A stretch of DNA of 64,000 nt from Rathayibacter sp. VKM Ac-2857 (GTDB lineage: Bacteria > Actinomycetota > Actinomycetes > Actinomycetales > Microbacteriaceae), in contig NZ_JABMLE010000002.1 in NCBI RefSeq assembly GCF_013205025.1, positions 248,001 to 312,000 of the forward strand. Reading direction: 5' to 3'. Shown here in pieces: positions 1-64,000 of the stretch; position 1 is the first letter of the stretch; the number at the start of each line of letters is the position of its first letter. Under the pieces are notes generated by a model. The model searched no databases, had not been told where the DNA came from, and saw nothing but the letters and a program-made list of their open reading frames with translations. Both the position numbers and the translations under genes were made by a program.

Positions 1-713
1 GTCAGCCCGAGCGCGTCCATCCGGCGGGTGTGCGAGGCGATGAGCTCGGTGAAGACCGGCTCGATCCGCGACTCGTCCGAGTCGGGGTTGCCCGAGCCCA
101 TCAGCGCCGAGCGCGCGACGAGGAGCGTGTCGCCGACCAGCCGGCGCCCCCAGACCGCGAGCCGGGAGCCGAGGCGCTCATCGGCGGCGATCTCGCGGCG
201 GAGGATCGCGACCAGGCCGTCGACACCGGTGTCCGCGCCGAGCGTCTGGGCGATCCGCGGGCCGACGTCGTTCGGCAGCCCGCCGGTGAGCCGGATGAAG
301 AAGTCGTCGAGGAGCCCCGCCGTGATGTACGCCGACAGCAGCGTCTCGTGCAGATCGGCGCCACGGGTCAGGTGCTCGAAGGTGTCGATCGCCGGCCGGA
401 ACGGTGCCATCGCCTCGCTCGGCTCGACGTCGCGCCGGCGCAGCTCAGCGACGACCGCGTGGTGCTTCGCGAGCGCGGTGCCCGCCGCCGCGGAGATCGC
501 CTCCTTGTCGGCGAGGTCGTCCGTGCCCGCCACTCCGCGGGCCAGCGCCTCGAAGACGGCGAGCTGGAGGTAGGCCACCTGACCGAGGTAGGGCAGCAGC
601 TCCGGCGTCAGATCGGCCAGATCGACGCGGTCGCGCTTGCTCGTCGACTCACCGCGCGGGGTCAGTCGGGGGGCTTCGCCGAGCGGACGTCGACGTCGGA
701 ACCAGGCTGCCAT
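1..713 (-). CDS. Ferritin-like fold-containing protein (C-terminus beyond window)
   Basis: The frame is open from an ATG at 713 to the window edge, giving 237 codons without a stop, so the C-terminal end is missing. The translation begins MAAWFRRRRP and continues as a mostly helical protein with segments such as LPYLGQVAYLQLAVFEALA and AGLLDDFFIRL. It resembles the actinobacterial ferritin-like fold proteins related to tRNA hydroxylase-type di-iron proteins. Paired Glu/His metal ligands cannot be assigned with certainty. A TACACT -10 element at 720-725 lies 6 nt before the ATG, which suggests a leaderless transcript and supports this start. It is divergent from the DEAD-box helicase gene, a pairing commonly seen in Microbacteriaceae (family knowledge). 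The specific function is unknown. Confidence 0.75.
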   Translation of the reverse strand, partial: MAAWFRRRRPLGEAPRLTPRGESTSKRDRVDLADLTPELLPYLGQVAYLQLAVFEALARGVAGTDDLADKEAISAAAGTALAKHHAVVAELRRRDVEPSEAMAPFRPAIDTFEHLTRGADLHETLLSAYITAGLLDDFFIRLTGGLPNDVGPRIAQTLGADTGVDGLVAILRREIAADERLGSRLAVWGRRLVGDTLLVARSALMGSGNPDSDESRIEPVFTELIASHTRRMDALGL

Positions 714-719
714 CCGATC

Positions 720-725
720 AGTGTA
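720..725 (-). promoter_or_regulatory. -10 element of the ferritin-like gene
   Basis: TACACT on the minus strand, 6 nt upstream of the ATG at 713, so transcription would begin at or next to the start codon. Confidence 0.45.
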
Positions 726-771
726 GAGCGCGCGCCGCCCGCGCTTCCGGGCCCGACGACCCCCGTGGCGG

Positions 772-777
772 TAGACT
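772..777 (+). promoter_or_regulatory. -10 element upstream of the DEAD-box helicase
   Basis: TAGACT followed after 7 nt by an ATG at 785 that opens a 7-codon reading frame ending at 808. The helicase start at 867 would then have a leader of about 80 nt. Confidence 0.4.
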
Positions 778-784
778 CGCCGGG

Positions 785-808
785 ATGTCACCGGCGCTGG
801 ATCGGTGA
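785..808 (+). CDS. Possible 7-residue leader peptide
   Basis: ATG at 785 to TGA at 808 encodes MSPALDR. The ATG sits 7 nt after a TAGACT -10 hexamer, the same geometry seen at many leaderless genes in this window, so it could be translated from the 5' end of the helicase mRNA. Nothing else supports it. It is out of frame with the helicase and may be chance. Confidence 0.2.
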   Translation: MSPALDR

Positions 809-866
809 CCCTGCGCCCGAGTCGTACAGGGGCGTGGACCGTTCGACACGACAGGCGCTTCACTCC

Positions 867-2324
867 GTGACTTTCTCCGATCTCAACATCGACGACGACA
901 TCGTCGCCGCACTCGCCGCCAAGGGCATCCTCGAGCCGTTCCCGATCCAGGAGCAGACCATCCCCCTGGCCTTGCAGAAGCAGGACATCATCGGCCAGGC
1001 CAAGACCGGCACCGGCAAGACCTTCGGCTTCGGCCTCCCCCTCATCCAGGCCCTCGGCAAGGACCCGGAGCCCGGCGTCAAGGCGCTGATCGTGGTGCCG
1101 ACCCGCGAGCTGGCCGTGCAGGTCACCGAGGACATCGAGCTCGCCGCCTCCAACCGGCCGACCAAGATCGTCTCGATCTACGGCGGCAAGGCGTACGAGG
1201 GGCAGATCGAGCAGCTCAAGGCCGGCGCGCAGATCGTCGTCGGCACCCCCGGCCGCCTGCTCGACCTCGCCGGTCAGCGCCTGCTCTCGCTCGCGAGCGT
1301 GCAGACGATGGTCCTCGACGAGGCCGACAAGATGCTCGACCTCGGCTTCCTCTCGGACATCGAGAAGCTCTTCGCGCAGACCCCCGCGACCCGCCACACC
1401 ATGCTCTTCTCGGCGACGATGCCCGGCGCGATCGTCGCGCTGGCCCGCCGCTTCATGAACAAGCCGATCCACATCCGCGCGACCGACCCCGACGAGGGCA
1501 TCACGCAGGCGAACATCAAGCACATCGTCTACCGGGCGCACTCGCTCGACAAGGACGAGGTCATCGCGCGCATCCTGCAGGCCGAGGGCCGCGGCAAGAC
1601 CGTCATCTTCACCCGCACCAAGCGCGCGGCCGCCCGCATCGTCGAGGAGCTCAACGACCGCGGCTTCAACGCGGCCGCCGTGCACGGCGACCTCAACCAG
1701 GAGCAGCGCGAGCGCGCGATGGCCGCGTTCAAGGCCGGCAAGAAGGACATCCTGATCGCCACCGACGTCGCAGCGCGCGGCATCGACGTCAACGACGTCA
1801 CCCACGTGATCAACCACACCATCCCGGACGACGACCAGACCTACCTGCACCGCGTCGGCCGCACCGGCCGCGCCGGCAAGACCGGCATCGCCGTGACCTT
1901 CGTCGACTGGGAGGACCTGCACAAGTGGGCCCTCATCAACCGCGCGCTCGAGTTCGGCCAGCCCGACCCGGTCGAGACCTACTCCTCCTCGCCGCACCTC
2001 TACGAGGACCTCGCCATCCCCGTCGGCACGAAGGGCCGGCTGAAGCCGACCCCGATCCCCGCCGAGGCGAAGGCGGACGCCCGCCCCGAGCGCGCGCCCC
2101 GTCAGCGCGAGCCGCGGGAGCCGCGCGAGGGCGGCCGCGAGCCGCGCCGCCGCAACCGCGGAGCGGAGTCCGCCGAGACCGCCCCCGCCGCCGCCGAGGC
2201 CGAGTCGGTGCCCGCCGGCCAGGCGCCCTCGAGCGAGAGCAAGGAGCACCACGACGGCAACAGCGAGCCCCGCCGCCGCACCCGTCAGCGCCGCCGCAGC
2301 CCCCGCCCGGACGGCTCGGCGTAG
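867..2324 (+). CDS. DEAD-box ATP-dependent RNA helicase
   Basis: A 485-residue RNA-unwinding ATPase, probably acting in ribosome assembly or mRNA decay. All core motifs are present: Q-motif ending at Q28, Walker A AKTGTGKT (45-52), PTRELA, DEAD (151-154), SAT (182-184) and HRVGRTGRAG (from 328). After about residue 400 the protein becomes a basic, low-complexity Arg/Glu/Pro tail (RQREPREPREGG), typical of RNA-anchoring extensions. The GTG at 867 gives the usual N-terminus VTFSDLNIDDD. An in-frame GTG at 834 is a possible alternative. The open frame extends far upstream but that part is antisense to the ferritin-like gene and is not protein-like. A repeat cluster follows directly. Confidence 0.95.
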   Translation: MTFSDLNIDDDIVAALAAKGILEPFPIQEQTIPLALQKQDIIGQAKTGTGKTFGFGLPLIQALGKDPEPGVKALIVVPTRELAVQVTEDIELAASNRPTKIVSIYGGKAYEGQIEQLKAGAQIVVGTPGRLLDLAGQRLLSLASVQTMVLDEADKMLDLGFLSDIEKLFAQTPATRHTMLFSATMPGAIVALARRFMNKPIHIRATDPDEGITQANIKHIVYRAHSLDKDEVIARILQAEGRGKTVIFTRTKRAAARIVEELNDRGFNAAAVHGDLNQEQRERAMAAFKAGKKDILIATDVAARGIDVNDVTHVINHTIPDDDQTYLHRVGRTGRAGKTGIAVTFVDWEDLHKWALINRALEFGQPDPVETYSSSPHLYEDLAIPVGTKGRLKPTPIPAEAKADARPERAPRQREPREPREGGREPRRRNRGAESAETAPAAAEAESVPAGQAPSSESKEHHDGNSEPRRRTRQRRRSPRPDGSA

Positions 2325-2333
2325 CAGCCGCTT

Positions 2334-2710
2334 CATGCTGGCCGAGGAGCTCCGCGGGAGCGTATCGAGACCCGCCCTCGTCAGCAGGCCGAGTGTCTGA
2401 CGCCGGTGGATCTCGATACGCCCGCTCCGCGGGCTACTCGATCAGCATGGAGGACCGCTCCGCGGGCTGCTCGATCGGCATGAGAAGCATGCTGGTCGAG
2501 TAGCTCCGCAGGAGCGTATCGAGACCCGCCCTCGTCAGCAGGCCGAGTGTCTGACGCCGGTGGATCTCGATACGCCCGCTCCGCGGGCTACTCGATCAGC
2601 ATGAGGTGGCGCGCCTGCCACTGATCGCCGCGGAGCATCTGGGCGCGACCGCCGCCGACCAGCGGCGGACCATGCTGGTCGAGTAGCCACGCAGGGGCGT
2701 ATCGAGACCC
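2334..2710. repeat. Palindromic repeat cluster I (inverted and tandem units)
   Basis: Fills the 411-base gene-free stretch between the helicase and the PHP gene. Forward units lie at about 2334-2373, 2488-2527 and 2671-2710. Reverse units lie at 2408-2449 and 2562-2603, with a partial reverse unit at 2455-2482. A unit reads TGCTGGTCGAGTAG, then a small GC hairpin, then CGTATCGAGACC. The block 2334-2449 is nearly repeated at 2488-2603 (period 154 nt), including the spacer with GTCAGCAGGCCGAGTGT. No gene is seen here. Confidence 0.9.
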
Positions 2711-2735
2711 GCCGCGGTCAGCAGGCCGGGTCGGC

Positions 2736-3578
2736 TCAGCGCGCCCGCGCCGCTCCGCGGATCGCGTCGACCGTCGCGCGCGCCGTGGTGTTCTCGCCGA
2801 GCCGGTTCGGCTTGCCCGTGCCGTGGTAGTCGCTCGAGCCGGTCGTGACGAGGGAGTAGCGCGCCGCCAGCTCGCGCAAGCGCCGCTTGCCCTCGCCGGT
2901 GTTCTCCCGGTGCTCGACCTCGAGGCCGAACAGCCCGGCGTCGACGAGGTCCGGCAGCAGCGACTCGATCACGATGCCGCGGGTGCTGGTCGCCGGGTGC
3001 GCGATCACCGGAACGCCGCCCGCAGCCCGCACGAGCCGCACGGCCTCGACGGGGTCGGGAGCGTAGTGCGGCTGGAAGTAACCACCGCGCCAGTCGAGGA
3101 TCCCCGCGAAGGCCGCCGAGCGGTCGGTCGCCAGCCCGCGGGCGACGAGCGCGTCGGCGATGTGCGGCCGCCCGATCGTGGTCCCGGGGCTGGTCTGCGC
3201 CAGGACGTCGTCCCAGGTCAGGTCGTAGTCGGCTGCGATCGCCGTGACGATCGCCTGCGCGCGGTGCGAGCGCTCCGAGCGGATCCGCGACGTCTCGGCC
3301 GCGAGGCCCGCGTCGTCCGGGTCGGGCAGGTAGGCGAGCACGTGCACGCTCGCCCAGCCGACGCGCGAGGACAGCTCCATGCCGGTCAGCAGGTCGATCC
3401 CCGCCTCGTCGGCCGCCGCGATCGCCGCCGCCCAGCCGCGGGTCGTGTCGTGGTCGGTCAGCGCGACGCCGTCGAGACCGGCCGCGGCCGCCGCGCGGAC
3501 GAGCACCTCGGGCGGCTCGGTGCCGTCGGAGACGAGCGAGTGGGTGTGGAGGTCGTACCCGCCTCCGGGGACATGCAT
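2736..3578 (-). CDS. PHP-domain metal-dependent phosphoesterase
   Basis: A 280-residue PHP-family hydrolase related to nucleoside or oligonucleotide phosphatases of the YciV/TrpH type; the substrate is not determinable. Metal ligands are clear: DLHTHS at residues 9-14, DHD at 42-44, a conserved Glu in GMELSS near 67, AHPAT near 188 and SSDYHG near 247. The ATG at 3578 is chosen because it starts MHVPGGGYDLHTHS just before the first metal motif. A TACGAT -10 element at 3585-3590 is 6 nt upstream, implying leaderless translation. An upstream ATG at 3650 would add 24 basic residues overlapping the divergent gene and is rejected. Confidence 0.88.
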   Translation of the reverse strand: MHVPGGGYDLHTHSLVSDGTEPPEVLVRAAAAAGLDGVALTDHDTTRGWAAAIAAADEAGIDLLTGMELSSRVGWASVHVLAYLPDPDDAGLAAETSRIRSERSHRAQAIVTAIAADYDLTWDDVLAQTSPGTTIGRPHIADALVARGLATDRSAAFAGILDWRGGYFQPHYAPDPVEAVRLVRAAGGVPVIAHPATSTRGIVIESLLPDLVDAGLFGLEVEHRENTGEGKRRLRELAARYSLVTTGSSDYHGTGKPNRLGENTTARATVDAIRGAARAR

Positions 3579-3584
3579 CCCGCC

Positions 3585-3590
3585 ATCGTA
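3585..3590 (-). promoter_or_regulatory. -10 element of the PHP gene
   Basis: TACGAT on the minus strand, ending 6 nt before the ATG at 3578. Leaderless geometry. Confidence 0.45.
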
Positions 3591-3626
3591 GACGCGCGTC
3601 CTGCGGACTCCCCGGGATCGATGCCC

Positions 3627-3632
3627 TAGCCT
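3627..3632 (+). promoter_or_regulatory. -10 element of the EEP-family gene
   Basis: TAGCCT ending 8 nt before the ATG at 3641. Leaderless or nearly leaderless. Confidence 0.4.
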
Positions 3633-3640
3633 GAGCCGGG

Positions 3641-4663
3641 ATGGGGACACGACTGGTCAAGTTCGCGGTGGCGCTCGCAGTGGCGATCGTGCTGCTGGTG
3701 GTCGCGGCACCCGGCTTCTTCGGGATCGCCGGTCAGACGCCCTTCGCGCAGCTCGTCTCGTTCCGCGCGGCCACCGCTGTCGCCGCGGTCGCCGGAGCCG
3801 TGGTCCTGGTCGTCGTGGCCGTACTCGTCGAGCCGGTGCGCCGGCTCGCCCTGGTCCTGGGGGCGATCGGCGTCGCCTTCGCGCTCGTCCTCGGCGGCCT
3901 GCAGGCGGTCCGCGGGAGCGACTCCGCCCCGCCGCGCGCGCACCGGCTCGGCGATCTGCGCGTCCTGAGCTGGAACCTGCTGCACGACGGCGTCCCCGCC
4001 GAGACCGTCGCGGCGCTCGCGAACGCGAACGCCGCCGACGCGGTCGCCCTGCTCGAGGTCTCGCAGGAGCGCGCTCAGCAGGTCAACGACGCCCTCGCCG
4101 CCGCCGGCCGGCCGATGATCCTGCACCTGGTCGCGGGAGCAGGCCCGTCCGACGGCACCGCGCTCCTGCTCGCGCCGACGCTCGGCGGCTACTCGGTCGA
4201 CGCCGCCAGCACGCCGACCGCGACCACCGCCTCGCTCGTCGCGCGCCCCGACAGCCCGGAGCGCCCGGTGATCGCCGCCGTGCACACCACGGCGCCCCTA
4301 CCCGCGGCGGCGACCGAGTGGCGCAGCGACCTGGCCCGGCTCGCCGACCTCTGCACGGCCGAGGAGGACCTGATCGTCCTGGGCGACCTCAACTCGACGC
4401 TCGACCACTGGTCCGCGCTCCCCGGCGACTCCGACCTCGGCGGCTGCGCCGATGCGGGGAGGCTCGCGAACGCCGCGGCCGTCGGCACCTGGCCGACGAG
4501 CCTCCCGCAGACCCTCGCCGCTCCGATCGACCACGTGCTGTTCTCGGGTCGCTGGGACGTCTCCGGCTTCGACGTGCTCGACGACCAGGACGACGCGGGC
4601 AGCGACCACCGCCCGGTGCTCGCGCAGCTCTCGATCCGCGGGATGGTCAAGGAGTCGTCCTGA
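3641..4663 (+). CDS. Membrane-anchored endonuclease/exonuclease/phosphatase family protein
   Basis: 340 residues. Three hydrophobic segments (about 8-30, 42-63 and 68-88) anchor the protein. The rest is an extracytoplasmic EEP (DNase I-like) domain: SWNLLHD near 111, a metal Glu in LLEVSQE, GDLNST near 252 and SDHRP at 321-325, which are the hallmark catalytic and metal-binding motifs. The substrate could be nucleic acid or a phospho-lipid/inositol compound; the sequence does not decide. The start is supported by TAGCCT at 3627-3632, 8 nt upstream. It is divergent from the PHP gene, with 62 nt between start codons. Confidence 0.85.
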   Translation: MGTRLVKFAVALAVAIVLLVVAAPGFFGIAGQTPFAQLVSFRAATAVAAVAGAVVLVVVAVLVEPVRRLALVLGAIGVAFALVLGGLQAVRGSDSAPPRAHRLGDLRVLSWNLLHDGVPAETVAALANANAADAVALLEVSQERAQQVNDALAAAGRPMILHLVAGAGPSDGTALLLAPTLGGYSVDAASTPTATTASLVARPDSPERPVIAAVHTTAPLPAAATEWRSDLARLADLCTAEEDLIVLGDLNSTLDHWSALPGDSDLGGCADAGRLANAAAVGTWPTSLPQTLAAPIDHVLFSGRWDVSGFDVLDDQDDAGSDHRPVLAQLSIRGMVKESS

Positions 4664-4665
4664 CC

Positions 4666-4707
4666 ACGCGGTCCTGATCGCGCGGTCCTGATCGCGCGGT
4701 CCTGACC
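4666..4707. repeat. Three tandem 14-nt repeats
   Basis: Three near-identical 14-nt units (GCGCGGTCCTGATC type) at 4666-4679, 4680-4693 and 4694-4707, directly after the stop codon of the EEP-family gene. Confidence 0.8.
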
Positions 4708-4752
4708 CGCCTCCCCTCTCGCCCCTCCCGGCCGGAGGAGGAGAATGGCGGA

Positions 4753-6273
4753 ATGACGAACACGGACGAGCAGACCACCACCGCGACACCGGAGACCGTC
4801 GCCGCCGCCCCGACCCCGCGCGCGACGACCAACCGCTCCACGACCCCCGGCTCCGACCGGTTCCGCGACTTCATCGCGTCCGGCTGGGCCGACCGCGAGG
4901 AGGCGCTGCCCGCGCCGCGCGAGCAGGCCGCCTTCGCCGCCCGCCGCCGCGAGCGCCTCTCGGCCCTGCACACGGGCGTCCGGCTGATCGTCCCCGCCGG
5001 ACGGCTGAAGCAGCGCGCGAACGACACCGACTACCCGTTCCGCGCGCACTCCGCCTTCACCTGGCTGACCGGCTGGGGCTCGGACTCGGAGCCGGGCGCC
5101 GTTCTGGTGCTCGAGCCTGCCGGCGAGGGCCACACCGCGACGCTCTACTTCCGCGAGCGCGCCGGCCGCGACTCCGACGAGTTCTACGCGAACTCCGAGA
5201 TCGGCGAGTTCTGGATCGGCCCGCGGCCCTCGCTCGCGCAGGTCGCGAGCGACCTCGGTCTCGAGACCCGGGGCATCGCGGAGCTCGACGCCGCCCTGGA
5301 CGCCGGCGACGCCGCGGTCGCGATCCTCCGCGAGGCGGACCCCGTGGTCACCGCGCGCGTGGACGCGCAGTCGAGCGGCACGGAGACCGGCGGCGACGCC
5401 CTCGAGCGCGACGCCGCCCTCGAGCGCGACCTCTCGGAGCTGCGCCTGGTCAAGGACGAGTACGAGATCGCCGAGCTGCGCGCCGCCGTCGACGCCACGG
5501 CCCGCGGCTTCGAGGACGTCCTCGCCGATCTGCCCCGCATCGTCCGGCACGAGCGCGGCGAGCGCCTGATCGAGGGCGTCTTCAACGGCCGCGCCCGCGC
5601 CGACGGCAACGCGGTCGGCTACGACACCATCGCCGCCGCCGGTCCGCACGCCTGCATTCTGCACTGGACCCGCAACGACGGGCCGGTGCGCCCCGGCGAT
5701 TTGGTGCTCCTCGACGCCGGCGTCGAGCAGGAGAGCTACTACACCGCCGACATCACCCGCACCTTCCCCGTCGACGGCCGCTACACCGACGCCCAGCGCC
5801 GCGTGCACGAGACGGTGCGGGAGGCGGCCGACGCCGCCTTCGCGATCGTCCGGCCCGGCATCCGCTTCCGCGAGGTGCACGCCGCCGCGATGGCCGTCAT
5901 CGCCCGGCGCACCGCCGAGTGGGGACTGCTGCCGGTCAGCGCCGAGGAGGCGCTCGAGGCCGACAACCAGCAGCACCGCCGCTACATGGTGCACGGCACC
6001 AGCCACCACCTGGGCCTCGACGTGCACGACTGCGCGAAGGCCCGCCGCGAGATGTACCTGGACGGGATCGTCGAGGCCGGCATGGTCTTCACGATCGAGC
6101 CGGGGCTCTACTTCCAGCCCGACGACCTCACCGTCCCGGCGGAGCTGCGCGGCATCGGCGTGCGGATCGAGGACGACGTCCTCGTGACGGCGGACGGCGC
6201 CGAGAACCTCTCGGCCGGCATCCCCCGCTCGGCCGACGACATCGAGGCCTGGATGGCGCGGCTGGCCGGCTGA
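4753..6273 (+). CDS. pepP: Aminopeptidase P family metallopeptidase (M24B)
   Basis: A 506-residue Xaa-Pro aminopeptidase that removes N-terminal residues preceding proline. The N-terminal creatinase-like domain is followed by the pita-bread M24 domain. The metal ligands align with the family: D321 in LLDAG, D333 in TADITRTF, a conserved His near 419 in HHLGLDVHD, E449 in IEPGLYF and E473 in RIEDD. The first 40 residues are Thr/Ala-rich and probably disordered. GAGGAGGAG just upstream is a strong ribosome-binding site. A second ATG at 4745 is out of frame. The convergent neighbour downstream is a glutamine amidotransferase. Confidence 0.93.
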   Translation: MTNTDEQTTTATPETVAAAPTPRATTNRSTTPGSDRFRDFIASGWADREEALPAPREQAAFAARRRERLSALHTGVRLIVPAGRLKQRANDTDYPFRAHSAFTWLTGWGSDSEPGAVLVLEPAGEGHTATLYFRERAGRDSDEFYANSEIGEFWIGPRPSLAQVASDLGLETRGIAELDAALDAGDAAVAILREADPVVTARVDAQSSGTETGGDALERDAALERDLSELRLVKDEYEIAELRAAVDATARGFEDVLADLPRIVRHERGERLIEGVFNGRARADGNAVGYDTIAAAGPHACILHWTRNDGPVRPGDLVLLDAGVEQESYYTADITRTFPVDGRYTDAQRRVHETVREAADAAFAIVRPGIRFREVHAAAMAVIARRTAEWGLLPVSAEEALEADNQQHRRYMVHGTSHHLGLDVHDCAKARREMYLDGIVEAGMVFTIEPGLYFQPDDLTVPAELRGIGVRIEDDVLVTADGAENLSAGIPRSADDIEAWMARLAG

Positions 6274-6312
6274 GGCGCGACCCGCACGGATCCGACCCGG
6301 GGTCGTCGGCGC

Positions 6313-7065
6313 TCAGGCGGCGACGGCCTCGACCGAGGTCGCCCGTGCCGTGGCGCGCGCGAGGCCCTCGAGCAGGACGGCGAGCTGACCGGCCGGCGCC
6401 GCCGGGTCCTCCGGGTGCCACTGCACGCCGACGATCGGCGCGTCCCGGTGCTCCAGCGCCTCGACGACGCCGTCGTCCGCGCGGGCGACGACCCGCAGGC
6501 CCGGGGCGAGGGCGTCGACCGCCTGGTGGTGCGCGCTCTGCACGGCGAGCGCCTCCGCGCCGAAGAGGCCGCCCAGAGTGGAGTCCGCGGCGAGCACCAC
6601 GTCGTGGCGGTGCATGCGCTCGTGCACCGGCGCATCGGCGTTGAGGTGCGCGGCCTCCGGGCCGAGATCCGGGACGAGCGTGCCGCCGAGGGCGACGTTG
6701 ACGATCTGGAGTCCGCGGCAGATGCCGAGGAGCGGCGTGCGGCGGGCGAGTGCCCGGCGCACCAGCGCGATCTGCGCGTCGTCCGCCTGCTCGGCGTGCG
6801 GGCCCTCGCCGGCGTAGCCGCGGGCGACGCCGTAGCGCTCGGGGGCGATGTCCTCGCCGCCGGCCAGGACGATCGCGTCCGCGCCGAGCGTCCGCTCGAG
6901 CAGCCGGGCGGTGCCGAGGTCCTCGGCGGCGAAGCGCTCCGCCGTCCAGCCCAGCTCGCGGGCGAGGCCGAGGATGCGGCCGTTGAGCATCTGCACGTAG
7001 GAGTGGTACTCGTCGCGTCCGGGGCGGGTCGAAGCGACTTCGACGATGGCGAGCGTTCCTGGCAT
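6313..7065 (-). CDS. Class I glutamine amidotransferase, gamma-glutamyl-GABA hydrolase-like (C26)
   Basis: 250 residues with the C26/GATase fold: nucleophile C116 in GICRGLQ and the His/Glu of VQWHPED (H217, E219). An AHHQA segment near 178-182 fits the PuuD-like branch. It probably hydrolyses a gamma-glutamyl amide. Linkage to polyamine degradation is only suggested by the arginase-like gene nearby, so the substrate is unproven. The ATG at 7065 has a clear GGAGG site before it. An upstream in-frame ATG at 7125 would add 20 residues without family similarity. Confidence 0.87.
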   Translation of the reverse strand: MPGTLAIVEVASTRPGRDEYHSYVQMLNGRILGLARELGWTAERFAAEDLGTARLLERTLGADAIVLAGGEDIAPERYGVARGYAGEGPHAEQADDAQIALVRRALARRTPLLGICRGLQIVNVALGGTLVPDLGPEAAHLNADAPVHERMHRHDVVLAADSTLGGLFGAEALAVQSAHHQAVDALAPGLRVVARADDGVVEALEHRDAPIVGVQWHPEDPAAPAGQLAVLLEGLARATARATSVEAVAA

Positions 7066-7133
7066 GCCTCCATCCTGTGCACGGGCGCGCGGCGGGTCGA
7101 GCGGGGACGACACGGTCGGTAACACAGGCCCCG

Positions 7134-7139
7134 TACGAT
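7134..7139 (+). promoter_or_regulatory. -10 element of the alanine-rich hypothetical gene
   Basis: TACGAT ending 6 nt before the GTG at 7146. Leaderless geometry. Confidence 0.4.
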
Positions 7140-7145
7140 CACGGA

Positions 7146-7925
7146 GTGACCTCGCCGCCCCCGTCCCTCCCCGAGCGGCTGCACCGCTCCCGGGCCGACG
7201 TCTCCGTCCTCGCGGGCACCACCTCGGAGCGGCAGGTGCGACCGCTCCGCGAGGCGGTCGAGGCGGCCGCCGAGCGCGACGACGACGCCGCCGCGCTGCT
7301 CGACGCCGTCGAGGCCCAGACGGCGCTGCTGGAGCGCGCCGAGACCCAGCTCAGCGCGCTCGAGCGCTCGGTGCGCGACGACCTCGACCGCGCGAGCACC
7401 CTGACCGGGGTCCGCACCACGGCCCAGCTCGCCTCGGCCGCCGACGTCGCGACCGCCTGCGCCGCCGCGACCGCCCTGCTGCTCAGCGCCGACGACGCGC
7501 GCGCCTCGGACGTCCGCCACGACCCCTCCGCCGTGCTCGCCCTGCTGCTCGAGGCGGACGCCGCCCTCGACGCCGTGGTCGCCGGCTACCGCGATCCTCG
7601 GTCGCAGGCCGAGCGGCAGCTGCTCCTGGTCGAGGGGGCGCGCACTGTCGCCCTGCTCGGGGCCGACGCGGTCGCCCTGCTCGCGGCCGTGCACGGCGAG
7701 CGGATCACCGCCGCGCCGCGCATCCTCGCCGAGGAGACCCGCGCCCAGCTGGACGCCGCCCTGCATCTCGCGGCAGCGGATCCGTCGGCCGCGCTCGAGC
7801 TCGCGAGGGCGGCCGACGACCGCGCCCGCTCCGCGCTGGACGAGGCGCTGCTCGACCTCGACGGCCCCGAAGCGCCGTCCGCGGATCCGCTCGCGGGCGT
7901 GCCCGGCGAGCTCCCCGCCGCCTGA
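7146..7925 (+). CDS. Alanine-rich, mostly helical hypothetical protein
   Basis: 259 residues, not recognised. The composition is dominated by Ala, Leu, Asp, Glu and Arg with heptad-like spacing (for example EAQTALLERAETQLSALE), which predicts long helices or coiled coil. There is no signal peptide, membrane segment, cysteine or catalytic motif. The GTG at 7146 is preferred because TACGAT lies 6 nt upstream. An ATG at 7077 would overlap the leader of the divergent amidotransferase gene. Codon use matches its neighbours, so this is a real resident gene. It lies 58 nt upstream of the arginase-like gene. Confidence 0.65.
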   Translation: MTSPPPSLPERLHRSRADVSVLAGTTSERQVRPLREAVEAAAERDDDAAALLDAVEAQTALLERAETQLSALERSVRDDLDRASTLTGVRTTAQLASAADVATACAAATALLLSADDARASDVRHDPSAVLALLLEADAALDAVVAGYRDPRSQAERQLLLVEGARTVALLGADAVALLAAVHGERITAAPRILAEETRAQLDAALHLAAADPSAALELARAADDRARSALDEALLDLDGPEAPSADPLAGVPGELPAA

Positions 7926-7970
7926 TCCGGCGGTGCCGCGCACGGGCCTCGGCCCCCGCGAGCCGCGTGC

Positions 7971-7976
7971 CATAGT
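7971..7976 (+). promoter_or_regulatory. -10 element of the arginase-like gene
   Basis: CATAGT ending 7 nt before the ATG at 7984. Leaderless geometry. Confidence 0.35.
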
Positions 7977-7983
7977 GAGACTC

Positions 7984-8817
7984 ATGGCCTCCTTCCTCGT
8001 CGTCCCCCAGTGGCAGGGGTCCGCGTCGACGCGGGCCATGCGCCTCGTCGACGGAGCCGAGGCGATCCGCGGCGATCTGCCCTCCTCCGCCACCGTCGTC
8101 GTCGACGTCCCCGCCGAGGCGGGCGACGCGCAGGACACGGGAGTCCGCCGCTACGCGTCCGTCGCGGTGACCGCCGAGCGGGTCCGCGAGGCGCTGGCAG
8201 GTCGTCCGGGGCCGATCGTGACCATCGGCGGCGACTGCGGCGTGGAGTTCGCGGCGATCGGGCACGCGGTCCGCAGCTCCGCCGAGCCGGTCGCGCTGGT
8301 CTGGCTCGACGCGCATCCGGATGCGAACACCCCCGAGACCTCCCCCAGCGGAGCCTTCTGCGGCATGGTGCTCTCGGCCGTCCTCGGCCGCGGTGTCGGG
8401 CTGCTCAGCGCCGCCGCCGGCGACCGGATCGCGGACGAGCACGTCGTCCTCGCCGGCGTCCGCGCCTCGGACCCGGGCGAGCTCGAGGGGCTGCTCGAGC
8501 GCGGCGCGACCCACCTCGGCGTCGACGCGCTCGATCCGGAGGCGCTCGTCGCCGCCGTCGAGGCGACCGGCGCGGGCTCGGTCTACGCGCACATCGATCT
8601 GGACGTCCTCGACCCGGCCGAGGTCGCCGGTCTCTTCGACCCCGTGCCGTTCGGCGTCCCCTCCTCGCGCCTCGTCGAGTGCCTCGCGGCGCTGCGGGCG
8701 CGGTTCCCGCTCGCGGGCGCGGGGATCACCTCCTTCGCACCCGCCTCGCCGACCGCCGCGGTCGACGACCTGCCGACGATCCTCCGCCTGGTCGGCGCGA
8801 CGACCCGCGGCGTCTGA
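7984..8817 (+). CDS. Arginase/agmatinase-family (ureohydrolase) protein
   Basis: 277 residues with the ureohydrolase fold motifs: GGDCGVE (82-88), DAHPDAN (109-115; D109, H111, D113) and HIDLDVLDP (D205, D207). In arginases and agmatinases the first motif is GGDH, where His binds one Mn ion; here it is C85. The other five metal ligands are intact. The substrate may be a guanidino compound or formimidoyl-type amide but cannot be named. The start is supported by CATAGT 7 nt upstream. It stands alone between the helical hypothetical and the crotonase gene. Confidence 0.85.
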   Translation: MASFLVVPQWQGSASTRAMRLVDGAEAIRGDLPSSATVVVDVPAEAGDAQDTGVRRYASVAVTAERVREALAGRPGPIVTIGGDCGVEFAAIGHAVRSSAEPVALVWLDAHPDANTPETSPSGAFCGMVLSAVLGRGVGLLSAAAGDRIADEHVVLAGVRASDPGELEGLLERGATHLGVDALDPEALVAAVEATGAGSVYAHIDLDVLDPAEVAGLFDPVPFGVPSSRLVECLAALRARFPLAGAGITSFAPASPTAAVDDLPTILRLVGATTRGV

Positions 8818-8948
8818 GCGTTCAGCGGCACCCGGGCGCCGGGCGGCACGTCGTCGGCCTGAGCGCCGACTCCGAATCGGCGCCCCGCCGCGGCCCGGTG
8901 TCGGCGGCACCGGGCAAGATGGACGGACGCGACCCGAGCGGAGGACCG

Positions 8949-9740
8949 ATGAGCGACGACCGGCGACGTGTGCGCACCGAGCGGCGCGGGCACGTGCTCG
9001 AGATCGTCCTCGACCGGCCCGAGAAACGGAACGCCGCCGACTTCCGGCTGCTGAGCGAACTGGCCGCCGCCTACGGCGAGCTCGACCGCGATCCGGAGCT
9101 GCGCGCGGGCGTCGTCCTCGCCGAGGGCGCGCACTTCACCGCCGGTCTCGACCTCGCCGACATCGGCCCGCGGCTCGGCGGCGACGGCCTCGACTTCGTG
9201 CCCGAGGGCGGGCTCGACCCGTGGGCGATCCGCACCCGCCCGGTGGCGAAGCCCGTCGTGATCGGCCTGCAGGGCACCTGCCTCACCCTCGGCATCGAGC
9301 TGGCGCTCGCGAGCGACGTCGTCCTCGCCGAGGAGTCGACCCGCTTCGGCCAGATCGAGGTCGCCCGGGGCATCCTGCCCTTCGGCGGCGCGACCCTGCG
9401 CTTCCCGCGCGCGGCCGGCTGGGGCGACGCGATGCGCTGGATCCTCACCGGCGACGAGTTCGACGCCCGCGAGGCGCACCGGATCGGCCTGGTCCAGGAG
9501 GTGGTGCCCGACGGCACCGTCGCCGAGGCCGCCCGCGCGCTCGCCGAGCGGATCGCCGCGCAGGCCCCGCTCGCCGTCCAGGCGGCGCTCGCGAGCGCAC
9601 GGCTCGCCGTCGCCTCCTCCGACGCCGAGGCCGCCGCCGCCCTGCCCGCCGAGCTGGCGCGCCTCGCCGCGTCCGACGACGCGCGGATCGGCATGGAGGC
9701 CTTCCTCTCCCGCACCCGAGCGGAGTTCACCGGCCGATGA
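8949..9740 (+). CDS. Enoyl-CoA hydratase/isomerase (crotonase) family protein
   Basis: 263 residues. Crotonase-fold features are visible: the oxyanion-hole region AHFTAGLDLA (61-70), and glutamates at E117 (GIELAL) and E137 (FGQIEV) that align with the two catalytic Glu of classical enoyl-CoA hydratase, so hydratase activity is plausible. The CoA substrate is unknown. The ATG at 8949 follows a GGAGGA site. The stop overlaps the next gene's ATG by 4 nt (ATGA), so the two are translationally coupled. Confidence 0.88.
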   Translation: MSDDRRRVRTERRGHVLEIVLDRPEKRNAADFRLLSELAAAYGELDRDPELRAGVVLAEGAHFTAGLDLADIGPRLGGDGLDFVPEGGLDPWAIRTRPVAKPVVIGLQGTCLTLGIELALASDVVLAEESTRFGQIEVARGILPFGGATLRFPRAAGWGDAMRWILTGDEFDAREAHRIGLVQEVVPDGTVAEAARALAERIAAQAPLAVQAALASARLAVASSDAEAAAALPAELARLAASDDARIGMEAFLSRTRAEFTGR

Positions 9741-10135
9741 GCGAGCAGGCACCCGTGACCACGTCCATCCCGACCACCATCGCCGCCCCCTCGGCCCGGC
9801 ACACCTCCGTCCTCGAGGCCCAGCGCGAGCGCGCGGCCCAGCAGCTCGAGGTGCGCCTGCGCTACGGCGACCAGGTCTGGGAGCTGCGCGAGGTCGACCA
9901 CTTCGCCGTCTTCTCCCGCCGCTCGAGGGCGCGCCGGGCCGGGCGGGCGCTCGTCGCCTCCGGCTTCGAGATCGCGATCTCGCGCCTGCGGCTGCGCCTC
10001 GTGCTGGTCGCGAGCCATCACGCCGCGGTGGACGAGGAGGCGACGACCGCCTTCCTCCGCCAGGTGATCGAGGTCGTCGAGCGCGAGGGCGGCCGCTACG
10101 ACGGCTGGCGCGCCGAGATCGTGCCCGCGCACTGA
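9737..10135 (+). CDS. RraB-like ribonuclease-regulator domain protein
   Basis: 132 residues. After a Ser/Thr-rich N-terminus, residues from about 40 match the RraB-type fold (VWELREVDHFAVF, ASGFEIAIS, TTAFLRQVIEVVEREGGRYDGW). RraB proteins bind and modulate RNase E in enterobacteria; in actinobacteria the partner is not established. It begins inside the stop codon of the crotonase gene (ATGA at 9737-9740), indicating co-translation. No membrane segment. Confidence 0.7.
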   Translation: MSEQAPVTTSIPTTIAAPSARHTSVLEAQRERAAQQLEVRLRYGDQVWELREVDHFAVFSRRSRARRAGRALVASGFEIAISRLRLRLVLVASHHAAVDEEATTAFLRQVIEVVEREGGRYDGWRAEIVPAH

Positions 10136-10213
10136 GAACGTCCTCCGGGCCGCACGGCGCCGGAGTCCAGGACAGAACGGGCGAACCGCCCTCGAGAACG
10201 ATCCGGAGAGACC

Positions 10214-11704
10214 ATGACCACGCCGAGCACCGACGCCGAGACCGAGACCGCAGCGACCGACACCTTCGACCTGATCGTCATCGGCGCGGGGCCGGTCGGC
10301 GAGAACATCGCCGATCGCGCCGTGCAGGGCGGGCTGACCGCCGCGATCGTCGAGAGCGAGCTGGTCGGCGGCGAGTGCTCGTACTGGGCCTGCATGCCGT
10401 CCAAGGCGCTGCTGCGCGCGCCGATGGCGCTGCGGGCCGCCCGCGACCTCCCGGGAGCGGCGCAGGCCGTCACCGGCGGCGTCGACATCGCCGCGCTGCT
10501 GGCGCACCGCGACTCCGTCACCAGCGGCTTCGACGACCACGGCCAGGTCCAGTGGCTCGAGGGCGCCGGCATCGAGCTCGTCCGCGGCCACGGCCGCCTC
10601 AGCGGCGTCCGCGAGGTGAGCGTCACCGCCCCCGACGGCTCGGTCCGCGTCCTGCACGCCCGGAGCGCCGTGGCCGTCGCGACCGGCACCAGCGCCGTCG
10701 TCCCCGACATCCCGGGTCTGCGCGCCGCCGCCCCGTGGACCAGCCGCGAGGCGACCAGCGCCGAGATCGTCCCCGGCCGCCTCGTCGTCGTCGGCGGCGG
10801 TGTCGTCGCCTGCGAGATGGCGACGGCCTACGCCGGCATGGGCGCCACCGTGACCCTGCTCGCCCGGAGCGGACTGCTCGCCCCGTTCGAGCCCTTCGCC
10901 GGCGAGCTGGTCGGCGACGCTCTCCGCGAGCTGGGCGTCGACGTCCGGATCGGCGGCTCCCCCGCCTCGGTCGAGCGCCGCGCCGACGGCACCGTCGCCG
11001 TGACCCTGGAGGGCGGCGACGTCGTCGAGGCCGACGAGATCCTCGCCGCCACCGGCCGCGCCCCGCAGACCCTCGACATCGGTCTCGAGGTCGTCGGGCT
11101 CGAGCCGGGCGACTCGCTGACGGTCGACGACACGATGCTCGTGCTCGGCGCGGACGGCTCCCCGGTCGGCTCCGGCACGCCCTGGCTCTACGGCGTCGGC
11201 GACGTCAACCACCGCGCGCTGCTCACCCACCAGGGCAAGTACCAGGCCCGCGCCGCCGGCGACGTGATCGTCGCCCGCAGCACCGGCGGCGAGGTGAAGG
11301 ACGCGCCGTGGGGCGCCCACGTCGCCACGGCCGACCACGAGGCCGTGCCGCAGGTCGTCTTCACCGACCCCGAGGTCGCCTCCGTCGGCCTCACCGCCGC
11401 GGCGGCCGAGAAGGCGGGCTACCGCACCCGCGTCGTCGACTACGAGATCGGCTCGGTCGCCGGCGCCTCGCTGACCGCCGTCGGCTACAAGGGCACCGCG
11501 CGGATGGTGGTCGACGAGGACCGCAAGGTCCTGCTCGGCGTCACCTTCGTCGGCAAGGAGGTCGGCGAGCTCGTGCACTCCGCGACGATCGCCGTCGTCG
11601 GTGAGGTCCCGCTGGCGCGCCTCTGGCACGCCGTCCCCTCCTACCCGACGATCAGCGAGGTCTGGCTGCGCCTGCTCGAGACCTACGGGCGCGACAGCGC
11701 GTGA
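10214..11704 (+). CDS. FAD/NAD(P)-dependent pyridine nucleotide-disulfide oxidoreductase
   Basis: 496 residues of the dihydrolipoamide dehydrogenase/mercuric reductase family. FAD motif VIGAGPVGE is near residue 22. The redox-active pair C55/C60 sits in GGECSYWACMPSK, so the usual CxxxxC spacing is kept although the family consensus CLNVGC is replaced. The NAD(P) motif VVGGGVVACE is in the middle, and the C-terminal His-Glu dyad is in HAVPSYPTISE. It probably reduces a disulfide or a low-molecular-weight thiol; the substrate is open. The ATG at 10214 is preceded by GGAGAG. The stop overlaps the start of the next gene (GTGA). Confidence 0.88.
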   Translation: MTTPSTDAETETAATDTFDLIVIGAGPVGENIADRAVQGGLTAAIVESELVGGECSYWACMPSKALLRAPMALRAARDLPGAAQAVTGGVDIAALLAHRDSVTSGFDDHGQVQWLEGAGIELVRGHGRLSGVREVSVTAPDGSVRVLHARSAVAVATGTSAVVPDIPGLRAAAPWTSREATSAEIVPGRLVVVGGGVVACEMATAYAGMGATVTLLARSGLLAPFEPFAGELVGDALRELGVDVRIGGSPASVERRADGTVAVTLEGGDVVEADEILAATGRAPQTLDIGLEVVGLEPGDSLTVDDTMLVLGADGSPVGSGTPWLYGVGDVNHRALLTHQGKYQARAAGDVIVARSTGGEVKDAPWGAHVATADHEAVPQVVFTDPEVASVGLTAAAAEKAGYRTRVVDYEIGSVAGASLTAVGYKGTARMVVDEDRKVLLGVTFVGKEVGELVHSATIAVVGEVPLARLWHAVPSYPTISEVWLRLLETYGRDSA

Positions 11705-12087
11705 GCGCCCTGCGGCGCGCGGTCGCGGTCGTCGCCCTCGACCCGGCGATCACCCGGCCCGGCTACCTCTTCGCCTGCGCGGTCGGACTGGCCTGGGGTG
11801 CGCTCTGGAGCACGGGCCCGATCGAGCGCCGCAACGGGCTCGTCGTCTTCACCGGGCTGCCCTCCTGGGCGTTCGGCCGCGGCGGCTCCTGCGTCGGCAC
11901 GAGCTATCTGACGGACAGCAACGTCTCCGACCGCGTGCTCGAGCACGAGGCCGTGCACAAGGAGCAGTGGCGCACCTTCGGCATGTGGTTCCCGCTCATG
12001 TACTTCGTCGCCGGCCGCGACCCGCTGCGGAACCGCTTCGAGATCGAGGCCGGCCTCGAGAAGGGCGGCTACATCCGTGGTCGCTGA
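11701..12087 (+). CDS. Conserved small protein with HExxH-like motif
   Basis: 128 residues. One hydrophobic stretch (about 20-36) could associate with the membrane. The most conserved-looking part is EHEAVHKEQW (about 80-89), an HxxxH arrangement reminiscent of metal sites, followed by WFPLMYFVAGRDPLRNRFEIEAG. Homologues in Microbacteriaceae are sometimes labelled Fe-S oxidoreductase (recollection), but there are no Fe-S cysteines here (only two Cys), so that name is not supported. The GTG start overlaps the stop of the disulfide reductase, and its own stop overlaps the following SDR gene, so the three form one operon. Confidence 0.7.
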   Translation: MSALRRAVAVVALDPAITRPGYLFACAVGLAWGALWSTGPIERRNGLVVFTGLPSWAFGRGGSCVGTSYLTDSNVSDRVLEHEAVHKEQWRTFGMWFPLMYFVAGRDPLRNRFEIEAGLEKGGYIRGR

Positions 12088-12931
12088 TCAGACGGGGCGC
12101 GTCGTCGTCCTCACCGGGGCGAGCTCCGGAATCGGGCGGGTCGCCGCCGGCGAGCTGGCCTCGGCCGGCGCCCGTGTCGCCGTCGTCGGCAGGAACCCGG
12201 AGCGGACCCGCGCGGTCGCGGCGGAGATCGGCGGCGATCCGTTCCTCGCCGACTTCGACCGCCTCGACGACGTCCGCGACCTCGCCGCCGCCTTGCTCGC
12301 CCGCTACGACGGCATCGACGTGCTCGCGAACAACGCCGGCGGGCTCGTCTCGCACCGCGGCGAGACGGTCGACGGGCACGAGCGGACGATCCAGAGCAAC
12401 CACCTGGCCCCGTTCCTGCTGACCCGCCTGCTGCTCCCCCGCCTGATCGAGACCGGGCGCGAGCGACCCGGTGCCCGCGTGGTCTCGACCGCGAGCGCCG
12501 CCAACCGCATCGGCCGGCTCTCGCTCGACGACCTCGACCGCCGGCGCGGGCCGTGGCTGGGCGGCTGGCGCGCCTACGGCACCTCGAAGCTCGCCACGAT
12601 CCTGTTCGTCCGCGAGCTGGCCGAGCGCCTGCTGCCGACCGCCGTCGACGCCTACTCGTTCCACCCGGGCGTCGTCGCGACCGGCTTCGGCGCCGACTCG
12701 CGGCTGATGTCGCTGCTGTCGCTGAGCGGCTCGCCGGGGATCTCCGCGGAGGCGGGCGCGGTCCCGCTGATCACGCTGGCGTCCGAGCCCGACGTCGGCG
12801 CGGCGAGCGGGAGCTACTTCGACGGGCTCCGGCCCGACGGCGCCGTCGCCGCGCAGGCGCGCGACCGCCAGCTCGGCCGCGACCTCTGGACGCTGTCGAG
12901 CCGCCTGGTCGGCGTGCCCGCGGCGCTCTGA
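12077..12931 (+). CDS. Short-chain dehydrogenase/reductase (SDR)
   Basis: 284 residues of the classical SDR family: cofactor motif TGASSGIG near residue 13, NNAGG near 89, and the catalytic YGTSK (YxxxK) near 170 after a Ser in VSTAS. It is similar to the retinol dehydrogenase/WW-oxidoreductase-like branch. The substrate is unknown. The GTG at 12077 lies within the last codons of the preceding gene, which supports operon translation. The gene ends 24 nt before the convergent siderophore-interacting protein gene. Confidence 0.87.
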   Translation: MVADQTGRVVVLTGASSGIGRVAAGELASAGARVAVVGRNPERTRAVAAEIGGDPFLADFDRLDDVRDLAAALLARYDGIDVLANNAGGLVSHRGETVDGHERTIQSNHLAPFLLTRLLLPRLIETGRERPGARVVSTASAANRIGRLSLDDLDRRRGPWLGGWRAYGTSKLATILFVRELAERLLPTAVDAYSFHPGVVATGFGADSRLMSLLSLSGSPGISAEAGAVPLITLASEPDVGAASGSYFDGLRPDGAVAAQARDRQLGRDLWTLSSRLVGVPAAL

Positions 12932-12955
12932 CGCCGCAGCGGGTATTCCGCGGCG

Positions 12956-13897
12956 CTAGTTGGCCTCGGAGCGGCCCGTCCGCCAGTAGCCCATGAAGGC
13001 GACGCGCGTCCGGTCGACGCCGAGCTCGGTCACGAGGCAGCGGCGGATCAGCTTGATCGCGCCCGCCTCGCCCGCGATCCAGGCGTAGAGGCCGGGATCG
13101 GTGCGCTCCGCGGGCACCTCCCAGAGGATCTCGCTGTCGACATCGACGTCCGACACCTCGACCCCGCGATGGTGGGCCGTCAGGAAGCGGGTCGCCCAGC
13201 CGCGGACGGAGTCGCCGAGCTGCGCGCCCGGGGTCGTCCCGGTGCGCACCAGCCACTGCACCTGGACGCCGGCGGGGTGCCGAAGGGGCAGGACGTCCGA
13301 CGAGCTCGGCACCTCGAGGAAGGCGGCTCCCGTCGCCGAGGCGGGGAGGCTCTCGAGGATCGCGCTGATCGCGGGGACCGCGGTCTCGTCGCCCGCCATC
13401 AGGAGCGTCGTCGCGGCGCCCGGGTGCCACTCGACGCCGCCGCCGGCCAGCTCCGAGCGCGTGTCGGGGGCGATGATCACGACCTGCGCACCGACCCGGG
13501 CCGACTCGACCCAGGCCGAGGCGGGGCCGGTGTCGCCGTGCGCGACGAAGACGACGTCGACCTCCGCCAGCTCGGGGCGCGTCGCGCGGATCGTGTAGGT
13601 GCGCAGCGGGTTCCGCAGCGCGTCCGGCAGCTCGCGCCAGCGGGTGTACCAGTCGGGAGCGAGACCGTCCGGTCCGCCCTCGTCCGCCACCGAGGCCATG
13701 AAGTCGTGCGCGCTCGAGGTCGGCGTCGGCACGACCAGCTTGATCCGCTGATCCGGGCCGGTGCAGCCGACCGAGCCGAGGTCGTCGCTGGTCAGCGTGA
13801 TCCGGATGAAGTGCGGCGCGATCCGGGTCGCGCGGGCGACCGTCGCGAGGTACGGCCGGTAGGCCGGGCGGGCGGGGGCTTCGGTCAGCGGAGGCAC
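12956..13897 (-). CDS. Siderophore-interacting protein (NAD(P)H:ferric-siderophore reductase)
   Basis: 313 residues. The N-terminal FAD-binding domain has the RTYTIRA motif that binds flavin. The C-terminal SIP/NAD(P)H domain contains LMAGDETAVPAI and AWIAGEAGAIK. Such proteins release iron by reducing ferric siderophores in the cytoplasm. An almost canonical IdeR/DtxR box lies at 13916-13934, so it should be repressed by iron. The GTG at 13897 (VPPLTEAP) is the best start, but GGAGGT touches it directly, so the initiation mode is unclear. A longer frame upstream would run through the operator and is rejected. Confidence 0.88.
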   Translation of the reverse strand: MPPLTEAPARPAYRPYLATVARATRIAPHFIRITLTSDDLGSVGCTGPDQRIKLVVPTPTSSAHDFMASVADEGGPDGLAPDWYTRWRELPDALRNPLRTYTIRATRPELAEVDVVFVAHGDTGPASAWVESARVGAQVVIIAPDTRSELAGGGVEWHPGAATTLLMAGDETAVPAISAILESLPASATGAAFLEVPSSSDVLPLRHPAGVQVQWLVRTGTTPGAQLGDSVRGWATRFLTAHHRGVEVSDVDVDSEILWEVPAERTDPGLYAWIAGEAGAIKLIRRCLVTELGVDRTRVAFMGYWRTGRSEAN

Positions 13898-13915
13898 ACC
13901 TCCAGTGTCGCAGAG

Positions 13916-13934
13916 AAGGTAAGCCTTACCTAAT
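13916..13934 (-). promoter_or_regulatory. IdeR/DtxR-type iron box
   Basis: The minus strand reads ATTAGGTAAGGCTTACCTT, a near-perfect match to the DtxR-family palindrome (TWAGGTWAGSCTWACCTWA). It sits 18 nt before the GTG at 13897, where a bound repressor would block transcription. Confidence 0.85.
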
Positions 13935-13946
13935 CCTGAGTGGCTC

Positions 13947-14393
13947 TCAGCGAGCGGCGTGCTCGGCGGACACCCGCAGGCGCGCCTCGACGTCGGCGGC
14001 GAGCTCCGCCACGACGGCACCCTCTCCCCCGACCCAGGCGCAGAAGTCGTGCCGGTCGTCCGCCCAGGGGTAGTCGCCGTCGACGACGGACATCTCGCCC
14101 ATCCAGGCGCGCACCGCGCGGTCGAGCGCGACGCCGCGCGCGCAGGCGAGACCGGTGCCGGGAGCGCCGGAGCGCTGCGAGCGGCCGAGCCAGGTGACGC
14201 AGACGCGGCCGGGCGCCGAGAGCGGCGGCAGGCCGCGGGCGTCGTCGACCTCGACGAAGACCTGACCCCGGGCGTTCGCGGGGAGCGCGTCGAGCATGCT
14301 CTGGATCCAGGGCACGACGGTCTCGTCGCCCGCGATCAGGAACTGCTTGACGTCGACCGGCTCCGAGCCGTCTCGTCCCTCGAACATGCACAT
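13947..14393 (-). CDS. Stand-alone SIP (NAD(P)H-binding) domain protein
   Basis: 148 residues that align only with the C-terminal half of siderophore-interacting proteins: FLIAGDETVVPWIQ near 18-31, VFVEVDDARGLPPL, and FCAWVGGEGAVVAEL near the C-terminus. The FAD domain with its RxYS/T motif is absent and there is no frameshift remnant upstream, so this is a separate short protein, not a broken gene. It may act as a reductase partner or regulator. The ATG at 14393 lies 8 nt after a TATACT -10; ATG at 14387 is an alternative. It is upstream of, and co-oriented with, the full-length SIP gene, which has its own iron box. Confidence 0.8.
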   Translation of the reverse strand: MCMFEGRDGSEPVDVKQFLIAGDETVVPWIQSMLDALPANARGQVFVEVDDARGLPPLSAPGRVCVTWLGRSQRSGAPGTGLACARGVALDRAVRAWMGEMSVVDGDYPWADDRHDFCAWVGGEGAVVAELAADVEARLRVSAEHAAR

Positions 14394-14401
14394 CGGAAGT
14401 A

Positions 14402-14420
14402 AGTATAGGCATGCCTAACC
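14402..14420 (-). promoter_or_regulatory. Iron-box-like palindrome over the promoter of the short SIP gene
   Basis: The minus strand reads GGTTAGGCATGCCTATACT. It contains the perfect 12-nt palindrome TAGGCATGCCTA, overlapping a TATACT -10 (14402-14407) that ends 8 nt before the ATG at 14393. The DtxR consensus is only partly matched. Confidence 0.5.
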
Positions 14421-14485
14421 TGACCGGCCAAGGGTGTGGAGCTGCCCGTTCGCCGGGTGTCAGCGAGCGCTCGGCTCCCCGGGCC

Positions 14486-15910
14486 TCACCATTGCGCCGG
14501 GTGCCGCCGCTGCCAGCGCGCCCGCCGCTCCAGCTGCGCGCCGATCGACAGCAGCACCGCCTCGCCGCCGGGGCGCCCGATCAGCTGGATCCCCATCGGC
14601 AGGCCGTCCGCCGTGACGCTCAGCGGCAGCGCGATCGCGGGCAGCCCGCTCACGTTCACGAACGACGTGTACGGCGTGTAACGCACCTGCTGCTCGAAGT
14701 TGCGCTCCGGGTCCTCGGCGTCGTACCAGCCGACCGGTCGCGGCGTCATCGTCATCGACGGGGTGAGGATCGCGTCGAACGGCGAGAAGGCGGCGATCAC
14801 CGCGCGCTCGTACGCCGACAGCACGCCTGCCGCCTCGACGATCTCGCGGGCCGAGCGCTTCCGCCCCTCCCGCACCAGCCACTGCGTGAGCGGTTCGAGC
14901 AGGTCGAGCTCGTCGCCCTCGATCGGGAGCGTCGACGCCCCGCTCTGCCAGAGCATCCGGAAGGCGGCGGGATAGGCGGCGGACGGCGGGAGCACCGCGT
15001 CGTCGAGACCGTGGCCGATCGCCGAGAGCGCGGCGATGCCCTCGTCCAGGGCGGCGCGCGCCTCCGGAGCGAGTCCGATGTCGTACTCGTCGTCCCACGG
15101 CGAGGCGGTCAGCACACCGATCTGAAACCGGCCCTCCCCGCGCACCGCGGCGCCGAGGAAGGAGCCGTCGCCGTCGCCCGGCGCGGTCAGCGCCGTGCGT
15201 TGCGGGACGACGCCGTTGCGGCGCTCGAGCATCCCCTCCAGCAGCATCCCCGCGTCGGCGACCGAGCGCGTCAGCGGTCCGGCGACCACGAGGCCGCCCA
15301 CCCCGCCGACCCCGGACGACGCCGGCACCCGCCCGCGGGAGGGCTTCAGGCCGACCAGCCCGCAGGCGGCGGCCGGGATGCGGATCGAGCCGCCGCCGTC
15401 CGAGCCGGGCGCGAACGGGAGCAGGCCCGCCGCCACCGCGCTCGCCGCGCCTCCGCTGGACCCGCCCGCACCGAGCGAGATGTCCCAGGGCGTGACCGTC
15501 GGCGGTCCGACGAGGTTCTCGGTGTAGGAGGGCATGCCGAACTCGGGGGCGGCCGTCTTGCCGAGGCTGATCGCCCCCGCCGCATCGAGCACCTCGACGA
15601 TCTCGTCGGAGACGTCCGGAACGAACGACTCGCGCAGCCTCGACCCGAACGTCGTCCGGACGCCGGCTCGGCGCCAGAGGTCCTTGTCGCCGCTCGGCAG
15701 TCCCCAGAGCAGCGCGGTGCGCGGGACGGAGTCGAGCGCGGCCGCCCGGGCTCGCGCCGCGTCCGCGGTCACGGTCGTGAAGGCGCCGAGCTCGCCGTTC
15801 CAGCGCTCGATGCGCGCGAGGTAGTGCTCGGTCAGCTCGAGCGGGGTGATCTCGCCGCGCTGCAGCCAGTCCCACTGCTCCTGAGCGCTGAGGTGGTGGA
15901 GTTCGAACAT
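14486..15910 (-). CDS. Amidase (amidase signature family)
   Basis: 474 residues with the complete Lys-cisSer-Ser triad: K76 in SGDKDL, the cis-Ser in GGSSGG (149-154), and nucleophile S175 in DGGGSIRIP. The family hydrolyses aliphatic, aromatic or aminoacyl amides. There is no gatB/gatC neighbour and the sequence is not a GatA, so it is probably a catabolic amidase. The ATG at 15910 gives MFELHHLSAQE, a usual family start. A 24-bp imperfect hairpin (15915-15976) ends 4 nt before this ATG and would bury the initiation region in the mRNA. Confidence 0.9.
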   Translation of the reverse strand: MFELHHLSAQEQWDWLQRGEITPLELTEHYLARIERWNGELGAFTTVTADAARARAAALDSVPRTALLWGLPSGDKDLWRRAGVRTTFGSRLRESFVPDVSDEIVEVLDAAGAISLGKTAAPEFGMPSYTENLVGPPTVTPWDISLGAGGSSGGAASAVAAGLLPFAPGSDGGGSIRIPAAACGLVGLKPSRGRVPASSGVGGVGGLVVAGPLTRSVADAGMLLEGMLERRNGVVPQRTALTAPGDGDGSFLGAAVRGEGRFQIGVLTASPWDDEYDIGLAPEARAALDEGIAALSAIGHGLDDAVLPPSAAYPAAFRMLWQSGASTLPIEGDELDLLEPLTQWLVREGRKRSAREIVEAAGVLSAYERAVIAAFSPFDAILTPSMTMTPRPVGWYDAEDPERNFEQQVRYTPYTSFVNVSGLPAIALPLSVTADGLPMGIQLIGRPGGEAVLLSIGAQLERRARWQRRHPAQW

Positions 15911-15914
15911 GGAA

Positions 15915-15976
15915 CGACCCTATTCCGCCGCCTCAGCACTGATCTGTGAGTGCTGAGGTCGGGCGGAACAGGGTCG
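15915..15976 (-). promoter_or_regulatory. Long hairpin between the hexapeptide gene and the amidase start
   Basis: CGACCCT (15915) pairs with AGGGTCG (15970-15976), TTCCGCC with GGCGGAA, and CCTCAGCACT (15931-15940) with AGTGCTGAGG (15949-15958) around an 8-nt loop. The stem has about 24 pairs with two short irregularities. It could be a terminator for the upstream gene, a translation-blocking leader for the amidase, or an operator. Confidence 0.75.
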
Positions 15977-15990
15977 TGGGGTCGTCCGCT

Positions 15991-16416
15991 CTACGCGGCG
16001 CGGCGGCCGATCTCGCGGACGCCGTCGTCGGTGCCGAAGCGGCTGCCCGGGGTGACGACCGTGTCGCGGTCGACCCGCGCGCCGGTCGCGACGACGGCCG
16101 AGCCGCCGATCCGCGAGTAGCTGCCGATGTGCGCCCCGGGGCCGATGATGGCCTCCGGACCGACGTGCACGTTCGCGCCGATGAAGGCGCTGTGCCCGAT
16201 CATCGCATCGCGGTCGACCCAGCTGCCCGCGCCGATCCACGCGCGCTCCCCGACGGTCGCGCCGGGTTCGACGTAGGCGCCCGTCTCGACGTACGCCGAC
16301 GCGGAGACGCGCGATCCCGGAGCGACCATGCCGCGTCCGTTCGCGTGCCGGCGGTAGACGATCTCCTCGTCGCCGCCGCGCGCTCCCCGTCCCTTGCTCA
16401 CTGCTGTTCCTGCCAT
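15991..16416 (-). CDS. Left-handed beta-helix (hexapeptide repeat) protein
   Basis: 141 residues. From about residue 30 the chain is a run of hexapeptide repeats of the [LIV]-G-x-x-x-x type (AYVETGAYVEPGATVGERAWIG, read in pieces), giving five to six coils of a left-handed beta-helix like the polymorphic toxin-associated or acetyltransferase-type folds. No acetyl-CoA site or catalytic His loop is evident and there is no N-terminal catalytic domain. It may be a structural or small acyltransferase-like protein. The ATG at 16416 has an AGGAG site about 9 nt upstream. Function unknown. Confidence 0.7.
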   Translation of the reverse strand: MAGTAVSKGRGARGGDEEIVYRRHANGRGMVAPGSRVSASAYVETGAYVEPGATVGERAWIGAGSWVDRDAMIGHSAFIGANVHVGPEAIIGPGAHIGSYSRIGGSAVVATGARVDRDTVVTPGSRFGTDDGVREIGRRAA

Positions 16417-16523
16417 CTGCGTTCAGCTCCTCCGAGCGATCCGATGGGCGAGGCACTCGGGCCCCACCCCGCTATCGAGGACAACAGCGCGCGGGGCCCG
16501 CACATTCCCCGTGCGGGGGGCAC

Positions 16524-16850
16524 TCAGCCTCGGGTCTCGACGACGTCCGCGACGGCGGTGACCACGGTGCGGAACCGCTCCGGCGCGTCCCGGATCCGGC
16601 GGCGGGCCAGCACGCCCGCGAGCGCGGACGAGGCGCCCGACGCGACGAGCTCGCACTCCACCCGCGAGCCCTCCTCGTCCGCCAGCACGCGCCACTGCTC
16701 GACGCCGACGACGGGGAGCCGCCGCTCGAGTCCGTCCACCGAGCGCGCGAACGCCGGCCCGTCGTCACCGGCGAGCACCTCGGCGAGGGCCGCCAGCACC
16801 GGGGCCGGCTCGGCGTGCAGGATCGAGGCGAGGGCGAGAAGGCTGCGCAT
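16524..16850 (-). CDS. Small hypothetical protein
   Basis: 108 residues beginning MRSLLALASILHAEP and ending VVETRG. Mostly helical by composition, with no motif I recognise. Codon use is typical of the region and the frame is clean, but there is no strong ribosome-binding site before the ATG at 16850. The longer frame to 18800 runs through a repeat cluster and the GH1 gene and is not coding. Could be a small regulator or structural protein. Moderate confidence that it is a gene. Confidence 0.5.
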   Translation of the reverse strand: MRSLLALASILHAEPAPVLAALAEVLAGDDGPAFARSVDGLERRLPVVGVEQWRVLADEEGSRVECELVASGASSALAGVLARRRIRDAPERFRTVVTAVADVVETRG

Positions 16851-16882
16851 CGCGGCAGTCTGCCACGCCGGAGCGAACCCCC

Positions 16883-17036
16883 TGCTGATCGAGCAGCCCC
16901 GCCTCTTGCTGGTCGAGCAGCCCCGCAGGGGCGTATCGAGCGGCGAAGCCGCTTCGCGTCTCGGTGGTGAGGGAAAGGACGCGCGGCGCTCCTTTTCATG
17001 CTGGTCGAGTAGCCCCGCAGGGGCGTATCGAGACCC
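16883..17036. repeat. Palindromic repeat cluster II (same-direction units)
   Basis: Units at about 16883-16902 (truncated), 16908-16940 and 16997-17036, all in the forward orientation. The complete unit carries the central stem CCCC-GCA-GGGG between TCGAGTAG and CGTATCGAGACC. Between the second and third units is a short palindromic filler (GCGGCGAAGCCGCTTCGC). Confidence 0.85.
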
Positions 17037-17050
17037 GCAGGCAGACGCCG

Positions 17051-18493
17051 TCAGGAGCGCTCGTCCAGCACGCGCCGCAGCCAGTCGAAGGAGGCCTTCG
17101 GCACGCGGTCGCGGCTGCGGGAGTCGAGCGCGACCAGCCCGTGCGGCCGGGTGTAGCCGTGCTGCCACTCGAAGGCGTCGACCAGCGTCCAGACCTGAAC
17201 GGCCTCCAGCGGCAGCCCCTCGTGCACGGCCTCCGCGAGCGCCCCGAGGTGCGCCCCCAGCCAGCGGATCCGCTCCGTGTCCACGATCGCCCCCTGCCGG
17301 TCCGGCAGGTCCGGGTAGCTCGCACCCAGCTCCGTCAGCACCAGCGGCGGCAGCGCATCGCCGTAGCGCTCCACGAGCCCGCGCAGGACCGCCACCGGCG
17401 CCCACGGCGCGAACGGCGAGCCGTCGCCGGTGCGGTCGAGCTCCGGCCACGGCCGGGTGTGGAACGGCAGCGCGGGAGGCGCACCCGGCCCGGTCGGCAG
17501 CGCCGGGTCGCGGCCCGCGGCGATCCGCTGCGGCGCGAGCGGCGCGACTCCGTAGAAATCGAGCGGCGCGCTGATGCGGGCGAGGTCGACCGGGTCGACG
17601 CCCGCGAGCGGCGCGAGGAACGGCGGCAGCTCCTCCGGCCCGGTTGGATAGGCGCCGGTGAGGACGGCGTCGGCGACGAGCCGGTTCTGCAGGACGTCGG
17701 CGAGCGCCGCCCAGGCGCCGTCCCGCTCCGACTCGCTCGCGGGCTCGACCACGGCCTGCGCGTCGACGAGGCCGATACGGCCGGCGAGGTCCGCCGAGCG
17801 GAGCGCCTCGACCGCGACGGCGTGCCCGAGCAGCTGATGGTGCAAAGCGGGCAGAGCGCTGAACAGCCGGCCGGCACCCGGCGCCTGGTTCTTCAGCGCG
17901 TAGCCCTCGAGGAAGACGGTCGACGGCTGATCGAGCGTGATCCAGTCCGCCACCCGGTCGCCGAGCCGCGAGCCGATCTCGAACGCGACGTCGCCGAAGC
18001 GGAAGGCGGTGTCGCGGTTCATCCAGCCGCCGCTGAGCGCGGAGGGGGTGTCGCGGTGCTGCAGGGTGAGCGCGATCCGCAGCCCGGCCCCGGCCAGCTC
18101 GTCGAGCAGGCGGTCGTAGAAGCCGAGGCCGCCGCGGTCGATCGGTCCGCGCCCGTCCGGCTGCAGCCGGGTCCAGGAGATCGAGAGCCGCAGCTCGTCG
18201 ACGCCGAGGTCGACCAGCAGCGCCAGATCCTCGCGCCAGCGCAGGACGAAGTCGGTGGCGAACTCGGGCGTCGCCTCCTCGGCGATCGTGCCGCGCCGCA
18301 GCGCGAAGTCGTCCCAGACGGAGCGCCCGCGCCCGCCGACCTCGAGCGAGCCCTCGGTCTGGAAGGCGCTCTGCGCGAGCCCGATCCGCAGACCCGCCGG
18401 CAGCAGCCGCCCCAGCTCTCGCGGATCGTCGAAGCGCGCGGTCTCGGCGCGCACCTGCTGCCGATCGCGTCCGCGCGCTGCGTCCTCGCTCAT
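17051..18493 (-). CDS. GH1-family glycoside hydrolase with Gln at the acid/base position
   Basis: 480 residues, full GH1 (beta-glucosidase) length. Subsite -1 residues are present: Q45 (SAFQTEG), H146 (LQHRDTP), Y314 region (DFYGV), and E442/W443 (FEWQHGY). The nucleophile E388 is in LTELG (consensus ITENG). The acid/base motif, usually TFNEP, is TLDQP (187-190): catalytic Glu is Q189 and the preceding Asn is D188. Plant myrosinases, which cleave thioglucosides, have the same Glu-to-Gln change. Candidate activities are thioglycosidase, transferase or an inactive binding protein. Strong GGAGGA site before ATG 18493. A LacI-type operator overlaps the promoter. Confidence 0.88.
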   Translation of the reverse strand: MSEDAARGRDRQQVRAETARFDDPRELGRLLPAGLRIGLAQSAFQTEGSLEVGGRGRSVWDDFALRRGTIAEEATPEFATDFVLRWREDLALLVDLGVDELRLSISWTRLQPDGRGPIDRGGLGFYDRLLDELAGAGLRIALTLQHRDTPSALSGGWMNRDTAFRFGDVAFEIGSRLGDRVADWITLDQPSTVFLEGYALKNQAPGAGRLFSALPALHHQLLGHAVAVEALRSADLAGRIGLVDAQAVVEPASESERDGAWAALADVLQNRLVADAVLTGAYPTGPEELPPFLAPLAGVDPVDLARISAPLDFYGVAPLAPQRIAAGRDPALPTGPGAPPALPFHTRPWPELDRTGDGSPFAPWAPVAVLRGLVERYGDALPPLVLTELGASYPDLPDRQGAIVDTERIRWLGAHLGALAEAVHEGLPLEAVQVWTLVDAFEWQHGYTRPHGLVALDSRSRDRVPKASFDWLRRVLDERS

Positions 18494-18517
18494 CTTTCCT
18501 CCGAGTCGTCGATGGGT

Positions 18518-18540
18518 ATATTGTCGCGGAAGCGCTCTCC
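18518..18540 (-). promoter_or_regulatory. Promoter and LacI-type operator of the GH1 gene
   Basis: The minus strand has AATATA (18518-18523) as a probable -10 and, just upstream, GGAGAGCGCTTCC (18528-18540), a near-palindrome around AGCGCT typical of LacI/CebR-family sugar repressors. No regulator gene lies adjacent, so the repressor would be encoded elsewhere. Confidence 0.6.
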
Positions 18541-18620
18541 CGCTCCGACCAGCCCCTCCGCCGCGGGGCGGACGAGGGTCCGCCCTCCGGTGTACATCCG
18601 GCAACGGAGGCGCGCCGCGC

Positions 18621-18649
18621 TTGACACTGCCCGCGCGCCCCCGTGCAAT
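18621..18649 (+). promoter_or_regulatory. Promoter of the Ig-like membrane protein gene
   Basis: Perfect -35 TTGACA at 18621-18626, 17-nt spacer, -10 TGCAAT at 18644-18649. The GTG at 18659 is 9 nt downstream of the -10, so the mRNA would be leaderless or nearly so. Confidence 0.55.
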
Positions 18650-18658
18650 GGACGCACC

Positions 18659-20884
18659 GTGATTCCGAGTGTCGCCGCGTCTGTTCCGGGGGGTTCCGCG
18701 ACGAGGGGTCCGTCGGTCGCCCCGACGAGTCGCCTTCGCCGCTCCCCCCGTTCGTCGCGCCGCCGTCCGGCCGCCCTCCTGCTCGTGCTGCTCGTCGCAC
18801 TGGGCGCCGCCGCCGGCCTGACCGCGCCGAGCGCGCAGGCCGCCGCGCCGCTCACGATCACCTCCCCCGCCTCCGGCGCCGTGCTGCCGAGCGGCGCGGT
18901 CACCGCGACCGGCACCGGCACCGCGGGCGACCAGATCCAGATCGGCCTCACCGGCAGCAGCGAGCCGCTCTGCATCACCACCGTCGGCGCCGACGACACC
19001 TGGAGCTGCCTGCTCGACCTCGACGACGGCCGGATCCGCCTCACCGCCGTCGAGCTCCTCGCCGCCGGCGGCACCACCTCGGCCCGCGTCGAGGTCGCCG
19101 TCCTCAGCGCCCCCGTCATCGAGTCGGTCGACGGCTCGGCCACCTCGGCCGGATCGGTGAGCGGCAGCGCCTACCCGGGAGCGAGCGTCGCGGTCACGAC
19201 CGACGGCGGCGCCTCCTGCCTCGCCACCGCCGACGGCGCCGGCCGCTGGTTCTGCCAGCTCGCGCCCACGCCGGCACCCGGGAGCTACCGCGTCACCGCC
19301 ACCCAGTCGGCCTCCTTCGCCGGAAGCACCGTCTCGCCCGCCAGCGCGGCCGTCTCGCTCGTCGTCGACACCGCCGCGCCGGTCGCCCCCGTCCTCGCCT
19401 CCCCCGGCCCGGGTGCCGCGCTGCCGCTCACCGGAGCCGTCTACTCCGGTACGGCCACCGAGGGCACGCGGGTCTACGTCTACGTCGACCTCGTCAACAC
19501 CTGCGACGCGCCGATCACCGGCGGCGCCTGGAGCTGCACCGGCGGCACGGTGACGGCCGGAGCGCACCGCGTCTCGGCGATCGCCGGCGACGCGGCCGGC
19601 AACTACAGCTCGCGCAGCCCCTGGATCGACGCGACCTTCACTGCGGCGAACACGACACCGTCCGCCTCCCCGTCCGCGACCGCCCCCGGCACGAGCACGG
19701 CGACCCCCGGCGGCGGCACGCCCACCGCCGCGCCCGGCTCGCCGACCGCTCGGCCGACGACGCCCGGGAGCTCTGCGACGCCCTCGCCGACGCGCCCGGG
19801 TCAGACCGCACCCGCACCCGAGGCGACCCCCTCCGACGGCGCCAGCGCCGCGCCGGCGCCGGGAGCCGCTCCGAGCGACCCGCCACCGGCCGCGCCCACC
19901 CCCGCCGACGGCGGATCGGCGCCCGGCGGCTGGAGCGCCGCCACCGGGATGACCACCGCGCTCTCCTCCGGCGCCCCCCTGGGCACCATGGCCGACTGGA
20001 TGCGCTCGCTCGCCCTGGCGATCGCCTCCCTCGCCCTGCTCGTCGTCCCCGCCCGCCTCGCCGTCGCCGGCCGCGTGCCGCGCGAGGCGCGCACCTGGCG
20101 CCTGACCGGCCGCAACCGCGCGAGCGTGGAGTACGACGACCGGCCCGAGCCCGCGCCGGTGTCGGCGCGGACCATGGTGGTCGGCATGATCGGCTGCGCC
20201 GCCGGACTCGTGCTGCTCTCGGGCCGGGTCGACGGGCAGCCCGCCTACCTCCGCCTGCTGATCGCGGTGATCGTCGCGGTCGCCCTGGTGAACGCCGTCG
20301 CCGCGGGTGTCCCCGCGCTGGTCGGGCGCCGCCTCGGCCTGCCGGGCATCCGCGTGGTGGCCTCACCCCGCGCACTGCTGCTGGTGGCCGGCGCCGCGCT
20401 CCTGTCCCGCTTCGCGGGCCTCGACCCGGCCTTCCTCTTCGGAGTGGTGATCGGCCTCGTCCTGCCCGAGGGCGCCTCAGCCGTCGCGCGCGCCCAGCTC
20501 GCGACGGTGCGCGTCGTGTCCCTGCTCGGCCTCGCCGCTGTGGCCTGGGGCGCCTCCGCGGCCGTCCCCGCCGACGGCTCGTTCGCCGCCGTCCTCACCG
20601 CCGAGGTGCTCAGCGCGACGACGCTGCTCTCGGTCGGCTCGAGCGTCGTGCTGCTCTTCCCGGTCGGCCGACCCGCGGGGCAGAGCATCCTGCGCTGGTC
20701 CCCCGTGCTCTGGCTCGGGCTGACGCTGCTGGCGACCACGGTGCTGTTCCTGCTGCTCACGCCGACGATCGCCGCCTGGGCGACCGACGGCGGAGCCGGG
20801 CCGGCGCTCTTCGCGGTCGTGGCGTTCACCGCCGTCTGCACGTCGATCTGGGCCTGGCGGCGCTTCGTCGACGTCGGCGAGTAG
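18659..20884 (+). CDS. Secreted Ig-like repeat protein with Pro/Thr-rich linker and C-terminal membrane domain
   Basis: 741 residues, not assigned to a named family. The N-terminus is Arg-rich, then a hydrophobic core (about 39-55) and AQA-AAP near 60-63, a signal peptide. Residues about 65-330 form three bacterial Ig-like modules with repeated patterns (SPASGAVLPSG, SGSAYPGASV, SPGPGAALPLTG) and Cys pairs. Residues about 330-440 are a Ser/Thr/Pro/Ala linker of cell-wall-spanning type. About six transmembrane helices follow to the C-terminus. The layout is an exposed sensor or adhesin on a membrane base. The GTG at 18659 is supported by TTGACA/TGCAAT just upstream. Confidence 0.75.
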   Translation: MIPSVAASVPGGSATRGPSVAPTSRLRRSPRSSRRRPAALLLVLLVALGAAAGLTAPSAQAAAPLTITSPASGAVLPSGAVTATGTGTAGDQIQIGLTGSSEPLCITTVGADDTWSCLLDLDDGRIRLTAVELLAAGGTTSARVEVAVLSAPVIESVDGSATSAGSVSGSAYPGASVAVTTDGGASCLATADGAGRWFCQLAPTPAPGSYRVTATQSASFAGSTVSPASAAVSLVVDTAAPVAPVLASPGPGAALPLTGAVYSGTATEGTRVYVYVDLVNTCDAPITGGAWSCTGGTVTAGAHRVSAIAGDAAGNYSSRSPWIDATFTAANTTPSASPSATAPGTSTATPGGGTPTAAPGSPTARPTTPGSSATPSPTRPGQTAPAPEATPSDGASAAPAPGAAPSDPPPAAPTPADGGSAPGGWSAATGMTTALSSGAPLGTMADWMRSLALAIASLALLVVPARLAVAGRVPREARTWRLTGRNRASVEYDDRPEPAPVSARTMVVGMIGCAAGLVLLSGRVDGQPAYLRLLIAVIVAVALVNAVAAGVPALVGRRLGLPGIRVVASPRALLLVAGAALLSRFAGLDPAFLFGVVIGLVLPEGASAVARAQLATVRVVSLLGLAAVAWGASAAVPADGSFAAVLTAEVLSATTLLSVGSSVVLLFPVGRPAGQSILRWSPVLWLGLTLLATTVLFLLLTPTIAAWATDGGAGPALFAVVAFTAVCTSIWAWRRFVDVGE

Positions 20885-20921
20885 CGGCGGGCCGAGCCCG
20901 GCCCAGTGACCGGGTACGACC

Positions 20922-21713
20922 TCAGCCGATCGCGGCGAGCTCGCGCACGTCGTCGTCCGGCAGCACGTCGACCACGGCACCGACGGTCATGTCGGTCAGC
21001 GTGGCGATTCCGTCGTAGACGCTGAGGAACGCCGTGTCCGCGGCGTCGCGGCCGGTGGCGATCCGCACCAGGCTGGAGCGCGGCGCCAGCGTGGTCGCAT
21101 CGACCACCCGCCAGCAGCCCTCGATCCAGGCCTCGGCGACCGCGTGGAAGTCCATCGGCGCGAGCCCCGGCGCGTAGACCGCGACCAGACGGGCCGGCAC
21201 GTCGAGCGCGCGCAGCAGCGCCACCACGAGGTGCGCGAAGTCGCGGCAGACCCCGCGGCGGGCGAGCAGTGTCCGCTCCGCACCGTCGGTGGGGAGGCTC
21301 GAGCCGGTCACGTAGGCGAGCCGAGTGCCGACCCACGAGCTGACCGAGGCGAGCAGCGCGGCGCCCTCGAGGCCCGCGAACTCGGCACGGGCCGTCGCCC
21401 AGAGGATGTCCGACTCGGCGTAGCGGCTCGGCCGCAGGTAGCGCAGGCGGTCGACCTCCTCGCCGGGCAGCGGCTCCAGCACGCCGTCGACGCTCGCCGT
21501 GTAGTCGACGACGAGCCGGCCGACGCCGGCCTCGAGGACGTGCAGGCGCGTGCCGTGCTGGTCGAGGACCTCGCGGGCGGCCACCTCGCGCCCGTCCAAC
21601 TCCAGGGAGAGCCGCTCCGGCGCCCCGTAGGCCTGCGCGACCGCGATCGAGAAGACGAGCGTCGCGGGTCGCGCGACGTCGAGGGTCAGCCGGGCCGAGA
21701 CGTCCCGCTTCAC
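20922..21713 (-). CDS. Transglutaminase-like domain protein
   Basis: 263 residues. An N-terminal beta-rich region (about 1-90, like the bacterial transglutaminase N-domain) is followed by a cysteine-protease-like core with the catalytic triad C156 (GVCRDFAH), H190 (DFHAV) and D205 (VDATT). Such proteins are usually peptidases or amidases of cytoplasmic peptide tags or cell-wall peptides. No signal peptide, so cytoplasmic. The GTG start at 21713 overlaps the stop of the upstream DUF7882 gene (GTGA), making a two-gene operon. Confidence 0.87.
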   Translation of the reverse strand: MKRDVSARLTLDVARPATLVFSIAVAQAYGAPERLSLELDGREVAAREVLDQHGTRLHVLEAGVGRLVVDYTASVDGVLEPLPGEEVDRLRYLRPSRYAESDILWATARAEFAGLEGAALLASVSSWVGTRLAYVTGSSLPTDGAERTLLARRGVCRDFAHLVVALLRALDVPARLVAVYAPGLAPMDFHAVAEAWIEGCWRVVDATTLAPRSSLVRIATGRDAADTAFLSVYDGIATLTDMTVGAVVDVLPDDDVRELAAIG

Positions 21714-22048
21714 GCGCCCTGCTCGCCCTTCGGCGGCGGGGTGGGAGCGGCGTCCGGCTCCTGGACGAGCTGTAGCCCGCCGGAGGAGTTCGCGGAGACC
21801 GTCAGCAGGTCGATCCAGGTGCGGTTGATCGACGGCACCCGGCCGCCGAAGTACTTGAAGTAGAGTGGCACCGAAGGGTCGAGCCAGATGCTCGAGCGGC
21901 CGTCGCCGACCGCGGGGTCGTCGCGCCAGGAGAAGAAGAAGCTCTCGCGGCGGCGCAGCTTGTTGGCGATAACGATCTGGACGTGCGTGAGCGTGCGGTC
22001 GTCGAACTCGATCTCGACGCCCGAGGCGCCGTAGAGCAGCTTCCCCAT
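21710..22048 (-). CDS. DUF7882-type small protein
   Basis: 112 residues starting MGKLLYGASGVEIEFDD. The segment KLRRRESFFFSW followed by DDPAVGDGRSSIWLDPSVPL and LYFKYFGGRVPSINRTW is the hallmark of a small family widespread in Microbacteriaceae, often mislabelled ATP-dependent DNA ligase although it has no ligase motifs. Function unknown. ATG at 22048 has GGAGG 5 nt upstream. The C-terminal tail (PDAAPTPPPKGEQ) is probably disordered. It is coupled to the transglutaminase-like gene by a 4-nt overlap. Confidence 0.8.
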   Translation of the reverse strand: MGKLLYGASGVEIEFDDRTLTHVQIVIANKLRRRESFFFSWRDDPAVGDGRSSIWLDPSVPLYFKYFGGRVPSINRTWIDLLTVSANSSGGLQLVQEPDAAPTPPPKGEQGA

Positions 22049-22326
22049 GGAGGCCTCCCGACCACCCGTCGCCGGGCGGTTCGTGTCAGTGCCCGCGGGC
22101 ACGAGAAGAAGGAGACGCCACGAGGCGCCGCCGGGCCGTCCGCCCCCGGGACGGCGGCGCAGGCGCTCCGTCCGAGCGAGGACCGCCCGGCGACGACTCT
22201 ATGCGAGGGCGGGCGCCGATGCGGGCCATTGACGGCATCGGACCCCGCCGAGTAGCCCGGATCGGAACTCCCGTCCTCCCGCGCGACTCACCGCCCGCGC
22301 GTCCGAGCGATGTCGGAGGTCGGACG

Positions 22327-22332
22327 TACGGT
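22327..22332 (+). promoter_or_regulatory. -10 element of the small CxxC protein gene
   Basis: TACGGT ending 6 nt before the ATG at 22339. The preceding 290 nt (22049-22338) hold no gene I can support. Confidence 0.4.
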
Positions 22333-22338
22333 ACCCGC

Positions 22339-22563
22339 ATGATCGAATGCGGAAGCTGCGGAACCGATGCCGTCGTCCTGGACCGCTCCGGCGGTGCCGA
22401 CCACGAGGGGATGAGTTCGGAGGAGCTCGTCGTCCTGTGCGCCGAGTGTGCCCCCGGCGAGATCACCGCCGCCCTCGAGGCGGCCCTGCTCGACGAGGCG
22501 GTGCTCGAAGACGCGCTGCCCGCCGCGGCGCTCGAGAAGGCCGCGCACGCACGCGCGGCGTAG
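22339..22563 (+). CDS. Small CxxC (zinc-ribbon-like) hypothetical protein
   Basis: 74 residues. It begins MIECGSCG and has a second CAEC about 34 residues later, so two CxxC knuckles could bind one zinc. The rest is acidic and Ala/Leu-rich, helical (ALEAALLDEAVLEDALPAAALE). No DNA-binding or enzymatic motif beyond the possible zinc site. ATG at 22339 is 6 nt after TACGGT, consistent with leaderless translation; extending the frame upstream gives no conserved-looking sequence. It ends 15 nt before a tRNA-Leu gene on the other strand. Confidence 0.6.
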   Translation: MIECGSCGTDAVVLDRSGGADHEGMSSEELVVLCAECAPGEITAALEAALLDEAVLEDALPAAALEKAAHARAA

Positions 22564-22578
22564 TCGCTGAAGAGAGAG

Positions 22579-22652
22579 TGCCCCCACTGGGACTCGAACC
22601 CAGACTGAGACGATTTTAAGTCGTCTGCCTCTGCCGATTGGGCTATGGGGGC
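22579..22652 (-). tRNA. tRNA-Leu (anticodon TAA), class I shape
   Basis: 74-nt cloverleaf: acceptor GCCCCCA (22652 side) with TGGGGGC, D-stem GCC/GGC with GG in the loop, anticodon stem GACGA/TCGTC around CTTAAAA (anticodon TAA), a 5-nt variable loop, T-arm CTGGG-TTCGAGT-CCCAG, and discriminator A at 22579. CCA is not encoded. Leucine tRNAs normally carry a long variable arm; this one does not. Confidence 0.9.
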
Positions 22653-22695
22653 GACCACCGGGCGGTGCGCTCTCGCGCGCCGCCCGACGGTGCTG

Positions 22696-24102
22696 TCAGG
22701 CCTTCGCGGGCTCGCCGCCGACGGTCACGGGCGCGCCGGCGGGGCCGGGGGTCTCGGCCGGGGCGGAGACGGCGGCCGGAGCGGCCGGACGGGGGCGCGA
22801 CGCGTAGGTCTCGAACGAGCCGCGCGGGTACTCGCGGGCCTCGATCGACGCGATGTCACGGCCGAGCCAGAGGTTGTTCCACCAGCCCCAGACCACGCGG
22901 AATTTGCGCTCCCACGAGGGCATGGCGAGACCGTGGTAGCCGCGGTGCATGACCCAGGCCGGGAAGCCCTTGATCGCGATCTTGCCGGACTGGAAGACGC
23001 CGATGCCGATGCCGAGACCGGCGACCGCTCCCGCGTTCTTGTGGAAGTAGTCCTTGGGCGCCTCGCCGCGGAGGACCGCGATGATGTTGGTCGCCATGAG
23101 CTTGCCCTGGCGGACGGCGTGCTGGGCGTTCGGCACGCAGAAGCCGCCGACGCCGCCGCCGGTGAGGTCGGGGACGGCCGACACGTCGCCGGCGCCCCAG
23201 GCGCCCTCGACGATGACGTCGTCGTGGCCGACGCGGAGATCGGCGCGCACGCGCAGCCGGCCGCGCTCCTCGATCGGGAGGTCGGAGTTCTTGATCGAGG
23301 GGTTCGCCATGACGCCGGCGGTCCAGATGATCAGGTCGGACTCGAAGCTCTCCCCGGTCGACAGCTCGATGACGCCGCCCTCGGCGGACTTGAGCTGCGT
23401 GTCGAGGTGCACGGTGGCGCCGCGCTGGTCGAGGTTCTTGAGGACCCAGTGGCTCGTCTCGAGCGCGACCTCGGGCATGATGCGCCCCATCGCCTCGACG
23501 AGGTGGAACTTGGTCTCCTCGAAGTCGATCTCGGGGTAGCGCTTGAGCAGGGCGCTCGCGAAGGAGCGCAGCTCGGCGAAGACCTCGATGCCGGCGAAGC
23601 CGCCGCCGACGACGGTGACCGTCAGCAGGCGCGAGCGCTCGGGGCCGGCCGGCAGGGTCGCGGCCTTGTCGAAGTTGGTGAGGATGCGGTCGCGGATGGC
23701 GGTCGCCTCCTCGATCGTCTTGAGGCCGATCGCGTTGTCGGCGACGCCGGGGATCGGGAAGGTGCGCGAGACGGAGCCCGCGGTGACGACGATCTGGTCG
23801 TAGACGAACTCGTAGGGCTCGCCGACCGTCGGGGTGATCGTGGCGGTCTTGGACGCGTGGTCGATCTTGGTGACCTTCGCGGCGAGGATCGCGGTCTTCT
23901 TGAGGTGGCGGCGCAGCGAGACGATCGCGTGACGCGGCTCGATGGATCCGGCGGCGACCTCGGGGAGGAAGGGCAGGTACGCCATGTAGGGCAGCGGGTC
24001 GACGATCGTGACCTCGGCCTCGTTGGCGCGGAGGTACTTCTCCAGCTTCCACGCGGTGTAGAAGCCGGCGTAGCCGCCTCCGACGATCAGGATTTTGGGC
24101 AC
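22696..24102 (-). CDS. ndh: Type II NADH:quinone oxidoreductase
   Basis: 468 residues of non-proton-pumping NADH dehydrogenase feeding electrons into the quinone pool. FAD motif VGGGYAGF is at 7-14; NADH motif VTVVGGGFAGIE lies near 166-177; WTAGV and the GAGDVSAVPD FAD motif are near 277 and 303; the C-terminal third has the amphipathic membrane-binding helices (PAWVMHRGYHGLAMPS, WGWWNNLWLG). The last about 40 residues are an Ala/Pro tail. GTG at 24102 is preceded by a GGAGAG site. It lies between the tRNA-Leu and DUF501 genes. Confidence 0.94.
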   Translation of the reverse strand: MPKILIVGGGYAGFYTAWKLEKYLRANEAEVTIVDPLPYMAYLPFLPEVAAGSIEPRHAIVSLRRHLKKTAILAAKVTKIDHASKTATITPTVGEPYEFVYDQIVVTAGSVSRTFPIPGVADNAIGLKTIEEATAIRDRILTNFDKAATLPAGPERSRLLTVTVVGGGFAGIEVFAELRSFASALLKRYPEIDFEETKFHLVEAMGRIMPEVALETSHWVLKNLDQRGATVHLDTQLKSAEGGVIELSTGESFESDLIIWTAGVMANPSIKNSDLPIEERGRLRVRADLRVGHDDVIVEGAWGAGDVSAVPDLTGGGVGGFCVPNAQHAVRQGKLMATNIIAVLRGEAPKDYFHKNAGAVAGLGIGIGVFQSGKIAIKGFPAWVMHRGYHGLAMPSWERKFRVVWGWWNNLWLGRDIASIEAREYPRGSFETYASRPRPAAPAAVSAPAETPGPAGAPVTVGGEPAKA

Positions 24103-24252
24103 GGTGAACTCTCCAGAGGGATGGACAATGCGAACACCCTGCTTCTCGCGAAGTGCCCGCTCTCGATGCGGGTGGCAGCACTGACCCCGACTGGGAATCA
24201 GCCTAGCGAACCGCGCGTCGAATCGCGTCGACCCGCCGGGTCTCCGAGCCGG

Positions 24253-24765
24253 TCAGACCTCGAGCGGCCGGCACTCGCAGCGCTCGGGCGACCAGGCGGC
24301 CCGGGCGAGCGCCAGGTCGCCGATCGGGTTCACTCCGGGGCCGGCGGCGAGCGCGTGGCCGGCGAGGGCGTGCAGGCACTTGACGCGCGTCGGCATCCCG
24401 CCGGAGGAGATGCCGGCGATCTCGGGCACGACGGCGATGCTCTCGCGATCGGCGAGGAACGCGCGGTGGGCCGCCGCATGGGCGTCGCGGAGCGCCTCGT
24501 CCTCGGCGAGGAGCTCGTTGTACTCGACCATGACCTGGGTCGCCTCGAGCTGCGAGATCGCGGCGGTGGCGGCGGGGTGGGTCAGGTAGTAGAAGGTCGG
24601 GAACGGGGTGCCGTCGCTCAGCCGAGGGCTGGTCGAGACGACCGTCGGGTTGCCGCAGACGCAGCGCGCGCTGATGCCCACCACGTCGCGGGCCGGGCGG
24701 CCCAGCTGGGCGGAGACGACGGCGATGTCGTGCTCGGTGGGCGGGTCGAACGGGGGCGTGGTCAC
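24253..24765 (-). CDS. DUF501 family protein
   Basis: 170 residues of the DUF501 family, typical in Actinobacteria next to the septum-formation protein and enolase genes. Conserved segments CVCGNPTVV, PTFYYLTHP, SSGGMPTRVKCLHALAGHALA and ERCECRP give five cysteines that could hold a metal. Function is not established. GTG at 24765 follows an AGGAG site. It is downstream of the FtsB-like gene on the same strand with a 73-nt gap, as in related genomes. Confidence 0.87.
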   Translation of the reverse strand: MTTPPFDPPTEHDIAVVSAQLGRPARDVVGISARCVCGNPTVVSTSPRLSDGTPFPTFYYLTHPAATAAISQLEATQVMVEYNELLAEDEALRDAHAAAHRAFLADRESIAVVPEIAGISSGGMPTRVKCLHALAGHALAAGPGVNPIGDLALARAAWSPERCECRPLEV

Positions 24766-24838
24766 GGAGGACTCCTGGGGGCGCGGGGACCGGAGGGAAC
24801 TCTCCAGTGTAGGCGGCGGCCGGGCCGGGGGGCCGGGG

Positions 24839-25567
24839 TCAGGGGGTGGGCGTGAGCTCCGCCGTCGTCGGGTCGCCGAGGCCGGAGACGGCGATCGACG
24901 AGAGCAGCGAGCCCGCCCAGTCGCTGGGCGTCTTCTGCACCGAGTTCGACGCGGGCTGCGCGGCCTGCTGCGCGACCGCGATGTCGTCCAGGACGAGGTA
25001 GCTGACCTCCCCCGGCATCACGAAGTACAGGCGCTCGCGGGCCTGGGCGCGGATGAAGGCGGGGTCGGACCAGCGCACGCGCTGCTCGTCGAGGTTCTGC
25101 GACTGGGTCTTCGCCGCGTCGACGGAGCGCTGCAGCTCGGAGATCTCGGCGCGCTGCTCGACGAAGTTCTTCACGCTGGGCGCCAGGACGACGACGGCCA
25201 GGATCATGATGCCCATCACGAGCAGCGTGAAGCCGGAGCCGCGGACGCCCGCGACCCAGGCCGAGGACGGCGCGACCGGCGGCTGCTTCGCGCGGGGGGT
25301 GCGCGACGACTTCGGGGCGGACGAGCCGGGCTTCGCGCCCGGGCGCTTGGAGGCGGTCTTCGCGGAGCCGGTCTTCGCGGAGCCGGTCGTCGAGCCCGGC
25401 TTCTTCGACGCGGACGACTTCGAGGCTGCGGACGCGGCGGCAGCGGACTTCGCGGCAGCCGGCTTTGCGGCAGCGGGCTTCGAGGTCGACGCGGCCGGCG
25501 TCTCGGCGGCGGCCGGGCGGCGCGGGGCGCTCCCGGGAGTGGAGGGCCGGCGGGGCGGTCGGGCCAT
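24839..25567 (-). CDS. FtsB/DivIC-type septum formation initiator
   Basis: 242 residues. Residues 1-100 are an Ala/Lys/Ser/Pro-rich basic cytoplasmic extension with short repeats (KPAAAKPAAAKS, TGSAKTGSAKT). One transmembrane helix (about 112-130) is followed by the extracytoplasmic coiled coil VEQRAEISELQRSVDAAKTQ and the conserved DPAFIRAQARERLYFVMPGE, hallmark of FtsB/DivIC proteins, which join FtsL and FtsQ in the divisome. The N-terminal extension is longer than in most homologues. ATG at 25567 follows GAGGAGGC. It sits downstream of enolase behind a hairpin terminator. Confidence 0.88.
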   Translation of the reverse strand: MARPPRRPSTPGSAPRRPAAAETPAASTSKPAAAKPAAAKSAAAASAASKSSASKKPGSTTGSAKTGSAKTASKRPGAKPGSSAPKSSRTPRAKQPPVAPSSAWVAGVRGSGFTLLVMGIMILAVVVLAPSVKNFVEQRAEISELQRSVDAAKTQSQNLDEQRVRWSDPAFIRAQARERLYFVMPGEVSYLVLDDIAVAQQAAQPASNSVQKTPSDWAGSLLSSIAVSGLGDPTTAELTPTP

Positions 25568-25611
25568 GGGCGGCTGCCTCCTCGATCAGTGGTGCGTCCG
25601 ACGGTGGAACG

Positions 25612-25660
25612 GGAGCGGCCCCGGTGCCCGCACCGAGGTGCTGGGCTCCGGGGCCGCTCC
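25612..25660 (-). terminator. Hairpin after enolase
   Basis: GGAGCGGCCCCGG (25612-25624) pairs perfectly with CCGGGGCCGCTCC (25648-25660), 13 bp, with a smaller hairpin GCACC/GGTGC in the loop. It lies 12 nt beyond the enolase stop. No T-run follows, as is common in high-GC bacteria. Confidence 0.65.
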
Positions 25661-25672
25661 GGCGGGGAGAGA

Positions 25673-27720
<2,048 letters not shown>

Positions 27721-27737
27721 AGGGGGGCAGACGTGCG

Positions 27738-28625
27738 TCAGGAGAGGGAGAGGGACATCCGGGACAGGACGAAGGTCTCGATGACCTGGACGACCATGTA
27801 GAGGATCAGTGAGACGCCGGTCACGAGGACGACGGCGGACCAGATGTCGTCGAAGCGGGCCTGCGCGGTCCAGCCCGCGATGCCGCCGCCGATGCCGTCG
27901 CCGGTGGAGAGCCACTCGGCCAGCAGCGCGCCGGTGATCGCTCCGGGGACGGAGACGCGGACCGCCGCGAAGAGCGAGGGCAGCGCCCCGGGGATGGCGA
28001 CCTTGCGGATCGCCGTGAGGGTGGAGCCGCCGTACACCGAGACGACGTCGAGCATCTGCGGCGAGGCGTTGTTCAGGCCGAAGGCGATCGTGACCAGCGC
28101 CGGGAAGAGCACGACGATGCCGCCGACCACGGCGACCGAGGCGACCGTGCCCTGCCCGAAGACCAGGATGATCAGCGGCGTCATCGCGATCAGCGGGACC
28201 GAGCGCAGCAGCAGCGCGAACGGCATCAGCGCGTGCTCGATGCCCTTCGACAGCCGGAACAGGATCGCGACCAGGATCGCGACCACGAGGCCGGCCGCGA
28301 AGCCGATGAACGAGTCGACCATGGTGACGGCGAAGAGCCCGCCGAGCTCGGCGCGGTGCTCGGCCGCCGACTCGTCGGTGACCAGGTGGGCCCAGACGTC
28401 CCAGGGGCCCTTGATGACGTAGGGCGAGACGCCACTGAAGAGGATCACGCCGATCCAGATCACGAGGACGATCGCGATGGTCGACAGCGCGATCAGGAGG
28501 CTCTTGCGCAGGCTCTTCAGCGTGGCGCCGAGGGCCGCGCTGCGCAGCTGGCGGCGGAGCTCGTCGACCGCGATGATCTGCGTCGGGCTCGACTGCTCGG
28601 TGCGGTCGGGGATCGTGGAGGTCAT
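27738..28625 (-). CDS. ABC transporter permease (NitT/TauT, SsuC-like)
   Basis: 295 residues with about six membrane helices and the inner-membrane-component loop VVSVYGGSTLTAIRKVAIPGALPSL, a form of the EAA motif that docks to the ATPase. Last gene of a four-gene importer (binding protein, ATPase, two permeases). ATG at 28625 lies 1 nt from the upstream permease stop. Two different permeases imply a heterodimeric channel. The substrate is not determined; the binding protein points to the NMT1/THI5-like class. Confidence 0.9.
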   Translation of the reverse strand: MTSTIPDRTEQSSPTQIIAVDELRRQLRSAALGATLKSLRKSLLIALSTIAIVLVIWIGVILFSGVSPYVIKGPWDVWAHLVTDESAAEHRAELGGLFAVTMVDSFIGFAAGLVVAILVAILFRLSKGIEHALMPFALLLRSVPLIAMTPLIILVFGQGTVASVAVVGGIVVLFPALVTIAFGLNNASPQMLDVVSVYGGSTLTAIRKVAIPGALPSLFAAVRVSVPGAITGALLAEWLSTGDGIGGGIAGWTAQARFDDIWSAVVLVTGVSLILYMVVQVIETFVLSRMSLSLS

Positions 28626-28626
28626 G

Positions 28627-29466
28627 TCATGCCCGCTTTCCGGAGGACCACGGGGCGATGAGGCGCCCGACCAGGCCGACGAGGCCGTAGCCGATCAGCG
28701 CCACGGCGGCGCAGAGGAGGAAGAGCGCCCAGACGCGCGGCGAGTTCAGCGAGACCTGCGCCGCGACCAGGATCGGGCCGACCCCGGTCTCGATCTTGCC
28801 GAAGTACTCCCCCAGGATCGCGCCGAGGAAGGCCGCGGGGACCGCGATCTGCAGGGCCGAGAGGATGTTCGGCAGCGCGGCGATCGCGCGGACCTTGCGC
28901 AGCTGGGTGAACTTGGTGCCGCCGTAGACGGTCACGACGTCGAGCGACGCTTTGTCGGCCGCCTTGAGGCCGAGCAGGCTGCCGACGACGGTGGTGAAGA
29001 AGACCGAGAGCCCGGCGAGGAAGATCGCGGTCGCGCTCGGCTGCCCCGGCGCGTCGGAGCCGCCGAGGATGAGGAGCACGAGCGTCCCGATCGCGACGAT
29101 CGGCACGCAGTAGGTGACGACCGCGAGCTGGGAGACGATCCCCTCCAGCCACGGCACGACCAGGACGAGCGCGGAGAGCACCAGGGCGATCAGGTTGCCC
29201 CAGAAGTAGCCGACCGCGGCCTCGCCGATCGTCACCGAGAAGTTGGCCCAGTAGAAGGCCGGCCCGTCCTCGGCGATCGTCTGCGCGACCTGGATCGGCG
29301 TCGGGACCGGGGCGTAGGTCGTGCCGCCGGTCGGAGCAGTGACGAGGGCGATCAGCCACCAGACGGCGATGATGCCGACGATGCCGATCAGCCCCGACGC
29401 CCAGGCTGGCAGGGAGCGCGAGCGGCGCTCGGTCGTCGGGGCGGGAGCGGGGAGCAGGGTGGCCAC
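28627..29466 (-). CDS. ABC transporter permease (NitT/TauT type)
   Basis: 279 residues, about six membrane helices, and the EAA-type loop VVTVYGGTKFTQLRKVRAIAALPNI. Partner of the permease at 27738-28625. The start is GTG at 29466, 8 nt after the ATPase stop, so the genes are tightly linked. The N-terminal 20 residues are cytoplasmic and Arg-rich. Confidence 0.9.
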   Translation of the reverse strand: MATLLPAPAPTTERRSRSLPAWASGLIGIVGIIAVWWLIALVTAPTGGTTYAPVPTPIQVAQTIAEDGPAFYWANFSVTIGEAAVGYFWGNLIALVLSALVLVVPWLEGIVSQLAVVTYCVPIVAIGTLVLLILGGSDAPGQPSATAIFLAGLSVFFTTVVGSLLGLKAADKASLDVVTVYGGTKFTQLRKVRAIAALPNILSALQIAVPAAFLGAILGEYFGKIETGVGPILVAAQVSLNSPRVWALFLLCAAVALIGYGLVGLVGRLIAPWSSGKRA

Positions 29467-29474
29467 GGGGCGCC

Positions 29475-30302
29475 TCAGTGGTCGTCGGCGGCCGCGCCGC
29501 CGTCGCCGAACAGCAGCTCGGACGCCTGGTCGACGTACGCGTGGAACTCCGGGGTGCGCTGCATCTCGGGGGTGCGCGGGCGGGGCAGGTCGATCTCGAT
29601 GATCTCCTTGACCCGGCCGGGCCGCGGACTCATCACGGCGACCTGGTCCGAGAGGAAGATCGCCTCCGAGATGCCGTGAGTGACGAGGAGCGTCGTGGCC
29701 GGCTTCTCTGTCCAGATCCGCAGCAGCTCGAGGTTGAGCTTCTGCCGCGTCATGTCGTCGAGCGCGCCGAACGGCTCGTCCAGCAGCAGCACCTCGGGCT
29801 TGAGGATGAGGCAGCGGGCGATCGAGACGCGCTGGCGCATGCCGCCGGAGAGCTGGGCCGGCTTGGCCTTCTCGAAGCCGCGCAGGCCCACGAGGTCGAT
29901 CAGCTCGTCGATGTACGACTGGTCCACCGACTTGCCCGCGATCTCGAACGGCAGGCGGATGTTCGACATCACGCTGCGCCAGGGCAGGAGCGCGTGGTCC
30001 TGGAAGGCGATGCCGAGCTTGTTGTCGCGGCGCAGCTCCTTGGGCGTGCGGCCGTCCACCCGGATGGAGCCCGAGGTGGGCTCCTCCAGACCCGCGAGGA
30101 TCCGCAGGATGGTGGACTTGCCGCAGCCCGAGGGGCCGAGGAGCGCGAGGAAGCTGCCCTGGTCGGTGTGCAGATCGGTGTCCTGCAGCGCCGTGACGCT
30201 GCGAGAGCCCATCCGGAACGTCTTCGACAGGCCGTGGATCTGGATGCCGGTGCCGCCGGCACCCTGCTCGCGCAGGGTGCCGGCGTCGGTCGTGTCGGTC
30301 AC
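29475..30302 (-). CDS. ABC transporter ATP-binding protein (NitT/TauT type)
   Basis: 275 residues. Walker [11 protein letters not shown]-loop [10 protein letters not shown], signature LSGGMRQR, Walker [13 protein letters not shown] and H-loop VTHGISEA are all intact. [10 protein letters not shown] is typical of nitrate/sulfonate/taurine/pyrimidine importers. The first about 20 residues ([16 protein letters not shown]) are an extra tail. GTG at 30302. It is 55 nt downstream of the binding-protein gene and 8 nt upstream of the first permease. Confidence 0.92.
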
Positions 30303-30357
30303 GAGTGGTGCCCTCCGTGGTGCTGCATGTTTGGTGGCGCTGTTTCGAACGCCGCGG

Positions 30358-31449
30358 TCAGGCGGCGTACTTGACGAGGTCGGGGTTCTCCTCGTAGACC
30401 TCGGCGAGGAGGCTCATGTCGAAGAGGTCGGCGGCGTCGACCTCGATGCCGGCGCCCGAGAGCGACGCGAGCGTCTCCTCCTGGAGGCTGTCCGAGATCG
30501 TGAAGAGGCCGTTGGCGACCGTCTCGTCCGAGACGACGAGCTCCTCCGACTGGATGGTGGAGCCCTTCTTGGAGGACTCCTCGTCGAGGCCGAGGTCCTT
30601 GCCGTAGGTCTCGATCGCGAGCATCGCGCCGGCCTCCGGGTCGTTGACCGCGTCGGTCCAGCCCTTGATCTCGGCGACGAGGAACGCCTTGAGCGCCTCG
30701 CGCTTCTCGGCGATGGCCTGGTCGGTGACGGTGAAGGTCTCGGCGACGAAGGGGAGGCCGTTGTCGGCGAAGGGCAGGTTGACGACCTCGTAGCCCTCGG
30801 CGGCGACCGTGATCGCCTCGTTGGTCAGGTAGGCGATGAAGCCGTCGACGGTGCCGTTGATCAGCACGGACGGGTCGTACTCGACCGGGACGACGGTGAG
30901 GTCGGACTCGGACAGGCCGTTCGCCTTGAGCAGCGCCTGGAAGAGCGAGGTGTTCGACGCCTGGACGCCGATCTTCTTGCCGGCGAGGTCGGCGGGGGTG
31001 GCGATGTTGCCGGCGGTCGCGATGGAGAGGACCGTGAACGGGTTCTTCTGGTAGGTCGCGCCGATGATCTTGAGCGGCGCCTCCTGGGTCGCGATGACGG
31101 TGCCGACCGAGACGGCGTCGCTGAGCGCGACGTCGGCCGAGCCGGAGAGCAGCTCGGCGGTGCCGGTGGAGGGGCCCGCGGTGAGCGTGACACCGGAGAG
31201 GCCGGCCTCGGTGTAGTAGCCCTTGGAGTCGGCGAAGAACTCGCCTGCGAACTCCTCGTTCTTGATCCAGGAGAGCTGGACCTTCAGGGTGCCGAGGTCG
31301 CCGCCGTCCTCGGCCGAGGCGCCGGAGGAGTCGGAGGCGCAGGAGGCGAGGACGGAGACTCCGCCGAGGGCGAGGCCGGCGACGCCCGCCATGCGCAGCA
31401 CGCTGCGGCGGTCGAAGGTCTGCGAGGTGCGGAAGGGCGACAGGGGCAA
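30358..31449 (-). CDS. ABC transporter substrate-binding lipoprotein (NMT1/THI5-like)
   Basis: 363 residues. The N-terminus has a twin-arginine-like [17 protein letters not shown] and the lipobox LASC, so it is exported and lipid-anchored. The mature part ([47 protein letters not shown]) follows the NMT1/THI5-like periplasmic-binding pattern of HMP/thiamine-precursor, riboflavin or aliphatic sulfonate binders. No TPP, FMN or S-box leader is recognisable upstream, so the substrate stays open. First gene of the importer operon. A hairpin-like GGAGATTTCTCC at 31561 lies upstream of the start. Confidence 0.88.
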
Positions 31450-31676
31450 GGGGGACTCCTCGGGTAAGGCGGTGGAAGCTGCTGTGGTGCGCGGGTCGCG
31501 ACGGGTGCCCTGCTGGGCGCGCCAAGCCGCGCCGATCGGGGTGCCTCGACGCTATCCTCGGGAGATTTCTCCGGTGTGTCCGCAGATTTCGCGGGTATTA
31601 AGGCTCTCACGGATCCGACAATGATCCGACCGCTCCGCCCGTCTCTCCCGGCGGATCGGCTGAGGCGCCTCTCAGC

Positions 31677-32969
31677 TCAGCCGAGCGGCTTGAAGGCGAG
31701 ATCCGCGGCCGTCGCGGCGTCGCGGGGCACGAGGGCGAAGCGCGTGAAACCGGCGGAGGCGGCCCGGTCGAGCAGCGGCGTGAGGTTCTTGGCGCGGCGC
31801 TCGAGGCGCACGCGGGCGCCCGCGGCGATCAGCTCCTGCTTGAGCGCGAGCAGCAGCTCGGGGGCGGCGTCGCGCTCGTGCACGAGGACGACCGCGTCCG
31901 GCCGCTCGTCCAGCGGGACGTCGATCAGCTCGACGATCCGCTCGAAGCCGATGGAGAAGCCGCAGGCCGGCACGTCCTGGCCGAGGAAGCGCCCGATCAT
32001 GCCGTCGTAGCGGCCGCCGCCGCCGACGGACGAGCCGGAGGAGGGGTGCGCGATCTCGAAGATGGTGCCGGTGTAGTAGCCCATCCCGCGCACCAGCGTG
32101 GGATCGAAGCGGAGCGAGACGCCGGTCGGCAGTGAGCGCAGCGACCGGGCGAGCGTCTCGAGGGCGAGCACCGCCTCCGGGTCGATGCCCTCGGGCAGCA
32201 CGCCCAGGATCGCGGACTGCTCGAGCGCCACTCCCCCGGCGGCGACGGCGGCCTCGATGCGGGCGAGGTAGCCGCCGAGCACCGCCGCGGCGTCCGGTCC
32301 GTCGGCCTCGAGCTCGGCGACGACTCCGCTCGCCCCGATCTTGTCGAGCTTGTCGATCGAGATGAGGGCGGGGCCGAAGCGCTCGGGGGCGAAGCCGCAG
32401 TGCTCGAGGATGCCGGTGAGGATCCGGCGGTCGTTGATCCGGATGGTGCACTCGCGGAGGCCCAGGGTGTCGAGCGCGGCGGCCGTCGCGGTGATCAGCT
32501 CGACCTCGGCCAGCTGGCCGGGCTCGCCGATGATGTCGATGTCGCACTGCACGAACTGGCGGTAGCGGCCCTTCTGCGGGCGCTCGGCGCGCCAGACCGG
32601 CGCGATCTGGACGGAGCGGAAGACCGTCGGCAGCTCGGCGCGGTGGCTGGCGTAGAAGCGGGCGAGCGGGACGGTGAGGTCGAAGCGGAGGCCGAGGTCG
32701 GCCAGCGCCGAGGCGTCGTCCGCCGCGGCCGCTGCCGCGAGGTCGTCGTGCGAGATCCCACGGCGCAGCACGCTGAAGGCGAGCTTCTCGTTGTCGCCGC
32801 CGAGGCCGGAGTGCAGTCGCTCGAAGTCCTCGACCACCGGGGTCTCGATCTCGTCGAAGCCGTGCGCCGCGTAGACCCGGCGGATCACTCCGAGCGCGTG
32901 CTCGCGCTTCGCCTTGTCGGCCGGGAGGAAGTCGCGCATGCCGCGGGGCGGGGTGATCGCAGAAGCCAT
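31677..32969 (-). CDS. hisS: Histidyl-tRNA synthetase
   Basis: 430 residues, class II aaRS charging tRNA-His. Landmarks: PRGMRDFLPADK at the N-terminus, FDLTVPLARF motif 2 region, FRSVQIAPVWRAERPQKGRYRQF, the HisA-like LVRGMGYYTGTIFEI and GGGGRYDGMI motif 3, and a C-terminal anticodon-binding domain. ATG at 32969; GAGAAT at 32976-32981, 6 nt upstream, could be a -10 for a leaderless mRNA. Confidence 0.96.
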   Translation of the reverse strand: MASAITPPRGMRDFLPADKAKREHALGVIRRVYAAHGFDEIETPVVEDFERLHSGLGGDNEKLAFSVLRRGISHDDLAAAAAADDASALADLGLRFDLTVPLARFYASHRAELPTVFRSVQIAPVWRAERPQKGRYRQFVQCDIDIIGEPGQLAEVELITATAAALDTLGLRECTIRINDRRILTGILEHCGFAPERFGPALISIDKLDKIGASGVVAELEADGPDAAAVLGGYLARIEAAVAAGGVALEQSAILGVLPEGIDPEAVLALETLARSLRSLPTGVSLRFDPTLVRGMGYYTGTIFEIAHPSSGSSVGGGGRYDGMIGRFLGQDVPACGFSIGFERIVELIDVPLDERPDAVVLVHERDAAPELLLALKQELIAAGARVRLERRAKNLTPLLDRAASAGFTRFALVPRDAATAADLAFKPLG

Positions 32970-32975
32970 GCGGCG

Positions 32976-32981
32976 ATTCTC
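32976..32981 (-). promoter_or_regulatory. Possible -10 element of hisS
   Basis: GAGAAT on the minus strand ending 6 nt before the ATG at 32969. A weaker match than the other leaderless promoters here. Confidence 0.3.
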
Positions 32982-33106
32982 CCAGACCGTCGACCGGTGT
33001 TCTCCGGCCCTCCGCGCCGCGGTCGTCCGGCCGGTCGGGGGCGTCGGCTAGGCTCGCCGCGCTCGCGCGGTCAGGGGGATCGCCGCGATTCGACGAGGGG
33101 GACTCG

Positions 33107-34090
33107 ATGGAGACGCACGCTGATGCCGGCATCGTCGCGGAGGGGGTGTCGCGGGCGTTCGGCTCCGTGCACGCCGTGCGCGACGCCAGCTTCGAGGCCC
33201 GGCCCGGTGAGGTCACCGCGCTGATCGGGCCCAACGGCGCGGGCAAGACGACGCTGATGCTGCTGCTCGCGACGCTGCTGCGACCCGACGCCGGACGACT
33301 CCGCGTCGCCGGGCACGATCCGGTCGAGGAGCCCGCCGCGGTGCGCGCCGCGCTCGGCTGGATGCCCGACGTCCTCGGCTCCTGGGCGAGCATGACCTGC
33401 CGGGAGACGCTCCGCACCACCGGGCAGCTGTACGGGCTGCCGCGCCCGGACGCCGAGGCCCGTGCTGACGCGCTGCTCGGACTCGTCGACCTGGTCGAGT
33501 TCGGCGACCGGCCCACCCGGGTGCTCTCGCGCGGGCAGAAGCAGCGGCTGAGCCTCGCCCGCGCGCTCGTGCACGACCCGTCGGTGCTGGTGCTCGACGA
33601 GCCGGCCTCCGGGCTCGACCCGGGCGCGCGGATCGCGCTGCGCGACTTGGTCGTGCGGCTCGCGAGCGAGGGGCGCACGGTGCTCGTCTCGAGCCACGTG
33701 CTGTCCGAACTCGACGAGATGGCGACCGCGGCGGTCTACCTGGACGGCGGGGCGACGGCCTCACGTGAGGCGGTCGCGAAGGCGTCGCGGGCGCTGCGCG
33801 CCTGGCGGATCGACGCGGTGCGGCCCCGCGGCGCGGAGCTGGCGGCGGTCGTCGAGCGGCTGACCGGGGTGCCGGTGCGGGTGGAGCGCGACGCGGCGCT
33901 CGTGCCGGTCGTCAACGACGCGGCGGCGGCCGAGCTGCTGGGCCGGCTGGTGTCGGCGGGAGTCGCGGTCAGCCGGTTCGCCCCGGCGGTCGGCGAGCTG
34001 GAGCACACCTTCTCGGACCTGACCCGCTCGGCCGGGGAGCCGGGGAGTGCCGCGAAACCGGCCGCCGAGAACGAGGAGGACGCCCGATGA
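33107..34090 (+). CDS. ABC transporter ATP-binding protein (exporter/drug type)
   Basis: 327 residues. Walker A GPNGAGKTT (about 45-53), signature LSRGQKQRLS (one residue unlike LSGGQ), Walker B VLVLDEPASGLD, H-loop VSSHVLSE. A C-terminal extension of about 100 residues follows the ATPase core, as in CcmA/NatA-type exporters. The stop overlaps the ATG of the permease gene by 4 nt. Candidate functions are drug, peptide or Na export; nothing here decides. GAGGGGG site before ATG 33107. Confidence 0.9.
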   Translation: METHADAGIVAEGVSRAFGSVHAVRDASFEARPGEVTALIGPNGAGKTTLMLLLATLLRPDAGRLRVAGHDPVEEPAAVRAALGWMPDVLGSWASMTCRETLRTTGQLYGLPRPDAEARADALLGLVDLVEFGDRPTRVLSRGQKQRLSLARALVHDPSVLVLDEPASGLDPGARIALRDLVVRLASEGRTVLVSSHVLSELDEMATAAVYLDGGATASREAVAKASRALRAWRIDAVRPRGAELAAVVERLTGVPVRVERDAALVPVVNDAAAAELLGRLVSAGVAVSRFAPAVGELEHTFSDLTRSAGEPGSAAKPAAENEEDAR

Positions 34091-35142
34091 GCGCCGAGAC
34101 CACCGCGCGGCCGCTGCCCTTCCTGCAGGGCCTCCGCATCGTCCTCGGCCTCGAACTCGCGCAGCGCGTGCGCGGCGCCTCGTCGTTCGTGCTGCTCGGG
34201 CTGTTCTTCCTGCTGGTCGGCGCGGTCACCGGACTGCTGGTCGTCGCGACCGGCGTCTTCTCGGGCAGCGGCGCCGTCGTGGGCGGCTGGATCTACTCGA
34301 TCCTCGTCTACTTCGTGCTGCTGCTCGGCAGCCTGGTGACGCCCGCCCTGTCCGGCACGGCCGTCAACGGTGACCGCGACGCCGGCACGCTCGCGACGAC
34401 GCAGGTCACCCTCGTCACGACGGCGCAGCTCGTGCTCGGCAAGTTCGTCTCGGCCTGGCTGGTCGCGCTGGCGTTCCTCGCGAGCACCGTGCCGTTCCTG
34501 ATCGTCGCCGTGCTCGTCGGCGGGGTGTCCTTCGCCTCGGCGTCGGTGTCGGTGCTGGTGCTCGCGGTGCAGCTGGGCGTGGTCGCGGCGATCGGAGTGG
34601 GGCTCAGCGGGATCCTCGACCGGCCGCTGATGTCGGTCGTCACGACGTACCTGGTGGTGGCGGCGCTGAGCATCGGATCGCTGATCGCGTTCGGGCTGCT
34701 GACGGCGGTCACGCAGACGGAGCAGCGCACGGTGTACACCGCGGGCGAGGGCGGCTTCTGCGGCGACGACTTCGAGACGAACGTGCCCCGCGCCGACTAC
34801 TACTGGGGACTCCTCGCGCTGAACCCGTTCGTCGTCCTCGCGGACGCCGTTCCACCGCGGCTCGGTCTCTACGGGTCACCGGAGGACCTCTTCAGCGGCG
34901 TCTCGCTGCTGGTGCGGCAGGCGCAGATCGCTCCGGAGCCGGTGGTCGAGATCTCTTGCACGTCCGGCTACACCGATTCGTCGCGACCGAGCACACCTGA
35001 GGAGGTCTTCGGGTCGACGGTGCCGTCCTGGTTCGTCGGGCTGGCGCTGCAGCTGGTGCTGGCGGTCGGACTGCTGCTCGGCGCGATCCGCCGGACGGCG
35101 ACGCCGGCGGCACGCCTGCCCCGCGGGCGGCGCGTGGCCTGA
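34087..35142 (+). CDS. ABC-2-type permease
   Basis: 351 residues, about six membrane helices grouped at 30-60, 75-95, 130-150, 155-185, 195-220 and 320-345, with a hydrophilic external loop of about 90 residues (residues about 220-315) that contains two cysteines (FCGDD, ISCTSG). This is the membrane partner of the overlapping ATPase gene (ATGA overlap at 34087). The extracytoplasmic loop is larger than in simple ABC-2 permeases. Substrate unknown. A repeat cluster follows. Confidence 0.85.
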   Translation: MSAETTARPLPFLQGLRIVLGLELAQRVRGASSFVLLGLFFLLVGAVTGLLVVATGVFSGSGAVVGGWIYSILVYFVLLLGSLVTPALSGTAVNGDRDAGTLATTQVTLVTTAQLVLGKFVSAWLVALAFLASTVPFLIVAVLVGGVSFASASVSVLVLAVQLGVVAAIGVGLSGILDRPLMSVVTTYLVVAALSIGSLIAFGLLTAVTQTEQRTVYTAGEGGFCGDDFETNVPRADYYWGLLALNPFVVLADAVPPRLGLYGSPEDLFSGVSLLVRQAQIAPEPVVEISCTSGYTDSSRPSTPEEVFGSTVPSWFVGLALQLVLAVGLLLGAIRRTATPAARLPRGRRVA

Positions 35143-35156
35143 CGGGCGGCCACTCG

Positions 35157-35353
35157 TGCTGATCGAGTAGCCCGCGCAGCGGGCGTATCGAGATCCACCG
35201 TTCCGGAGACCTGGGGTCTCGATACGCCGCTCCGCGGCTACTCGACCAGCATGAAAGGCCGTACGCGCGTCCAGCCGCACGTGCTCCCTGCTGGCCGAGC
35301 GGCCCGCGACTCATGTTGATCGAGTAGGCCGCGGAGCGGGCGTATCGAGATCC
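35157..35353. repeat. Palindromic repeat cluster III
   Basis: Forward unit about 35157-35200 with central stem CCCGC-GCA-GCGGG, reverse unit about 35215-35253, a partial forward unit about 35288-35308, and a forward unit about 35312-35353. The first two form an inverted pair able to fold into a long stem. It lies between the convergent ABC-2 permease and mazG genes. Confidence 0.85.
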
Positions 35354-35378
35354 CCGTGGTCAGCACTCGAGACGGCAG

Positions 35379-36032
35379 CTACCCCTCCCGGCGCTCCAGC
35401 TCCACCGCTCGGATCTCCTCCTGCAGGTCGCGCGTCGCCGTGCGCAGCGCCCGCTCCGCGTCGAGCCCCTGCGCGCGGGCCGAGGCGACGATCGCGAGCA
35501 GCAGCGGGCCGAGGTCCTCCTCCGACTCGATCGGCAGCGGCCCCTCCCCCGCGTCGACGATGCCGAGCGTGGTCGCCTTGCCGATCACCTTGTCGGCCAG
35601 CGCGAGCGCGGGCATGCCCTGCGGAATCCCGTCGAGGACGCTCGTCCGGTGCGGCTTCTCGGTCTTCTTCAGCTCGTCCCAGACGGCGATGACGTCGTCG
35701 GCGGTCTCCGCGGTCGCGTCGCCGAAGACGTGCGGGTGGCGGCCGATCATCTTGGCGTTCATGTGCGCCGCGACGTCCTCGATGGTGAACGGCTCCGGTC
35801 CGTCGGCGGCGAGGTCGGAGTGGAAGAGCACCTGGTAGAGCACGTCGCCGAGCTCCTCGATCAGGTCGGCCCGGTCGCCCGCCTCGATCGCGTCGACCAG
35901 CTCGTGCGACTCCTCGATCAGGTAGCGCACGAGCGACTCGTGGGTCTGCTCGGCGTCCCACGGGCAGCCACCCGGGGCGCGGAGGACGTGGACGGTGCGG
36001 ATGAGCTCGTCGAGCCGGGGATGCGCGGTCAC
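35379..36032 (-). CDS. mazG: Nucleoside triphosphate pyrophosphohydrolase MazG
   Basis: 217 residues; hydrolyses (d)NTPs to monophosphate and PPi. The metal-binding EExxE pattern appears in YLIEESHELVDAIE and DLIEELGDVLYQVLFH, and the N-terminal HVLRAPGGCPWDAEQTHES is the MazG signature. Half of a second MazG domain follows, as in actinobacterial single-domain forms. GTG at 36032 gives VTAHPRLDELI with a GAGGAT site. In Actinobacteria mazG regularly sits near mfd and enolase. An upstream extension to 36317 is antisense to the deaminase gene and rejected. Confidence 0.93.
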   Translation of the reverse strand: MTAHPRLDELIRTVHVLRAPGGCPWDAEQTHESLVRYLIEESHELVDAIEAGDRADLIEELGDVLYQVLFHSDLAADGPEPFTIEDVAAHMNAKMIGRHPHVFGDATAETADDVIAVWDELKKTEKPHRTSVLDGIPQGMPALALADKVIGKATTLGIVDAGEGPLPIESEEDLGPLLLAIVASARAQGLDAERALRTATRDLQEEIRAVELERREG

Positions 36033-36186
36033 CCGGCCATCCTCGCATCCGCCCTGTGGACTGATCCGTGGATGACCGACGCAGTGCCGTCGTCGCGGGC
36101 CGCACATCCGCCGGTCATCGGCGCGTAACACGCGCCGACTACGGTGACCGCGGGGCGCGACCGCGGCCCGGAACAGGAACGCCACC

Positions 36187-37215
36187 GTGACTCTCACGCC
36201 TCCCGCCACCGGCACCGCCCTCGATCGCGGAGCGCCGCCGAGCGCCGAGCTGCACATCCACATCGAGGGCACGATCGAGCCCGAGCACATCGTCGAGATG
36301 GCGCGCCGCAACGGCATCGCGCTGCCGACCGAGGACCTCGACGCCCTGCGCGCGCGCTACGCCTTCCAGGACCTCGCCTCCTTCCTCGAGCTGCACTACT
36401 CGAACCTCACCGTCCTGAAGACGGAGCGCGACTTCTTCGAGCTGGCCACCGGCTACCTCGACCGCGCGAAGCTCGCCAACGTCCGCCGCGCGGAGATCTT
36501 CTTCGATCCGCAGACGCACCTGGGAAACGGGGTCGCGCTCGACGTCGTGATGGCCGGGCTCACCCGTGCGCTCGGGCGGAGCGAGGAGACGCATGGCATC
36601 TCGACCGACCTGATCATGTGCTTCCTGCGCGACCTCGGGGCTGACGCGGCCGACGAGATGCTGACGGCGATCCTCCCCTACCGCGAGCACATCATCGGCG
36701 TGGGGCTCGACTCGAACGAGGTCGGCTTCGGGCCGGAGCTGTTCGTCGACGTCTACGCGCGGGCCGCGGCGGAGGGGCTGCACCTGGTCGCGCACGCGGG
36801 CGAGGAGGGCGGCCCGGAGACGGTCGCCGAGACCCTCGAGCTGCTGAAGGTGGAGCGGATCGACCACGGCATCCGCGCGATGGAGGACCCGGCGGTCGTG
36901 ACGATGCTCCGGGTGCAGGGAGTGCCGATCACGGTCTGCCCGCTGTCGAACGTGGCGCTGCGCGCCGTCGACACGATGAAGGACCACCCGCTGCCGGCGA
37001 TGCTCGACGCGGGGCTGATCGTCACCGTCTCGAGCGACGACCCGCCCTACTTCGGCGGCTACGTCGACGCGAACTACCGTGCGCTGGTCGAGGAGCTCGG
37101 CATGGACGACGCCCAACTCGAGCGCCTCGCGCTCAACTCCTTCGACGCCGCCTTCATCTCCGACGAGGACCGCGCCCGCTGGCAGGCCGAGGTCCGGGCC
37201 CACTTCACGTCCTGA
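36187..37215 (+). CDS. Adenine/adenosine deaminase family protein, likely adenine deaminase
   Basis: 342 residues. Metal and catalytic motifs: ELHIHIEG (21-28), HAGEEGG, DHGIR, and SSDDPPYFGGY. The motif set FFDPQTHLG, GVGLDSNEVG and DDPPYFGGY is that of the adenine aminohydrolase branch (Pseudomonas Add-like, yeast Aah1), not classical adenosine deaminase. The reaction would be adenine to hypoxanthine. GTG at 36187 with AGGAA before it. Together with apt in this window it gives two competing fates for free adenine. It ends 6 nt before the second copy of hairpin family 2. Confidence 0.88.
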   Translation: MTLTPPATGTALDRGAPPSAELHIHIEGTIEPEHIVEMARRNGIALPTEDLDALRARYAFQDLASFLELHYSNLTVLKTERDFFELATGYLDRAKLANVRRAEIFFDPQTHLGNGVALDVVMAGLTRALGRSEETHGISTDLIMCFLRDLGADAADEMLTAILPYREHIIGVGLDSNEVGFGPELFVDVYARAAAEGLHLVAHAGEEGGPETVAETLELLKVERIDHGIRAMEDPAVVTMLRVQGVPITVCPLSNVALRAVDTMKDHPLPAMLDAGLIVTVSSDDPPYFGGYVDANYRALVEELGMDDAQLERLALNSFDAAFISDEDRARWQAEVRAHFTS

Positions 37216-37221
37216 TCCCCG

Positions 37222-37284
37222 CCGCGAAATGCCACTTGTGCACGCTTTTCACGGCGTGTCGCGTGCACAAGTGGCATCTCGCGG
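37222..37284. repeat. Hairpin repeat family 2, copy B (convergent junction)
   Basis: Arms 37222-37244 and 37262-37284 (23 bp, one mismatch), loop 17 nt. The arms share CCACTTGTG and CACAAGTGGCATCTCGCGG with copy A at 27658-27720; the loop shares CACGGCGTGTCG. At the inner stem copy A has AG/CT where copy B has CA/TG, so pairing is kept. It is centred 6 nt from the deaminase stop and 6 nt from the small convergent gene's stop. Confidence 0.9.
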
Positions 37285-37290
37285 GGAGGG

Positions 37291-37455
37291 CTAGCCCTCG
37301 GGGTGCGGGGCGAGGTCGGGGGTCGCGCGGTCGAGGTCGGCGGCCTCCTCCTCGGGGCGGGGGGCGATCGTCTCGTCCTCCTCGAGCTCGGGGATGCTCG
37401 GCTCGTCGGGGCCGGGGATGCGCGGCGGGACGGAGTGCTCGTCGGAGGCGGTCAT
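37291..37455 (-). CDS. Small acidic hypothetical protein
   Basis: 54 residues, MTASDEHSVPPRIPGPDEPS then IPELEEDETIAPRPEEEAAD, ending LAPHPEG. Very acidic and proline-rich, so probably disordered. ATG at 37455 has an AAGGA site 7 nt before it, and codon use fits the region. It lies 52 nt downstream of mfd on the same strand. No homologue is recalled. It could be a small partner of Mfd or unrelated. Confidence 0.55.
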   Translation of the reverse strand: MTASDEHSVPPRIPGPDEPSIPELEEDETIAPRPEEEAADLDRATPDLAPHPEG

Positions 37456-37507
37456 GATCGGTCCTTCGTTCGGGGTCGGAACCGGCGCGCGGGCGGCGCG
37501 GCGGCGG

Positions 37508-40500
37508 TCAGCTCGCGACGGCGGCGGGCTCGGGGAAGAGCGCGTCGAGCAGGTTCGCGACCCAGTCGATCAGCGCGCGGTCGCCGAGCGGGACGCCGTC
37601 GAGCACCGGCATCGGCACGACCACGGCGTTCGCCTGCTGCAGGTACTTCGCGGTCGGATACATCCGGCGCAGGCGTACCTGGATCGAGTCGGCGAGGTGC
37701 GCCGGGGCGACGCGGACGTTCGAGCCCATCGCCACCACGTCGCTGAGGCCGGCGCGCTGGGCGCGCATCCGCAGCCGCGAGACCAGGACGAGGTTCTCGA
37801 CGGCCTCGGGCAGCTCGCCGTACCGGTCGGTCAGCTCCTCGACCACGAGGTCGACGCTGCCCTCCTTCGCGGTCGGCGAGGTCGCCGCGGACAGCTTCTG
37901 GTACGCCTCCAGGCGCAGCCGCTCGCTGTCGACGTACTCCTCCGGGATCCGCGCGTCGACCGGCAGCTCGAGCCGCAGCTCGGTCTGGCCCTCCGCGACC
38001 TCGCCGCGGAAGCCGTCGACGGCCTCGCCGATCATCCGCAGGTAGAGGTCGAAGCCGACGCCCTGGATGTGGCCGGACTGCTCGCCGCCGAGCAGGTTGC
38101 CCGCGCCGCGGATCTCGAGGTCCTTCAGCGCGATCTGCATGCCGCCACCGAGGTCGGAGTTGGCGGCGAGCGTCTGCAGGCGGTCGTGCGCGGTCTCCGA
38201 CAGCGGCTTCATCTCGTCGTAGAGCAGGTAGGCGTAGGCGCGCTCGCGGCCGCGGCCGACGCGACCGCGCAGCTGGTGCAGCTGCGAGAGGCCGTACTTG
38301 TCGGCGCGGTCGACGATCAGCGTGTTCGCGTTCGGGATGTCGAGGCCGGTCTCGACGATGGTCGTCGAGACGAGCACGTCGAACTTGCGCTCCCAGAAGT
38401 CGACGATGATCCGCTCGAGCTGCGACTCGCTGAGCTTGCCGTGCGCGACGGCGATGCGCGCCTCCGGCACCAGCTCGGCGAGCTGCGCGGCGACGCGGTT
38501 GATCGTCGAGACGCGGTTGTGCACGAAGAACACCTGGCCCTCGCGCAGCAGCTCGCGCCGGATCGCGGCCGAGACCTGCTTCTCCGAGTACGGGCCGACG
38601 AAGGTGAGGATCGGGTGGCGCTCCTCCGGCGGCGTCGCGAGCGTCGACATCTCGCGGATGCCGGTGACCGCCATCTCGAGCGTGCGCGGGATGGGCGTGG
38701 CGCTCATCGAGAGGATGTCGACGTTCTTCTTCAGCGCCTTCAGCTTCTCCTTGTGCTCGACGCCGAAGCGCTGCTCCTCGTCGATCACGAGCAGGCCGAG
38801 GTCCTTGAAGACGATGTTGTCGCTGAGGAGTCGGTGCGTCGCGATGACCATGTCGACGGTGCCGTCGGCGAGGCCCTCGATCGTCTCCTTCGACTCCTTC
38901 GCGCTCTGGAAGCGGCTGAGGGCGCGCAGGTGCACCGGGAAGCCGGCGAAGCGCTCCTGGAACGTCTCGAGGTGCTGGCGCACGAGCAGCGTGGTCGGCA
39001 CGAGCATCGCGACCTGCTTGCCGTCCTGGATCGCCTTGAACGCGGCGCGCACGGCGACCTCGGTCTTGCCGAAGCCCACGTCGCCGGAGAGCAGGCGGTC
39101 CATCGGGATCGGCCGCTCCATGTCGGCCTTGACCTCGTCGATCACGGTGAGCTGGTCGGGGGTCTCCGCGAACGGGAACGCCTCCTCCAGCTCGCGCTGC
39201 CACGGCGTGTCCGGCGGGAACGAGTGTCCGCGCGAGGCCATCCGGGCGGAGTAGAGCTTGACCAGCTCGACCGCGATGTCGCGGACCGCGCGGCGCGCCT
39301 TGCTCTTGGCCTGCGCCCAGTCGCTGCCGCCCATCTTGCTCAGCGCGGGGGCCTCGCCGCCGACGTAGCGGGAGAGGAGGTCGAGCTGGTCGGTGGGGAC
39401 GAGCAGCTTGTCGCCCGGGAAGCCGCGCTTGCTGGGCGCGTACTCGAGGACGAGGTACTCGCGCCGGGTCTTCACGGCGTTGCGCCCGCCGCTGGAGACC
39501 TCGCGCTGCGAGAGCTCGACGAAGCGGCCGATGCCGTGGGTGGCGTGCACGACGAAGTCGCCGGGGTTCAACTGCAGCGGATCGACGACGTTCTTGCGGC
39601 GCGACGCGAGCTTCTTGACGGCGCGCGAGTCGTAGCCGACGGTGCGGCCGTAGAACTCGGTGTCGGTGAGCAGGGCGACCTTGGCGCCGTCGACCTCGAA
39701 GCCGTGGTCGACATTGGCCTGCAGCACGTAGGCGAGGCCGGGCTCGAGCTCGGCGGGCAGGTCGGGGACGATGCGGGCGGCGACCTCGTGCTCGGCGAGC
39801 ACCTGGTCGGTGCGCTCGACCGTGCCGGGGCCGGGTGCGGTGAGCACGACGCTCCAGCCCTCGGCGAGGCGGGCGCGCACGTGCGCGAGGGCGCCCTCGA
39901 CCGCGCCGCCGAAGCCGGGCACGGGCTCGCCGTCGACGCGGACGGCCAGGATCTCGTCGATCCCGAGCTCCTCCGGCAGCACCTCGGCCTCACCGGCGGC
40001 AGGGCCCTGGCGGAAGGTGCTCATCGTCCACCACGGGTGGTCGGGGGTCTCGGCGCCGGGGGCGCTGAACTTGACGGCGTCGCGGAGGGCGCCGAGCGAG
40101 ATGAACTCGCCGGAGGCCAGATCGATCGGGGCCTCGGCGCCGGCGGTCGCGGCGCTCCACGCGGCCTGGAGGAACTCGCGGTTCGTCTCGGCGAGGCTGA
40201 TCGCGCGGGTGGCGACTCGCTCCGGAGCGAGCACGGCCACCGCGGCGCCGGCCGGGAGGTAGTGCGAGATGGGGACGAGGCGCTCCAGCAGCGCGGGGGC
40301 GAGCGACTCCATCCCCTCGACCGGGATGCCCTCCGCGATCTTCGCGAGCATCGCGGAGAGGCTGGGGAACTCGTGCAGCATCTCGCGGGCGCGCTGGCGG
40401 ACGGCCGGCACGAGCAGCAGCTCGCGGCTCGGCGGCAGCACGACGGACTCGGCCTCCCCCGGCAGCGAGCGCTGGTCGGCGACGGAGAAGCCGCGGATCG

Positions 40501-41125
40501 AGTCGACCTCGTCGCCGAAGAAGTCGATGCGGCTGGGGTGCTCGGCCACGGCCGGGAAGACGTCGAGGATGCCGCCGCGGACGGCGAACTCGCCGCGGCG
40601 GGTGACCATGTCGACGCGCGAGTAGGCGAGGTCGACCAGCTCGGACGAGATCCGGCCGAGGTCGTAGCCGCGGCCGCCCTTGACCAGGCGGATCGGCGCG
40701 ATGTCGGCGAGGTTGTCGGCGACCGGCTGCAGCGCGGCGCGCACCGAGGCGACGACGACGAGCGGCTTCTCCCCGGACCAGGTCTTCATCCGGCGCAGCG
40801 CGTCGAGGCGCCGGCCGACGATCTCGGCGCTCGGGCTGAGGCGCTCGTGCGGCAGCGTCTCCCAGGCCGGGAACTCGACGACCTCGGCGTCCGGCAGCAC
40901 GCAGCTGAGCGACGCGCGGATGTTCTCGGAGTCGCGGCCCGTCGCGGTGACGACGAGGGCGGCCTGCGGACGATCGGCCTCGGCGCGGCGCTCCAGGAGG
41001 CCCGCCAGCAGGGGGACGCGGAGGCCGTCGGCCACGGAGAAATCGGCGTCGCGGATCGCGAACGCGAGAGCGTCGTCGAACGTGGAGGCGCGCGAGAGCG
41101 CCGAGATGATCCGGTTGAGAGGCAC
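37508..41125 (-). CDS. mfd: Transcription-repair coupling factor Mfd
   Basis: 1205 residues; removes RNA polymerase stalled at DNA lesions and recruits UvrA. N-terminal UvrB-like region, then the RNA-polymerase-interaction domain, then a SF2 translocase with Walker A DVGFGKTEV, DEEQRFG (DExQ box), SATPIPRTL and LRGRVGR, and a C-terminal TRCF domain that contacts UvrA (RIPEEYVDSERLRLEAYQKL). Full length. GTG at 41125; TAAACT at 41132-41137 is 6 nt upstream, and a perfect 15-bp palindrome covers the rest of the promoter. Confidence 0.97.
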   Translation of the reverse strand: MPLNRIISALSRASTFDDALAFAIRDADFSVADGLRVPLLAGLLERRAEADRPQAALVVTATGRDSENIRASLSCVLPDAEVVEFPAWETLPHERLSPSAEIVGRRLDALRRMKTWSGEKPLVVVASVRAALQPVADNLADIAPIRLVKGGRGYDLGRISSELVDLAYSRVDMVTRRGEFAVRGGILDVFPAVAEHPSRIDFFGDEVDSIRGFSVADQRSLPGEAESVVLPPSRELLLVPAVRQRAREMLHEFPSLSAMLAKIAEGIPVEGMESLAPALLERLVPISHYLPAGAAVAVLAPERVATRAISLAETNREFLQAAWSAATAGAEAPIDLASGEFISLGALRDAVKFSAPGAETPDHPWWTMSTFRQGPAAGEAEVLPEELGIDEILAVRVDGEPVPGFGGAVEGALAHVRARLAEGWSVVLTAPGPGTVERTDQVLAEHEVAARIVPDLPAELEPGLAYVLQANVDHGFEVDGAKVALLTDTEFYGRTVGYDSRAVKKLASRRKNVVDPLQLNPGDFVVHATHGIGRFVELSQREVSSGGRNAVKTRREYLVLEYAPSKRGFPGDKLLVPTDQLDLLSRYVGGEAPALSKMGGSDWAQAKSKARRAVRDIAVELVKLYSARMASRGHSFPPDTPWQRELEEAFPFAETPDQLTVIDEVKADMERPIPMDRLLSGDVGFGKTEVAVRAAFKAIQDGKQVAMLVPTTLLVRQHLETFQERFAGFPVHLRALSRFQSAKESKETIEGLADGTVDMVIATHRLLSDNIVFKDLGLLVIDEEQRFGVEHKEKLKALKKNVDILSMSATPIPRTLEMAVTGIREMSTLATPPEERHPILTFVGPYSEKQVSAAIRRELLREGQVFFVHNRVSTINRVAAQLAELVPEARIAVAHGKLSESQLERIIVDFWERKFDVLVSTTIVETGLDIPNANTLIVDRADKYGLSQLHQLRGRVGRGRERAYAYLLYDEMKPLSETAHDRLQTLAANSDLGGGMQIALKDLEIRGAGNLLGGEQSGHIQGVGFDLYLRMIGEAVDGFRGEVAEGQTELRLELPVDARIPEEYVDSERLRLEAYQKLSAATSPTAKEGSVDLVVEELTDRYGELPEAVENLVLVSRLRMRAQRAGLSDVVAMGSNVRVAPAHLADSIQVRLRRMYPTAKYLQQANAVVVPMPVLDGVPLGDRALIDWVANLLDALFPEPAAVAS

Positions 41126-41131
41126 CGACCG

Positions 41132-41174
41132 AGTTTACTGCCGACGTCCGACACCATGCGGTGTCGGACGTCGG
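41132..41174 (-). promoter_or_regulatory. mfd promoter with perfect 15-bp palindrome
   Basis: The -10 TAAACT (41132-41137) ends 6 nt before the mfd GTG. Immediately upstream, CCGACGTCCGACACC (41141-41155) and its exact complement (41160-41174) flank a 4-nt ATGC loop, so the palindrome occupies the -35 and spacer region. It may be a repressor operator or a terminator for upstream transcription. It is not a LexA-type box. Confidence 0.6.
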
Positions 41175-41477
41175 TCTGCGCCGGTCCCCGCCCGGCGCAG
41201 CGCGGTCGGCTTCGCGACGAGTTGCGTTCCGCAGAGCGTCCTGCGTTCGGCTGCTCGAAATCGCTTGGCACGCGATTTCGAATTCGCCTTCGGGGTGGTC
41301 GGCTGGTCTGCCGGGTGCTGGACATTGATCCGTCAGGAGTGGTTGTCCGGGAGCGGTTGGGGCGACCGTTTCTGACGGATCGGCTCGGCATTCGGGAAAG
41401 GGGCGGAATCGATCGGTCGTCAGTGGTCGCCTGAGGGGAGCTGGAGCAGCCGTTCGTGACGGGTCGGAGCGGGGCCG
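41175..41477. other. Gene-free, slightly AT-richer stretch with inverted repeats
   Basis: No credible gene in about 300 nt. It has a 9-bp hairpin (CGAAATCGC 41256-41264 with GCGATTTCG 41272-41280) and a 10-bp inverted repeat GATCCGTCAG (41327-41336) / CTGACGGATC (41372-41381). CGGGGTGGTCGGCTG (41291) recurs at about 48634. Confidence 0.55.
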
Positions 41478-42104
41478 TCAGGAGGAGGGGAAGAGGGGGC
41501 GGGTGCGGTGGGAGGCGGTGAGGAAGGGGGACGCGGGGAGAGTGGTGACCGTCTCGGGGATGGCGCGGGAGGGCCACTCGACGGCGAGGCGGAGGGTGGG
41601 GAGGGGTGGGAGGGGCCAGAGCCAGAAGTCGCGGGACCAGGTGTCGCGGTTCACGTCGGGGCGTCCGTCGCCCTCGAGGACGGGGCCGTCGACCTGCGCC
41701 TCGAAGACGTCGGCAGTGGAGGCCCACGGGGACTCGTCCTGCGTGGTCACCGTGCGGCCGTCGGCGAAGGAGGCGCCCCAGCGCAGACCGTCGGGGGCGA
41801 AGCGCTCGTCGAGCTGCCCGCGGCCGTGCGCGCGCTCGAGGTACTCGAAGACGCGCTGGCGGGCACGGCGGCCGGGGTCGGCGATCCGGACGCTCAGGCG
41901 GAGCAGCACGCCCTCGTCGTAGCAGCGGGCGAGATCGAGCGAGACGACGGTCGTGGCGGAGCGGCCGAGCTCGTGCTCGAGGAGCACGGTCCCCGGGATG
42001 CGGTGCCAGGGCGGGCCGGTCCAGGCGGGCAGCTCGGAGGGCGGGAGGAGGTCGTCCTCGTCGTAGGCACGCGGCTCGACCTCGCGGAAGAACGACTCGC
42101 TCAC
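41478..42104 (-). CDS. Hypothetical protein
   Basis: 208 residues starting VSESFFREVEPRAYDEDD. I do not recognise the family. The middle is rich in aromatic residues and Asp/Arg (WTGPPWHRIPGT, DFWLWPLPPLP), suggesting a soluble beta-rich domain. No signal peptide and no membrane segment. GTG at 42104 has an AAGGAG site. It lies alone between the mfd upstream region and repeat cluster IV. Confidence 0.7.
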   Translation of the reverse strand: MSESFFREVEPRAYDEDDLLPPSELPAWTGPPWHRIPGTVLLEHELGRSATTVVSLDLARCYDEGVLLRLSVRIADPGRRARQRVFEYLERAHGRGQLDERFAPDGLRWGASFADGRTVTTQDESPWASTADVFEAQVDGPVLEGDGRPDVNRDTWSRDFWLWPLPPLPTLRLAVEWPSRAIPETVTTLPASPFLTASHRTRPLFPSS

Positions 42105-42165
42105 GGCGGCTCCTTCGCGTCGGCTGCTCCACGGTAGCGCGGGCGGATCCACCGCGCTGAGGACG

Positions 42166-42530
42166 GTGGGTCTCGATACGCCCCTCTGGGGCTACTCGAC
42201 CAGCATGAGCGGCAAGCATGCTGATCGAGTAGGGCGCGCAGCGGCCCTATCGAGCGGAGGGGGCGCCTTCGGCGCCAGCGCAGGGCGGGGAAGAGACCGA
42301 TGTCCTTGCGGTGGTGGGTCTCGATACGCCCCTGCGGGGCTACTCGACCAGCATGTTCTGCGGGCGTCTCTTCCAAGTAGATCCACCGTCCTCAGGTCGG
42401 CGGGTCTCGATACGCCCCTCCGGGCTACTCGACCAGCATGGACTGCACGCCCCTCGCGAGGTCGCGCCAGCCGCAGCATGCTGGGCGAGGAGGCCGCGCA
42501 GCGTCCGTCTCGGGATACGCCGCTACGGGG
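42166..42530. repeat. Palindromic repeat cluster IV
   Basis: Reverse units about 42166-42207, 42312-42355 and 42399-42440, forward units about 42216-42255 and a degenerate one about 42476-42530, whose end overlaps the last codons of pth. Central stems include CCCC-GCA-GGGG type and a GGGCGC-GCA-GCGGCC form. It fills the 418-nt gap between the hypothetical gene and pth. Confidence 0.87.
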
Positions 42531-43107
42531 TCGTGTGCACCTTCAGCTGGGCGGCCTGCAGGCCGGCGTCGGCGATGAGCTCGACGGCGTCGGCGGCGTC
42601 GGCGATCAGGATCGGGAGGTTCTCGCGCTCGGGGCCGGCGAAGTCCTTGAGGACGAAGTCGGCGGCGGGCTGGCGGCCGGGTGGGCGGCCGATGCCGACC
42701 CGCACGCGGAGGAAATCGGCGCCGTCGGTCGCGGCGAGGATGTCGCGGATGCCGTTGTGGCCGCCGTGGCCGCCGCCGTTCTTGAGGCGCAGGGTGTCGA
42801 AGGGGATGTCGAGCTCGTCGTGCACGACGATCAGGCGCTCGGGCGCGAGGGAGTAGAAGTCGAGCAGCTGCGCGGTCGGGCCGCCCGAGAGGTTCATGAA
42901 GCTGTTGGGCTTGCCGAGGATCAGCTTCGGCCCGCCGGGGCGGAGGAAGCCCTCGGCGACCACGGCGTTCGCGCGGTTGTGCCGGCGGAACGAGCCGCCG
43001 ATCCGGGTCGCGAGCTCGTCAAGCACCATCTGCCCCACGTTGTGCCGGTTGCGCGCGTACTGCGCGCCCGGGTTGCCCAGTCCGACGACCAGCCAGGTCT
43101 CGCCCAT
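42523..43107 (-). CDS. pth: Peptidyl-tRNA hydrolase
   Basis: 194 residues; recycles peptidyl-tRNA by cleaving the ester bond. Catalytic residues are all present: N12 (LGNPG), H22 (NRHNVG), N72 (NSFMNLSG), D97 (VHDELD) and N118 (GGHNGI). ATG at 43107 has an AGAGGG site. It is downstream of rplY on the same strand, the classic actinobacterial order. The last codons overlap a degenerate unit of repeat cluster IV. Confidence 0.96.
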   Translation of the reverse strand: MGETWLVVGLGNPGAQYARNRHNVGQMVLDELATRIGGSFRRHNRANAVVAEGFLRPGGPKLILGKPNSFMNLSGGPTAQLLDFYSLAPERLIVVHDELDIPFDTLRLKNGGGHGGHNGIRDILAATDGADFLRVRVGIGRPPGRQPAADFVLKDFAGPERENLPILIADAADAVELIADAGLQAAQLKVHTTP

Positions 43108-43173
43108 CTCGTTCCCTCTTCTCGATGCGCTCAGCAGCGACGTCCTCCGCGGGGCGCAGCCCCCGGACGCGGA

Positions 43174-43204
43174 ACGGGCCCGCTCGCGATCGCGGCGGGC
43201 CCGT
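43174..43204 (-). terminator. Hairpin between rplY and pth
   Basis: ACGGGCCCGC (43174-43183) pairs with GCGGGCCCGT (43195-43204), 10 bp with an 11-nt loop. It lies 20 nt beyond the rplY stop. Attenuator or terminator. Confidence 0.6.
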
Positions 43205-43224
43205 CCGTGCGGGTGGTGCTCCGA

Positions 43225-43830
43225 CTACTCGGCGGCCTCGGTGGGCTCGGCCGGCGTGGTGGGCTCGCCCTCCTCGCCCAGGTCCTGCTCGACCTCCTCG
43301 GTGACGTTCACGATGAGCGCCTCGGGGTCGGTGAGCAGCGTCGCGCCCTCGGGGAGGGTGACGTCGGCGGCGGTGATCTGCGTGCCGGCCTCGAGTCCCT
43401 CGACCGAGACGACGACGTTCTGCGGGATCTTCGTGGCGTCGACCTCGAGCGAGAGCGTGTTCGCCTCGGTGGAGACGAGCGTGCCGGGAGCGGCCTCACC
43501 CTCGACGTGCACGGGGATGTCGACCGAGACCTTCTCGCCGAGACGGATGACCGCGAGGTCGATGTGCTCGATGATCTGGCGGACCGGGTCGCGCTGGATG
43601 TCCTTGACCAGCGACGTCTGGGCGACGCCCTCGATGTCGAGCTCGAGGATCGCGTTCGCCTTGCGGGTCAGCAGGAGGATCTGGTGGCCGGGCAGCGTGA
43701 CGTGCACGGGCTCGGTGCCGTGGCCGTAGAGGACCGCGGGGATCTTGTTCTGGGCGCGGATCTTGCGGGCCGCTCCCTTGCCGAACGAGGTGCGGACCTC
43801 GGCGACGACCTTGTTGGTGAGTTCTGCCAT
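43225..43830 (-). CDS. rplY: 50S ribosomal protein L25/general stress protein Ctc
   Basis: 201 residues; binds 5S rRNA. N-terminal L25 domain (SFGKGAARKIRAQNKIPAVLYG, LPGHQILLLTRKANAILELD) followed by the Ctc-type C-terminal beta domain (VDIPVHVEGEAAPGTLV, IPQNVVVSVEGLEAG) and an acidic tail. ATG at 43830 has GGAG 7 nt before it. Upstream in-frame ATG at 44046 would add 72 residues of unrelated sequence and is rejected. Confidence 0.95.
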   Translation of the reverse strand: MAELTNKVVAEVRTSFGKGAARKIRAQNKIPAVLYGHGTEPVHVTLPGHQILLLTRKANAILELDIEGVAQTSLVKDIQRDPVRQIIEHIDLAVIRLGEKVSVDIPVHVEGEAAPGTLVSTEANTLSLEVDATKIPQNVVVSVEGLEAGTQITAADVTLPEGATLLTDPEALIVNVTEEVEQDLGEEGEPTTPAEPTEAAE

Positions 43831-44087
43831 GGTGTTCTCCTGGACGGCGCCGTGCGCCGCCTGCTCGGGTCCCGGCCTGGGGCCGCGGACGGGGTTTCGA
43901 CTCGAACGCATGTCAGCGTGAGGAAAAGTCCGCGGCGCCCCTCTCGGAGCGCTTCGCCTGGTTCCACCGCGTCGATCACGGATGCGTGGGCATCCCTCGC
44001 CGAAGTTCAGCTGCCCACTGTACCGGCGATGCGGCCGCGCCGCCACCCGCGCCCGCCCCTCCCTACCGCGCCCCCAGCCGGGCTGGC

Positions 44088-44093
44088 TAGCGT
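44088..44093 (+). promoter_or_regulatory. -10 element of the GST-like gene
   Basis: TAGCGT ending 6 nt before the ATG at 44100. Leaderless geometry. The 256 nt before it (43831-44087) contain no gene I can support. Confidence 0.45.
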
Positions 44094-44099
44094 GCGGGC

Positions 44100-45116
44100 A
44101 TGACTTCTGACGACTTCGGCTCCTACGTCGAGAAGAACGGCTTCCACCGCGACACCAACTACATCCCGACCCGCATCACCGCGGACGGCCGCGACGGCTA
44201 CCCGGTGGAGGCGGGCCGCTACCGGCTGGTCGTCTCGCGCGCCTGCCCGTGGGCGAACCGCGCCGTGATCGTCCGCCGTCTGCTCGGCCTCGAGGACGCC
44301 CTGTCGATGGGCATCTGCGGTCCGACGCACGACAAGCGCAGCTGGACCTTCGACCTCGACCCGGGCGGCGTCGACCCGGTGCTCGGCATCCCGCGCCTGC
44401 AGGACGCGTTCCTCGCTCGCTTCCCCGACTACCCGCGCGGCATCACCGTGCCGGCGATCGTGGACATCCCCACCGGCCAGGTCGTCACCAACGACTACCC
44501 GGTCATGACGCTGGACTTCTCGCGGGAGTGGACGGAGTTCCACCGCGACGGCGCACCCGACCTGTACCCGGAGAAGCACCGCGACGAGATCGACGAGGTC
44601 GCCGAGCTGGTCTTCCAGGACGTCAACAACGGCGTCTACAAGTGCGGCTTCGCGGGCTCGCAGAAGTCGTACGAGCGGGCCTACGACGCACTCTGGGCCC
44701 GGCTCGACTGGCTGGAGGAGCGCCTGAGCACCCAGCGCTACCTCGTCGGCGACACGATCACCGAGGCGGACGTCCGCCTCTTCACGACGCTCGCCCGCTT
44801 CGACGCCGTCTACTACAGCCACTTCAAGGCCAACCGGAACCTGGTCTCGGCGATGCCGGCCCTCTGGGGCTACGCCCGCGACCTGTTCGCGACCCCGGGC
44901 TTCGGCGACACGATCGACTTCCAGCACATCAAGTCGCACTACTACGAGGTGCAGCGCGACATCAACCCGACCGGCGTCGTGCCGAAGGGACCGGACCTGT
45001 CCGGCTGGCTCGTCCCCTCGCACCGCGAGGAGCTCGGCGGCCGCCCCTTCGGCGACGGCACCCCGCCCGGCCCGCCGATCCCCGCCGAGGTCGTCCCCGA
45101 GGGCCACGGCGCCTGA
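44100..45116 (+). CDS. Glutathionyl-hydroquinone-reductase-like protein (GST-omega/ECM4 type)
   Basis: 338 residues with the ECM4/YqjG architecture: thioredoxin-like domain with catalytic C49 in the CPWA motif (ACPWANRA), PRL/PTH loop, and C-terminal helices (FFTTLARFDAVYYSHF, QDVNNGVYKCGF). In actinobacteria the thiol partner is presumably mycothiol, not glutathione (inference). It removes thiol groups from hydroquinone conjugates. ATG at 44100 is 6 nt after TAGCGT, leaderless geometry. A hairpin terminator (45126-45163) follows. Confidence 0.9.
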   Translation: MTSDDFGSYVEKNGFHRDTNYIPTRITADGRDGYPVEAGRYRLVVSRACPWANRAVIVRRLLGLEDALSMGICGPTHDKRSWTFDLDPGGVDPVLGIPRLQDAFLARFPDYPRGITVPAIVDIPTGQVVTNDYPVMTLDFSREWTEFHRDGAPDLYPEKHRDEIDEVAELVFQDVNNGVYKCGFAGSQKSYERAYDALWARLDWLEERLSTQRYLVGDTITEADVRLFTTLARFDAVYYSHFKANRNLVSAMPALWGYARDLFATPGFGDTIDFQHIKSHYYEVQRDINPTGVVPKGPDLSGWLVPSHREELGGRPFGDGTPPGPPIPAEVVPEGHGA

Positions 45117-45125
45117 ACTCCTGAA

Positions 45126-45163
45126 CGGCCGTGCGCGAGAGGTTCGACCTCCGTGCACGGCCG
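45126..45163 (+). terminator. Hairpin after the GST-like gene
   Basis: CGGCCGTGC (45126-45134) pairs with GCACGGCCG (45155-45163), with an inner GAGGT-TCG-ACCTC hairpin. It lies 9 nt after the stop. Confidence 0.65.
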
Positions 45164-45235
45164 CTCACGGGTGCGCGTCCGACCCCGGCGCTAGCCTGAA
45201 TCCGTCAACCCTGAACGTGTACGTCGAGGAGAACC

Positions 45236-46693
45236 GTGTCTGACCAGCCCACCGCCACAGCCAACATCGGAGTCGTCGGTCTGGCGGTGATGGGCTCGAA
45301 CCTGGCCCGCAACCTCGCCAGCCGCGAGGGCAACACCGTCGCCGTCTACAACCGCTCGTACGGGCGCACCGAGACGCTGATCACCGAGCACCCCGAGGCC
45401 GGCTTCGTCGCCTCGGAGACCATCGAGGACTTCGCCGCCTCGCTCAAGACCCCGCGCACCGCGATCATCATGGTCCAGGCCGGCCGCGGCACCGACGCCG
45501 TGATCGAGCAGCTGACCGCCGCGTTCGAGCCCGGCGACATCATCGTCGACGGCGGCAACGCGCTGTTCACCGACACCATCCGCCGCGAGAAGGCCGTCCG
45601 CGAGACCGGCATCCACTTCGTCGGCACCGGCATCTCCGGCGGCGAGGAGGGCGCGCTCAAGGGCCCGTCGATCATGCCCGGCGGCTCGGTCGAGTCGTAC
45701 AAGACGCTCGGACCGATCCTCGCCTCGATCGCCGCGGTCGCCGAGGGCGAGCCCTGCGTCACCCACATCGGCACCGACGGCGCGGGCCACTTCGTCAAGA
45801 TGATCCACAACGGCATCGAGTACGCCGACATGCAGCTCATCGCCGAGGCCTACGACCTGCTCCGCACCGTCGGCGGACACGAGCCCGCCGCGATCGCCGA
45901 CGTCTTCGACGCCTGGAACAAGGGCGACCTCGAGTCGTACCTCATCGAGATCACCGCCGAGGTGCTCCGCCAGGTCGACGCCGACACCGGCAAGCCCTTC
46001 CTCGACATCGTGCTCGACCAGGCCGGCTCGAAGGGCACCGGAGTCTGGACCGTGCAGAACGCGCTCGACCTGGGCGTGCCCGTCGGCGGCATCGCCGAGG
46101 CCGTCTTCGCCCGCGCCGTCTCCTCCAAGCCCGCGCAGCGCGCCGCCGTGCAGAAGCGCGTCACCTCGCGCCCGACCCCCGTCGCCCTCTACGACGGCTT
46201 CGAGGACGACGTCCGCGCCGCCCTCTACGCCTCGAAGGTCGTCGCCTACTCGCAGGGCTTCGACGCGATCATCGCCGGCGCCGAGAAGTACGGCTGGGAG
46301 ATCGACAAGGGCGCCGTCGCGAAGATCTGGCGTGCGGGCTGCATCATCCGCGCCCAGTTCCTCAACCGCATCGTCGACGCGTACGCCGAGAACGCGGAGA
46401 TCACGACGCTGCTCGAGGACCCGTACTTCGCCGAGGCCGTCGCCAACGGCGAGGCCGCCTGGCGCCGCATCGTCTCCACCGCCGCGCTCTCGGGCGTGCC
46501 GATCCCCGGCTTCGGCGCCGCGCTGTCGTACTACGACTCGCTCGCCTCGGTCCGCCTGCCCGCCGCCCTCGTGCAGGGCCAGCGCGACTTCTTCGGCGCG
46601 CACACCTACCAGCGCGTCGACAAGGAGGGCACCTTCCACACGCTGTGGTCGGGCGACCGCACCGAGGTCGAGCAGGACCCGTCCACGCACTGA
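45236..46693 (+). CDS. gnd: 6-phosphogluconate dehydrogenase, decarboxylating
   Basis: 485 residues; oxidises 6-phosphogluconate to ribulose-5-phosphate with NADP. The cofactor motif GLAVMGSNLARN opens the protein, GTGISGGEEGA is the substrate loop and GHFVKMIHNGIEYADMQ the active-site helix; the C-terminal half is the long helical dimer domain. GTG at 45236 follows a GAGGAG site; a TAGCCT -10 lies at 45193-45198. A bidirectional terminator separates it from the convergent GH13 gene. Confidence 0.96.
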   Translation: MSDQPTATANIGVVGLAVMGSNLARNLASREGNTVAVYNRSYGRTETLITEHPEAGFVASETIEDFAASLKTPRTAIIMVQAGRGTDAVIEQLTAAFEPGDIIVDGGNALFTDTIRREKAVRETGIHFVGTGISGGEEGALKGPSIMPGGSVESYKTLGPILASIAAVAEGEPCVTHIGTDGAGHFVKMIHNGIEYADMQLIAEAYDLLRTVGGHEPAAIADVFDAWNKGDLESYLIEITAEVLRQVDADTGKPFLDIVLDQAGSKGTGVWTVQNALDLGVPVGGIAEAVFARAVSSKPAQRAAVQKRVTSRPTPVALYDGFEDDVRAALYASKVVAYSQGFDAIIAGAEKYGWEIDKGAVAKIWRAGCIIRAQFLNRIVDAYAENAEITTLLEDPYFAEAVANGEAAWRRIVSTAALSGVPIPGFGAALSYYDSLASVRLPAALVQGQRDFFGAHTYQRVDKEGTFHTLWSGDRTEVEQDPSTH

Positions 46694-46725
46694 CCCGCTG
46701 CCGCCGCCCGCGCGGCGCTCACGCA

Positions 46726-46777
46726 GAAGGCGCCCCCACCCGTCGGATCCTCGGATCCCGCGGGCGGGGGCGCCTTC
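46726..46777. terminator. Bidirectional terminator between gnd and the GH13 gene
   Basis: GAAGGCGCCCCCACCCG (46726-46742) pairs with CGGGCGGGGGCGCCTTC (46761-46777), 17 bp with one mismatch. Convergent genes end on both sides. Confidence 0.85.
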
Positions 46778-46799
46778 GTCGTGGGGAGCGCGCGCCGGG

Positions 46800-48452
46800 T
46801 CAGCGCAGCCAGACCGTCGTGGCCGGCGGCAGCAGGCCACCGTCGAGCGGCGCGCTCGTGAGGAGCACCTCGCCCTCGGGGAGCTCGACCGGCTCCTCGC
46901 CGAGGTTGGTCACCGAGTGCCAGCCGTTCGGGCGCGCGAAGTGCAGCACGCCGGGCCGCGCGTCCCGCCACTCGAGGCTCTCGTCGGTCTGCAGCTCGTG
47001 CCGGAGCGCGAGGGCGCTGCGGTAGAGCCCGAGCGTCGAGCCCTCGGCGAGCTCCTCCGCCGCGACGGAGGAGTCGGCGAACCAGGCGGGCTGGGGAAGG
47101 TGCGCGCCGCCGGGGCCGAAGCCGAAGGAGTCGCCGGTAGCCTCCCAGGGCAGCGGGACTCGGCAGCCGTCGCGGCCCACGTCGGTGCCGCCGCTGCGGA
47201 AGAACGTCGGGTCCTGGCGGTCGGCGTCCGGGATGCCGGCCACCTCGTGCAGGCCGAGCTCCTCGCCCTGGTAGAGGTACGCCGAGCCGGGCAGCGCCAG
47301 CAGCAGGAGGGTCGCGGCGCGGGCGCGGCGGAGGCCCAGGGCGCGGTCGAGGACCGGCTCCGCTCCCCCGTTGAGCAGCCACTGCTTCGCGGGGGCGGTC
47401 TCGGCGGCGCCCTTCTGCGGGAGCCCGTAGCGGGTCGCGTGCCGGACGACGTCGTGGTTGGAGAGCACCCACGTCGTCGACGAGCCGGACTCGGCCGCCA
47501 GCTCGAGGTTGAAGGTGATCAGGCGGCGGAACTCGCCCGCGTCGAGGTCGGCCTCGAGCAGGTCGAAGTTGAAGGCCTGGCCGAGCCCCTCGGGGCTGGC
47601 GTAGCGGGCGCGGCGGGAGGCGTCGACCCAGGCCTCCGCGACGGCGGTGCGCGGCGGGTCGTAGGAGTCGAAGAGGGCGCGCCACTCGGCGTAGACCTCG
47701 TGCACCTCGTCGCGGTCCCAGAACGGGTGGCTGCCGTCGATCCGCTGGCCGTCGATCTCGGCCGCGGCCGGCAGCGGCTCGGTGAGGTCCTTGACCAGCG
47801 AGTGCGCCACGTCGATCCGGAAGCCATCGACGCCGCGGTCGGACCAGAAGCGCAGGGTCTCGAGGAAGTCGTCGCGGATCTCGCGGTTCGCCCAGTTCCA
47901 GTCGGGCTGCTCCTTCGCGAAGAGGTGCAGGTACCACTGGCCGTCGCCGACCGGCTCCCAGGCGGGGCCGCCGAAGACGGACTCCCAGTCGCTGGGCGGC
48001 ATGGCGCCGCCCTCGCCGCGGCCGTCGCGGAAGACGTAGCGCTCCCTGGCGGGCGAGCCCTTCGGGGCGGCGAGCGCCTCCTGGAACCACGGGTGCAGGT
48101 CGGAGGAGTGGTTGGGCACGATGTCGACGATGACGCGGATGCCGCTCTCGTGCAGGCGGGTGGTCATCTCGTCGAACTCGGCGAGCGTGCCGATCCGCGG
48201 GTCGACGTCGCGGTAGTCGGCCACGTCGTAGCCGCCGTCGGCCAGCGCCGACGGGTAGAACGGGCTGAGCCAGACCGCGTGAATGCCGAGCTCGCGCAGG
48301 TACGGGATGCGCTCGAGGATGCCGGCGAGGTCGCCGATCCCGTCGCCGTTCGCGTCCGCGAAGCTCCGCGGGTAGATCTGGTAGACGGCCGCCTGCCGCC
48401 ACCACTGGGCGTCCTCGGTCGTGCCGCTCCTGGTGAGTACCGTGTCCGTCAC
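46800..48452 (-). CDS. GH13 alpha-glucosidase (oligo-1,6-glucosidase/AglA type)
   Basis: 550 residues. Ca-binding-like loop DANGDGIGD (33-41), QIYPRSF start, nucleophile D214 (DGFRIDVAH), acid/base E273 (TAVAEAWV) and transition-state D334 (VLSNHDVVRH) are all present. It cleaves alpha-1,4 or alpha-1,6 glucosyl linkages of maltose, sucrose-like or isomaltose substrates after import by the adjacent ABC system. GTG at 48452 gives VTDTVLTRSG. The frame extends to 49478 but that part is the permease's antisense. It is last in the agl-like operon. Confidence 0.93.
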   Translation of the reverse strand: MTDTVLTRSGTTEDAQWWRQAAVYQIYPRSFADANGDGIGDLAGILERIPYLRELGIHAVWLSPFYPSALADGGYDVADYRDVDPRIGTLAEFDEMTTRLHESGIRVIVDIVPNHSSDLHPWFQEALAAPKGSPARERYVFRDGRGEGGAMPPSDWESVFGGPAWEPVGDGQWYLHLFAKEQPDWNWANREIRDDFLETLRFWSDRGVDGFRIDVAHSLVKDLTEPLPAAAEIDGQRIDGSHPFWDRDEVHEVYAEWRALFDSYDPPRTAVAEAWVDASRRARYASPEGLGQAFNFDLLEADLDAGEFRRLITFNLELAAESGSSTTWVLSNHDVVRHATRYGLPQKGAAETAPAKQWLLNGGAEPVLDRALGLRRARAATLLLLALPGSAYLYQGEELGLHEVAGIPDADRQDPTFFRSGGTDVGRDGCRVPLPWEATGDSFGFGPGGAHLPQPAWFADSSVAAEELAEGSTLGLYRSALALRHELQTDESLEWRDARPGVLHFARPNGWHSVTNLGEEPVELPEGEVLLTSAPLDGGLLPPATTVWLR

Positions 48453-48528
48453 GGGGGTCCTTCCGTTCTTCGTGGTGTGTGGTGTGTGGTGGTGGTTCGT
48501 CGTCGGCCGGGGCCGGGCGCTCTGTGAC

Positions 48529-48571
48529 GGTGGGTCTCGATACGCCCCTGCGGGGCTACTCGACCAGCATG
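48529..48571. repeat. Palindromic repeat unit V (single reverse unit)
   Basis: One full reverse unit, GGTGGGTCTCGATACG ... CTACTCGACCAGCATG with central CCCC-TGC-GGGG, inside the sugar operon between the permease and glucosidase genes. Confidence 0.85.
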
Positions 48572-48623
48572 TTCGGGGCCGGCTCGTGCGCAGCACGGCA
48601 CCCTCGCCTCCCGGAGTCGAGCC

Positions 48624-48723
48624 CGCGGGTCTCGGGGTGGTCGGCTGCAAGGCGGAGGAGGGAGGCGTAGCGGAGCTACGGCGACCGACGACAACGCCGC
48701 AGACGGCCGCCCCGAGGCCCGCG
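48624..48723 (-). other. Structured intra-operon element
   Basis: A GC-rich arm starting at 48624 (CGCGGGTCTCGGGGTGGTCGG) pairs, with several G-U pairs, with 48703-48723, enclosing a 6-bp hairpin CGTAGC-GGA-GCTACG. It ends just before the permease stop at 48728 and precedes the glucosidase start, so on the mRNA it follows the permease. Confidence 0.55.
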
Positions 48724-48727
48724 AGCC

Positions 48728-49627
48728 CTACTTGATGGCGCCTTGAGTCACTCCCGACATCACCCAGCGCTGGGTGAACAGGTAGACGATGATCGCCGGG
48801 GCCATCGCCATCAGGTACGAGGCGAAGGCGACGTTGTAGTCGTTGCTGAACTGCGTCTGGAAGATCTTCTGCAGCACCGGGAGCGTCTGCAGCGACGGGT
48901 CCGAGGTGATCAGCGACGGCATCATGAAGTCGTTCCAGGAGGCGAGGAAGGCGAAGATGCCGACCGTCGCGCTCATCGGGGCGAGCAGCGGGAAGACGAG
49001 CCGCCAGAAGACCTGGTTGGTGGTCGCGCCGTCGAGCCGGGCGCTCTCCTCGAGCTCCTCGGGCAGCGAGCGGAGGAACGCCGTGAAGAGCATCACGCTG
49101 AAGCTCAGCTGGAACATCACGTGCAGGACGGCGACGCCGAGTGGGTTGTCGAGCCCGACGAGTCCGGTGAGCGAGACCTGCGACAGCGCGAGCACCGGGA
49201 ACGGCAGGAACATCGCCGCGAGCAGGTAGAAGAACGACCAGCGGTAGAGGCGCTTGCTCCAGTTCCGCGAGATCGCGAACGCGGCGAGGGCCGAGAGGAC
49301 GATCGTGCCGCCGACCGTGATCGCCGAGACGAAGACCGAGACGGCGAACCCGCGGGGGAAGTCGGTCAGGTTCCAGGCCTGGACGAAGCCGTCGACCGAG
49401 AACGGCAGGGGGATCGAGAAGGCGTTGCCGTCCACCGCCTGAGCGCCGGTCTTGAAGGCCATCGTCAGCGTCACCCACAGCGGGCCGATCACCGAGAGGG
49501 CGCAGACCACGAGGACGAGGGTGAGCAGGAGACTCGAGCGCCGCCGCTTCCCGCCGCGACGGGCGTCGGCGTCGACGGCCGCTCGGGTGCCGGGGAGGGA
49601 CGGGGCGAGGGGGACCTGGCTGGTCAT
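48728..49627 (-). CDS. Carbohydrate ABC transporter permease (MalG type)
   Basis: 299 residues, six membrane helices, and the EAA loop ELEESARLDGATTNQVFWRLVFPLLAP typical of MalG-type sugar permeases. Cytoplasmic N-terminus Arg-rich. ATG at 49627 shares one nucleotide with the stop of the upstream permease (TGATG). Works with the permease at 49627-50559, the binding protein and an ATPase not encoded here (probably the shared MsiK-type ATPase). Confidence 0.92.
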   Translation of the reverse strand: MTSQVPLAPSLPGTRAAVDADARRGGKRRRSSLLLTLVLVVCALSVIGPLWVTLTMAFKTGAQAVDGNAFSIPLPFSVDGFVQAWNLTDFPRGFAVSVFVSAITVGGTIVLSALAAFAISRNWSKRLYRWSFFYLLAAMFLPFPVLALSQVSLTGLVGLDNPLGVAVLHVMFQLSFSVMLFTAFLRSLPEELEESARLDGATTNQVFWRLVFPLLAPMSATVGIFAFLASWNDFMMPSLITSDPSLQTLPVLQKIFQTQFSNDYNVAFASYLMAMAPAIIVYLFTQRWVMSGVTQGAIK

Positions 49628-50559
49628 CAGAAGGCCGCCTTTCCGCGCGAGACGCGCAGCTGTACGAGCGCGATCACGAGCGCGATGAGGAAGAAGATCG
49701 TGGCGTTGGCCATCTGGTAGGCGTAGTCGCCGCTGGTGAAGCCGGAGAAGATCGTCATCGCGACGCTGCGGGTCGACGTTCCGGGGCCGCCGTCGGTCAA
49801 GCCGACGATGATGTCGTAGGAGTTGAGGAAGTTCTTGAAGCCGATCACGAGGTTGATCAGCACGTAGCCCGCGACCAGCGGCAGCGTGATCGAGCGCAGC
49901 TGCCCCCAGCTGGACGCGCCGTCGAGCGAGGCGGCCTCGTAGACGTCGCCGGGGATCGAGAGCACGCCCGCGATGTAGATCAGCAGCGCGGAGGGCACGG
50001 CCTGCCACGCGGTCACGATCACGATCGCGAGCCAGGCCAGATTCGGATCCGCGAGGATGCTGCTGGCCAGCGGCGTCGCTCCGACCGACTGCGCGAAGGC
50101 GGGCAGCGAGTTGGAGAAGACGAAGTTGAAGACGAACGCGATGATGATGCCCGAGACGACCATCGGCAGCACGAAGACAGCGCGCAGCGCGACCTTGCCG
50201 CGGATCTGCGAGGTGAGCGCGATCGCCAGGAGGAACGCGATCGCGTTCACCGCGAGCACCGTGATCAGTGCGAGCCCCACGGTGAAGCCGTAGGAGGCGA
50301 GGATCGCCGGGTCGGAGAACAGCGCTACGTAGTTCGTCAGCCCGATGAAGCTCCACTCGCCGAAGCCGATCGAGTCGGTGAAGCTGAAGAAGATGCCCAT
50401 CAGGGCGGGCAGGGTGATCGCGAGCGTGAAGAGCACGAGCGCGGGGAGCAGGTAGAGCAGGAAGGTGCGGTCGGCGCGCGGCTTCCGGCGCGGGGCGGTG
50501 GCCGCGCGGGGACTCGCGACGGTGCGCTCCTCCGGGCGGGTGGGGGTGGAGAGGGCCAT
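49627..50559 (-). CDS. Carbohydrate ABC transporter permease (MalF type)
   Basis: 310 residues, six membrane helices, EAA loop DVYEAASLDGASSWGQLRSITLPLVAG. Partner of the MalG-type permease. The N-terminal 30 residues are Arg/Pro-rich and cytoplasmic. ATG at 50559. It is 32 nt downstream of the binding-protein gene, forming one operon. Confidence 0.92.
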   Translation of the reverse strand: MALSTPTRPEERTVASPRAATAPRRKPRADRTFLLYLLPALVLFTLAITLPALMGIFFSFTDSIGFGEWSFIGLTNYVALFSDPAILASYGFTVGLALITVLAVNAIAFLLAIALTSQIRGKVALRAVFVLPMVVSGIIIAFVFNFVFSNSLPAFAQSVGATPLASSILADPNLAWLAIVIVTAWQAVPSALLIYIAGVLSIPGDVYEAASLDGASSWGQLRSITLPLVAGYVLINLVIGFKNFLNSYDIIVGLTDGGPGTSTRSVAMTIFSGFTSGDYAYQMANATIFFLIALVIALVQLRVSRGKAAF

Positions 50560-50591
50560 GGTGTCTCGTCTCTGAGAGGGGTCGGGGAGGT

Positions 50592-51866
50592 CTAGGAGCG
50601 GAACGCGATGCGCGCCCAGTCGGCGTCGATCGTGCGGAGCGTCGCGGCGGGGTCGGAGCCGAGCACGACGCCCTGGACGTAGTTCTGCAGCGGGATGTTC
50701 TGCGGCACGAGCTGCGAGGCGCCGAGGCTAAACGCCGCGCGGTCGTAGAACTCCTGCAGCTCGACGAGGGTGGGCTGGGCGACGGCGGGGGCGTCGGTGG
50801 TCACACCGAAGGCGTTGTTGTCGGCGTTGTAGGCGTCGATGATCTCCGGCTGCATCAGGAAGGAGAGGAACTCGCGCGCCGCCGCCTTCTTGGTCGAGGC
50901 CTCCGGGATCCAGAGCGCGAGGTCGACGTTCACCCGCACGCGGCGCTCGTCCGGGTCGTCGGTCATCGGCAGCGGGAAGGCGCCGATCGAGAGGTCCGGT
51001 GCGGTCTTCGCGATCTCGCTCAGCGCCCACGGGCCCTGGAAGTACATCGCCGCCTCGCCGTTCGAGAAGGCGAGATTGCCGTCGCCGTAGGCGCGGCTGG
51101 CGGCGTTGGGCTGCGCGTAGCCGGCGAGCTGCACCATCTGCTCGACGGGCGCGGCGAAGTCCTTCTCGAACGAGACGGGCGAGGAGGGGCCGACATCGGC
51201 GCCCTGCTCCTTCAGCTGCGAGAAGAAGGCCTCGAGGTCGACGGTCCCGCCGACGGAGTAGTCGAACAGCCCCTGCGAGACGGTCCACGGGTCCTTGTAG
51301 GTGCCGTAGATCGGCGTGATGCCCGCGGCCGTCAGTGCGTCGCAGACCGCGAGGAACTCGGTCCAGGTGGTCGGCACCTCGAGGTTCTGCGCGGCGAAGA
51401 TCTCGCGGTTGTAGAGCACCGCCGACATCATCAGCGAGTAGGGCAGCACGCTGGTGCGGCCCGGGTAGGTCGCGGTCTGCTCGATCAGCGGCTGCAGGTC
51501 GGGGTTGATCCGCTTCGCCTCGTCCATGTCGGACAGGTCGCTCAGGGCGCCCCGCTCGACGAACCGCGCGACCTCGAAGTTGTAGTTGAGGCAGCCGAGG
51601 TCCGGCGGATTGGTGCGGACGAAGCCGGCGGAGAGGTTCGAGGAGAAGTCGTGCACGACCCGCACCCGCGACTGCGCGGCGTGGAAGCGGTCGATGACGT
51701 CGTCGAAGTAGCCGATCACCTCGGGCTTGGACTGGAAGAAGGTGATCTCGGTGACCCCGCCCGAACCGGAGGGGGAGGCGCAGGCGGCGAGGCCGAGCGC
51801 GGCGGCGCCGGCACCCGCCGCGGTGAGCAGGGTGCGCCGGCTGAGGGCGGTGGTGGTGAGGGGCAC
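50592..51866 (-). CDS. Carbohydrate ABC transporter substrate-binding lipoprotein
   Basis: 424 residues. Twin-arginine SRRTLLTAAGAGAAALG and lipobox LAAC mark export and lipid anchoring. The mature chain is a family-1 solute-binding protein (EITFFQSKPEV, DPDERRVRVNVDLALWIPEAS, AAREFLSFLMQPEIIDAY). First gene of the sugar operon. GTG at 51866. It is divergent from the ROK regulator across an operator region. Confidence 0.92.
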   Translation of the reverse strand: MPLTTTALSRRTLLTAAGAGAAALGLAACASPSGSGGVTEITFFQSKPEVIGYFDDVIDRFHAAQSRVRVVHDFSSNLSAGFVRTNPPDLGCLNYNFEVARFVERGALSDLSDMDEAKRINPDLQPLIEQTATYPGRTSVLPYSLMMSAVLYNREIFAAQNLEVPTTWTEFLAVCDALTAAGITPIYGTYKDPWTVSQGLFDYSVGGTVDLEAFFSQLKEQGADVGPSSPVSFEKDFAAPVEQMVQLAGYAQPNAASRAYGDGNLAFSNGEAAMYFQGPWALSEIAKTAPDLSIGAFPLPMTDDPDERRVRVNVDLALWIPEASTKKAAAREFLSFLMQPEIIDAYNADNNAFGVTTDAPAVAQPTLVELQEFYDRAAFSLGASQLVPQNIPLQNYVQGVVLGSDPAATLRTIDADWARIAFRS

Positions 51867-51904
51867 GTCGTCGTCTCCCGGGTTGCGGATAAGTTGCTTC
51901 AGTG

Positions 51905-51929
51905 ACTAAATCTAGGTAGTGGATCTAGT
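51905..51929. promoter_or_regulatory. Operator-like inverted repeat between the sugar operon and its ROK regulator
   Basis: ACTAAATC (51905-51912) and GATCTAGT (51922-51929) are inverted with one mismatch and a 9-nt spacer. This AT-rich patch stands out in the GC-rich region and sits in the 117-nt divergent intergenic gap, so one site could control both directions. Confidence 0.65.
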
Positions 51930-51983
51930 ACGCGATGTACTGTTGCAGCCGATCCGGCCGAGGTCAAGGGGAGGGTGGCGACG

Positions 51984-53225
51984 ATGTCCGACAGCAGGTC
52001 CTCCGTGAGCGGTGGCTCGTTCCAGCGCCGGCGCAGCGCGCTCGACGTCCTCGAGCACGCCTGGACCGGCGAGGCGATGACTGCGTCGGCCCTGATCGAG
52101 CGCACCGGCCTCACCCGCTCGACCGTCATCGCCGTCTGCGACGACCTGATCGAGCTCGGCTGGCTGGAGGAGCTGGAGAACCAGCGCGCCGCCGGCGACT
52201 ACGTGAAGGGCCGGCCTGCGCGCCGCTACGCACTCCGGCGCCGGGCGGGCGTCGTCGTGGGCGTCGACGCCGGCCAGCACAGCGTCGGCGTCTTCGTCGC
52301 CGACCTGCTCGGCGAGACCCTCGTCCGGCACGTCGAGCCGGTCGACCACGAGCGCGTCGAGGACCTCCCGCTGGAGCGCCGCGTCGCCGACATCGACCGG
52401 GTTCTCGACCGCGCCCTCCTCCTCGCCGGCGTGACCGACGACGAGGTGCTCGCGCTCACCCTCGGCGTCCCGGCGCCCGTCGACGCACTGGGCCACTCCC
52501 CCGCCGGCGACAACGGCTTCTGGCGCGCGATGAACCCGGGGCTGGTCGATCGCTACTCCGGCCGCGGCTGGTCGCCGGTGGTCGACAACGACGCCAACCT
52601 CGCCGCGCTGGCCGAGGGCTGGCGCGGCGCGGCGGTCGGCTGCGACGACTACCTCGCCCTCCTCTCCGGCGAGCGGCTCGGCGGGGGGATCGTGCTCGGC
52701 GGCTCGCTGCTGCGCGGCGCCCGCGGTCTCACCGGCGAGATGCGCTACCTCGACCTGGTCGAGGGCGTCGGCTCGGCGGAGGGCATCGCCGCCCTCGCCC
52801 GCACCTGGGCCCGCGAGGCGCTGGCCGTTGCGGGCCGGCCGGCGTCGCTCCTCGACGCCGTGGCGCAGCCCGGGGCCGCCGAGGTGCTGGCCGCGGCCGA
52901 CGCGGGCGATCCGCTGGCCGCCGCCGTCGTCGCGCGGCTGATCGACCGGCTCACCGCCATCACCGCGACCGTCGCCAACCTGCTCGACGTCTCGCTGATC
53001 GTGGTCGGCGGGGCGCTGGCCGCCTCGGCCGGTCCACTGCTCGCCGCGGTGGCGGAGCGGCTGGTGAGCGAGGTGCACGCGCCGGCGCCGCGGATCGTGC
53101 CGTCGACGCTCGGCGACCAGGCGGTCGCGCTCGGCGCGGTCCGCTCCGGGCTCGGGCGGGTGCGGGCGGATCCGCTCGCGCTGCAGCTGCCGAGCCGGCC
53201 GGTCGAGACCGCCGCGCTCGCCTGA
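51984..53225 (+). CDS. ROK-family transcriptional regulator
   Basis: 413 residues. N-terminal winged helix-turn-helix (ALDVLEHAW, MTASALIERTGLTRSTVIAVCDDLIELG) followed by a ROK sugar-kinase-like domain with the phosphate motif GVDAGQHSVGVFVADLLG and VVDNDANLAALAE. The usual zinc motif (CxCGxxGCxE) is missing, the matching stretch reading GEMRYLDLVEGVGSAEG. It is divergent from the binding-protein gene, so it probably represses the sugar operon. ATG at 51984 has GGAGG 9 nt before it; GTG at 51975 is an alternative. Confidence 0.9.
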   Translation: MSDSRSSVSGGSFQRRRSALDVLEHAWTGEAMTASALIERTGLTRSTVIAVCDDLIELGWLEELENQRAAGDYVKGRPARRYALRRRAGVVVGVDAGQHSVGVFVADLLGETLVRHVEPVDHERVEDLPLERRVADIDRVLDRALLLAGVTDDEVLALTLGVPAPVDALGHSPAGDNGFWRAMNPGLVDRYSGRGWSPVVDNDANLAALAEGWRGAAVGCDDYLALLSGERLGGGIVLGGSLLRGARGLTGEMRYLDLVEGVGSAEGIAALARTWAREALAVAGRPASLLDAVAQPGAAEVLAAADAGDPLAAAVVARLIDRLTAITATVANLLDVSLIVVGGALAASAGPLLAAVAERLVSEVHAPAPRIVPSTLGDQAVALGAVRSGLGRVRADPLALQLPSRPVETAALA

Positions 53226-53232
53226 GCCCCGG

Positions 53233-54348
53233 CTAGCGCCGGAAGGCGCGCACGATCAGCAGCAGCGCGAGCAGGACGGCGACCGCGGCGGCCGTCGCCG
53301 AGGGCAGCGCGAGCAGGAGCACCAGGGCGCCCGCCGCTGACACGATCGCCGGCCAGCGCGCGCCGGCGATTCCCCGCTCGAGCCGGCGCAGGATCAGCGC
53401 GATCAGCGAGGCGGCGACCGCGAACGCCAGCAGGGCGTCGGCGTCGAGGACGACCACCGCGAGCACCGACACCAGGCAGACGGCGAGCTGACCGGCCGCG
53501 GGCACGCCCGTGCGGCGGTTGCGGTGGGCGAAGGGACCCGGGATCTCACCCGCATCGGCCAGGCGCACCAGCGACGAGGCGTCGCGCTGCGTCAGGGCGA
53601 CGAGCGCGAGGAGGGAGGCGAGCACGGCCGCGAGGCCGACCAGGGCAGCGGCGGGGGTCCCGGCCGCGACCGCGGAGAGCGACGCCGGGACGTCGGCGAG
53701 CTCCTGCGGGCCGACCAGCAGCAGCAGTCCCGTGCCGATCAGGGCCGCGACGAGGGCCGTGACGCCGATCCCGAGCAGCGACCGCCGGAGCGTCGGAGTC
53801 TCGCCGGTCTGGGCGGGGGCGAAGAGGAGGAGCAGGAGGGCGGCCGCTGTGCCGCTGCCCTCCGCGCCGCCGATGACCGTCTCGGACGGGGGCGCGACGG
53901 GCTGCGCCAGGGCGACGATCACGGCCGAGGCCAGCAGGAGGAGGAGCACCAGGCCCAGGAGCACTCGCGTGAGTCCGGGTGGGAGGACGCCCCCGCGGAG
54001 CACGAAGAGGGTCACGGCGACGATCAGGAGCACCGCGACCGGGCGGGCGCTCGCGCCCACGACCGAGTCGGCGGCGGTCAGCGCGACGGCGGACGCCGCG
54101 AGGGCGCGACCGGCGAGCCCGAGCCACTCCGCCGTCGGCCCGTCGTGGACCTCGCGGCCGGAGTCGGCGATCGTCCCGACGACGGCCATCACCGTCGCGA
54201 GCCCGAGACCCAGCAGCAGCCACCAGCCGGCCTCGTGGGCCGCCGGCGACCAGACCAGGAAGAGCGCGGCGACGGCGATCGACGCCCGCGACAGCTCGGG
54301 GGCGCGCAGCAGACCCCCCGTCCGGGTCAGATCATCATGCGCGCGCAT
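53233..54348 (-). CDS. Degenerate APC-superfamily-like membrane protein
   Basis: 371 residues, at least nine hydrophobic segments. A loop RLADAGEIPGPFAHRNRRTGVPAAG near residues 262-286 matches the cytoplasmic loop of amino-acid/polyamine/organocation permeases (the DG.LPR.FA...RTG.P pattern), yet the N-terminal GxG substrate motif is unclear and the protein is about 80 residues short. It may be a diverged permease. ATG at 54348; TAGCAT at 54355-54360 is 6 nt upstream. Its stop is 7 nt from the convergent ROK gene's stop, with no hairpin between. Confidence 0.7.
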   Translation of the reverse strand: MRAHDDLTRTGGLLRAPELSRASIAVAALFLVWSPAAHEAGWWLLLGLGLATVMAVVGTIADSGREVHDGPTAEWLGLAGRALAASAVALTAADSVVGASARPVAVLLIVAVTLFVLRGGVLPPGLTRVLLGLVLLLLLASAVIVALAQPVAPPSETVIGGAEGSGTAAALLLLLFAPAQTGETPTLRRSLLGIGVTALVAALIGTGLLLLVGPQELADVPASLSAVAAGTPAAALVGLAAVLASLLALVALTQRDASSLVRLADAGEIPGPFAHRNRRTGVPAAGQLAVCLVSVLAVVVLDADALLAFAVAASLIALILRRLERGIAGARWPAIVSAAGALVLLLALPSATAAAVAVLLALLLIVRAFRR

Positions 54349-54354
54349 TCACTC

Positions 54355-54360
54355 ATGCTA
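54355..54360 (-). promoter_or_regulatory. -10 element of the APC-like gene
   Basis: TAGCAT on the minus strand ending 6 nt before the ATG at 54348. Confidence 0.45.
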
Positions 54361-54423
54361 GGGCGTCGGGCGCTCCTCCGAGCGAGCCGAAGGCCGCCGA
54401 CCGCTGGCGAGGCCGCGCACCCT

Positions 54424-54584
54424 TGCTGATCGAGTAGCCCGCGCAGCGGGCGTATCGAGATCCACCACCGTCAGACGTCGAGGTCTGCAGACCCGCCCTG
54501 CTGACAACGGCGGGTCTCGATACGCCGCTCCGCGGCTACTCGACCACCATGGACTCGCCGCTCCACGGCTACTCGACCAGCATG
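54424..54584. repeat. Palindromic repeat cluster VI
   Basis: Forward unit about 54424-54467 (central CCCGC-GCA-GCGGG), reverse unit about 54509-54550 and a partial reverse unit about 54551-54584. The first two form an inverted pair separated by CAGACCCGCCCTGCTGAC-like spacer. It lies between the APC-like and prs genes. Confidence 0.87.
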
Positions 54585-54619
54585 TGCCGCGCAGAGCGCG
54601 GACGTCTCCGGGCTGCGGT

Positions 54620-55597
54620 CTACGCGTCGCCGTCGAACATCGACGTGACGGAGCCGTCGTCGAAGACCTCGTGGATGGCGCGCGCCAGCAGCGGGGCGAT
54701 CGGCAGGATCGTCAGGCGGTCCCACTTCTTCTCCTCCGGCAGCGGCAGGGTGTCGGTGACGACGACCGAGTCGATGAACTCGGAGCTGAGCAGCTCGCGG
54801 GCCGGGTCGGAGAAGACGGCGTGGGTCGCGGCGACGACGACGCCGATCGCGCCGGCGGCCTTGAGCGCCTCGGCGGCCTTGGCGATGGTGCGGCCGGTGT
54901 CGATCAGGTCGTCGACGAGGAGACAGACGCGGCCGCTGACCTCTCCGACGATCTCGTGCACGGAGACCTGGTTGGCGACCTTGGGATCGCGGCGCTTGTG
55001 GATGATCGCGAGCGGCACGCCGAGCTTGTCGCTCCAGATGTCGGCGACGCGGACGCGGCCCATGTCCGGCGAGACGACGGTGAGCGTCGAGGGGTCGAGC
55101 TTCTCGCGGAAGTGCTCGAGCAGCACCGGCATCGCGAAGAGGTGGTCGACCGGGCCGTCGAAGAAGCCCTGGATCTGCGCGGCGTGCAGGTCGACCGACA
55201 TGATGCGGTCGGCGCCGGCGGCCTTGAACAGGTCGGCGACGAGACGGGCCGAGATCGGCTCGCGGCCGCGCCCCTTCTTGTCCTGACGCGCGTACGGGTA
55301 GAAAGGGGCGACCACGGTGATTCGCTTGGCCGAGGCGCGCTTGAGCGCGTCGACCATGATCAGCTGCTCCATGAGCCACTCGTTGATCGGCGAGGTGTGC
55401 GACTGCAGGACGAACACGTCGCCGCCGCGCACCGACTCGCCGTAGCGGACGTAGAGCTCGCCGTTCGCGAAGGTGCGCCCCTCGGTGGTGACCAGCTCGG
55501 TGCCCAGCTCGTCGGCGACCGCCTCCGCCAGTGCCGGATGCGCCCTCCCCGAGACCAGGACCAGGCTCTTCTTGTTGCTGGCGGTGATGCCCGTCAC
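54620..55597 (-). CDS. prs: Ribose-phosphate pyrophosphokinase
   Basis: 325 residues; makes PRPP for purine, pyrimidine, His, Trp and NAD synthesis. Landmarks: RTFANGELYVRY, the ATP loop APFYPYARQDKKGRGREPIS, the HAAQIQGFFDGPVDHLFA signature, and PRPP loop LLVDDLIDTGRTI. GTG at 55597 gives VTGITASNKK and is preceded by GGAG. Its start overlaps the glmU stop by 4 nt (GTGA), the usual glmU-prs order. Confidence 0.96.
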   Translation of the reverse strand: MTGITASNKKSLVLVSGRAHPALAEAVADELGTELVTTEGRTFANGELYVRYGESVRGGDVFVLQSHTSPINEWLMEQLIMVDALKRASAKRITVVAPFYPYARQDKKGRGREPISARLVADLFKAAGADRIMSVDLHAAQIQGFFDGPVDHLFAMPVLLEHFREKLDPSTLTVVSPDMGRVRVADIWSDKLGVPLAIIHKRRDPKVANQVSVHEIVGEVSGRVCLLVDDLIDTGRTIAKAAEALKAAGAIGVVVAATHAVFSDPARELLSSEFIDSVVVTDTLPLPEEKKWDRLTILPIAPLLARAIHEVFDDGSVTSMFDGDA

Positions 55598-57066
55598 TGT
55601 GCTCCGCTTCCTCCGGTCGCGCGGTCGGTGCCCTCGGGCTCCGACGCCTGGGCGGCCTCGGCGGCGGTGGCCGACGCGGTTCCCGGACGATGGGTCTGCA
55701 CCCATCCGGCCATGTTGCGCTGCGGAGCGACGGTGATGCCGAGGGCTCCGGCGGGGATGTCCTTGCGGATGACCGTGCCGGCGCCCGTGTACGCTCCGTC
55801 ACCGATTCTAACGGGGGCGACGAAGACGTTGTGCGACCCGGCGCGCACGTGCGACCCGACGACGGAGGACGCCTTGTTCACCCCGTCGTAGTTGGCGAAG
55901 ATCGAGCCGGCGCCGATGTTCGACTCCTCGCCGATCGTCGCGTCGCCGACGTAGGAGAGGTGCGGCACCTTCGAGCCGGCGCCGATCGTCGCGTTCTTGG
56001 TCTCGACGTAGGTGCCGATCTTGCCGCGCTCGCCGAGCACGGTGCCCGGGCGCAAGAACGAGAACGGGCCGACCTGCGCCTGCGCGCCGATCACGGCGAG
56101 CGTCGCGTCCGAGCGCTTGATCACCGCGTCCTCGCCCACCTCGCAGGAGTCGAGCGTCGTGTCCGGCCCGATGACCGCCCCGGAGGCGATGACCGTCGGC
56201 CCCTTGATCTGCGTGCCGGGGAGGATCTCGACGTCGGGCGAGAGCACCGCGTCGACATCGATCCAGGTGGTGGCCGGGTCCTGGATCGTGACGCCCTCGA
56301 GCTGCCAGCGGCGCACGATGCGGGCGTTGAGCTCGAGCGCGGCGTCCGCCAGCTGGGCGCGGTCGTTGATGCCGGCGACGAGCCAGCGGTCCTGCACGGG
56401 GACGGCCTCGATGGCGCGACCGGCGGCCTTCAGCGCGGCGGCGGCGTCGGTGAGGTACTTCTCCTGCTGGGCGTTGTCGGTGCCGATCGCGCCGATCACC
56501 GCGCGGAGGGCGGCGGCCTCGAAGGCGTAGACGCCCGCATTGGTCTCGGTCAGCGCGAGCTCGGCGTCGCTCGCGTCCTTCTGCTCCACGATCGAGGCGA
56601 AGCCGCCGTCGGCTCCGCGGACGATGCGGCCGAAGCCGGTCGGGTCCTCGAGCACGCAGGAGAGCATCGTCAGGGCGTTCGCCGCCGCGAGGTGCTCGTC
56701 GACCAGGCGGCGCAGCGTCGGGGCGTCCAGCAGCGGGACGTCGGCGCTGAGCACCACGACGGTCCCGTCGAAGTCGTCCGGCAGCGCGGCGAGGCCCAGC
56801 TCGACGGCGCGGCCGGTGCCGGGCACCTCGTCCTGATCGATGACGAGCGCCGCGGGTGAGTGGTCGAGGACCGCGGCCGCGACCCGCTCGCGCTCGTGCC
56901 GCACGACGGTGACGACGTGGCCCGCGTCGAGCGAGGCGGCCGTGTCGAGGACGTGCCCCAGCAGCGGGCGCCCGGCGAGGCGGTGCAGGACCTTGGGGGT
57001 GCGGGACTTCATCCGGGTGCCCTGGCCTGCGGCCAGGATCACCACCGCGAGCGTGCTGTCGACCAT
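55594..57066 (-). CDS. glmU: Bifunctional UDP-GlcNAc pyrophosphorylase/GlcN-1-P acetyltransferase
   Basis: 490 residues; last two steps of UDP-GlcNAc synthesis for peptidoglycan. The uridylyltransferase domain starts LAAGQGTRMKSRTPKVLH; LSADVPLL and the GGFASIVEQKDAS region follow. The acetyltransferase part is a left-handed beta-helix with the catalytic HNVFVAP and YVETKN loops. The C-terminal 40 residues are a disordered Ala/Glu tail. ATG at 57066 gives MVDSTLAVVI; the frame upstream runs into the tRNA-Gln gene and is not protein. Coupled to prs by overlap. Confidence 0.96.
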   Translation of the reverse strand: MVDSTLAVVILAAGQGTRMKSRTPKVLHRLAGRPLLGHVLDTAASLDAGHVVTVVRHERERVAAAVLDHSPAALVIDQDEVPGTGRAVELGLAALPDDFDGTVVVLSADVPLLDAPTLRRLVDEHLAAANALTMLSCVLEDPTGFGRIVRGADGGFASIVEQKDASDAELALTETNAGVYAFEAAALRAVIGAIGTDNAQQEKYLTDAAAALKAAGRAIEAVPVQDRWLVAGINDRAQLADAALELNARIVRRWQLEGVTIQDPATTWIDVDAVLSPDVEILPGTQIKGPTVIASGAVIGPDTTLDSCEVGEDAVIKRSDATLAVIGAQAQVGPFSFLRPGTVLGERGKIGTYVETKNATIGAGSKVPHLSYVGDATIGEESNIGAGSIFANYDGVNKASSVVGSHVRAGSHNVFVAPVRIGDGAYTGAGTVIRKDIPAGALGITVAPQRNMAGWVQTHRPGTASATAAEAAQASEPEGTDRATGGSGAQ

Positions 57067-57110
57067 GGTGCGCGTGCTCCTCCGTCCGGCACCGGTGCTC
57101 GGTGCTCGAG

Positions 57111-57182
57111 CTCCGCCACCAGGATTCGAACCTGGACCGGACAGCTCCAAAGGCTGCCGTGCTGCCGTTACACCATGGCGGA
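57111..57182 (-). tRNA. tRNA-Gln (anticodon TTG)
   Basis: 72-nt cloverleaf: acceptor TCCGCCA/TGGCGGA, D-arm with GG, anticodon stem GCAGC/GCTGT with one G-U pair around CTTTGGA (anticodon TTG), T-arm CCAGG-TTCGAAT-CCTGG, discriminator G at 57111, no encoded CCA. It lies 44 nt upstream of the glmU start on the same strand, so the two may share transcription. Confidence 0.92.
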
Positions 57183-57285
57183 CCGCGCTCGCGCGCGCCG
57201 TCCATCCTGCCATCTCGCTCGCGCCCGCCGTCGCCGTGGCGCCCCGGCCGGACGGCTCCCGGCGACTCCTGGGGCGCGCACCCGC

Positions 57286-57291
57286 CACAAT
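57286..57291 (+). promoter_or_regulatory. -10 element of the MarR gene
   Basis: CACAAT ending 6 nt before the GTG at 57298. Leaderless geometry. Confidence 0.4.
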
Positions 57292-57297
57292 GGACGG

Positions 57298-57789
57298 GTG
57301 AGCGCGAATGACGAGGTGGACGGCATCGTCGACGCCTGGGTGCGCGAGCGGCCCGACCTCGACTTCACTCCCCTGCAGGTCTTCTCGCGGATGCGGCGGC
57401 TCGCCAAGCAGCTCGAGCGGGCGCGCGGCAGTGCGTTCGGCCGCTCGGAGCTGGAGACCTGGGAGTTCGACGTCCTCTCCGCGCTCCGCCGCGCCGGGAC
57501 CCCCTACCGGATGAGCCCGAAGCAGCTCCTCCAGGCGACCATGGTCACCAGCGGCACGATGACCAACCGGATCGACCGCCTGGTCGAGCGCGACCTCGTC
57601 GAGCGCCTGGACGACCCGAACGACGGCCGCGGCGTGCTGGTGCAGATGACGCCGTCCGGCCTGTCCCGGGTGGACGCGGCGATCACCCGCCTCGTCGATG
57701 CCGAGCAGGAGCTGCTCGGAGCCCTCACGCACGCGCAGCAGGAGCGGCTGGCGCAGCTGCTCCGCAAGCTCTCGCTCGACTTCGGCTGA
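57298..57789 (+). CDS. MarR-family transcriptional regulator
   Basis: 163 residues of a winged-helix dimer: LETWEFDVLSALRRAG, recognition helix MSPKQLLQATMVTSGTMTNRIDRLV and the wing DPNDGRGVLVQMTPSG. MarR proteins usually sense small phenolic or oxidant ligands and repress neighbouring efflux or stress genes. No obvious partner flanks it; the ABC-F gene is convergent. GTG at 57298 is 6 nt after CACAAT, suggesting leaderless mRNA. Confidence 0.9.
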   Translation: MSANDEVDGIVDAWVRERPDLDFTPLQVFSRMRRLAKQLERARGSAFGRSELETWEFDVLSALRRAGTPYRMSPKQLLQATMVTSGTMTNRIDRLVERDLVERLDDPNDGRGVLVQMTPSGLSRVDAAITRLVDAEQELLGALTHAQQERLAQLLRKLSLDFG

Positions 57790-57801
57790 CGCCGCTGCAC
57801 G

Positions 57802-57862
57802 ACATCAGCTGAGACGGGGGTCCCTCGCCCCACAGCGGAGGCACCCCCTTCTCAGCTGATGT
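57802..57862. terminator. Convergent-junction hairpin (bidirectional terminator candidate)
   Basis: ACATCAGCTGAG (57802-57813) pairs with CTCAGCTGATGT (57851-57862); inside, GGGGGT pairs with ACCCCC after one mismatch, for about 19 pairs and a 21-nt loop. It is centred between the MarR stop (57789) and the ABC-F stop (57875). Confidence 0.75.
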
Positions 57863-57874
57863 TCTGCGCCGCAC

Positions 57875-59662
<1,788 letters not shown>

Positions 59663-59670
59663 AGGGGCCC

Positions 59671-59676
59671 AGTTTA
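59671..59676 (-). promoter_or_regulatory. -10 element of the ABC-F gene
   Basis: TAAACT on the minus strand ending 8 nt before the ATG at 59662. Confidence 0.45.
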
Positions 59677-59720
59677 CCGGGGGCCGCCTCCGCGGATCCC
59701 CACGGGCGGGCGCGGTGCGC

Positions 59721-61256
59721 TCAGGCGACCGTCACGGTGCGCATGTGCCAGCCGGTCGCGCCGTCGGGGGCGGGCGGCGCCTCGTCCTGCGTCTGCACGA
59801 GGCCCTCGGAGTCGGTGGCGCGGACCAGGACGACGTGGTCGCCGCCGATCGCCTCCCACTCGTAGACCCACTGGATCCAGGTGTCCGCGGTGACGGCCTC
59901 GGCCAGGCGCGCCTCCTGCCAGGCACCGCCGTCGATCTGCACCTCGACCTTCGAGATGCCGGTGTGCGGCGCCCAGGCGACGCCCGCGACCGCGACCGTG
60001 CCGGAGGGGACGGCCTGGCCCTGGCGCGGGACGTCGATGCGCGACTCGACCTTGATCGGGCCGCGCTCGGTCCAGCCGCGGGTCGACCAGTAGGCGGTAT
60101 CCGCCTCGAACGTGGTGACCTTGAGCTCGGTGACCCACTTGGTCGCCGAGACGTAGCCGTAGAGGCCCGGGACGACCATCCGCACCGGGAAGCCGTGCTC
60201 GACCGGGAGGGGCTGCCCGTTCATGCCGACGGCGAGGAGGCTGGCGCGGCCCTCGTCGGTCAGCACCTCGAGCGGGCTGGAGGCGGTGAAGCCGTCGATG
60301 CTGCGGGAGAGCACCATGTCGGCGCCGGCGGTCGGGCGGGCGCGGGCGAGCAGCTCGCGGATCGGGTAGCCGAGCCAGAGCGCGGTGCCGATCAGGTCGC
60401 CGCCGACCTCGTTCGAGACGCAGGAGAGCGTGACCAGGTGCTCCTCGAGCGGGAGGGCGAGGAGCTCGTCCCAGGTGAGGGTGATCTCCTCCTCGACCAT
60501 GCCGGTGATCTTCAGCGACCAGTCGGCCGGGTCGACGCTCGGCACGGAGAGCGCGGTGTCGATCCGGTAGAAGTCGTCGTTGGAGGTGACGTAGGAGCTG
60601 ATGCCCTCGATGTCGTCGAGGACACCGGTCGCGGGGATCGGCGCGGCGGTGGCGGCCGGGGTCGGCAGCACGACGGCCTCGCGGACCGCGGTGACGGCGG
60701 AGGCGGCGGCCGTGACGACGCGCGCGCCCACGCCCGCGACGACGGCCGCGGCGCCGGCGATGCCGACCAGGCGGAGGAAGGAGCGGCGGTCGGTCGAGCC
60801 CTGGGCGGGCTCCTCGTCCCAGGCGCGCAGGCGGGCGGAGGCGGCGCGCAGCACCATCGCGCCGGCGACCATGCCGACCACGCTCGGCGCGGCGTCGATG
60901 CCGGAGGCGCCCTCCCGGCTGACGGCCGCGAGCGCGCCGAGGCCCGCGACGGCGGCGAGGACCAGCACGCCGAGCGGCGTCTTGCGGTACTCCAGCAGCC
61001 CGGCGGCGATCGCGAGGAGGGCGACCGCGAATCCGAGCGAGACGAGGAGGACGAGCTTGTCGCCGGTGCCGAACAGGGCGATGACCGTGTCCTTGACGCC
61101 CGGCGGGACGATGTCGATCACGAAGCCGCCGACCGCGACGAGCGGACTGCCGCCGGCACCCGTGAAGACGGCGACGAGCTCGGCGGTGGCGAGGGTGACG
61201 GCGGCCGAGACGAGCCCGGTGAGGATCGCGAACAGTGCTACTCGTCTGGGGGCCAT
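59721..61256 (-). CDS. Molybdopterin-dependent oxidoreductase with N-terminal membrane domain (sulfite oxidase-like)
   Basis: 511 residues. Four membrane helices occupy about residues 5-145; a twin-arginine-like STDRRSFLRLVG (RR at 157-158) then leads into a sulfite-oxidase-type Moco domain. C279 in LSCVSNEVGG is the expected Mo-ligating cysteine. Other landmarks: GYPIRELLARA, FPVRMVVPGLYGYVSATKWV, and a C-terminal dimerisation domain (VAWAPHTGISKVEVQIDGG). The enzyme domain is outside the cell. ATG at 61256 with TAGAGT 7 nt upstream; the frame above it is repeat-associated. Confidence 0.88.
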   Translation of the reverse strand: MAPRRVALFAILTGLVSAAVTLATAELVAVFTGAGGSPLVAVGGFVIDIVPPGVKDTVIALFGTGDKLVLLVSLGFAVALLAIAAGLLEYRKTPLGVLVLAAVAGLGALAAVSREGASGIDAAPSVVGMVAGAMVLRAASARLRAWDEEPAQGSTDRRSFLRLVGIAGAAAVVAGVGARVVTAAASAVTAVREAVVLPTPAATAAPIPATGVLDDIEGISSYVTSNDDFYRIDTALSVPSVDPADWSLKITGMVEEEITLTWDELLALPLEEHLVTLSCVSNEVGGDLIGTALWLGYPIRELLARARPTAGADMVLSRSIDGFTASSPLEVLTDEGRASLLAVGMNGQPLPVEHGFPVRMVVPGLYGYVSATKWVTELKVTTFEADTAYWSTRGWTERGPIKVESRIDVPRQGQAVPSGTVAVAGVAWAPHTGISKVEVQIDGGAWQEARLAEAVTADTWIQWVYEWEAIGGDHVVLVRATDSEGLVQTQDEAPPAPDGATGWHMRTVTVA

Positions 61257-61263
61257 GAGCGGC

Positions 61264-61269
61264 ACTCTA
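61264..61269 (-). promoter_or_regulatory. -10 element of the Moco oxidoreductase gene
   Basis: TAGAGT on the minus strand ending 7 nt before the ATG at 61256. Confidence 0.45.
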
Positions 61270-61314
61270 GGCCACGAGATCGAGCGTTCTCTGCGGACGG
61301 CGGTGCAGCCCACT

Positions 61315-61550
61315 CATGCTGATCGAGCAGCCCTCGCAGAGGGCGTAACGAGATCCAGCGTGTTCAGCAGGGCGGGTCGCGATACGCCGCTGCGCGGCTA
61401 CTCGACCAGCATGCGGGGGCCGCTGCGCGCGGGCAGGCCGACCGCCCGGCCCATGCTGATCGAGTAGCCCTCGCAGAGGGCGTATCGAGATCCACCGTCT
61501 CCAGCAGGGCGGGTCTCGATACGCCGCTGCGCGGCTACTCGACCAGCATG
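61315..61550. repeat. Palindromic repeat cluster VII (two inverted pairs)
   Basis: Forward/reverse pairs at about 61315-61358/61373-61413 and 61452-61495/61511-61550. The forward central stems are CCCTC-GCA-GAGGG, the reverse ones CGC-TGC-GCG type. Each pair can fold into a stem of more than 30 bp. It accounts for the 330-nt gap before ispE. Confidence 0.9.
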
Positions 61551-61586
61551 GTCCGCCCGCCACTGCGCGGCTGATGACCGGCAGGG

Positions 61587-62525
61587 TCAGGTGGAGAGGA
61601 GGCGGGCGCCGTGGACCGGGCCGGAGACGCGGACGGCGCGCAGGCGGGCGGCCGACAGCTCGAGCTGCAGGTCGAGCGCGGCGTCGGCGTCGGGGAGGAG
61701 GAAGGCGACCGTCGGGCCGGAGCCGGAGACGAGGCCGCCGAGGGCGCCGCTCTCCTCGCCGCGCTCGAGGATGCGGGCGAGGCCGGGCTGCAGGTGCAGG
61801 GCGGGCGCCTGCAGGTCGTTGTGCATCGCGTCCGCGAGCATCGCGGCGTCGCCTGCGCGCAGGGCCTGCAGCACGTTCGGCTCGATGCTCGGCGTCGCGG
61901 AGATCGGCCGGAAGTCGTGCAGGTGCCGCTCGCGGTGGCGGTCCAGCTCGCGGTAGACCTCGGGGGTCGACAGCCCCTGCTCCGAGAGCACCAGCACCCA
62001 CTCGAAGCGGCCCTTCGCGAGCGCGGGGCTCAGCTCGTCGCCGCGGCCGACGCCGATCGCGGTGCCGCCGGTGAAGGAGAACGGCACGTCGGCGCCGAGC
62101 CCGGCGGCGATCCCGAGCAGCTGCTCGCGGGTGCAGGCGGTGCCCCAGAGCGCGTCGCAGGCCAGCAGGGTCGCGGCGGCATCGGCCGAGCCGCCGCCCA
62201 TCCCGCCGGCGATCGGCACGTTCTTCTCGATCTCGAGGTGCACGCCGCCGCGGTAGCCGGTCGCCCGGGCGAGGGCTCGCGCCGCCTTGATCGCGAGGTT
62301 CGACCCGTCGACGGCGAGGCCTCGGGTGTCGATCGAGCCGGAGAACTCGACCGAGAAGTCGGGGGCGTCGCTCGCGTGGACGTCCTCGTAGAGCGACAGC
62401 GACTGGAACGCGGTCGCGAGCTCGTGGTAGCCGTCCTCGCGGACCGCCCCGACCTTCAGGTAGACGTTGATCTTGCCCGGTGCTCGCGCGTGGACCCGGT
62501 TCGACGTCGTCGCGCGCTGGGCCAT
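61587..62525 (-). CDS. ispE: 4-diphosphocytidyl-2-C-methyl-D-erythritol kinase
   Basis: 312 residues; the ATP-dependent kinase step of the MEP isoprenoid pathway. GHMP-kinase landmarks: [22 protein letters not shown] at the N-terminus, the ATP loop [37 protein letters not shown], and [11 protein letters not shown] near the C-terminus. ATG at 62525 is 6 nt after TAGCGT, which overlaps the rsmA stop codon, so ispE may have its own promoter inside the operon. Follows rsmA as in most Actinobacteria. Confidence 0.96.
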
Positions 62526-62531
62526 GCATCC

Positions 62532-62537
62532 ACGCTA
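62532..62537 (-). promoter_or_regulatory. -10 element of ispE overlapping the rsmA stop codon
   Basis: TAGCGT on the minus strand (62532-62537), whose first three bases are the rsmA stop TAG. It ends 6 nt before the ispE ATG. Confidence 0.45.
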
Positions 62538-63542
62538 CAGGGTGGTGGAGCCGCGCTCGTCCGCGCTGGAAGCGCTCTCGTCGGCGCCCTCCGCATCGTC
62601 GTCGCCGTCGCCGTCCTCGCCCGCCGCGGCCGGAACCGCACCGCCGCGGACCGGCACGCGCGCCGGGTCGAGCGTGCGGCCGAGGGCGGTGAACGCCGCG
62701 ACGTCGAGCTCCTCGCCGCGGGCCGTCTGCGGCACTCCGGCCGACTCGAGCGCGGCGATGGCGGCGGTGCTGTCGCCGAAGAGCGCGGCGAGCGACTGGC
62801 GGAGCATCTTCCGCCGCTGTGCGAAGGCCGCGTCGACCACCGCGAAGACGGCACGGCGCAGGGTCTCGTCGCCCGGCTCCTCGCCGCGCTCGAACGAGAC
62901 GAGGACGCTGTCGACGTTGGGCACGGGCCAGAAGATCTGCCGCGAGACCGTTCCGCCGGTCGTGAACGAGCCGAACCAGGACGCCTTGACGCTCGGGCCG
63001 CCGTAGACCTTGGATCCGGGCCCGGCCGCAAGGCGGAGCCCGACCTCGGACTGCACCATCACGACTCCGGAGCGGATGCTCGGGAAGTGCTCGAGGAAGT
63101 GCAGCAGCACCGGCACCGAGATGTTGTACGGGAGATTCGCGACGAGCCGCACGGGCTCACCGGGCAGCTCGAGCACCTTCATCGCGTCGGCGCGGATCAC
63201 GGTGAGCTCGGCGGCGGGCGCCATCAGCTGGACGGTGCGGGGCAGCTGCTCCGCGAGCCGGCCGTCGATCTCGACGGCGACGACCCCGGCGCCGGCCTCG
63301 AGCAGGCCGAGCGTGAGCGAGCCGAGGCCCGGGCCGATCTCGACGACGCTCTCGCCCCGCTCCACGCGGGCGAGCTTGACGATGCGCCGGACGGTGTTGG
63401 CGTCGTGCACGAAGTTCTGGCCGAGCTTCTTCGTCGGAGTGACATCGAGCAGCTGGGCGAGATCGCGGATCTCGGCGGGACCGAGCAGCTTCGGGACGGC
63501 GACCTCGTCGGGCGCCGTCTCCGCCGCGTGCCGGCCGGTCAT
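62535..63542 (-). CDS. rsmA: 16S rRNA dimethyladenosine transferase
   Basis: 335 residues; dimethylates two adjacent adenines near the 3' end of 16S rRNA. SAM motif I VVEIGPGLGSLT, the catalytic NLPYNIS, and QIFWPVPNVDSV are all seen. The C-terminal 45 residues are an acidic, Asp/Glu/Ala tail beyond the normal end, probably disordered. ATG at 63542 overlaps the tatD stop by 4 nt (ATGA), so tatD-rsmA are coupled. Confidence 0.95.
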   Translation of the reverse strand: MTGRHAAETAPDEVAVPKLLGPAEIRDLAQLLDVTPTKKLGQNFVHDANTVRRIVKLARVERGESVVEIGPGLGSLTLGLLEAGAGVVAVEIDGRLAEQLPRTVQLMAPAAELTVIRADAMKVLELPGEPVRLVANLPYNISVPVLLHFLEHFPSIRSGVVMVQSEVGLRLAAGPGSKVYGGPSVKASWFGSFTTGGTVSRQIFWPVPNVDSVLVSFERGEEPGDETLRRAVFAVVDAAFAQRRKMLRQSLAALFGDSTAAIAALESAGVPQTARGEELDVAAFTALGRTLDPARVPVRGGAVPAAAGEDGDGDDDAEGADESASSADERGSTTL

Positions 63543-64000
63543 GCCAGCTGCCCGACCGGCTCCGACGGCTCCGAGCCGACCTCGCCGCCCCACTCGCCGT
63601 AGACCTGCTCGGTGTTGGAGGTGATCGTGGCGGCGAGGTGGCCGACGTCGGTCTCGAGGGTCGCGGCCATCGAGCGCAGGGTGTGCGGGATGAGGTACGG
63701 CGCGTTCGGGCGGCCGCGGAACGGCTCCGGAGTGAGGTAGGGCGCATCGGTCTCGACGAGGATCAGGTGGCGCGGGGTGGCGATCAGCGCCTCGCGCAGC
63801 GACTCGGCGTTCTTGAACGAGACGGTGCCGGCGAAGGAGAGGTACCAGCCCTCGTCCGCGCACATCCGTGCCATCTCGGCGTCGCCGGAGAAGCAGTGGA
63901 AGACGGTGCGCTCGGGGGCCCCGACCCGGCGGAGGGTCTCCATGACCTCGCGGTGCGCGTCGCGGTCGTGGATCTGCAGCGCGGTGCCGGTCTCCTTCGC
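63539..64000 (-). CDS. tatD: TatD-family metal-dependent hydrolase (N-terminus beyond window)
   Basis: 154 codons of the C-terminal part. ALQIHDRDAH near the window edge is the metal-binding HxRxA-like segment of TatD nucleases; VFHCFSGDAEMA, LVETDAPYLTP (with the conserved Glu-Thr-Asp) and GRPNAPYLI follow. TatD proteins are 3'-5' DNases or tRNA-deacylase-like enzymes. The start lies beyond 64000. The stop overlaps the rsmA start, as is usual in the tatD-rsmA-ispE order. Confidence 0.93.
   Translation of the reverse strand, partial: AKETGTALQIHDRDAHREVMETLRRVGAPERTVFHCFSGDAEMARMCADEGWYLSFAGTVSFKNAESLREALIATPRHLILVETDAPYLTPEPFRGRPNAPYLIPHTLRSMAATLETDVGHLAATITSNTEQVYGEWGGEVGSEPSEPVGQLA

What the first reader, a model, noticed from the sequence alone, without database searches (positions are those of the whole stretch)
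61315..61550. Dispersed palindromic unit with covarying central stem
About twenty copies in seven intergenic clusters (2334-2710, 16883-17036, 35157-35353, 42166-42530, 48529-48571, 54424-54584, 61315-61550). The flanks TCGAGTAG and CGTATCGAGA stay nearly constant while the centre varies as CCCTC-GCA-GAGGG, CCCGC-GCA-GCGGG, CCCC-GCA-GGGG and GCTCC-GCR-GGAGC. The sequence changes but the two sides stay complementary, which points to selection on the hairpin itself, or to a nuclease/transposase that reads the structure. All copies are intergenic. This resembles REP/BIME biology but I know of no description for this family.
Basis: seen in the sequence. Interest (0 to 1): 0.8.

Follow-up and report, generated by a model that had tools for sequence, protein, structure and literature searches.

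The report
Hairpin repeats tied to GIY-YIG nuclease
A short DNA hairpin scattered about 1,100 times through this bacterium's genome belongs to a family found in several bacterial phyla, where it often surrounds genes for a tiny DNA-cutting enzyme that probably reads it; no copy of that gene was found in the window's own genome.

Summary
In detail: 21 copies in seven clusters, nearly all intergenic (16 exact; 0 expected). The genome holds 1,123 exact copies.

The linked gene is a roughly 90-110 residue GIY-YIG nuclease. Repeat and gene co-occur in the family (odds ratio 17.6, p=2e-17). In repeat-bearing genomes of seven phyla, 22 of 30 small GIY-YIG loci have the repeat within 450 bp, against 2 of 200 control places. 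Of 25 such genes without this repeat, 19 have other inverted-repeat flanks. The window's genome looks like an orphan: repeats, no gene found.

Best reading: a REP-like ssDNA hairpin family whose cognate enzyme is a small GIY-YIG endonuclease, as recalled for Ssn/NTS of Neisseria. Cleavage and any role in spread are inferred. New variant of a known kind. It may bear on palindromic repeats that a 2013 survey found to "lack a dedicated transposase".

The parts
61452..61550 (.). Best complete unit: two inverted copies with ends CATGCTG...CAGCATG; folds as one long hairpin
   Evidence: -40.4 kcal/mol as ssDNA, z -8.5, 0 of 200 shuffles as good
61460..61490 (+). copy, stem CCCTC-GCA-GAGGG
   Evidence: folds alone as TCGA/TCGA helix, GTA/GTA internal loop, inner stem (z only -1.4 for the 46-base stretch)
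61514..61542 (-). copy, stem CCGC-GCA-GCGG
61323..61353 (+). copy, 2 mismatches in the core
61377..61405 (-). copy, 1 mismatch in the core
2342..2707 (.). cluster of 5 copies (2342+, 2411-, 2496+, 2565-, 2679+)
16913..17033 (+). cluster of 2 copies (16913, 17005)
35163..35350 (.). cluster of 3 copies (35163+, 35217-, 35320+); the orthologous site in three congeners has 2-4 relaxed matches
42171..42432 (.). cluster of 4 copies (42171-, 42225+, 42319-, 42405-)
48535..48563 (-). single copy; same site and stem in congener G254
54430..54543 (.). pair (54430+, 54515-); same site in congener G254 also has a + / - pair

Best explanation
The repeat is a REP-like DNA hairpin and is most likely the recognition site of a small, single-domain GIY-YIG endonuclease. 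Shown by sequence: a constant core (TCGA-GTA-G ... C-GTA-TCGA-GA) lies between an outer and an inner helix whose bases vary but mostly stay paired; in the window's genome the loop is mostly a GNA triloop; in many genomes the nuclease gene sits inside arrays of these repeats; gene and repeat co-occur across genera. Inferred: the enzyme reads the core when the strand is single and folded (replication, transformation or transfer), nicks it, and the nick and its repair help copies multiply, move within clusters and resolve. The gene seems easily lost while the repeats remain. The window's genome looks like such an orphan: 1,123 exact copies and no detectable gene.
For: Covariation over 115 loci of seven phyla, one copy each: inner pair 2, 108 of 115 (shuffled 52); pair 5, 77 of 99; outer pair 1, 109 of 115; outer pair 2, 107 of 115; p=0.0002 each. 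ORF clustering near repeats gave, among clusters of longer ORFs not examined, a 3-locus cluster of small GIY-YIG proteins, though I had thought of GIY-YIG beforehand. Family survey: 41 genomes with both, 23 repeat only, 17 gene only, 168 neither, p=2.4e-17; by genus 23/8/9/45, p=3e-7. Repeat within 500 bp of the gene in 16 of the 30 family loci taken by score (27 of all 52 looked at, of which seven had been picked for repeats or kinship). In other repeat-bearing genomes 22 of 30 loci, against 2 of 200 control places. 33 of 52 loci have strong inverted flanks, 0 of 100 controls. Repeat type is clustered on the protein tree: 10 changes, shuffled mean 17.6, 0 of 500 as low. In the window's genus the 5 gene-bearing genomes all have repeats and the 4 repeat-free genomes have only weak matches (E 0.006 or more) or none. 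GIY-YIG residues invariant in 15 rows: Y5, Y15, G17, R25, H29, E62. In five loci (L153, L155, L157, L160, L161) a repeat overlaps the gene's end and the protein ends ...VE.
Against: The genome with the most copies has no gene found, and of the 23 repeat-only family genomes a profile finds only a partial match in G168 and weak ones (E about 0.002, in frames of 375 and 641 residues) in G136 and G172, so the gene is not needed to keep repeats. 17 family genomes have a gene but not this repeat. No cleavage was measured. Movement was not caught: clusters lie at shared sites in related species with different copy numbers, which local duplication and deletion also explain. Small GIY-YIG genes may be common in some groups, so the 39 of 40 has no base rate of its own. 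The control places come from the cross-phylum loci, not from the family genomes. Some of the 22 are weak matches (L299; TCGAGTG forms).
Confidence: 0.72

Rival explanations
1. RAYT-type REP: the GTAG before the stem is the foot of a canonical REP moved by a Y1 (TnpA-REP) transposase, now lost or supplied from elsewhere.
For: GTAG stands directly 5' of the inner stem and units pair in inverted orientation, as in GTAG REPs (PMC3733652).
Against: No PF01797 match in the window's genome; only 2 of 249 family genomes have one and both have 0 repeats. GTAG here is part of a longer constant core that includes the other side, CGTATCGAGA.
Confidence: 0.04
2. The repeats act mainly as RNA: bidirectional terminators or mRNA-stabilising hairpins kept by selection at gene ends; the nuclease link is secondary.
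For: Mostly intergenic; per base, convergent gaps hold more copies (16 in 6.5 kb) than tandem (20 in 16.3 kb) or divergent ones (6 in 7.1 kb). Single copies also fold as RNA.
Against: No run of T follows the stem. In the window's genome 97 of 105 triloop copies have GNA loops, which I recall as especially stable in DNA when closed by C-G. Constant sequence on both flanks goes beyond a terminator's needs. Linked to a nuclease gene across phyla.
Confidence: 0.1
3. Self-mark rather than mobile element: the genome is seeded with nuclease sites so that the enzyme tunes uptake or recombination of incoming single strands, as recalled for Neisseria Ssn/NTS.
For: Fits an ssDNA nuclease with very many chromosomal sites. 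Recalled, not read: Ssn/NTS modulates transformation in Neisseria.
Against: The window's genome keeps over a thousand sites with no gene found; no competence data here.
Confidence: 0.14

Closest known systems
CGTC-tagged REPs, including dRS3 of Neisseria (Di Nocera et al. 2013, PMC3733652; abstract, parts 1-2 of 8 and passages read)
   Same: Short dispersed palindromes with covarying stems, mostly inverted pairs, in several phyla, not linked to Y1 transposases; many Bacteroidota copies here have CGTCA or TGTCA just before the outer stem.
   Different: Here the constant part is an internal-loop core between two helices; in the window's genome inner stems are mostly 4-6 bp with a 3-base loop, against 8-9 bp stems and 4-5 base loops in CGTC families; exact CGTC precedes only 17 of 115 copies. 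The paper finds no partner gene for CGTC REPs; here there is one.
Ssn/NTS: GIY-YIG site-specific single-strand nucleases and their repeats (recalled: Chenal, Veyrier and others, 2025; not found in the library)
   Same: Small single-domain GIY-YIG protein with a genome-wide repeated site (as recalled).
   Different: This recognition sequence, its two covarying helices and its spread over seven phyla I do not recall being described; the window's genome has the sites with no enzyme found.
GTAG REPs / REPtrons with RAYT (TnpA-REP) (PMC6006769, passages read; PMC3733652)
   Same: Inverted hairpin arrays flanking the gene of a single-strand-processing enzyme; repeat type follows enzyme clade; GTAG at the stem foot.
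   Different: The enzyme here is GIY-YIG, not Y1/HuH; no Y1 gene in the 64 repeat-positive family genomes.
UPF0213 GIY-YIG proteins (PDB 1ywl, 1zg2)
   Same: Closest solved structures to one linked nuclease, E 1e-20 and 1.5e-19.
   Different: Those are entries named 'hypothetical'; no repeat was looked for around their genes.

Membership tests
RAYT-linked GTAG REP | GTAG at the foot of a hairpin | tested here: met
   TCGAGTAG directly precedes the stem in the 16 exact window copies
RAYT-linked GTAG REP | Linked Y1 transposase gene | tested here: not met
   no match in the own genome; 0 of 64 repeat-positive family genomes
CGTC REP | CGTC (or TGTC/CCTC) tag at one end | tested here: inconclusive
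   exact CGTC in 17 of 115 loci; looser YG[TCG][CT] in 89 of 115
CGTC REP | 8-9 bp stem with 4-5 base loop | tested here: not met
   inner stem counting the constant G-C: 4-6 bp in 100 of 113 copies of the window's genome and 86 of 168 cross-phylum copies, 48 of 168 only 2 bp before a mismatch; mostly 3-base loops in the window's genome, longer and mixed elsewhere
GIY-YIG single-strand nuclease and its repeat (Ssn-like) | Small GIY-YIG protein with catalytic residues in relatives that carry the repeat | tested here: met
GIY-YIG single-strand nuclease and its repeat (Ssn-like) | Target repeat surrounds the nuclease gene and is dispersed in the genome | tested here: met
   22 of 30 against 2 of 200; 16 of 30 family loci taken by score; not met at every locus
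GIY-YIG single-strand nuclease and its repeat (Ssn-like) | Nuclease gene present in the window's genome | tested here: not met
   no match at E<=10 with a congener's protein nor at E<=0.01 with a 15-row profile; PF01541 matches only in frames of 681 and 612 residues
GIY-YIG single-strand nuclease and its repeat (Ssn-like) | Site-specific cleavage of single-stranded DNA only | not testable with these tools
   needs purified protein and oligonucleotides
Intrinsic terminator | G+C-rich hairpin followed by a T run | tested here: not met
   the stem is followed by CGTATCGAGA, no T run (read; the terminator scan was not run)

The most novel reading that the evidence does not exclude
A second REP system, independent of Y1 transposases: one GIY-YIG nuclease lineage reads a fixed internal-loop core (TCGA-GTA/GTA-TCGA-GA) in folded single-stranded DNA, so the stems on either side may change freely as long as they pair. 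This structural code is shared by Actinomycetota, Chloroflexota, Bacteroidota, sphingomonads, Fibrobacterota, Calditrichota and a Peribacteria MAG, and other GIY-YIG clades each use their own related hairpin.
Probability: 0.55. Interest if true: 0.82.

Novelty: new variant of a known kind. Interest (0 to 1): 0.7.

Why it matters
Palindromic repeats without a Y1 transposase were left in 2013 as apparently lacking a dedicated enzyme (PMC3733652). This gives a concrete, testable enzyme-site pair for one large cross-phylum family, with very many natural site variants in which constant and free positions can be read off. It also points to orphan genomes, where over a thousand sites outlast the enzyme, so site upkeep can be separated from enzyme action. 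If cleavage is confirmed, the pairs offer structure-specific single-strand nucleases as tools.

Tried and rejected
Y1/RAYT partner: rejected. Rfam: only two tRNAs in the window. Plasmids: no match to the 99-base unit at E 1e-5. Viral contigs: 24 stretches, a number that chance might give; no sign that phages are main carriers. Defence library: no match for two nuclease proteins. The clustering gave many clusters of longer ORFs that I did not examine; I opened the small-ORF cluster because I had already thought of GIY-YIG (note), so that choice was not blind. Movement of single copies: of four orthologous window clusters one could not be compared because a flank did not match, the other three show shared sites with changed copy numbers. 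A crude gene finder put 15 of 57 copies inside predicted ORFs, many of those tiny and low-scoring or at ORF edges. Chance check: with equal base use about 194 exact matches would be expected in the whole 257-Gb collection, so single hits prove little; pairing is the guard. Of the 115 loci, 98 keep outer pairs 1 and 2 and inner pair 2, and three (L061, L078, L135) keep one or none; L061 and L078 look like chance. The reversed-pattern control gave 2 matches in 249 family genomes (G042, G195), so a few single-copy genomes may be chance too. Paper searches: sequence letters (117 papers with at least one of five fragments, 20 listed, none read), REP with Microbacteriaceae, RAYT with Actinobacteria, GIY-YIG/Ssn, GIY-YIG with palindromes, genera with palindromes; the listings showed no description of this repeat. 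PMC12306157 and PMC1564403 were seen in passages only. A first hand count of paired window copies (13 of 16) was corrected to 14.

Full report
What was checked. The pattern TCGAGTAG-N5..30-CGTATCGAGA occurs 16 times in the window and never in 100 shuffles. The own genome, G000 (4.6 Mb, 8 contigs), has 563 forward and 560 reverse exact copies; the reversed pattern has none. The wider flank CATGCTGRTCGAG is shared with a Rathayibacter record (L067), so the genus is probably Rathayibacter; this is an inference.

Anatomy. Folded as single-stranded DNA, one copy gives a TCGA/TCGA helix, a symmetric GTA/GTA internal loop, an inner stem and a short loop, though single copies are only modestly better than shuffles (z -1.1 to -1.5); an inverted pair folds into one long hairpin (z -8.5). 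Outside TCGA...TCGAGA a second helix of two pairs varies: GG/CC, GA/TC, CT/AG, GT/AC, CA/TG. In 115 loci, one copy each, inner pairs 2-6 are Watson-Crick in 108/115, 83/106, 77/105, 77/99 and 53/80 cases against shuffled means of 52, 37, 39, 32 and 26; outer pairs 1 and 2 in 109/115 and 107/115 against 54 and 74. Of the 107 inner exceptions 55 are G.A or A.G. These shuffles do not correct for relatedness. In the G000 sample (444 kb, 127 copies) 111 are fully paired and 97 of 105 triloops are GNA; over distinct inserts 19 of 26, over the cross-phylum loci 25 of 30. In the 43 distinct G000 inserts pairs 3, 4, 5 and outer pair 1 exceed shuffles at p=0.0002 and pair 2 at p=0.002; pair 6 (p=0.08) and outer pair 2 (invariant) say nothing. 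That C(GNA)G loops are unusually stable in DNA is recalled, not read.

Arrangement. Of 85 close neighbours in the sample 73 are inverted (42 +-, 31 -+) and 12 direct; 34 of 42 clusters have 2-5 copies. A crude gene call on 284 kb puts 42 of 57 copies in gaps between genes and 15 in called ORFs, many of them tiny. Window clusters sit at the same intergenic sites in congeners with different copy numbers: three of four were comparable, the fourth lacked a flank match.

Distribution. 64 of 249 Microbacteriaceae genomes and 31 of 85 genera have exact copies; the reversed control matched twice. Equal-base chance would give about 194 matches in the whole collection, so pairing is what marks real members: all three tested pairs are kept in 53 of 60, 19 of 21, 16 of 18, 4 of 8, 2 of 2, 1 of 1 and 0 of 1 of these, and 3 of 4 unplaced. 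Many records are MAG contigs; names are as deposited.

The partner gene. Y1_Tnp was not found in G000 and is present in 2 of 249 family genomes, both without repeats. Clustering ORFs near repeats in the 115 loci gave, among clusters of longer ORFs that I did not pursue, a three-locus cluster of short proteins; the two of them scanned are GIY-YIG (PF01541). Nearest solved structures are UPF0213. One of them, searched in the 249 genomes, hit 58. The table with the repeat is 41 both, 23 repeat only, 17 gene only, 168 neither, and by genus 23/8/9/45. The loci show why: where this repeat is present the gene usually lies within 5-150 bp of it, on one or both sides. In five loci a repeat overlaps the end of the gene and the protein ends ...VE, as TCGAGTAG would give.

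Controls for the linkage. The repeat lies within 500 bp, one mismatch allowed, in 16 of the 30 family loci fetched by score (L150-L179) and in 27 of all 52 loci in the tree; seven of those 52 (L056, L060, L180-L184) had been picked for nearby repeats or for kinship. 33 of 52 have a strong inverted match between upstream and downstream flanks, against 0 of 100 control places taken from the cross-phylum loci. Of the 25 loci without TCGAGTA repeats 19 pass that inverted-flank test; by eye their hairpins include CTGAGCCTGTCGAAGGG, GGTCGAGGAG...GTCACGAGACC and CTGGTTGAGGA...TCTCGAAACCAG. On the protein tree the repeat label needs 10 changes against a shuffled mean of 17.6, 0 of 500 as low; the tree is poorly resolved and near relatives cluster anyway. 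Of 40 cross-phylum genomes chosen because they hold the repeat, 39 have a small GIY-YIG match. Of the 30 fetched loci, 22 have the repeat within 450 bp, against 2 of 200 places in the same 40 genomes' loci away from the bait repeat (28 of 200 if the bait is not avoided). The 22 include a few weak matches (L299, and TCGAGTG forms); shorter loci (L285, L286, L307) scored negative with doubtful coordinates.

The orphan genome. In the window's genus of 15 genomes, 5 have the gene at E<1e-30 and all 5 have repeats (652, 420, 325, 151, 17); 6 have repeats only (1123, 349, 255, 119, 57, 8); 4 have no repeats and at most weak matches. The gene in one of the five (G256, 57% identical) is flanked by a different hairpin. 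G000 has no match at E<=10 with a congener's protein and none with the profile; a gap between contigs cannot be excluded. At the site where G116 and G252 carry the gene between repeats, G000 has an Abi_2 gene (PF07751), G254 one worn copy, G253 29 bp, G250 a decayed half, and G045 several repeats with other sequence. G253 and G045 carry the gene at another shared site about 20 kb away. So the gene sits at different places and is often missing; insertion and loss were not told apart.

Mechanism. Shown: structure, covariation, constant core, co-occurrence, gene-in-array anatomy, repeat type following protein clade, genomes with repeats and no gene found. Inferred: that the protein binds and nicks the folded single strand at the core; that nicking helps copies to spread or be exchanged. 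The recalled precedent is Ssn of Neisseria, a GIY-YIG nuclease cutting single-stranded NTS repeats; I could not read that paper. Di Nocera et al. equate Neisseria dRS3 with CGTC-1 REPs and state that CGTC repeats are not associated with transposase genes. The GTAG in this repeat is thus a false friend: it looks like a RAYT foot but the linked gene is of another kind.

Novelty. No listing in my ten paper searches showed this sequence or a GIY-YIG link to such palindromes; most listed papers were not opened. Because an Ssn-type kind is recalled as known, I call it a new variant of a known kind.

Noticed in passing
L166, L171, L172, L187, L188, L189 (family genomes): Small GIY-YIG genes flanked by another hairpin family, CTGAGCCTGTCGAAGGG and variants; other clades have GGTCGAGGAG...GTCACGAGACC (L159, L165, L173) or CTGGTTGAGGA...TCTCGAAACCAG (L178): clades seem to have their own hairpins.
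   Followed up: partly
L233 (G000:C3:720400-722500): At the site where two congeners carry the GIY-YIG gene among repeats, the window's genome has an Abi_2 (PF07751) gene and no repeats.
   Followed up: partly
L240 (G253:C1:3334400-3336700): Second, broken GIY-YIG copy next to repeats in the same genome as an intact one: gene duplication and decay.
   Followed up: no
L241 (G256): A congener with only 17 repeats carries a 57% identical GIY-YIG flanked by a different hairpin (GGTTGAGCCTGCCGAAACC): possible change of specificity inside one genus.
   Followed up: no
L156, L175, L199: Near variant TTGAGTAG...GTATCGAAACC of the same repeat flanks GIY-YIG genes: the core itself drifts in some lineages.
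   Followed up: no
G000:C1:87119-87710 (L003-L006): Four copies in a row with a period of 187-188 bp, a local tandem array.
   Followed up: no
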